From IMG/VR virus record IMGVR_UViG_3300044950_001271, positions 1-21,322 of that record: a stretch of 21,322 bases of DNA. One strand, given 5' to 3'. Within the stretch, counting starts at the first letter, position 1, and the number at the start of each line of letters is the position of its first letter. Positions 1-21,322 of the stretch are shown here, piece by piece. The notes beneath the pieces are model-generated. The model ran no database searches, was not told the DNA's origin, and saw only the letters and a list, made by a program, of their open reading frames with translations. Made by a program: the position numbers and the translations under genes. This DNA comes from a virus.

Positions 1-58
1 TTATTGAGTGAATTATAGGTATTTTAAAAAATAAAACGAATAGAAGATTATAAAAATA

Positions 59-1051
59 TTAAATATAATCAGGAAATAATTCATTTATATTTTTATCTAC
101 TTTTTGAAAATCAGGGTAATCTGGTGAGCGAACACCCAAACAATCAGCCCATTCTTTTAAAACATCTACGTAACTACCCCAATACTCTAAAGTACCTGAA
201 TTACCGTAACCTTTATTATCTTCTAAAAATTTAACAATATCGGATTCAAAATTGGCTATTGGTATGACAAAGTGTTGAACTTCGGTATCTTTTTTATATC
301 TGTGAGGTCTTGATACCCATTCGCCATGACCTATAAAGTAAGTACTAAGTTCATTCCAAACTTCTTCCCAAACAGTATCTTCATACGCATTATTATATGA
401 TTGACTATGAATACTATACAATTCTCCGTGTAGTTCTGGTAATCCAGTGTCCCACAAATATTTTAATGTTTCTTCGTCTCTAATTATTTGAGTAACATTC
501 TCATAATTAATGATTGGATTTTCAGTTCCTTGGGATGTTGCAATGTCAGACAAAAGTTCGGTTTCTGGTTCAATTTCTTTACCCTCAAGATTAGATACAA
601 TGTATTCACCAAGAAGTTTTAAATTGTCTTCATTAAGCTCTTCAACAACATCTCTGTAAACATCATCGGTTGTGTTCCAATAAGGGTCCCAATCACTTTC
701 ACCGCTAAGAATACCTTCAATAGTACTTCGTGAGATATCATTTCTACCATCACAAAATAATTTACTTAACTCACCTCTATCATCAACATCCAAATAATAA
801 ACACCGTCTTTAAAAATAACATCATTCAATAGAGGTGGTACCCATTTGTTAAAGGCGGTTTTATCATTATGGTATAACCATAACAAATATTCATTTTGCC
901 ATTGGTCACCATCAGTGGCATTATTTGGGTCTATTTCACTCATTAAACCTCTTTTCTTTAATACACTGAAGAAAGTCTCATAGTCGTTAAAATATTTTTC
1001 AACATCTAAATCTCCATTATTAAATTTTTCTACTATATCATTAAAATCCAT
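59..1051 (-). CDS. Hypothetical acidic phage protein, 330 aa
   Basis: I do not recognise this protein. It is soluble-looking and acidic, rich in Asp, Glu, Asn and aromatic residues (Trp, Tyr), with no signal peptide or membrane segment. The longer reading frame opens at 1084, but I chose the ATG at 1051 because a TATTTAT box lies 4 bases upstream of it (1056-1062) and a transcription terminator for the gene before it occupies 1064-1090, so the extra 11 codons would lie inside the terminator. The start MDFNDIVEKF resembles MDFLKLIQEG of the divergent gene at 1964, a weak hint of a shared N-terminal element. It is transcribed leftward, downstream of the endonuclease and the small Cys/Gln-rich gene but probably from its own promoter. 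Function unknown. Confidence 0.8.
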   Translation of the reverse strand: MDFNDIVEKFNNGDLDVEKYFNDYETFFSVLKKRGLMSEIDPNNATDGDQWQNEYLLWLYHNDKTAFNKWVPPLLNDVIFKDGVYYLDVDDRGELSKLFCDGRNDISRSTIEGILSGESDWDPYWNTTDDVYRDVVEELNEDNLKLLGEYIVSNLEGKEIEPETELLSDIATSQGTENPIINYENVTQIIRDEETLKYLWDTGLPELHGELYSIHSQSYNNAYEDTVWEEVWNELSTYFIGHGEWVSRPHRYKKDTEVQHFVIPIANFESDIVKFLEDNKGYGNSGTLEYWGSYVDVLKEWADCLGVRSPDYPDFQKVDKNINELFPDYI

Positions 1052-1055
1052 ATGT

Positions 1056-1062
1056 ATAAATA
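1056..1062 (-). promoter_or_regulatory. TATTTAT box (candidate phage promoter)
   Basis: On the minus strand this reads TATTTAT and ends 4 bases before the ATG at 1051. The same heptamer precedes at least seven other start codons in this window. Its role as a -10-like promoter element is inferred from position and recurrence only. Confidence 0.45.
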
Positions 1063-1063
1063 C

Positions 1064-1090
1064 AAAAAAAGGGGCAATTTTCATTGTCCC
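1064..1090 (-). terminator. Intrinsic terminator after the MSCGC gene
   Basis: Read on the minus strand, GGGACAAT, a GAAA loop and ATTGCCCC form an 8 bp stem with one A/C mismatch, followed directly by a run of seven T. It lies between the stop at 1114 and the TATTTAT box at 1062, so it would end the transcript of the endonuclease and small gene. Confidence 0.7.
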
Positions 1091-1113
1091 TCTGTTAATT
1101 TATGTAAAATTCC

Positions 1114-1275
1114 TTAGTTAGAGGTTTTATTTACATTGTAGTACTTCTCAACAGTTTTCTTGATAGCTTGTTTAATGCTTTCAGTTTGTTGTTGTTTAAC
1201 AGCTTGTGCCTGTTGAACTTGAGCGGTTTGTTGCTCAGGTGTTTGATTTTGCTTATTTTTGCATCCACACGACAT
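1114..1275 (-). CDS. Small Cys/Gln-rich protein, 53 aa (MSCGC type)
   Basis: A short frame starting with an ATG at 1275 gives a protein that begins MSCGCKNKQ, continues as a Gln-rich stretch and ends in a basic, Lys-rich helix with two Tyr. The two N-terminal cysteines in CGC could bind a metal or form a disulfide; that is inference. The start is preceded by an A-rich stretch, as at other genes here, and the gene is followed by a good minus-strand terminator. It sits 15 bases downstream of the GIY-YIG gene in the same orientation and is probably co-transcribed with it. I recall similar short MSCGC-starting proteins in Bacteroidota phages, but cannot give a function. Confidence 0.65.
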   Translation of the reverse strand: MSCGCKNKQNQTPEQQTAQVQQAQAVKQQQTESIKQAIKKTVEKYYNVNKTSN

Positions 1276-1290
1276 AGTGATTCGTTTTTT

Positions 1291-1881
1291 TTAGTTTATT
1301 ATATTAAAATTATGTTTATAACAAGTTTTTCTTATTGTTTCTGTTTTACTTCCATTGTTAACTTTAATCCCCCTAAGCGAGTTTGATAATTTCATTCTCA
1401 CATTCCGAGATTTCCCTTTTGCAAATCCATTTTGAATTAAATAATTGGCGCCGTCAACTAATGTATTAAATGTGTGTTCTTTATTAGTTTGAATATTAGT
1501 TAGTGAATATGTATTAAAATTACCATTCTTGGTTAAATTATATTTAGACAATTTAACTTTAACTTCATTATTATATGTATTTCTTCTAAATTCATTTACG
1601 GTTGCCAAATTATAACCAAACTCGCTATTGTTAGATTTATATTTAAAAATATGATAATTTTCTTTAATTATTAAATCTTTATTATTACATTCTTCTAATA
1701 CTTCAAATATAAATGAATCCTCACCAAATTTATTGTAACTATGTTGGAGATGACAATTATCGTGAATCCCTTTTTTTAACATCCAAAAATGTTTTTGTTT
1801 TCGGCTAATAATATTAATAGAACTTCCGATATAAACTTTACCATCAATTAAATTTTCTATCTTGTAAATCCCTCCTACCAT
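1291..1881 (-). CDS. GIY-YIG homing-type endonuclease, 196 aa
   Basis: This is a GIY-YIG family nuclease, probably a free-standing homing or mobility endonuclease. The N-terminal domain shows GGIYKI (residues 3-8), KVYIGSS (15-21), a conserved Arg at residue 27, the family stretch HLQHSYNKFGEDSF (about 44-57) and the expected catalytic Glu near residue 74 in IIKENYH. The remaining 100 or so residues, rich in Lys, Asn and Ser, match the place where such enzymes carry their DNA-binding region; the KVKLSKYNLTKNG and GANYLIQNG segments look like small helical DNA-binding repeats. The frame extends upstream to a TTG at 1890, but the ATG at 1881 puts GIY at the normal distance from the N-terminus. 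A TATTTAT box lies 22 bases upstream. No split gene is visible nearby, so the homing target is unknown. Confidence 0.88.
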   Translation of the reverse strand: MVGGIYKIENLIDGKVYIGSSINIISRKQKHFWMLKKGIHDNCHLQHSYNKFGEDSFIFEVLEECNNKDLIIKENYHIFKYKSNNSEFGYNLATVNEFRRNTYNNEVKVKLSKYNLTKNGNFNTYSLTNIQTNKEHTFNTLVDGANYLIQNGFAKGKSRNVRMKLSNSLRGIKVNNGSKTETIRKTCYKHNFNIIN

Positions 1882-1903
1882 ATTAAACAATAACTTTATT
1901 ACT

Positions 1904-1910
1904 ATAAATA
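1904..1910 (-). promoter_or_regulatory. TATTTAT box upstream of the endonuclease gene
   Basis: The heptamer on the minus strand lies 22 bases before the ATG at 1881, inside a near-palindrome (ACTATTTATAGT). The 82 bases between the two divergent ATGs also contain the box for the rightward gene at 1943-1949. Confidence 0.4.
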
Positions 1911-1942
1911 GTGATTATGGTTTAATTATAATATAAAAATGA

Positions 1943-1949
1943 TATTTAT
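1943..1949 (+). promoter_or_regulatory. TATTTAT box upstream of the GTKWC gene
   Basis: TATTTAT ends 14 bases before the ATG at 1964. The following bases (TAAATAAAAGATTA) are almost the same as those between the box and the ATG of the gene at 7181, so the similarity extends beyond the heptamer. Confidence 0.5.
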
Positions 1950-1963
1950 TAAATAAAAGATTA

Positions 1964-3736
1964 ATGGATTTTTTAAAATTAATACAAGAAGGAAGAGTTG
2001 ATGACTTTAAATCCAAGTATGGAAAGAAATTTTCACCTGAAAATTTGAACAAAATTATTGAGAAAGTACCACAAAAATATTTTGAGTGGGTAGGCAAGGT
2101 ATCTGACAACATTAACTTTGATGAGAACTTTACCAAATTAGTAGATGCTCTTGAAAGGTTTGATAAGATTTCAACAAACCTACCAAAAACTGATATTACA
2201 CAATATCAAAATGCTGATGAATTAATAAACTCAATTGTGAACTATCATAATAGGGCTCGGAGAGATGTTAAAAAAGTTGAGGGTGGTAATGTTGTTTATG
2301 ATGATGGAAAGTTTTTTGTTGTTAATCCATTAACACATGACGCTTCGTGTTATTATGGTAAAGGTACCAAGTGGTGTACTGCGGCAGAATCTGATTACCA
2401 ATTCAAAAGATATAATGAAGATGGAAAGTTATTCTACATTTTAGATAGAACTAAAGCAACCAGTGACCCATTGTATAAAGTTGCGTTATTAAGAAAATTT
2501 GATGGGGGTACAATTTATTATGACGCGAAAGATGAGGCAATTAAAAATGGATGGATACTCAACACAAACAAAATTAATGAAATAATATCTTCAGTTGATT
2601 CTTATTTACAACAAGAATACGGAGAACAACTTAAAATATATTCTGATATTGCTTCTGCCAAAAAAGAAAAAGAAAGACTTGAAAGATTAAGAGAACAACA
2701 GAGAGTTCAAGGAATGAGGGAAGACGCTCAAGAGAGAAGAGAAGATGAGGAATGGGATTTGAATGGTGATTGTCCTGATGAAGGATTAGAGGCCCATGCA
2801 TTACTAAACTTTCTTGTTGAAAATTCAGATGTTAGTGTATTAACTAATGATGACAGGGCGGATATTCTAAGAATTAATAATGAGATAGAGGTACTTAAAA
2901 GAAGATATGATGATGATGAAAGAGAAGGAGAACCTGATGAAAATGTTGAAATATTAGATGAAATTGAAGCTCTTGAGGATGAATTAACAACTTATGATGG
3001 ACATATTGATGTGTACAACATTGTTCCTGTGGGACAACATTATGACTTAACTGAATTTGAAGTTATTGATGCTGATTTAGATGGTAGAAGATATGGGGTT
3101 GGTGATGATGATGATATGCAAAAAAGTTGTTATGACTACGTGGATAATTTAATTGATGATATTGGTTATACAGGATTTAACTCAGGATTTGCTCAAGGGT
3201 ATTTGGACACCGAAGCTATTGTTAAAGAAGCGGAAGATGTTTATGAAAATGATGTGAGAGATAGTCCTGAATCTTATTTTAGTGATGAGGATAGAATGTT
3301 ATCTGAAGACCAAGAAGAAAAAATTGAAATCTTGAATAATAAAATTGAAAAACTTGAAAACCATATTAATGACATGGAAAGTCATATGGATGGTGGTGAA
3401 GGAGATGAAAGTATTCAAGACAAGATTGATGAATTAAATGAACTTATTGAAGAATTTAAAGAAGAGATTGAAGAAATAGAAACCAATCCTGACGGAGACT
3501 TCCCTGAGGATATGATTGAAGATAAGATTAATGAGTTAGTTCGTGATGTTAATTATGACCCGGAAGAATTCATGCAAAATTATGGGTTAGATTGGGAGAA
3601 TTATATTGACAAAGATGATTTTATCCAAGGAGTGATAAATGCTGATGGGTATGGTGCAACTATAAGTAGTTATGATGGTAGTGCTGATGAGATTTATGTG
3701 AAAGATGAGTTATTTTATGTAATCAGAATTGATTAA
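1964..3736 (+). CDS. Large acidic GTKWC-motif phage protein, 590 aa
   Basis: Function unknown. The first 220 residues look like a folded domain whose clearest motif is YGKGTKWCTA (residues 131-140) followed by a YFxxY-like stretch and GKLFYILDR; I recall this GTKWC pattern from uncharacterised phage proteins. The start MDFLKLIQEGRVDDFKSKYG resembles the N-terminus of many phage structural or accessory proteins. From about residue 225 the chain becomes strongly charged: Lys/Glu/Arg helices (about 225-255), then Asp/Glu-rich stretches including a predicted coiled coil at about 430-485. This tail is dominated by acidic residues and GAT/GAA codons. It is the first gene of a long rightward unit and has its own TATTTAT box. 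The acidic tail might mimic nucleic acid or be a flexible linker; this is speculation. Confidence 0.85.
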   Translation: MDFLKLIQEGRVDDFKSKYGKKFSPENLNKIIEKVPQKYFEWVGKVSDNINFDENFTKLVDALERFDKISTNLPKTDITQYQNADELINSIVNYHNRARRDVKKVEGGNVVYDDGKFFVVNPLTHDASCYYGKGTKWCTAAESDYQFKRYNEDGKLFYILDRTKATSDPLYKVALLRKFDGGTIYYDAKDEAIKNGWILNTNKINEIISSVDSYLQQEYGEQLKIYSDIASAKKEKERLERLREQQRVQGMREDAQERREDEEWDLNGDCPDEGLEAHALLNFLVENSDVSVLTNDDRADILRINNEIEVLKRRYDDDEREGEPDENVEILDEIEALEDELTTYDGHIDVYNIVPVGQHYDLTEFEVIDADLDGRRYGVGDDDDMQKSCYDYVDNLIDDIGYTGFNSGFAQGYLDTEAIVKEAEDVYENDVRDSPESYFSDEDRMLSEDQEEKIEILNNKIEKLENHINDMESHMDGGEGDESIQDKIDELNELIEEFKEEIEEIETNPDGDFPEDMIEDKINELVRDVNYDPEEFMQNYGLDWENYIDKDDFIQGVINADGYGATISSYDGSADEIYVKDELFYVIRID

Positions 3737-3762
3737 TTTATCATTAATTGTATTATTGAAAA

Positions 3763-4542
3763 ATGGGAAGAAAGAAAAAAATATCATTTAAGTTAAATCC
3801 TGAGTGGATGTTCAAAGAGCCTATTGATTTTGAATATAACAAATATACTTTATTAGATTACTTACAAAAATGTGAAAAAGGATTTGATAAGTTGGAAATA
3901 TATCCTGACTTTGTTGAATTGTCGCTACATTTGGCGAACTTACAATCTATTGTTAAAGAAAATACATTATTACTGACTAATAAAAAATTTGAGTCGTGTG
4001 ATGATGAAATCCTTGTTAAAGAACTTATTTCAAAAAAACCAAGACAATTATCAAATGATGAAGAAAGTGAGTTAGATAAGACTCTTACATTTTCAGGTGG
4101 AAAATTATTTGATGCGTTTAATATTGCAAAATCAATATGGAATTTAGCCTATGATAGTACAGACATTTTTCTTAAAAAAAACAAAAAAGGATTAATCTCT
4201 GGTATGGGTTATATGTTTTATTTTGATAAAGAAAATGAAAAATTAATGGTTTGGGAATATGAAATAAAAAAACCAAAAGGGGATACTCATAATAATAAAA
4301 CTTATATTAATTTAATTTACGATAATACTTTGAATGGGATGACACTAACTAGTGTTATCAATACTTTCACAAAATGGAATCATACAGATTCTTATAAAGA
4401 CCTTCCAATATTTGAGATGAAATGTTCTCAAAAACTACCAATGGAACAAACCATGATTCCAATCATGAAAAGAAAACTAATGGCATACATTTTTCAAATT
4501 GTTAACCTTGAAAAGATGAATTCCTTTGACTCTGAAAAATAA
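3763..4542 (+). CDS. Hypothetical protein, 259 aa
   Basis: I do not recognise this protein. It starts with a basic tail (MGRKKKISFK), then appears globular with no membrane segment. Conserved-looking stretches include LHLANLQSIVKEN (about 56-68), FSGGKLFDAFNIAKSIWNLAYD (about 110-131) and a beta-rich section around MGYMFYFDKENEKLMVWEYE. It follows the preceding gene after 26 AT-rich bases with no recognisable terminator or promoter, so it is likely co-transcribed. The ATG sits after GAAAA, the usual A-rich context in this genome. Confidence 0.8.
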   Translation: MGRKKKISFKLNPEWMFKEPIDFEYNKYTLLDYLQKCEKGFDKLEIYPDFVELSLHLANLQSIVKENTLLLTNKKFESCDDEILVKELISKKPRQLSNDEESELDKTLTFSGGKLFDAFNIAKSIWNLAYDSTDIFLKKNKKGLISGMGYMFYFDKENEKLMVWEYEIKKPKGDTHNNKTYINLIYDNTLNGMTLTSVINTFTKWNHTDSYKDLPIFEMKCSQKLPMEQTMIPIMKRKLMAYIFQIVNLEKMNSFDSEK

Positions 4543-4559
4543 GTTTCTTATAATTACTT

Positions 4560-4775
4560 ATGGGATTTAATAAACGATGGGTTACTCTTGAAGGAAGTAT
4601 TAATGCTTTAAACAATGGTAGGCTAAAACAATATTATGGTAAGAGTGATGCTTTAATCTTTGAAGATAAGATGGGTGATTTTATTCATAAGTTATATTGT
4701 AAAGGTAAGTCAGATAAAGAAATTCTTATAATTATTAACAATAAAAAACACGGAGGAAACAATGAAGTGCATTAA
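4560..4775 (+). CDS. Small hypothetical protein, 71 aa
   Basis: An unrecognised small protein, basic overall, beginning MGFNKRWVTLEGSINALNNG. The pattern of an N-terminal helix and a later FIHKLYCKGKSDKEILIIIN stretch would suit a small helical protein. Its 3' end overlaps the next gene by 14 bases, in a different frame, and carries that gene's Shine-Dalgarno sequence. Confidence 0.65.
   Translation: MGFNKRWVTLEGSINALNNGRLKQYYGKSDALIFEDKMGDFIHKLYCKGKSDKEILIIINNKKHGGNNEVH
4752..4756 (+). promoter_or_regulatory. Shine-Dalgarno site GGAGG
   Basis: GGAGG lies 5 bases before the ATG at 4762. This is unusual here, because most genes in the window start after A-rich sequence without an SD. It supports the 4762 start even though the gene overlaps its upstream neighbour. 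Confidence 0.6.
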
Positions 4776-4989
4776 ATTAATTAGACAAACAAAAGGTAGA
4801 GAATTAGGGGAAGTTATGAGAACTACCGACTATGACGCTGGAATTAGAGTAAAAGGTGGTAACTGGGCTTACACACCAAAATCAGATTGGAAAGAATACA
4901 GAGGTAAAGTTAAAAAGACCGACCAAGTAACCGACCAAGTAACCGACCAAGTACCGACTAAGAGAGGAAAACGAAGTGATAACCAATAA
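4762..4989 (+). CDS. Small protein with TDQV repeats, 75 aa
   Basis: Unknown function. The first 50 residues look like a compact beta-rich domain (KCIKLIRQTKG, GIRVKGGNWAYTPKSDWKEY). The C-terminal 25 residues are a low-complexity basic/polar tail in which TDQV occurs three times in a row, encoded by three exact 12-base repeats. The tail ends in TKRGKRSDNQ, strongly basic, so it may contact nucleic acid or be disordered. A GGAGG Shine-Dalgarno precedes the start. It belongs to the run of small genes leading to the nucleotide-enzyme cluster. Confidence 0.7.
   Translation: MKCIKLIRQTKGRELGEVMRTTDYDAGIRVKGGNWAYTPKSDWKEYRGKVKKTDQVTDQVTDQVPTKRGKRSDNQ
4918..4953 (+). repeat. Three tandem 12-base repeats (ACCGACCAAGTA)
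   Basis: Three perfect head-to-tail copies inside the gene at 4762 encode TDQV three times. A partial copy (CCGACTAAG) follows. Such in-frame repeats can change in number by slippage, which would change the tail length without a frameshift. Confidence 0.9.
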
Positions 4990-4994
4990 TCATT

Positions 4995-5216
4995 ATGTGT
5001 ATATCTAAGAAAACATATTATATTGGTAGTGGTTGTAGTCAAACTGTGATTAGAGTATTTGATTATTCTATTTTATTTAGTACTTCACCATCAGGATGGT
5101 CTATTAGATTTAATAATGGGTTTGGAATTAATGTGACCACAAAACCATTGTTTTCTGTTAGAAATGGCCATAAAAAGTCTCTTAAATTGGGGAAATATTA
5201 CATAGTGAAATTATGA
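4995..5216 (+). CDS. Small hypothetical protein, 73 aa
   Basis: An unrecognised protein, beta-rich by composition (alternating hydrophobic residues with Gly, Ser and Thr) and ending in a basic strand. No membrane segment is evident. It starts 5 bases after the preceding stop and its TGA overlaps the ATG of the DUF3310 gene by four bases, a usual sign of translational coupling. It is weakly supported by itself but the tight packing on both sides argues that it is real. Confidence 0.6.
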   Translation: MCISKKTYYIGSGCSQTVIRVFDYSILFSTSPSGWSIRFNNGFGINVTTKPLFSVRNGHKKSLKLGKYYIVKL

Positions 5217-5443
5217 GTAAAAATAAAGAAATGGTTAACCACCCAGAACATTACGGTGGTCAGGATAATCCATATGAAGTTGTAAAAGTTTGCGAGGCTT
5301 GGGGGCTTGATAAAGATGCTTACATCTTCAATGTTGTTAAGTATGTTGCGAGAGCGGGTAAAAAAGACTCGGATAAAGAACTCCAAGATTTAAAGAAAGC
5401 TTTATGGTATTTGGAGAGAAAAATTAAAAACTTAGAAAAATGA
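5213..5443 (+). CDS. DUF3310 protein, 76 aa
   Basis: The sequence fits the DUF3310 family, small phage proteins of unsettled function that Pfam once labelled as nucleotide-kinase related. Matching features are VNHPEHYGG at residues 8-16, EVVKVCEAWGL at about 22-32, and the family signature FNVVKYVARAGKK (39-51) followed by ELQDLKKALWYLERKI. It is about the usual length of the core domain. Start and stop both overlap neighbours (ATGA at each end), placing it in one translational chain with the APS-kinase-like gene. The neighbourhood suggests a role in nucleotide metabolism, but no activity can be read from the sequence. Confidence 0.88.
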   Translation: MSKNKEMVNHPEHYGGQDNPYEVVKVCEAWGLDKDAYIFNVVKYVARAGKKDSDKELQDLKKALWYLERKIKNLEK

Positions 5444-5871
5444 TTTATTGGTTAACAGGACAACCTGGTGCAGGTAAGACAACATTGGCAAAATCAATTA
5501 TGGAGTTAAGGTACTTCAATAATTGGTACCATATTGATGGTGATGATATTAGAGAATTATTTGATAATAAAGATTATTCAAAAGAAGGACGAATGAAGAA
5601 TATACAATTAGCTCAACATTTGGCTCAATATCTTCACTCCAAAGGACAAAATGTTTTAGTATCATTAGTGTCTCCTTACAAAGGACAAAGAGATGCATTC
5701 AAAGAGAAACTTGAAAATGCAATAAAAGAAGTTTATGTTTATACTTCAGAGGTAAGAGGTAGGGAACAATTCTTTGTTCAAGACTATGAACCACCAACAG
5801 AAAATTACATTGACATGTGCACCGACAACATCACTGTTGCCGAATGTGTTGAAAAAATATTTAAAAAATAA
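5440..5871 (+). CDS. APS-kinase-like P-loop kinase, 143 aa
   Basis: This resembles adenylylsulfate kinase (CysC), which phosphorylates APS to PAPS. It has a Walker A motif GQPGAGKT at residues 7-14, HIDGDDIREL (31-40), which matches the DGDxxR motif of APS kinases, a helix with RMKNIQLAQHLAQ, and LVSPYKGQRD (76-85), which matches the SPYxxxR signature. It is shorter than cellular CysC (around 200 residues): the C-terminal part is reduced. The substrate might be APS or another small nucleotide or alcohol; phage members of this family are not safely assigned. It is translationally coupled to DUF3310 upstream, and a nucleotidyltransferase starts one base after its stop codon. Confidence 0.8.
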   Translation: MIYWLTGQPGAGKTTLAKSIMELRYFNNWYHIDGDDIRELFDNKDYSKEGRMKNIQLAQHLAQYLHSKGQNVLVSLVSPYKGQRDAFKEKLENAIKEVYVYTSEVRGREQFFVQDYEPPTENYIDMCTDNITVAECVEKIFKK

Positions 5872-5872
5872 T

Positions 5873-6274
5873 ATGGAAAAGATACACATAGAAGGAGACC
5901 CAAAATTAAAAAATAACCCTGGTAAACAATTCTCAATGTTTATTGGAAGATGGCAACCATGGCACGATGGGCACAGATGGTTGATAGACCAAAGACTTGA
6001 ACAAGGTAAGAATGTTTTAATCTGTGTTAGAGACATAGAACCTAACGAACAGAACCCATTCACAGCACAAGAAGTTTATGAAAATATCCTTATCAAGTTA
6101 TATGATTTAATTATTGAGGGAAGAGTTAAGGTTATGGTAATCCCTGATGTTGAATCGGTAAATTTTGGAAGAGGAGTTGGTTACGATATAATAGAGCATT
6201 TACCACCTCAAGAAGTGAGTGATATCTCAGCCACCAAAATAAGAGAACAATTAAAACAAGAAGGTAAATTATAA
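5873..6274 (+). CDS. HxGH nucleotidyltransferase-like protein, 133 aa
   Basis: A member of the cytidylyltransferase/NMNAT-like superfamily, which transfers a nucleotide monophosphate from CTP or ATP to a phosphorylated substrate. The first strand and loop read FIGRWQPWHDGHRWLI (23-38) with HDGH at 31-34, the signature for nucleotide binding, and ISATKIREQL at 118-127 corresponds to the ISSTKIR motif near the end of the fold. The frame is open upstream to 5774, inside the kinase gene, but the ATG at 5873, one base after the kinase stop codon, is in the right place for this fold. Its stop overlaps the methyltransferase start (TAATG). Being next to a sulfate-activating-type kinase suggests a two-step nucleotide pathway; the acceptor is unknown. 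Confidence 0.82.
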   Translation: MEKIHIEGDPKLKNNPGKQFSMFIGRWQPWHDGHRWLIDQRLEQGKNVLICVRDIEPNEQNPFTAQEVYENILIKLYDLIIEGRVKVMVIPDVESVNFGRGVGYDIIEHLPPQEVSDISATKIREQLKQEGKL

Positions 6275-7122
6275 TGTTAGAAACAAAAAGAATTATTCAA
6301 GGAGATTGTATTGTTGAGATGGCTAAACTTCCTGAGTCAACTATTGATTTAATTGTAACCTCTCCACCATATAATGTTGGTATTGATTATGATAGTCATG
6401 ACGATAGAATGATGATGGATGAGTATTGGGAATTTACAGAACAATGGTTGACACAGGCATATCGGTTAATAAAAGATGATGGTAGAGTTGCAATAAACAT
6501 ACCTTATGAAGTAAATGTACAAGATAGAGGTGGTAGAGTATTATTTATGTCTGAATTTTGGGCGGTGATGAAGAAAGTTGGATTTAAATTCTATGGGCTT
6601 GTAGACCTTGATGAGAACTCACCACACAGAAGTAAAACCACAGCTTGGGGTTCATGGATGTCACCAAGTAGTCCATACATTTATAATCCAAAAGAGTGTG
6701 TAGTATTGGCCTATAAGAAAGACCGTATTAAAAAGGTTAAGGGTGAATCACAATGGAAAGGAGAATTGGTTGATTTAGAACAAGAGGATGGTACTATTAA
6801 ACAAAAGATGATGTATCAAGATGAGGATAAGAAAGAGTTTATGAGTTTAGTATATGGACAATGGGAATATTTTGCAGATACTAAACAACAAACCAAAGCG
6901 ACATTCTCAATGGATATACCATTAAAGGCAATCAAAATATTAACATATAGGAATGATATTGTTTTGGACCCATTCACAGGTAGTGGTACTAGTTTAGTTG
7001 CTGCTGAAGTAAGTGGAAGACGATGGATAGGGATTGAATTAAGTGAGAATTATACCAAAGTGGCCACTGATAGAGTTCAACACTTTATAGATAAAAACAA
7101 ACAAATAGAATTAGATTTATAA
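6274..7122 (+). CDS. Beta-class DNA methyltransferase (N4-C or N6-A), 282 aa
   Basis: A DNA amino-methyltransferase. The catalytic motif IV is TSPPYN at residues 29-34 and the AdoMet-binding motif I is DPFTGSGTS at about 232-240, followed by WIGIE at 251-255. The order IV then I defines the beta class. SPPY is most often seen in N4-cytosine enzymes but also occurs in some N6-adenine enzymes, so the base is uncertain. No restriction endonuclease lies beside it, so it is an orphan phage methyltransferase, probably for protecting phage DNA against host restriction. The target-recognition region would be roughly residues 90-200. It is the last gene of its unit and is followed by a strong terminator at 7124-7148. 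Confidence 0.9.
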   Translation: MLETKRIIQGDCIVEMAKLPESTIDLIVTSPPYNVGIDYDSHDDRMMMDEYWEFTEQWLTQAYRLIKDDGRVAINIPYEVNVQDRGGRVLFMSEFWAVMKKVGFKFYGLVDLDENSPHRSKTTAWGSWMSPSSPYIYNPKECVVLAYKKDRIKKVKGESQWKGELVDLEQEDGTIKQKMMYQDEDKKEFMSLVYGQWEYFADTKQQTKATFSMDIPLKAIKILTYRNDIVLDPFTGSGTSLVAAEVSGRRWIGIELSENYTKVATDRVQHFIDKNKQIELDL

Positions 7123-7123
7123 T

Positions 7124-7148
7124 AAAAGGGTCATTGACCCTTTTTTTT
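7124..7148 (+). terminator. Strong intrinsic terminator
   Basis: AAAAGGGTC, loop ATT and GACCCTTTT make a perfect 9 bp stem, ending in a run of eleven T counted from the stem (7141 onward is eight T). It closes the 1964-7122 gene run. Confidence 0.88.
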
Positions 7149-7159
7149 GTTTCTACGAA

Positions 7160-7166
7160 TATTTAT
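7160..7166 (+). promoter_or_regulatory. TATTTAT box upstream of the 7181 gene
   Basis: The box ends 14 bases before the ATG at 7181, directly after the terminator at 7124-7148, where a new promoter is expected. The flanking sequence matches that of the box at 1943-1949 for about 20 bases with one or two changes. Confidence 0.5.
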
Positions 7167-7180
7167 TAATAAAAGATTAA

Positions 7181-8245
7181 ATGAGTGAAATTATAATTAC
7201 TGAACACCAATTAAAATTAATTAAAGAATCCATCATTAAAGATAAAAATGGTGAGAAAACAATTAATGAGGCGTGGTATAACAATGTGATGGATATTGTC
7301 GGTATCATAGACCCAACACCAATCACCGATTCAATCAATGCTATTTCTTATTTTATACAAGGAGATACCCTTTTTGGTGTCTTAAGTTTAGTAGCTGCGG
7401 TTCCATTTTTTGTTGGTGACATTGTCGCTAAGCCTGTTATGGGAGCAATGAAAATTGGCTCCAAAGCAACAAAAGAATTAGAAGCGGCAATAAAACTATC
7501 TAAAACTAATCCTGCAAAAGCAACTGAAATGATTTCAAGTCTTGCTAAAGACCCAGGACCTGTTGGTAAATTCTTACAAAGTGCTGGTGGTACTGGTGGA
7601 TGGGCAGAAAAAGTTAATAGTTTTTTAAAAGAACTTCCTGTGGGACCATTCAAAGGTATGAAGAACACTATTATGGATTATTTCACTTTATTGGGTAGAG
7701 CGGGTACTAAAAGTAAAGGTGTTAGTGGTTTGGCAAAATCATTAGAAGCCGACATGAAGTTAGGTAAAGCTAAAATTCATGATATTCAGGCACTTAAAGA
7801 TTTGATGAAAGATAGTAAAGTATTTGATGTTGCGGCACTATCTAAACCTGGATTTTTGAGTCAAACATTCTTCGGAGGAATTCCAAGAGTGTTCCGAAGC
7901 CCTGAAGGTAGAAGATTAAAGATTATGATGCAGCAAACCAAATGGTGGTTAGGGTTCTTGGATTATATTGGTATTGGAAATTGGGTAGGAGCGGAAGAAG
8001 TTATTAAAAAATTAGGTAGTGAAAATGAAATGATTAAGTCAATGGAAGATTATCAGAAAACTCCCGAATCTAAAGAATATTTTAATCAATCGTTTAAAGA
8101 AGGAAACTCACCAGTAGACCCTATCAAAAATACCGCAGATGATATATCACAGAGTGTGTCAAGTGACAATGTCACAGGTGACCCATTCGCTAAATTCTTA
8201 AGAGGTTTATTCACGGGACAAGTAAATCCAATCCCTGGAATGTAA
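7181..8245 (+). CDS. Protein with pre-toxin-like segment and N-terminal tag, 354 aa
   Basis: No enzyme domain is recognised. Residues 1-17 (MSEIIITEHQLKLIKES) form a short amphipathic element of a kind also seen in the next genes. Residues 38-90 read DIVGIIDPTPITD...YFIQGDTLFGVLSLVAAVPFFVGD, a pattern that I associate with the conserved segment before polymorphic-toxin domains and with phage virion proteins; its hydrophobic stretch might insert into membranes. The central part is Lys/Gly/Leu-rich and helical (about 90-230), with SQTFFGGIPRVFRSPEGRR and a Trp-rich QQTKWWLGFLDYIGIGNWVG around 245-270, another possible membrane-active region. The C-terminus is polar. It heads a three-gene unit with a peptidoglycan-binding protein and a DHH enzyme. 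A virion-carried protein is plausible but unproven. Confidence 0.75.
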   Translation: MSEIIITEHQLKLIKESIIKDKNGEKTINEAWYNNVMDIVGIIDPTPITDSINAISYFIQGDTLFGVLSLVAAVPFFVGDIVAKPVMGAMKIGSKATKELEAAIKLSKTNPAKATEMISSLAKDPGPVGKFLQSAGGTGGWAEKVNSFLKELPVGPFKGMKNTIMDYFTLLGRAGTKSKGVSGLAKSLEADMKLGKAKIHDIQALKDLMKDSKVFDVAALSKPGFLSQTFFGGIPRVFRSPEGRRLKIMMQQTKWWLGFLDYIGIGNWVGAEEVIKKLGSENEMIKSMEDYQKTPESKEYFNQSFKEGNSPVDPIKNTADDISQSVSSDNVTGDPFAKFLRGLFTGQVNPIPGM

Positions 8246-8268
8246 ATTAATACAAATTAAAAAATAAA

Positions 8269-8616
8269 ATGGCAAAAAGAATTATAAGATTAACAGAATC
8301 AGATTTAACTAAATTAGTTAGAAGAGTTATTAAAGAACAAAATCAACTAAGTAGTCAAGAAGTGTTTGAATTACAAACGGCTCTTAATGATTATTTTAAA
8401 ATGAAAAAAGTTGGGGTGAATGGTAAATTATTCCAAATACCTGTGGATGAAAAATGGGGACCAACTACGGTTAACGCTCTTAAAAAATTCCAAGAAAAAG
8501 AGAATATTAACCCTGACGGAATTCCAGGACCTGACACATATACAGCATTACATAAATTAGGATTGGACCAAGACATTATTGATAAAGCTGTTGCTTGGAT
8601 AAGTAAATTATTTTAA
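8269..8616 (+). CDS. Peptidoglycan-binding (PG_binding_1) protein, 115 aa
   Basis: Residues 30-97 match a PG_binding_1 domain: a first helix VFELQTALNDYF, the central WGPTTVNALKKFQEKENI (63-80) and the closing DGIPGPDTYTALHKLG (83-98). Such domains attach cell-wall enzymes to peptidoglycan. No catalytic domain is present, so it may help another protein bind the wall. The N-terminus, MAKRIIRLTESDLTKLVRR followed by VIKEQ, is not a signal peptide; it is the short helical tag shared with neighbouring genes and common in marine and Bacteroidota phages. The ATG follows AAAAATAAA, 23 bases after the preceding stop, and the next gene begins 3 bases after its stop. Confidence 0.85.
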   Translation: MAKRIIRLTESDLTKLVRRVIKEQNQLSSQEVFELQTALNDYFKMKKVGVNGKLFQIPVDEKWGPTTVNALKKFQEKENINPDGIPGPDTYTALHKLGLDQDIIDKAVAWISKLF

Positions 8617-8619
8617 TTT

Positions 8620-10032
8620 ATGAAAAGAATTATATCAGAATCAGGGTTGAGAAATATCAACGCCTTAAAGAAAAGATATCAAAAAGCTGAGATTTATTTT
8701 CACCAAGACCTTGATGGGGTAACAACAGCGATTGCGATGAAAAAATACCTTGAAGACAACGGTATTGATGTTGTTGGTGCCCATATTATACAATATGGTG
8801 ATAAGGAGTTCTCGGTTAAAAAGAATGACGCTCAAGGGGATACAATGCCTGTTCTAGTAGATTTTGCTCATGGTAAACCAATGTTTGTGATTCACACAGA
8901 CCATCACGATAAACAAGTTGGTGTTGAAAAGGGTACCTCCAAACAATTTAGAGGGGCTCGTTCAAATGTTGAGACTATTTCTCAAGTAGTTTCACCAACA
9001 GATTTATTCCCATCATCTGATATATTATTGATTAATACCGTGGATTCTGCGGATTATGCAAAACATGATATTACACCAAAAGAAGTGGTTAATTATATCT
9101 ACAGAATAGATAAAGACTCTTCATTACAAAAGAATAAAATGTTATTAGGTTTAGTAATAAACAAATTACTTTTAGCTTTTAAAAACAAACCAGGATTTTT
9201 AGAAGGATTGGTTATGGATTCTGAACCTTCTTTATTGTCTATACTAAATAACATTAGAGCTTGGATGACAAAAACAAATGCCGCCAAACCTGAAGACTTA
9301 CAAAAAAATGCACAAGATTATGCAGACAAAATGGCAGACTATCCAACAGTGTCTGATAACATTATTTTTCAATACGGTGGGGGTAGTATGTTTAAGCCTG
9401 GGTCTTACGACAGATATACACCATTCAGAAATAATCCTGAGGCGGATTTTCTTATCATGGCTTGGCCGATGGGTCTTGTTCAAGCATCTTGTAATCCGTT
9501 TAAAAAAGAAAGAGAACTTAAAGGGGTTAATCTTGGGGAGATAGCTCAAGAAGTTTTGGTTAGATGGGAATCTCAATTAAAGGATAGGAAAATTCCTTTG
9601 TCAACTATGAAATGGGTTAGTGAAACAAGTGCTGGACCTGAAAGTGTTGGTTTTACTTTTAAAGACTTTGACGCTCTTTACGGTGGAAAATTTGTATTCA
9701 TGGACGGTGGAGAAGAAGCCTTAGGAAAAATTGAAAGAATGATGGAAAAACCATTCAATGAATTATCTGAACAAGAACTTGAATTGATGGATAAAATTGG
9801 TATTAATGCTTGGGATTTAATTCAGTCTAATTCTGGTGGTCACAAATGTATTACCAATATCTCAGGACTTAATTATTTAGGTAGAGGTAAAAGACCACCA
9901 CAAGGTAAGTATAAGTATGATTCTGAGAAAGATGATTCACCATCAGTTAAGTTTACAAAAATGATTGCTACTGAATTTCAAAAAGTATTAAAGAAAAAAA
10001 TTGAGGAGTCTAAAAATTCTTCGGAGGATTAA
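8620..10032 (+). CDS. DHH-family phosphoesterase, 470 aa
   Basis: A DHH-superfamily protein (the RecJ/nanoRNase/cyclic-dinucleotide phosphodiesterase group). Metal-binding motifs appear in order: FHQDLDGVTTA at 27-37 (the DxDG motif), VDFAHG (80-85), HTDHHDK (92-98, the DHH itself) and NTVDSADYAKHD (139-150). Near the C-terminus, SGGHKCITN (405-413) fits the GGH of the substrate-binding DHHA1 region. The first residues MKRIISESGLRNI resemble the N-terminal tag of the two genes upstream. It is longer than nanoRNases and lacks a RecJ-type OB fold that I can see. The substrate, whether short RNA, DNA ends or a cyclic dinucleotide signal, cannot be told. The gene converges on the DUF192 gene and their stop codons overlap. 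Confidence 0.82.
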   Translation: MKRIISESGLRNINALKKRYQKAEIYFHQDLDGVTTAIAMKKYLEDNGIDVVGAHIIQYGDKEFSVKKNDAQGDTMPVLVDFAHGKPMFVIHTDHHDKQVGVEKGTSKQFRGARSNVETISQVVSPTDLFPSSDILLINTVDSADYAKHDITPKEVVNYIYRIDKDSSLQKNKMLLGLVINKLLLAFKNKPGFLEGLVMDSEPSLLSILNNIRAWMTKTNAAKPEDLQKNAQDYADKMADYPTVSDNIIFQYGGGSMFKPGSYDRYTPFRNNPEADFLIMAWPMGLVQASCNPFKKERELKGVNLGEIAQEVLVRWESQLKDRKIPLSTMKWVSETSAGPESVGFTFKDFDALYGGKFVFMDGGEEALGKIERMMEKPFNELSEQELELMDKIGINAWDLIQSNSGGHKCITNISGLNYLGRGKRPPQGKYKYDSEKDDSPSVKFTKMIATEFQKVLKKKIEESKNSSED

Positions 10033-10382
10033 GATAAGTCGTAAGTGATACTATCACCCGGTTGAATGTTGAGGATTTCACAAGAACCACCCTCAAGTTC
10101 TAATACAATATTACCGTTTCCACAATAGGAAGGACAATCAAATTCATTATTACATGGAGGACAATCGTGATGTATATTTACAATCACATTGTTCTTTATA
10201 ATGATTATGTCTAATGGAATTACACAACCCTTCATCCAAAAACATTGTTTCTTACCATCCATTAAGAATAACAATCCATTAAAAGTTCCATCAAATGCTT
10301 TACCCATCATCCCAATTGATTGGGATTCTCTATCAATTAATGTTTTTACATTAAAACTGTTATCGTTAATTCTTACCTTCAT
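10029..10382 (-). CDS. DUF192 family protein, 117 aa
   Basis: Matches DUF192, a small beta-barrel family of unknown function, through QSIGMMGK (21-28), GLLFLMD (36-42), CFWMKGCVIPLDIIII (47-62, the family's FWMKNxxxPLD) and GGSCEILNIQPGD (98-110). The frame reaches 10439, but I chose the ATG at 10382 because a TATTTAT box lies 5 bases upstream and the domain starts at once with MKVRIND. Between the core strands it has CPPCNNEFDCPSYC (74-87), four cysteines in a pattern that could hold a metal. Most family members are secreted, but this start lacks a signal peptide. It stands alone, convergent with the DHH gene. Confidence 0.85.
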   Translation of the reverse strand: MKVRINDNSFNVKTLIDRESQSIGMMGKAFDGTFNGLLFLMDGKKQCFWMKGCVIPLDIIIIKNNVIVNIHHDCPPCNNEFDCPSYCGNGNIVLELEGGSCEILNIQPGDSITYDLS

Positions 10383-10387
10383 ATCAA

Positions 10388-10394
10388 ATAAATA
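10388..10394 (-). promoter_or_regulatory. TATTTAT box upstream of DUF192
   Basis: On the minus strand the heptamer ends 5 bases before the ATG at 10382, nearly the same spacing as at 1056, 14875 and 19045. Confidence 0.45.
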
Positions 10395-10465
10395 CTTTAG
10401 AAAACATAATAGTATTTGAATTTTTATTTGACATTTCAATAATATTATTGTATTTTTAAAAAAAA

Positions 10466-10497
10466 GGACATATTTATATGTTCATGTCCGAAAGGAC
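10466..10497. other. Overlapping hairpins with alternative pairing
   Basis: GGACAT (10466-10471) can pair with ATGTCC (10484-10489), and GTCC (10486-10489) can instead pair with GGAC (10494-10497) around a GAAA loop. Only one can form at a time. Read on the minus strand the larger hairpin is followed by seven T, so it may be a terminator for leftward transcripts ahead of the DUF192 gene. Confidence 0.4.
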
Positions 10498-10533
10498 AAA
10501 CACCCCAGAAAATGTTTCGCGGTTAAAAAAAGA

Positions 10534-10565
10534 TTTGACAGTTCAAAAAAACTTTCCTATCTTTG
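10534..10565 (+). promoter_or_regulatory. Host-type promoter P1
   Basis: TTTG (10534-10537), a 20-base spacer and TATCTTTG (10558-10565) match the Bacteroidota housekeeping promoter. The predicted start is near 10571, at the foot of the hairpin RNA. The region is almost identical to P3 over about 40 bases. Confidence 0.85.
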
Positions 10566-10570
10566 TGAAA

Positions 10571-10624
10571 CAAATCCCGCAAGTGTGAGTTTGAGAAAAC
10601 CCTTGTAGCTTGTGGGATTTTTTA
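10571..10624 (+). ncRNA. Short hairpin RNA or tRNA-operon attenuator
   Basis: Right at the predicted P1 start, AAATCCCGCAAG (10572-10583) pairs over 12 bp (with one G-U) with CTTGTGGGATTT (10609-10620), followed by a run of T to 10623. The 25-base loop holds a smaller GTTT-GAGA-AAAC hairpin. The whole transcript would be one terminator of about 54 bases, so it is either a small RNA or an attenuator that limits reading into the two tRNA-like genes just downstream. No short peptide reading frame was evident. Confidence 0.6.
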
Positions 10625-10653
10625 TCTGAAGTTCTTTAAAATAATGATATATC

Positions 10654-10724
10654 GCGAGGGGGAGGTAAGGTATCTCACTGGTCTCATAAGCCAGTCCAAG
10701 TCGGTTCGTTTCCGGCCCTACGCA
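10654..10724 (+). tRNA. tRNA-like element, anticodon CAT (atypical)
   Basis: A 71-base cloverleaf can be drawn: acceptor GCGAGGG/CCTACGC with one A-A mismatch, D stem GAGG/TCTC with a seven-base loop containing GG, anticodon stem CTGGT/GCCAG around loop CTCATAA (CAT at 10685-10687), T stem GTCGG/CCGGC and discriminator A followed by ACTA. Odd points are a single linker base before the D stem, G instead of T at position 8, and T-loop TTCGTTT lacking the usual A58. It might be a real elongator tRNA-Met or tRNA-Ile2, a decaying copy, or a tRNA mimic. Confidence 0.55.
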
Positions 10725-10739
10725 ACTAACAACAAACAT

Positions 10740-10812
10740 CGTGGGATAGAGCAGTTGGCAGCTCGTGTGGCTCATAACCATAAGGTCGGAGGTTCGAGTC
10801 CTTCTCCCGCTA
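10740..10812 (+). tRNA. tRNA-Met (CAT), initiator-like
   Basis: A 73-base cloverleaf: acceptor CGTGGGA/TCCCGCT, TA linker, D arm GAGC-AGTTGGCA-GCTC, anticodon stem TGTGG/CCATA around loop CTCATAA (CAT at 10773-10775), variable AGGTC, T arm GGAGG-TTCGAGT-CCTTC and discriminator A at 10812. The first acceptor pair is C1-T72, unpaired, which is the hallmark of bacterial initiator tRNA. The D arm AGCAGTTGG..AGCTCG also follows initiators. The anticodon stem has two of the three consecutive G-C pairs of initiators. CCA is not encoded; ACTA follows, as I recall for Bacteroidota initiator genes. It is probably transcribed from P1. Confidence 0.9.
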
Positions 10813-10839
10813 CTAATTAAAAAAAAGTTTTAAAAAGTG

Positions 10840-10871
10840 TTTGATTAATTGAAAAGTTATTCATATCTTTG
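10840..10871 (+). promoter_or_regulatory. Host-type promoter P2
   Basis: TTTG (10840-10843), 20 bases, TATCTTTG (10864-10871). It lies 28 bases after the initiator-like tRNA and drives a short structured region without an open reading frame. Confidence 0.8.
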
Positions 10872-10877
10872 TAAAAC

Positions 10878-10946
10878 AATTGGAGATAACCCCAAGACCA
10901 TGAAAGAGGGTGTGTTATAAAATATGGTTTTTGACTTTGGTCATTA
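10878..10946 (+). ncRNA. Small RNA with possible H-type pseudoknot
   Basis: After P2, ATAACCCC (10886-10893) can pair with GGG (10908-10910) and GTTAT (10914-10918) with a three-base bulge. The loop of this stem contains ACCAT (10897-10901), which can pair with ATGGT (10924-10928), giving an H-type pseudoknot. A hairpin TGAC-TTTG-GTCA (10932-10943) follows. There is no T-rich terminator and no downstream gene before P3. It may be an independent small RNA; the structure is hand-drawn and unproven. Confidence 0.4.
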
Positions 10947-10977
10947 AAAAAATAAACACAAAATTTCTAAAAAAAGA

Positions 10978-11009
10978 TTTGACAGTTCAAAAAAACTTTC
11001 TTATCTTTG
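10978..11009 (+). promoter_or_regulatory. Host-type promoter P3
   Basis: TTTG (10978-10981), 20 bases, TATCTTTG (11002-11009). From about 10970 to 11012 it repeats the P1 region (10526-10568) with only two or three differences, so one promoter was probably copied from the other. Confidence 0.83.
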
Positions 11010-11011
11010 TA

Positions 11012-11100
11012 AACCAAACGGGTAACACTATTTGGTCTTTAACAATCACCGAAATCAAATCTCACTATCGGTAGTAACAGAGTAAGATTGTTAGAAAAAA
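11012..11100 (+). ncRNA. Small structured RNA downstream of P3
   Basis: Two structured parts follow P3: a hairpin ACCAAA (11013-11018) / TTTGGT (11031-11036), and a longer arm in which AACAATC (11041-11047) pairs with GATTGTT (11086-11092) and ACCGA (11048-11052) with TCGGT (11068-11072). The first of these pairs are perfect 7 bp and 5 bp helices stacked on each other on the 5' side. No reading frame is evident, and P4 begins 21 bases later. No good terminator is seen, so the transcript may run on into the large RNA. Confidence 0.45.
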
Positions 11101-11112
11101 GTTTTATAAAAA

Positions 11113-11144
11113 TTTGACAGTGTCAAAACTTTCATCTACCTTTG
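11113..11144 (+). promoter_or_regulatory. Host-type promoter P4 of the large RNA
   Basis: TTTG (11113-11116), 20 bases, TACCTTTG (11137-11144). It predicts a transcript start near 11150, just before the first long stem of the large RNA. Confidence 0.85.
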
Positions 11145-11150
11145 TAAAAC

Positions 11151-12138
11151 AATTGAAATGAAGGAAGGGTTAAAATCCCACTTCGGTAAGGTTGACCTTT
11201 CCTTCATTAATATGAATTACGTTCTTTGAAAATATTATTATCCATTTAGATGTTGATATCAAGACCTTCGGGTTGACATTGAGACTAATTTAATAAACGA
11301 TAATCGGCTGTATATGGTCGTCAAATAAACCTCGAAAGGGGGATAAAGTGAACCTGTTGTGTTAACAGGATTGCGGTTTCAGAAATGGAACTCGAGTATA
11401 CAAGTGACATATCATCCGACCTTGAGTATTGAGGGCGACGCTTTAGGGAAAGTGGTTGGATGGTTTGGGAATGTGGGTTCCTGAACTGAGTTTGGAAAAA
11501 CAATAAGAATAAGTCACAGGGGTCAAGCAAAAAATATTGTTCCAACAATATTATTGCGGACTCCAATATGAGAGGGGACTTAAAACCGAAAGGTAAGTTA
11601 GAGAACGAGTGGTGTCGCTACTAACCTTACAAAACATCTACCAAGGTGTTCGTTTGAAGTAATCTTAAAATATGGAGATAGGGATATCTCACCGAGTAGA
11701 AAGGTATTTTGTTGTTCAAAAGATAACGAAGCTTAAGACGGACCTCTACTTGGACACATCCACAACACAAACCAAACTTTTCAATAGGTGAAAAACTAAC
11801 AGAAAAACGGAAAAGTGTTCGTCAGGTGATAACGAAAGTTGCCTACACAGTCACGGGCGGTCCGTGGCACGAAAGAATCCCAAGTTCAATCGTATTTTTA
11901 CCAAAAACCTCTAAGGAGTCGAATCCTGAGTTAGCTCGCAAGGTTGAAGAGAGTAGAGTAGTAAGAGAGTGGTTATTACCTTAAGGAGTGATTAGTCTAA
12001 CTAATCGGCAATGAGGATTACTATCCAAAAGATAGTGGAAACGAAGGGAAACAATAATCCTTCTAAAGATTCTCAATAAGACGAGTATTCTCATCGTATT
12101 AGCCAAGAAGGTGTTACAGTGATGTAACACCTTTTTTT
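11151..12138 (+). ncRNA. Candidate giant structured RNA, about 985 nt
   Basis: This stretch has a promoter at its 5' end, a strong terminator at its 3' end, no plausible reading frame and dense local pairing. Stems seen include 11157-11168/11196-11208 (12 bp, one bulge), 11353-11358/11364-11369, 11413-11421/11454-11462 (9 bp), 11519-11524/11559-11564 enclosing 11533-11540/11545-11552, 11593-11601/11621-11630, 11675-11680/11685-11690, 11776-11782/11810-11816, 11852-11856/11862-11866, 11958-11964/11973-11979, 11990-11995/12001-12006 and 12014-12019/12056-12061 enclosing 12020-12025/12031-12036. A three-way junction fits 11906-11945. GNRA-type loops recur (GAAA at 11334, 11588 and 11834; GGGA at 11681; GTGA at 12119). 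G+C reaches 55% at 11821-11880, above the flanks. Size, phage context and nearby tRNA recall GOLLD and ROOL RNAs; it could be a divergent member or a new class. No group I, group II, RNase P or tmRNA core was found. Confidence 0.8.
12108..12138 (+). terminator. Terminator of the large RNA
   Basis: AAGGTGTTACA, loop GTGA and TGTAACACCTT form a perfect 11 bp stem, followed by T to 12138. It is among the strongest terminators in the window. Confidence 0.9.
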
Positions 12139-12171
12139 GTTTAATTATTTTTTTACTAAAGAAATAATGTT

Positions 12172-12179
12172 TATCTTTG
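12172..12179 (+). promoter_or_regulatory. Host-type -7 box (P5) for the 12198 gene
   Basis: TATCTTTG lies 18 bases before the ATG at 12198. At the 20-base spacing used by P1-P4 the -33 position holds TTTT (12148-12151) rather than TTTG, so this is a weaker match. Confidence 0.65.
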
Positions 12180-12197
12180 TAATCTAAACAAAGGGAT

Positions 12198-12479
12198 ATG
12201 AACATGAACTCACATAACATTAAGATTCAACACGAAACATTCGGTGTACTTTTGAGCGAAACATTTGTAAACGCGACTCAATTCAAACTGTTTTTGAAAA
12301 TGGTTCAAGGTTGTATTGAACTTAAGAATGATTTAACATTCTTTAACGGAACTGATTTTTTAGTTCATGTTCCTCACAAACACTTGGTTAATTCAATTAT
12401 CACAACTAATGTTGATAATTACACACTGGCAGAACATCTTATTAATAAATCTAAAATGGAGGCGTTAGAAACAAAATGA
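12198..12479 (+). CDS. Hypothetical protein, 93 aa
   Basis: Not recognised. It looks like a small alpha/beta protein: an amphipathic start (MNMNSHNIKIQHETFGVLLS), a helix rich in Phe and Lys (TQFKLFLKMVQGCIEL) and a C-terminal helix. A host-type -7 box precedes it closely. Two ATGs are in frame at its start (12198 and 12204) and the choice cannot be settled. Its TGA overlaps the ATG of the next gene by four bases. It is the first gene after the large RNA terminator, so it is a separate unit. Confidence 0.75.
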   Translation: MNMNSHNIKIQHETFGVLLSETFVNATQFKLFLKMVQGCIELKNDLTFFNGTDFLVHVPHKHLVNSIITTNVDNYTLAEHLINKSKMEALETK

Positions 12480-12769
12480 GTAGAGACACATTATTAGGAG
12501 GAATCCTTAAAATCGCAGGAGCGGGAGCTCTTCTATACGGAGCATATAAACTTGGTGAGAGTCATGCTAACAAACAAATCAAAAAAAATATTCCTGAACC
12601 AATCATTCCTTTGGATGTGATTAAGGAGGAAGTTAAAGAAAAAACAGAGGAAGAAACTGTTATTGAGCTTATTAAGGAGTTACGAAATAAACCAAACAAA
12701 AGTAAAAACGACAGATTTAATATTGATTTATTAGAGGTTAAGTTAAAACAAATTAGAAATCAAAAATGA
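12476..12769 (+). CDS. Small protein with N-terminal hydrophobic segment, 97 aa
   Basis: Unknown function. Residues 6-24 (LLGGILKIAGAGALLYGAY) are hydrophobic and Gly/Ala-rich and could be a single membrane anchor; the rest is charged and helical with Lys/Glu repeats (about 50-95) suggestive of a coiled coil. Such a layout fits a small inner-membrane-attached phage protein. It overlaps both neighbours by four bases (ATGA), so the three genes 12198-13062 are translationally coupled. Confidence 0.75.
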   Translation: MSRDTLLGGILKIAGAGALLYGAYKLGESHANKQIKKNIPEPIIPLDVIKEEVKEKTEEETVIELIKELRNKPNKSKNDRFNIDLLEVKLKQIRNQK

Positions 12770-13062
12770 TAACAATTCAAAATATAATTGATTGGTCAAA
12801 ACAACATCCTGTAAGAGAGAAAGGGCGAATTACGGTTATTAGTAACGATGTTATTAAGTTTTCTATTGTAGGTGGTTGTCAAGGATTATATGGGGATTTT
12901 ATTAATACATTTGAATTAGCAATTATTAATTTGGAAACGGGTGAATTTATGACTAATTTCTTTTGTCCTGATGATGGAGAGGTTGCTGGTTACATGTCGG
13001 GTAAAAGATTAGAAGAATTAGTGAATCAAATTTTTAGAGATAATGATTTCCAAGTTAGATAA
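12766..13062 (+). CDS. Hypothetical protein, 98 aa
   Basis: Not recognised. The sequence alternates short strands with glycine turns (VIKFSIVGGCQGLYGDFINTFELAII in two parts), which suggests a compact beta-rich domain, and ends with a helix RLEELVNQIFRDNDF. No membrane segment or cysteine cluster. It closes the small operon and is followed by the terminator at 13104-13128. Confidence 0.75.
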   Translation: MITIQNIIDWSKQHPVREKGRITVISNDVIKFSIVGGCQGLYGDFINTFELAIINLETGEFMTNFFCPDDGEVAGYMSGKRLEELVNQIFRDNDFQVR

Positions 13063-13103
13063 AACTTGGTGGTGGAATCTGTACTAAAACGGTACGGCCC
13101 TAA

Positions 13104-13128
13104 AGAGAGACTTCGGTCTCTCTTTTTT
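13104..13128 (+). terminator. Intrinsic terminator between convergent genes
   Basis: AGAGAGAC, loop TTCG and GTCTCTCT form an 8 bp stem with a UUCG-type loop, followed by six T. On the minus strand only three T follow the stem, so it serves mainly the rightward unit. The T run overlaps the stop codon of the leftward gene at 13127. Confidence 0.85.
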
Positions 13129-13624
13129 ATTGTTCATCCCACCAAATGCCAAACCCACAATTTCTATACATAAAATCATTACATTGAGTTTTTATGTATT
13201 CAACAAGTTCTTCATATTCTCCCCAATCTCCCATGTCAGTCTCTTCAGATATTTGGTCCATGGTTTTGTAAATTTCATTACCATCCTCGTCTGAGGTTAA
13301 TAATTTAGTTTCTCCCCAACTCCATCTTGAAAGTACTGTTGTGTCGTCATTCTCTAAAGAAACATGAGGGTTTTCAAGTTTAATGTATGCATATTCACCA
13401 TAGTCTCCATCATTAACGGTAACTCTAATTCCTTTACCACCATTATAAACTTTACTTATAGCCCTTTCAATAAAGTCATTGGCACCATCTTCACCAACCT
13501 CATTAACTAAGTCAGGTAATAAATCATATAAGTCGTAATCTACCATTCTGAAAATAGAATCTAAGTCAGGATTTGGGTAACCAACTTTATTTAAGACTTT
13601 TAAAAATGTTTTTATATTACTCAT
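13127..13624 (-). CDS. Hypothetical acidic protein, 165 aa
   Basis: Not recognised. An acidic, aromatic-rich protein: an N-terminal helical part (IKTFLKVLNKVGYPNPDLDSIFRMV), a basic-poor middle with GIRVTVNDGDYGEYAYIKLE, which looks like beta strands, and a C-terminal helix leading to CGFGIWWDEQ. It is the last gene of a three-gene leftward unit, with its ATG two bases after the stop of the zinc-repeat gene. Similar acidic composition to the gene at 59-1051, but no clear shared motif. Confidence 0.78.
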   Translation of the reverse strand: MSNIKTFLKVLNKVGYPNPDLDSIFRMVDYDLYDLLPDLVNEVGEDGANDFIERAISKVYNGGKGIRVTVNDGDYGEYAYIKLENPHVSLENDDTTVLSRWSWGETKLLTSDEDGNEIYKTMDQISEETDMGDWGEYEELVEYIKTQCNDFMYRNCGFGIWWDEQ

Positions 13625-13626
13625 AA

Positions 13627-14478
13627 TTATCCTTCGTATCGTATCATATCACTATCATCCATCCAAATTTTATAATCTGATGAATAACTTTTATGTAATT
13701 CTGGTTCATCACTATAGTTGGAACAATAAACTTCGTTAGTTTGTATTCCGTCAATAAATCTTTGATAAGATTCTTGATATCCTAATACAATAAAATCGTC
13801 TCTTAATCTATCAAAATCATATTCAGATAAAGCTGGTTCAAGGGTCTCAGCTCTTAATTCACATCGGTCCTTAATAAATGTGTCCCAAGTACAAATAACA
13901 TAATAGTCATATAATAATTTATCGGTTTCAATCTCACCTGTTGAATCACAACTATAACAAAGTTCTTTTCCGTCATTACAATTGTCACAATCTAACTCAG
14001 CATCTCCGTGACATGAACCACATGTTCTAACACCTGAACCATTACATTCAGAACATTGTTCTTCTGGGTTATTGCTATCTACCCCACTACCAAGACATTC
14101 ATCACATTCTACTTCTCCTGTACCATAACATTCATCACATTCTACTTCCCCTGACCCGTCACAACTACTACAATCCACTTCACCATTACCACCACAATCT
14201 GAACAAGTTTCAAGGTAATTATCTCCTTGAGTTATAAATAAACTAGCAAACCCTATTTTGTTTAACATTAAATCGGCTAACTTAAAATTATTTGTTTTGT
14301 TGTAAGAGTATATGTAGAATATTAATTTAATAATATCTGATGGGTCAAAATTAAAAAAATAGTCTTTTTGTTGTTTGTATATGTCTTTAAATAAATCATA
14401 ATATACTTGAGGTGATGAAGCATCTTTGGGGAATAATTCCGCCATTTTTATTGATAGTCTTTGTAATTTTTCGCTCAT
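13627..14478 (-). CDS. DnaJ-type zinc-repeat protein without J domain, 283 aa
   Basis: Residues 92-177 hold eight CxxC units, mostly of the CxxCxGxG type: Cys pairs at 92/95, 103/106, 114/117, 125/128, 142/145, 153/156, 164/167 and 174/177. The spacing is close to 11 residues. DnaJ has four such units, which bind two zinc ions; here eight could bind four. There is no J domain (no HPD), and the N-terminal 90 residues are an unrecognised helical domain with an aromatic stretch (FFNFDPSDIIKLIFYIY). The C-terminal 100 residues are acidic. The role might be protein folding or binding, by analogy with the zinc-finger domain of DnaJ, or it may be unrelated. It is the middle gene of a three-gene unit with two-base gaps. 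Confidence 0.85.
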   Translation of the reverse strand: MSEKLQRLSIKMAELFPKDASSPQVYYDLFKDIYKQQKDYFFNFDPSDIIKLIFYIYSYNKTNNFKLADLMLNKIGFASLFITQGDNYLETCSDCGGNGEVDCSSCDGSGEVECDECYGTGEVECDECLGSGVDSNNPEEQCSECNGSGVRTCGSCHGDAELDCDNCNDGKELCYSCDSTGEIETDKLLYDYYVICTWDTFIKDRCELRAETLEPALSEYDFDRLRDDFIVLGYQESYQRFIDGIQTNEVYCSNYSDEPELHKSYSSDYKIWMDDSDMIRYEG

Positions 14479-14480
14479 AA

Positions 14481-14870
14481 TTAATCTTCTTTATTTGGTA
14501 CAATTAGGTAAGACATATCAAAAATATGTCTTTCATCTGCAGCGAAATCTAATGTCCAAATATCACCTTCACTTATGGAAGTATTTTCACCTCCTTGTAT
14601 TAATTTACCTTTGGAGTCTATCACATATTTGCTAATAATATTACGCATTTTTTCAGACATTCTTGTAATATCTTTAGTGAAATAATGTAAATCAGGGTCA
14701 ATAGCATTATTATAATCAAATTTAACAAAAACACGATACGATTCAATTGTTAATTTGTCGTTAGATAAATAATCCATTTCTAATGAGACATCCATAATCT
14801 CAAATTCTTTTCCTGATTCAGAGATTATAATATATTTAATTTTTTCTGTTAAAATTTCTTCATTAATCAT
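14481..14870 (-). CDS. Hypothetical protein, 129 aa
   Basis: Not recognised. It appears to be a small beta-rich protein: strands IKYIIISESG, KLTIESYRVFVKFDY and DIWTLDFAADERHIF separate turns rich in Asp and Asn. No signal or membrane segment. It heads a leftward unit with the zinc-repeat gene (two-base gap) and begins 4 bases after a TATTTAT box. Confidence 0.75.
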   Translation of the reverse strand: MINEEILTEKIKYIIISESGKEFEIMDVSLEMDYLSNDKLTIESYRVFVKFDYNNAIDPDLHYFTKDITRMSEKMRNIISKYVIDSKGKLIQGGENTSISEGDIWTLDFAADERHIFDMSYLIVPNKED

Positions 14871-14874
14871 ATTA

Positions 14875-14881
14875 ATAAATA
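14875..14881 (-). promoter_or_regulatory. TATTTAT box upstream of the leftward unit
   Basis: On the minus strand the box ends 4 bases before the ATG at 14870. A second box for the rightward gene lies at 14909-14915, so this 62-base divergent spacer carries one for each side. Confidence 0.45.
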
Positions 14882-14908
14882 CCTTTGTTTTCTAATAGTT
14901 AATTTCTA

Positions 14909-14915
14909 TATTTAT
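14909..14915 (+). promoter_or_regulatory. TATTTAT box upstream of the 14933 gene
   Basis: The box ends 17 bases before the ATG at 14933. Confidence 0.42.
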
Positions 14916-14932
14916 AAAAAAATATTATCACT

Positions 14933-15181
14933 ATGGAAATATTAGTTACTTTAACAGAAAAAGAAATTTTGGAAACACCAAATAATGAGATGCTTGGTGA
15001 AAAAGTCCGAAATAAATATTGGGAGGCAAAGAGAAACTCTGAACAACCACAATATGATAAATGTGTAATATGCGGTAAAGATACGCCTTATTTAATATCT
15101 ACACACATAGACTTGAGGGATGGTTATCTTGAAGGTGCTGGTCAAGGTTGTTACCAAGAACATATTTGTAAAAATAAATAA
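14933..15181 (+). CDS. Small zinc-binding protein, 82 aa
   Basis: Unknown function. Four cysteines, CVIC at 44-47, C73 and C79, are placed to bind one zinc ion in a small knuckle. The 40 residues before them are helical and charged (TEKEILETPNNEMLGEKVRNKYWEAKR in two halves). The stretch HIDLRDGYLEGAGQGCY between the cysteine pairs is a short strand-turn unit. It ends just before the host-type promoter P6. Compare the other zinc proteins at 16659 and 18637. Confidence 0.75.
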   Translation: MEILVTLTEKEILETPNNEMLGEKVRNKYWEAKRNSEQPQYDKCVICGKDTPYLISTHIDLRDGYLEGAGQGCYQEHICKNK

Positions 15182-15185
15182 AAGT

Positions 15186-15216
15186 TTTGGTAGTTCGGAA
15201 TTAAAGCTTATCTTTG
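15186..15216 (+). promoter_or_regulatory. Host-type promoter P6
   Basis: TTTG (15186-15189), 19 bases, TATCTTTG (15209-15216). The leader that follows (15217-15238) is the same as that of the gene at 16659 in 21 of 22 bases. Confidence 0.8.
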
Positions 15217-15238
15217 TATACACAAAAACGATAAGACT

Positions 15239-15691
15239 ATGACAACTACAAACACCATCATCAAAGTAACAGAAGGAACATTAGCTGGAGATGTATTCTA
15301 CGGCACTTTCAACACTACAGTAAAAAACAAAAGAGTTTCTGTAATGGTTTCTAACCACATCAAAGACCAAGACAAAGACTACGAATTCCGTATTGCAAAT
15401 AAATGTCAAGCGGGGTTCATCAATATCCACGATACTAAAGGAACTGCATCTGAAGTTATCAGAGGATACGGAAAAAATTCTTTAGTTAACATCCAAGTAA
15501 AAAATGAGTACGGTCATTGGATGAATGTTTACACAACTAAAAGTGGTAAATGGTACTCAATTGACAAAGGGTTTTTGAATGTGTTAACCGTAGGAACAAT
15601 GAGAGAATCATTCCCTGACATGTGTGACATGGAATTATGGGGTAGAATGGGAGCTAAAACTTGGGCGGATAAAGCATTCGCCCAAAATTAA
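15239..15691 (+). CDS. Hypothetical protein, 150 aa
   Basis: Not recognised. The composition suggests a beta-rich protein with repeated short strands (TIIKVTEGTLAGDVFYGTF, VSVMVSNHI, YGHWMNVYTTKSGKWYSID). No cysteine pair suited to metal and no membrane segment. It is the first gene of a rightward unit under a strong host-type promoter, with an unusually GC-tolerant codon choice (more C-ending codons than its neighbours), as might be expected of a highly expressed early gene. Start and 5' leader are shared with the gene at 16659, and both proteins open with Met-Thr and further threonines, but the rest is unrelated. Confidence 0.8.
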   Translation: MTTTNTIIKVTEGTLAGDVFYGTFNTTVKNKRVSVMVSNHIKDQDKDYEFRIANKCQAGFINIHDTKGTASEVIRGYGKNSLVNIQVKNEYGHWMNVYTTKSGKWYSIDKGFLNVLTVGTMRESFPDMCDMELWGRMGAKTWADKAFAQN

Positions 15692-15702
15692 TAAATAAGA
15701 TT

Positions 15703-16272
15703 ATGGATATGCAACAATGGTGTATTGAACAACACCGAAAAACAAATCATATGTACGATACCTATCTTCCATATGAGATACACTTACGAATGGTTAATGA
15801 AGTTGGTAAAGAGTTCAAACATCTTTTGGATGGTACTTTGGACTATTTTACGGGAGAGCCGTTTCGTGGTCCATTACAAGACCAAATTACTTTAAGAGCT
15901 GCTTGTATGAGAGCCATTTGGGGTCATGACCTTATAGAGGACTGTAGAGTGTCTTACAATGATGTTATGAACCAAATTGGACAGGAAGCTGCAGATATTG
16001 TCTTTGCGGTGACTAACGACAAAGGTAAGAACCGTAAAGAAAGAGCGGGAGACAAATATTACGAAGGTATTAGAAACACATCAGGTGCGGTGTTCGTCAA
16101 ACTTTGTGACCGTATTGCAAATGTGCAGTATTCAAAGATGACTAAATCTCGTATGTTTGAGATGTATAAAAATGAGAATGATAATTTCATCGTTCAGTTA
16201 GGATGGGATAGAAAAGAGAATCACCCATATGGTGAAATGTTTAGATATTTGAATAATTTATTTAAAGACTAA
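15703..16272 (+). CDS. HD-domain hydrolase, (p)ppGpp-hydrolase-like, 189 aa
   Basis: The protein fits the HD superfamily, closest to the hydrolase part of RelA/SpoT and Mesh1, which removes pyrophosphate from (p)ppGpp. Visible features are His27 in the EIHLRMV helix, the HD pair at 75-76 in AIWGHDLIED with the following Glu-Asp (79-80), TNDKGKNR (104-111) at the place of the substrate loop, and FVKLCDRIANV (131-141) whose Asp136 would be the last metal ligand. Length is that of small stand-alone hydrolases. A phage enzyme of this type could remove the host's stringent-response signal or act on another nucleotide. It follows the 15239 gene by 11 bases. Confidence 0.82.
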   Translation: MDMQQWCIEQHRKTNHMYDTYLPYEIHLRMVNEVGKEFKHLLDGTLDYFTGEPFRGPLQDQITLRAACMRAIWGHDLIEDCRVSYNDVMNQIGQEAADIVFAVTNDKGKNRKERAGDKYYEGIRNTSGAVFVKLCDRIANVQYSKMTKSRMFEMYKNENDNFIVQLGWDRKENHPYGEMFRYLNNLFKD

Positions 16273-16276
16273 AAAT

Positions 16277-16498
16277 ATGAAAGGAATATTAGAGTTTGAT
16301 TTGAACGAGCCTGATGATGTAACAGCTCACAAAAGATGTGTTAAGGCTTTGGATTTATCATTGGCACTTTGGGATATTGACCAATATCTTAGAAGTGAGT
16401 CCAAGTATAAAGATAATGAAATGGCTCAAGAAATTAGAGAAAAAGTATCCGAAATAATGGGTGAATACGGATTAGCCTTTGACGATTTAATTCAATAG
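16277..16498 (+). CDS. Small conserved-type phage protein, 73 aa
   Basis: Similar in outline to small phage proteins that I recall with the pattern LEFDLNEPDD...ALWDIDQYLRSESKY, usually annotated as hypothetical. The core is a short strand, two helices and the ALWDIDQYLR motif (30-39). The function is unknown. It begins 4 bases after the HD hydrolase stop and is probably co-transcribed with it. Confidence 0.75.
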   Translation: MKGILEFDLNEPDDVTAHKRCVKALDLSLALWDIDQYLRSESKYKDNEMAQEIREKVSEIMGEYGLAFDDLIQ

Positions 16499-16504
16499 TA
16501 GAGT

Positions 16505-16597
16505 ATGATGTATATTGTAGTGTTTTTTATCGGATTTGTGTTTGGAGCGGTAAGAGAGAGAGTCTTTGGAGACTTAAAAAAAGGTGGAAAAAAATAA
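16505..16597 (+). CDS. 30-residue membrane peptide
   Basis: A short frame opening with two ATGs (16505 and 16508) encodes MMYIVVFFIGFVFGAVRER, then VFGDLKKGGKK. Residues 2-16 form one hydrophobic membrane span and the C-terminus is basic, so it would lie with its tail in the cytoplasm. It starts 6 bases after the preceding stop and fills the gap before the next promoter, which favours a real gene. Such small phage membrane peptides can affect host envelope functions, but nothing here shows which. Confidence 0.6.
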   Translation: MMYIVVFFIGFVFGAVRERVFGDLKKGGKK

Positions 16598-16628
16598 AAA
16601 TAAATTAGGAGTAGTTTAGAAAAAAGAT

Positions 16629-16636
16629 TATCTTTG
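16629..16636 (+). promoter_or_regulatory. Host-type -7 box (P7) for the 16659 gene
   Basis: TATCTTTG lies 22 bases before the ATG at 16659. No TTTG is found at 19-20 bases upstream (TTAG or TAGG there), so the -33 part is weak. The leader after the box repeats that of the gene at 15239. Confidence 0.65.
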
Positions 16637-16658
16637 TATTCACAAAAACGATAAGACT

Positions 16659-17237
16659 ATGACACAGACTACTACTACATCAGACAAAGTTAAAAATTAC
16701 AAAGGTACTAATTCATTCATTGTTAAAATGAACGATGTTATTACAAAGTACGGTGGTTTAACACCAAACCAAGACGCGGCGGTTGTTAGGATTCTTGAAA
16801 AAGAAGCGAACGAAAGAACAATCCAAGTGAATTGGCCAACGCCAGGTGAAACTGTAATTATTGGTCGTAGAATTGGTCAACAATTGAAAGAGACCTACGG
16901 ATTGGAATTTAACCCAACTTTAATTGACATCACCCGTTTATTAGGTGTTGGACCAAGAGAAGTCAAATTCGCAGGAAAAATGACAATTAAAAGAGGTAAA
17001 ATTTGTACTTCTTGTATGAGAGACTTGACTGATGAGTTTTCAATGTTAACAGGTATGGGTAAGACTTGTGCTAAACACATGAAAGTAGAGTATATCAAAG
17101 ATGCGTCTGAAGCTACTCGTTTTCGTGAGGATTACCTAAAAAGAGTTGAGGAGATTGGAGTGATGGAATTTACCATCCCAAAAAGTCAAATCAAAAAATG
17201 GGAAGGTATGACTGAAGCCATTGTGAGAACAATGTAA
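16659..17237 (+). CDS. DUF6011-like zinc protein, 192 aa
   Basis: Residues 114-140 carry GKICTSCMRDLTDE and GMGKTCAKH: Cys116, Cys119, Cys137 and His140 could bind zinc. The pattern CxxCxxxLTD..S...G.G..C is typical of DUF6011, a small zinc domain found in many phage and mobile-element proteins, of unknown role. The 110 residues before it are alpha/beta and basic, and the 50 after are helical and charged. The sequence starts with a Thr-rich leader (MTQTTTTSDK). It has its own host-type -7 box, shares its 22-base leader with the gene at 15239 and is closed by the terminator at 17241-17268. Confidence 0.8.
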   Translation: MTQTTTTSDKVKNYKGTNSFIVKMNDVITKYGGLTPNQDAAVVRILEKEANERTIQVNWPTPGETVIIGRRIGQQLKETYGLEFNPTLIDITRLLGVGPREVKFAGKMTIKRGKICTSCMRDLTDEFSMLTGMGKTCAKHMKVEYIKDASEATRFREDYLKRVEEIGVMEFTIPKSQIKKWEGMTEAIVRTM

Positions 17238-17240
17238 TTC

Positions 17241-17268
17241 AAAAGGGGAGTTTAACTCCCCTTTTTTT
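17241..17268 (+). terminator. Intrinsic terminator
   Basis: AAAAGGGGAGT, loop TTA and ACTCCCCTTTT form an 11 bp stem, with T continuing to 17268. It ends the 16659 transcript. Confidence 0.88.
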
Positions 17269-17297
17269 AGATTAATAATTTTAACTTTAATAAACAG

Positions 17298-17639
17298 ATG
17301 ACAAAAATTTCACCATATTTGAAAGAAAATAAAATGATTGATGAAATAATAGAAAACTTTGATTTTTTCAAATGTTATGGGGTCATGAAGGTTCTTAATT
17401 GGCAATGGAGAGGTGATGGAGTACCAACTATAGAGATGTTAAAAAGTTCTGCGGTTAATAGACTTAGGAGTGCAATAGATGGTGTTAAAGATAAGGAAAA
17501 TAAAGTTGCTGCTGATTGTGAGTATCACAGTTCAAGTGGAGGACTTAAAGCAACGGCATGGAAAAATCGTTACGGTCATATTGAAGGTGTTAGGTTGGAA
17601 TTTGTGTTAACTGAATGGGATTCTGATGGGGATGATTAA
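17298..17639 (+). CDS. Hypothetical phage protein, 113 aa
   Basis: I recall similar phage proteins with the stretch NWQWRGDGVPTIEMLKSSA (34-52), but not their function. The rest contains a helix-rich start (MIDEIIENFDFFKCYGVMK) and beta strands near the end (HSSSGGLKATAWKNRYGHIEGVRLEF in two parts). It might start at the second ATG (residue 13, 17334), where the recognisable part begins. It lies alone between the terminator at 17268 and the promoter at 17646. No host-type promoter or TATTTAT box was found close upstream. Confidence 0.7.
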   Translation: MTKISPYLKENKMIDEIIENFDFFKCYGVMKVLNWQWRGDGVPTIEMLKSSAVNRLRSAIDGVKDKENKVAADCEYHSSSGGLKATAWKNRYGHIEGVRLEFVLTEWDSDGDD

Positions 17640-17645
17640 ATAATA

Positions 17646-17677
17646 TTTGACAAATACAATTTATTGTTTTATTATTG
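17646..17677 (+). promoter_or_regulatory. Candidate host-type promoter P8
   Basis: TTTG (17646-17649), 20 bases and TATTATTG (17670-17677), one mismatch from TAnnTTTG. The spacing equals that of P1-P4. It predicts a start near 17683, which is downstream of the TTG at 17675 and so supports the ATG at 17699 as the gene start. Confidence 0.55.
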
Positions 17678-17698
17678 AATAGTAAGTTAGAAAATTCA

Positions 17699-18187
17699 AT
17701 GGGGAAATTATTACCTGTACCATATCCAGGACAATCAATAGAGGATTACAGAGAACAATTGGTTAATTTCCAAAAGAACTATTGGAGTTTTTTAAAACCG
17801 TCCAAAGGAGGAAGTAAATTGATACCACTACCACCATTAAATTTAATAAAAAAAACAAAAGAAATGAGTTCAAGAAAATTAAGCGAACACGTTGAAGAAG
17901 AATTATTCAACAAAGAAAAAAGAAACACACCTAAAATTGTAAAAGATTCTAAAGATTTTTTATCAGAAGAATCAAAAACAAAAATAGTTAAAAACATCAC
18001 TGAGAATGGTGAGTATTCTGCTCCTGTTAAAAAGAAAAAACCATACTATAAAAAGAGATACAATAAACCAAAACCTGTTGAGGTGATTGAAGAGCCGGTT
18101 AAATCAAACGATTCGATTAAGGCATTTACAATTGGATTAATTTTAGGAGTAGTTGCGACTTTTATAGTTATTAATTTAATAAATTAA
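17699..18187 (+). CDS. Tail-anchored membrane protein, 162 aa
   Basis: Unknown function. The N-terminal part is Pro-rich (LLPVPYPGQSIEDY, LIPLPPLNLI), the middle is a long charged Lys/Glu stretch that ends in a very basic segment (KKKKPYYKKRYNKPKP), and the last 20 residues (AFTIGLILGVVATFIVINLI) form a single membrane span. With the basic stretch before it, the bulk should be in the cytoplasm. The frame is open to a TTG at 17675, but the ATG is preferred because a promoter overlaps the TTG. The next gene starts 10 bases after the stop. Confidence 0.75.
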   Translation: MGKLLPVPYPGQSIEDYREQLVNFQKNYWSFLKPSKGGSKLIPLPPLNLIKKTKEMSSRKLSEHVEEELFNKEKRNTPKIVKDSKDFLSEESKTKIVKNITENGEYSAPVKKKKPYYKKRYNKPKPVEVIEEPVKSNDSIKAFTIGLILGVVATFIVINLIN

Positions 18188-18197
18188 AAAATAAAAT

Positions 18198-18635
18198 ATG
18201 AATATTAAAAAGGCGTTAAAAGAGAAAAACCGATTGGTTAAAGAGATTTTAGATTTACACACTAGAGTGGCAACATACAACTCGGTTGAGGTTGGTAATG
18301 TTAGACCATATTCGGCAAAAGAATCAATGGAATTACTTAATCAAAAGAGTAATGAGTTAGTGGAACTTAAAACAAACATCCACAGAGCAAATGGTCCAGT
18401 GTATCAACACATTTTTAGATTGTCGGAATTGAAGTCTATGATTGCGAGAATTAAAAACTTGGATTGTAATGAGGGGATTGTTCAAGATTACTACTCAAGA
18501 AATCGTGAGACACCTGCGGTGAAAGAGACGGAAATCTCAATTGTTGAAAGAGACGAGATGGTTAAACATATGGAAGGACAAATTGAAGAAATTCAAGATA
18601 TTTTGGATTACCATAACCAAATCACCGAAATATAA
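18198..18635 (+). CDS. DIP1984/DUF6847-like coiled-coil protein, 145 aa
   Basis: A helical protein whose pattern fits the DIP1984 (septicolysin-like, DUF6847) group: a first helix ALKEKNRLVKEILDLHTRVA, the middle ELVELKTNIHRANG, and a second long helix with ISIVERDEMVKHMEGQIEEIQDILDYHNQI. Members are found in bacteria and phages with unknown role; the name septicolysin does not prove toxin activity. It follows the tail-anchored gene by 10 bases and its stop precedes the next ATG by one base, so both are probably co-transcribed. Confidence 0.7.
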   Translation: MNIKKALKEKNRLVKEILDLHTRVATYNSVEVGNVRPYSAKESMELLNQKSNELVELKTNIHRANGPVYQHIFRLSELKSMIARIKNLDCNEGIVQDYYSRNRETPAVKETEISIVERDEMVKHMEGQIEEIQDILDYHNQITEI

Positions 18636-18636
18636 T

Positions 18637-18825
18637 ATGAGTGGTGATGTGGAGTTTGACGAATGTGATTTTTGTCATATAGAAAAACCGATTGAGAGAA
18701 CTTATCTAAGACCAACCAAATATGTTAAGCCGGAAAACCCTGAGGAATATTTGAAGTTGTATAACGAAGGTGGATATTTCATCATTGTTAGAACTTGTTT
18801 CGAGTGTGGGGTTCCTAAAGTATAG
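18637..18825 (+). CDS. Small zinc-knuckle protein, 62 aa
   Basis: Two CxxC pairs, Cys10/Cys13 (CDFC) and Cys54/Cys57 (CFEC), could bind one zinc. The middle 40 residues are charged with many Pro, Glu and Tyr. The ORF extends upstream inside the preceding gene, but the ATG at 18637, one base after that gene's stop, gives a well-formed small protein with both cysteine pairs. Not recognised beyond that. Confidence 0.75.
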   Translation: MSGDVEFDECDFCHIEKPIERTYLRPTKYVKPENPEEYLKLYNEGGYFIIVRTCFECGVPKV

Positions 18826-18910
18826 TTCGGCGTTCGGGAGGAATATAATGTAATGTATATGGACTATTCCGTATTACCTACAAACTATTAACAGAGTCCT
18901 CGACGTTTTG
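18826..18910 (+). other. Possible structured RNA or leader
   Basis: This stretch between the zinc-knuckle gene and the small frame at 18911 has several possible pairings: GGAATA (18840-18845) with TATTCC (18864-18869), and GAGGA (18838-18842) with TCCTC further on (18896-18900), which exclude each other in part. I could not find one convincing fold, a promoter or a reading frame longer than 12 codons. It may be a leader or simply spacer. Confidence 0.25.
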
Positions 18911-19009
18911 ATGATGATAAAGTACTCAAACCTCAACACTCAGCAGTTCAAAATTAATTTGTCAAAACTTAAAACTCTTTTTGATTTACTTATTGAACTT
19001 CCAACCTGA
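18911..19009 (+). CDS. Possible 32-residue peptide
   Basis: Two adjacent ATGs (18911, 18914) open a frame reading MMIKYSNLNTQQFKINLSK followed by LKTLFDLLIELPT, ending just before the terminator at 19016. The second half is an amphipathic helix. It fits well between the preceding gene and the terminator, but there is no other support such as an SD or a known family, so it is tentative. Confidence 0.35.
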   Translation: MMIKYSNLNTQQFKINLSKLKTLFDLLIELPT

Positions 19010-19015
19010 CTATAG

Positions 19016-19040
19016 AAACCCTCGAGAAATCGGGGGTTTT
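19016..19040 (+). terminator. Intrinsic terminator
   Basis: AAACCCTCGA, loop GAAA and TCGGGGGTTT form a 10 bp stem with one T-G pair, followed by T-rich sequence. It separates the 18198-19009 unit from the zincin gene. Confidence 0.82.
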
Positions 19041-19044
19041 GTTA

Positions 19045-19051
19045 TATTTAT
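19045..19051 (+). promoter_or_regulatory. TATTTAT box upstream of the zincin gene
   Basis: The box ends 5 bases before the ATG at 19057 and directly follows the terminator at 19016-19040. Confidence 0.5.
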
Positions 19052-19056
19052 AAATA

Positions 19057-20025
19057 ATGAAAGTATCCATAAAAAAAACAGATAAGTCTTTAGATGAAAA
19101 AAGTACTTCTACCATAAAGAAGTTTCTTAATTTTTTACAGAACAAATTATCATTAACTGATGATGTCAAATTTGTCTTTGTTGATAAGCGTAATAATGGC
19201 ATGACTACAGGTGTTAGATTACCTAATCATACCATTCATGTATTATCCAAAGGAAGACTATTAATTGACATCTTAAGGACTATCTCACATGAATGGGTAC
19301 ATGAGTACCAACATCAAAAGATGGGGTATAAAGATACCGATAAAATCCAAGATATCGGTGGTCCTGAAGAGAATATGTCTAATGTATTGTCAGGTATATT
19401 CATGAAACAATTTCAAAAGACATATCCTGATTTAAATAAAGTTGTTTACAATGAATCTATTTTATCAAAGTCCAATGGAACAAAAGGGTTTCTAAAATTA
19501 ATGAAAGAAAATCCTGATGTCATGAATGAATTAGGGTTTAAAAACTTTGATAGATTAGAGGACTATGTTATCACAGGTACTAATGAAGAGTTTTTAGAAC
19601 TTAAAAATGAATTAAACGAGATTCATAAGAAAAAAGATAAGTACATTGACGGTGAGATGGATGAGATTGAAAGAGCAGTACAAGACTTAAGTAGAGATGG
19701 TGATATTGAGACTACAGTTAAAGATGTTGTATCTGCATTTACTAAAGCCAAAAAAGTTGATTTAACAAAAGATATATGGTCTAAACTTGAGAACACCGAA
19801 TCTAATAAGTTTAAAAAAGGTGATATCAAAAAAGTTAATGCTCTTGCATTAAAATACAATAAAACATCACCATTAAAACTTAAAAAGGCACTTCTTAGTG
19901 GTGATTACGACTCTCCTATGATATTACAGTTTGGGGATAGGTATCATTTAGTGGCCGGTAACACAAGACTTTCAACAGCAGCGGCTTTAGGGATTACTCC
20001 AAAAGTTCTAATCGGTAAAATTTAA
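19057..20025 (+). CDS. Zincin metallopeptidase-like protein with ParB-like C-terminus, 322 aa
   Basis: Residues 75-90 contain TISHEWVHEYQHQKMG, with HEWVH (78-82) matching the HExxH zinc motif; Glu104 or Glu105 in GGPEEN may be the third ligand. The N-terminal 120 residues look like a small gluzincin-type domain. A helical region with much Lys/Glu follows (about 140-240). The last 80 residues (about 240-322) read like a ParB/Srx-type nucleoid-partition domain: SPLKLKKALLSGDYDSP, then FGDRYHLVAGNTRLSTAAAL, where GNTRL (301-305) takes the place of GHRRL. A protease-like domain joined to a ParB-like domain is unusual. No signal peptide. It might cleave a cytoplasmic target, or its C-terminal part may bind a nucleotide. 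Confidence 0.75.
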   Translation: MKVSIKKTDKSLDEKSTSTIKKFLNFLQNKLSLTDDVKFVFVDKRNNGMTTGVRLPNHTIHVLSKGRLLIDILRTISHEWVHEYQHQKMGYKDTDKIQDIGGPEENMSNVLSGIFMKQFQKTYPDLNKVVYNESILSKSNGTKGFLKLMKENPDVMNELGFKNFDRLEDYVITGTNEEFLELKNELNEIHKKKDKYIDGEMDEIERAVQDLSRDGDIETTVKDVVSAFTKAKKVDLTKDIWSKLENTESNKFKKGDIKKVNALALKYNKTSPLKLKKALLSGDYDSPMILQFGDRYHLVAGNTRLSTAAALGITPKVLIGKI

Positions 20026-20079
20026 TCCTGTTAACATTTTACAATGTGATTTATTCTATCTATTTTTATAAAAAAAAAG

Positions 20080-20466
20080 ATGGAAAAAATAAAAAAGTTT
20101 TTTGAGTTTAGTGGAACAATTTCTGGGTTAAATTATTTCCTTAGAATATTATTAGCATCAGTTATCGCTTACTTGGGCGGATTTACTTTGGGTTACGGTA
20201 TAGGTACAAATAACATGGGTTTATTAACTTTAGGTTTGGTGATTTTGGCTCCAACATTTTGGTTTAACTTCACAACCATCTATAAAAGATGTAACGCTTT
20301 GTTTGGAGAAAACGCAACTGTTTATACTATAAGTCTAATCACATTACAGGTATTAAATCAATTTGTTGAGAAAGAAACGGTTGGTAAAGTTGGTGGTTTA
20401 GTTTTATTAATAATTGGATGTATATTAATCTTCAAAAATTCAAAAATAGAATCTCACAATGGATAA
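20080..20466 (+). CDS. DUF805-like membrane protein, 128 aa
   Basis: Starts MEKIKKFFEFSGTISGLNYF and contains about four hydrophobic spans (residues 20-42, 45-65, 78-92 and 101-119), with YKRCNALF between spans in the place where DUF805 proteins carry RRLHD. It fits the DUF805 group of small integral membrane proteins of unknown function, though shorter than typical. Gene overlap with the following gene is 8 bases. Only an imperfect TATTTAT relative (TTTTTAT at 20063-20069) lies upstream. Confidence 0.7.
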   Translation: MEKIKKFFEFSGTISGLNYFLRILLASVIAYLGGFTLGYGIGTNNMGLLTLGLVILAPTFWFNFTTIYKRCNALFGENATVYTISLITLQVLNQFVEKETVGKVGGLVLLIIGCILIFKNSKIESHNG

Positions 20467-20866
20467 TAAGGTTAAAAGAGGTATAACTGCTAGTACATTT
20501 GATTTATTACACGCAGGTCATATCTTAATGTTGAAAGAGGCAAAATCGGTTTGTGATTATCTTATTGTTGCGTTACAGGTTGACCCAACAATTGATAGAC
20601 CAACTAAAAACCAACCAGTTCAATCGTTTTATGAAAGATGGGTTCAGTTATCTTCGGTGAAATATGTGGATGAGGTAATACCTTATAGTAGTGAGAGTGA
20701 ATTACTGACTATCTTACAGAATTACAATATTGATATTAGAATATTAGGTGATGAATATGAACATAAAATCTTTACGGGTAGGGAATTACATATGGAATAC
20801 CATTATAATAAAAGAACTCACGGGTATAGTTCAACAGAGTTGAGAGAAAGAATTAAAAATGTTTAG
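20459..20866 (+). CDS. Cytidylyltransferase-like (TagD/RfaE type) protein, 135 aa
   Basis: A member of the cytidylyltransferase-like superfamily, similar in size to glycerol-3-phosphate cytidylyltransferase (TagD). The N-terminal GITASTFDLLHAGHILML (8-25) has the HxGH signature as HAGH (18-21), the family's RPTKNQPVQSFYERW loop is at about 42-56, and SSTELR (124-129) fits the terminal ISSTxxR motif. It would join CMP or AMP to a phosphorylated sugar or alcohol, for phage or host glycan changes. It is the second enzyme of this type in the window (the other is at 5873), and the two are not close copies. Confidence 0.85.
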   Translation: MDNKVKRGITASTFDLLHAGHILMLKEAKSVCDYLIVALQVDPTIDRPTKNQPVQSFYERWVQLSSVKYVDEVIPYSSESELLTILQNYNIDIRILGDEYEHKIFTGRELHMEYHYNKRTHGYSSTELRERIKNV

Positions 20867-20868
20867 GA

Positions 20869-21288
20869 TTACCAATTAAAATCTTTTCTAATATTATTGG
20901 TGTCAAACTGTATACTAATTGGTAGACCTGTTGATTTCATTAACATTTGTTTAATATCCTCAATAACATTATCATAAGACTTATATTTCATAAAATCATA
21001 TTCAATTATAAGATGTAATATGATTGATGTTGTTTTTGTGGAATCATTGTAAGGGTGATGGTTAGAAGTGGCATACTCAAAGTTAACAACTCTAATATTT
21101 TCAATTGTTGAAACTTCATCACAAGAATCAAATGAGATATCGTTTGGATAATTATCAGCATTATATTCGTCGCAATGTTTTTTAATATATTCTAACTTAC
21201 CATTAATTAAGTCTTGGAATATTTCCATTTTATTGGATTTATTCTCCAATAATCTATCATATTGTGATTCTTTTATAATGTATTTCAT
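20869..21288 (-). CDS. Hypothetical protein with IIKES N-terminus, 139 aa
   Basis: Not recognised. Starts MKYIIKESQYDRLLENKSNK, very like the short tag on the genes at 7181 and 8620. The remainder is alpha/beta: helices (KMEIFQDLINGKLEYIKKH) and strands (IENIRVVNFEYATS, TTSIILHLIIEYDF) with a final ISIQFDTNNIRKDFNW. It might be a virion or assembly-associated protein if the tag is a targeting signal. It converges with the cytidylyltransferase gene across two bases. The upstream part lies at the window edge. Confidence 0.75.
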   Translation of the reverse strand: MKYIIKESQYDRLLENKSNKMEIFQDLINGKLEYIKKHCDEYNADNYPNDISFDSCDEVSTIENIRVVNFEYATSNHHPYNDSTKTTSIILHLIIEYDFMKYKSYDNVIEDIKQMLMKSTGLPISIQFDTNNIRKDFNW

Positions 21289-21322
21289 GATTAATCTATC
21301 GTTATTGTTTTAACAGGTAATC

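Follow-up and report, generated by a model that had tools for sequence, protein, structure and literature searches.

A full-length GOLLD RNA gene with a conserved rRNA-type boxA in its leader in a probable Bacteroidota phage

Introduction

Few natural RNA cages are known, and GOLLD forms one of them. The closest known system is env-38 GOLLD, which is 833 nt long and forms a closed 14-mer nanocage in cryo-EM; its contacts include the L20-J13/15 kissing helix and the self-kissing loops L21a and L21b (PMC12286853). In that paper, an A-rich linker, unresolved in the published structure, is placed within the cage, the env-38 RNA is also found downstream of a Met-tRNA, and GOLLD expression is stated, from earlier work, to rise during lysis. 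ROOL, like GOLLD, is a giant cage-forming phage RNA (PMC12286853) and is often near tRNA genes (PMC7567579).

A second group of related systems shares the boxA element. boxA binds NusB-NusE, gives Rho resistance and is thought to hold the 5′ part of rRNA at the exit channel for folding (PMC6614801). Expression of a synthetic CRISPR array is raised about tenfold by boxA (PMC7862264). The nut sites of phage lambda also place a boxA in a phage leader, where it recruits host Nus factors (PMC6614801).

The window analysed here is a whole virus contig of 21,322 bases (IMGVR_UViG_3300044950_001271), which carries a single GOLLD. Like the env-38 locus as described in PMC12286853, it has a full 3′ domain, a 5′ domain, an A-rich linker, the kissing helix, L21a and L21b, a phage location and a tRNA-Met upstream. 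As noted from the window side only, it adds a leader with optional hairpin(s), a boxA, a Bacteroidota-type promoter and a linker without a tRNA. As in rRNA operons and before CRISPR arrays (PMC7862264, citing Stringer et al.), boxA (GTTCTTTGAA or GTTCTTTAA) lies between a promoter and a long untranslated RNA. The boxA of the Legionella Lens CRISPR, GTTCTTTAAAA (PMC7862264), has the same letters as the window boxA at 10631. The boxA elements described here differ from both in that phages carry them, and the RNAs they precede are a giant structured RNA, tRNAs and tmRNAs. They differ from the lambda nut sites in that their letters match host rRNA leaders, a comparison on boxA only.

Identity and extent of the RNA

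An earlier note, made from the letters alone, had described 11151-12138 as a candidate giant structured RNA, by inference a divergent member of a GOLLD/ROOL-type class or a new class, and had proposed covariance-model searches (GOLLD, ROOL and all Rfam families) and a covariation test among homologues. When the window is searched against all Rfam families, the matches in the whole window are one GOLLD on the + strand and two tRNAs. The GOLLD match (11692-12097, + strand) scores 317.2 bits against RF02032 (E 1.8e-90, cut-off 150) and covers the full model, 1-416, without truncation. No ROOL match is found in the window at the gathering threshold. ROOL identity is rejected on this ground, and ROOL is also described as distinct in sequence and secondary structure in PMC12286853.

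The RF02032 model spans the 3′ part of the RNA only (416 nt). The stretch from 11305 up to it aligns across relatives as well, and the two domains are:

11692-12097, + strand: GOLLD 3′ domain (matches all of RF02032; of the 93 Rfam pairs mapped, 92 are standard in the window; covariation in 50 clusters)
11305-11691, + strand: GOLLD 5′ domain, which forms the cap in the published cage structure (not covered by the Rfam model; aligned in 50 clusters)

Relatives were collected by a 3′-domain pattern scan of viral contigs, which gives at least 120 loci, and by a similarity search of phage records, which gives 3 more. Among the matches listed, 54 of 123 records (17/43, 20/40 and 17/40) contain a GOLLD over the cut-off. 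At least 147 loci, including many contigs twice, were dereplicated to 51 clusters, of which 50 are aligned and 49 have a leader. Loci L067, L099, L124, L141 and L145 are left out of the leader counts because they have no 5′-core match (two pairs are the same record), as are L004 and L179, which have too little upstream sequence. The 3′-domain HMM left out L163 and L164, which are fragments, and L181 and L182.

The 55 GOLLD matches among the listed records score between 183 and 332 bits, and 25 of them exceed the 317 bits of the window. The GOLLD of the window is thus mid-range and not divergent, so that of the earlier proposal the GOLLD lead stands and the divergent or new class does not. A wholly new or divergent class would accommodate a Rfam model of only 416 nt set against a transcript of about 985 nt. 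This reading is already refuted by the 317-bit full-model match and by the 5′ domain, which is common to 49 other GOLLD clusters, and we give it practically no weight.

The conserved core is 793 nt in the window (11305-12097) and 790-813 nt in 17 measured relatives. Contrary to what had been supposed, the RNA is therefore not longer than a typical GOLLD; env-38 has 833 nt (PMC12286853). The excess comes from a promoter-proximal leader of about 150 nt, which is variable among relatives, plus the terminator. From promoter to terminator the unit measures about 985 nt, and it has the marks of the class: a GOLLD of more than 800 nt, located in a phage and near tRNA genes.

A coding frame is rejected. 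No stop-free run exceeds 98 codons, a length reached or passed in 54 of 300 shuffles, in agreement with the earlier statement that no credible reading frame is present. The 1-kb stretch is the gene for a full GOLLD, with both domains, a promoter, a leader boxA and an intrinsic terminator. Judged by sequence comparison, it is a member of a known RNA family with strong comparative support.

Secondary structure and cage contact sites

The alignments are sequence-based (MAFFT), and the 3′-domain structure is mapped from Rfam. Across 50 clusters, 92.4% of the cells in the 92 pairs of the 3′ domain are paired, versus 71.9% in shuffles, and none of 500 shuffles is as high. When the partners are slid by 1-3 columns, pairing falls to 41-48%. 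In the 50 dereplicated clusters, 74 of the 92 pairs have changed on both sides. Two hairpins of the central multiloop are 55% and 64% paired, and the other helices 86-100%; we think that the two low values come from a one-base alignment shift between two loop types.

In the 5′ domain (11305-11691), the RNAalifold consensus for 50 clusters has 104 pairs, 80 of which show two-sided compensation. Since this structure was derived from the very alignment in which the pairs are counted, the figure lends support but not independent support. In the published GOLLD, too, the 5′ domain is less conserved and has stems of its own; the comparison with these is made for the domain as a whole. The local stems described in the earlier note are thus real and conserved, and the covariation it had proposed to look for is found in both domains. 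The clade supplies a covarying sequence set for each of them.

The elements of the 3′ domain that correspond to the published cage are:

11754-11815, + strand: A-rich variable linker (Rfam alignment), candidate counterpart of the published linker inside the cage
11824-11833, + strand: J13/15 strand of the kissing helix, which is bridge B7 in the published cage; pairs 10/10 with 11972-11981
11972-11981, + strand: L20 strand of the kissing helix, pairs with 11824-11833
11913-11927, + strand: hairpin with loop L21a, identified by position, with palindromic CG at 11920-11921 (self-kissing bridge B8)
11933-11945, + strand: hairpin with loop L21b, identified by position, with invariant GC at 11938-11939 (bridge B9; columns G247 C248)

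The two segments of the kissing helix are paired in 97.5% and 99.7% of cells in the 50 clusters. From position in the 833-nt env-38 numbering, we infer which hairpins are L21a and L21b. These hairpins sit in the Rfam multiloop, which coincides with the possible three-way junction noted earlier at 11906-11945. With the L21a dinucleotide taken as the two letters before (A/G)A, it is self-complementary in all 50 clusters (GC in 36, CG in 13 including the window, AU in one). The switch between GC and CG is reported in PMC12286853, and the AU variant, which is not mentioned in the sections of that paper on GOLLD, would fit the same self-pairing logic. Because the examined contacts (B7, B8 and B9) are kept, the RNA likely has the same quaternary structure as env-38.

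A tRNA in the linker was considered and is rejected, since ARAGORN calls no tRNA inside any of the 51 GOLLDs.

Promoter, leader and terminator

The flanks of the core contain the following elements:

11114-11144, + strand: promoter P4, TTGACA-N17-TACCTTTG (read from sequence; relatives have TAnnTTTG promoters before boxA)
11157-11208, + strand: leader hairpin with complementary ends AATGAAGG and CCTTCATT (optional; absent in, for example, L254, L238 and L232)
11221-11230, + strand: boxA element GTTCTTTGAA, between promoter and GOLLD (strict form in 40 of 49 leaders)
12105-12136, + strand: intrinsic terminator of the GOLLD transcript, an 11-bp stem plus a T-run

P4 belongs to the TTG...TAnnTTTG class, which we take to be the Bacteroidota -33/-7 promoter type, and the GOLLD transcript is predicted to start near 11150. 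A general scan for sigma-70-type promoters over 9000-14500 finds 26 sites versus 23.0 in shuffles, which is no excess, so the case for the promoter stands on conservation and not on the match alone. Of the 49 dereplicated GOLLD leaders, 44 have a TAnnTTTG promoter within 260 nt 5′ of boxA, and in 43 of these 44 a TTG occupies the -33 region. The spacing from promoter to boxA in those 44 is 25-207 nt overall and 25-36 nt in 25 of them. At the other end, 36 of 50 clusters have a terminator-like site no more than 80 nt from where GOLLD ends, versus 20 of 612 random windows; 14 clusters have none by that rule. The host-type promoter and the 11 bp terminator that the earlier note placed at the two ends are both borne out by this conservation.

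A conserved boxA in the GOLLD leader

In an alignment of 20 relatives, the leader from promoter to core varies and is even deleted in places; only GTTCTTTGAA and near variants of it are kept. In the window the leader hairpin stands 5′ of this element. The strict form of boxA occurs within 155 nt of the core in 40 of 49 leaders, versus 2 of 9800 shuffled leaders and 46 of 30,262 other windows of the same contigs. The loose form occurs in 45 of 49 leaders, versus 119 of 9800 shuffles and 966 of 30,262 control windows, and the degenerate form, GTTCNTWRA, in 48 of 49, versus 138 and 697, respectively.

Of these 49 clusters, 33 are confirmed to be free of the relatives in whose alignment boxA was first noticed. 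Within this set the strict form is present in 24, the loose form in 29 and the degenerate form in 32. In the remaining 16 clusters, each of the three forms is present in 16 of 16. Three of the four clusters without a loose boxA (L158, L173 and L175) carry GTTCTTAGAA, and a similar change is seen in flavobacterial 16S leaders. In the megaphage LR756502 (L122), the 155 nt next to the core contain no boxA; the only copy, GTTCATAGA, is about 480 nt upstream, with a tRNA-like stretch, seen by eye, in between.

The distance from boxA to the structured GOLLD core ranges from about 20 to about 120 nt. The spacing to the promoter varies to 207 nt, so boxA is hardly a fixed DNA element of the promoter. 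On another reading, GTTCTTTGAA would belong to the fold of the GOLLD RNA in this clade, as a structural element or a tertiary contact. It is the best-conserved stretch of the leader and lies in the same transcript as GOLLD, as that reading would have it. However, its distance to the core varies, the same element precedes tRNAs and tmRNAs and stands in 16S leaders, and six GOLLDs of other hosts have no clear copy. A structural role is therefore very improbable, and the element is best read as a boxA.

A boxA leader of GOLLD was not found described in the open-licence PMC papers searched. The conserved rRNA-type boxA in the GOLLD leader is the new part of the finding. The earlier note had no mention of boxA; the excess length that it remarked on is the leader that contains it.

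boxA in rRNA, tRNA, tmRNA and other transcripts

16S leaders found with a Bacteroidota-type 16S pattern (116 among the matches listed) are taken as Bacteroidota. Titles are available for 80 of 119 16S loci, and nearly all are Bacteroidota, with one labelled Saccharibacteria. GTTCTTTGA occurs within 300 nt before 16S in 43 of the 116 leaders listed, versus 2 of 5800 shuffles. The degenerate boxA is present in 87 of them, versus 141 of 5800 shuffles, and is not found in the other 29.

The window itself has two further promoted units upstream of GOLLD:

10535-10565, + strand: promoter P1 of the tRNA unit, TTGACA...TATCTTTG (sequence)
10631-10639, + strand: boxA GTTCTTTAA before tRNA-Met (pattern match)
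10654-10724 and 10740-10813, + strand: two tRNA-Met (CAT) genes (ARAGORN, Rfam)
10979-11100, + strand: small separately promoted unit (promoter 10979-11009, boxA-like GGTCTTTAAC from 11034, short foldable stretch)

In 51 loci, boxA within 110 nt after a TTG-TAnnTTTG promoter is found in 37 of 52 rows before GOLLD and in 17 of 30 rows before a called tRNA or tmRNA, versus 15 of 224 rows elsewhere. Four of these 15 precede tmRNAs found with Rfam (L090, L100 and, twice, L103), three precede a small element of about 90 nt (L216, L258 and L249, the match in L249 being partial) and two (L201 and L261) precede sequence that is tRNA-like by eye and uncalled by Rfam. By the pattern used, 13 of 44 tRNA cluster heads have a boxA and 31 do not, so the link between boxA and tRNAs is partial.

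Phage tmRNA genes share loci with GOLLD in L090, L100, L103 and L386, the first three with a boxA in front. On the minus strand of L103, near a GOLLD gene, a phage tmRNA match runs at its end into a group I intron match (3940-4164, 4136-4517). Upstream of GOLLD in L122, about positions 5770-5890, the sequence resembles a tRNA whose variable part is unusually long, seen by eye and uncalled by Rfam.

Six loci of named phages contain a GOLLD over the cut-off: two from Acinetobacter (L124 and L382), three from Streptococcus (L383-L385) and one from Mycobacterium (L386). With simple patterns on one strand, no clear boxA is found in any of the six; L384 carries a weak look-alike, TTTGTTTGAGAA. GOLLD as such therefore has no need of boxA, and boxA as a feature of every GOLLD is unsupported. 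Since boxA occurs before GOLLD, tRNA and tmRNA genes but not clearly in the GOLLDs of other hosts, we read it as a probable feature of stable-RNA transcripts of Bacteroidota phages and not of GOLLD in general.

The small unit at 10979-11100 sits where relatives have the element of about 90 nt, and the model of that element does not match it. This element is a candidate new small RNA. At E<=0.1 its model finds 16 distinct rows, of which 14 are near full length, one is partial and one is weak and on the opposite strand. It is seen in L207, L190, L197, L210, L251, L230, L216, L258, L236 and others, 135-247 nt 5′ of the core where this is visible. By eye, it has an outer helix, two hairpins and a likely pseudoknot (GATGAT/ATCATC, GGGTAAT/ATTACCC, GTAAC/GTTAC). 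In several cases it has its own promoter and boxA.

Possible mechanism and function

The promoter type and boxA point to a phage that infects Bacteroidota. The same boxA is present in the bacterial rRNA leader, which suggests that the phage borrows the rRNA-making machinery of its host for GOLLD. An untranslated RNA of about 1 kb meets the same problem as rRNA. We infer that the NusB-S10 antitermination machinery may transcribe GOLLD.

In the proposed sequence of events, host RNA polymerase would start at P4. The nascent boxA would be bound by host NusB-NusE (NusE being ribosomal protein S10), giving a processive antitermination complex of the rRNA type. This complex would allow the polymerase to read through about 1 kb of highly structured RNA that is not translated and to escape termination by Rho; it may also keep the GOLLD 5′ end by the RNA exit channel, aiding folding as is proposed for rRNA. 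The product would fold into a cap domain plus a ring domain and form the published 14-subunit cage. As a working choice, we take the cage to be a compartment or scaffold that would be produced in large amounts late in infection.

The overall explanation, a GOLLD gene of a Bacteroidota-infecting phage with a proposed host Nus-driven boxA antitermination and a predicted 14-mer cage, is held with good confidence. Against it are the GOLLD of Lactobacillus brevis, which is dispensable for phage production as stated in PMC7567579, and the lack of a clear near boxA in the six named phages and L122. The 29 of 116 listed 16S leaders without even a degenerate boxA, the 31 of 44 tRNA heads without boxA and the 35 of 80 protein relatives without GOLLD (see below) also count against it.

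How a phage can produce an untranslated RNA of 1 kb intact and in sufficient amount is a question to which the conserved boxA gives a testable answer. If it is of the rRNA type, it is also a clue to function, with GOLLD made like rRNA via NusB and ribosomal protein S10. Bacteroidota phages might tag GOLLD, many tRNA units, tmRNA and a small pseudoknotted RNA with the host rRNA boxA, in effect a phage "rRNA regulon" that acts via hijacked antitermination. For GOLLD this could also aid co-transcriptional folding and cage assembly, with S10 linking the cage to ribosome biogenesis. We lean slightly against this extension.

With respect to cargo, translation components (tRNA, ribosomal subunits) seem the likeliest, a choice that is itself tentative and rather doubtful. 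A related alternative is that the cage mainly stores or protects phage tRNAs or binds ribosomes, and that boxA only lifts yield. The two tRNA-Met genes upstream in the window would suit this, as would a ribosome pull-down of GOLLD cited in PMC12286853. Among 49 loci with at least 400 bases upstream, 23 have a tRNA or tmRNA within 700 nt upstream of the core, but none is called in that range in the other 26, some of which have less than 700 nt available, and no tRNA is found inside any of the 51 GOLLDs. This alternative is unlikely, and antitermination of a cage-forming RNA remains the preferred reading.

Relatives, synteny and exchange

The window protein encoded at 8620-10032 is a good marker for the phage clade. 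Its relatives occur in 535 viral contig stretches, and the best 80 of these are used here. Of four phage records that match it, only the uncultured megaphages LR745206 (46% identity) and LR756502 (39%) cover it well, and the clade is distantly related to megaphages of 634-642 kb. The protein has 470 aa and a weak DHH-type match of 20.4 bits, below the cut-off of 28.1.

In 45 of the 80 best relatives, GOLLD lies 1208-3484 bases downstream of this ORF on the same strand, and 39 of these GOLLDs are near complete. The other 35 have no GOLLD, and their contigs end 110-2865 bases after the ORF. Thus none of them spans the whole distance range without a GOLLD; several reach the shorter distances. A fixed place for GOLLD in the clade is likely, not proved.

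Among the clusters compared, the closest GOLLD core is that of L175, on a 308-kb contig, with identities of 83% (core), 91% (3′ domain) and 74% (5′ domain). Only short DNA matches, of 35-67 bases, lie beyond the GOLLD unit in the stretches L041 and L175. Among syntenic relatives, the identity of the ORF does not go with that of GOLLD: the two are 86% and 70%, respectively, in L201 and 77% and 80% in L261 (aligned columns). These discordant identities and the short flank matches make it probable that phages exchange GOLLD, and perhaps its domains.

The same observations, the close L175 core within dissimilar flanks and the ORF and GOLLD values of L201 and L261, would be expected if GOLLD were a recombination-spread cassette of little benefit to its carrier. 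Its presence at the same place in 45 of the 80 best relatives, with no contig spanning the full distance range without it, argues against this, as does the strong structural constraint on both domains; exchange is also compatible with function. We regard such a cassette as improbable.

One 59-kb contig, G019 (L131 and L142), has two GOLLD genes about 16.5 kb apart, at 36280-36673 and 19736-20149. On the minus strand of the window, 13627-14478 encodes a CxxC-repeat-rich protein with a weak match to the DnaJ central domain, below the cut-off.
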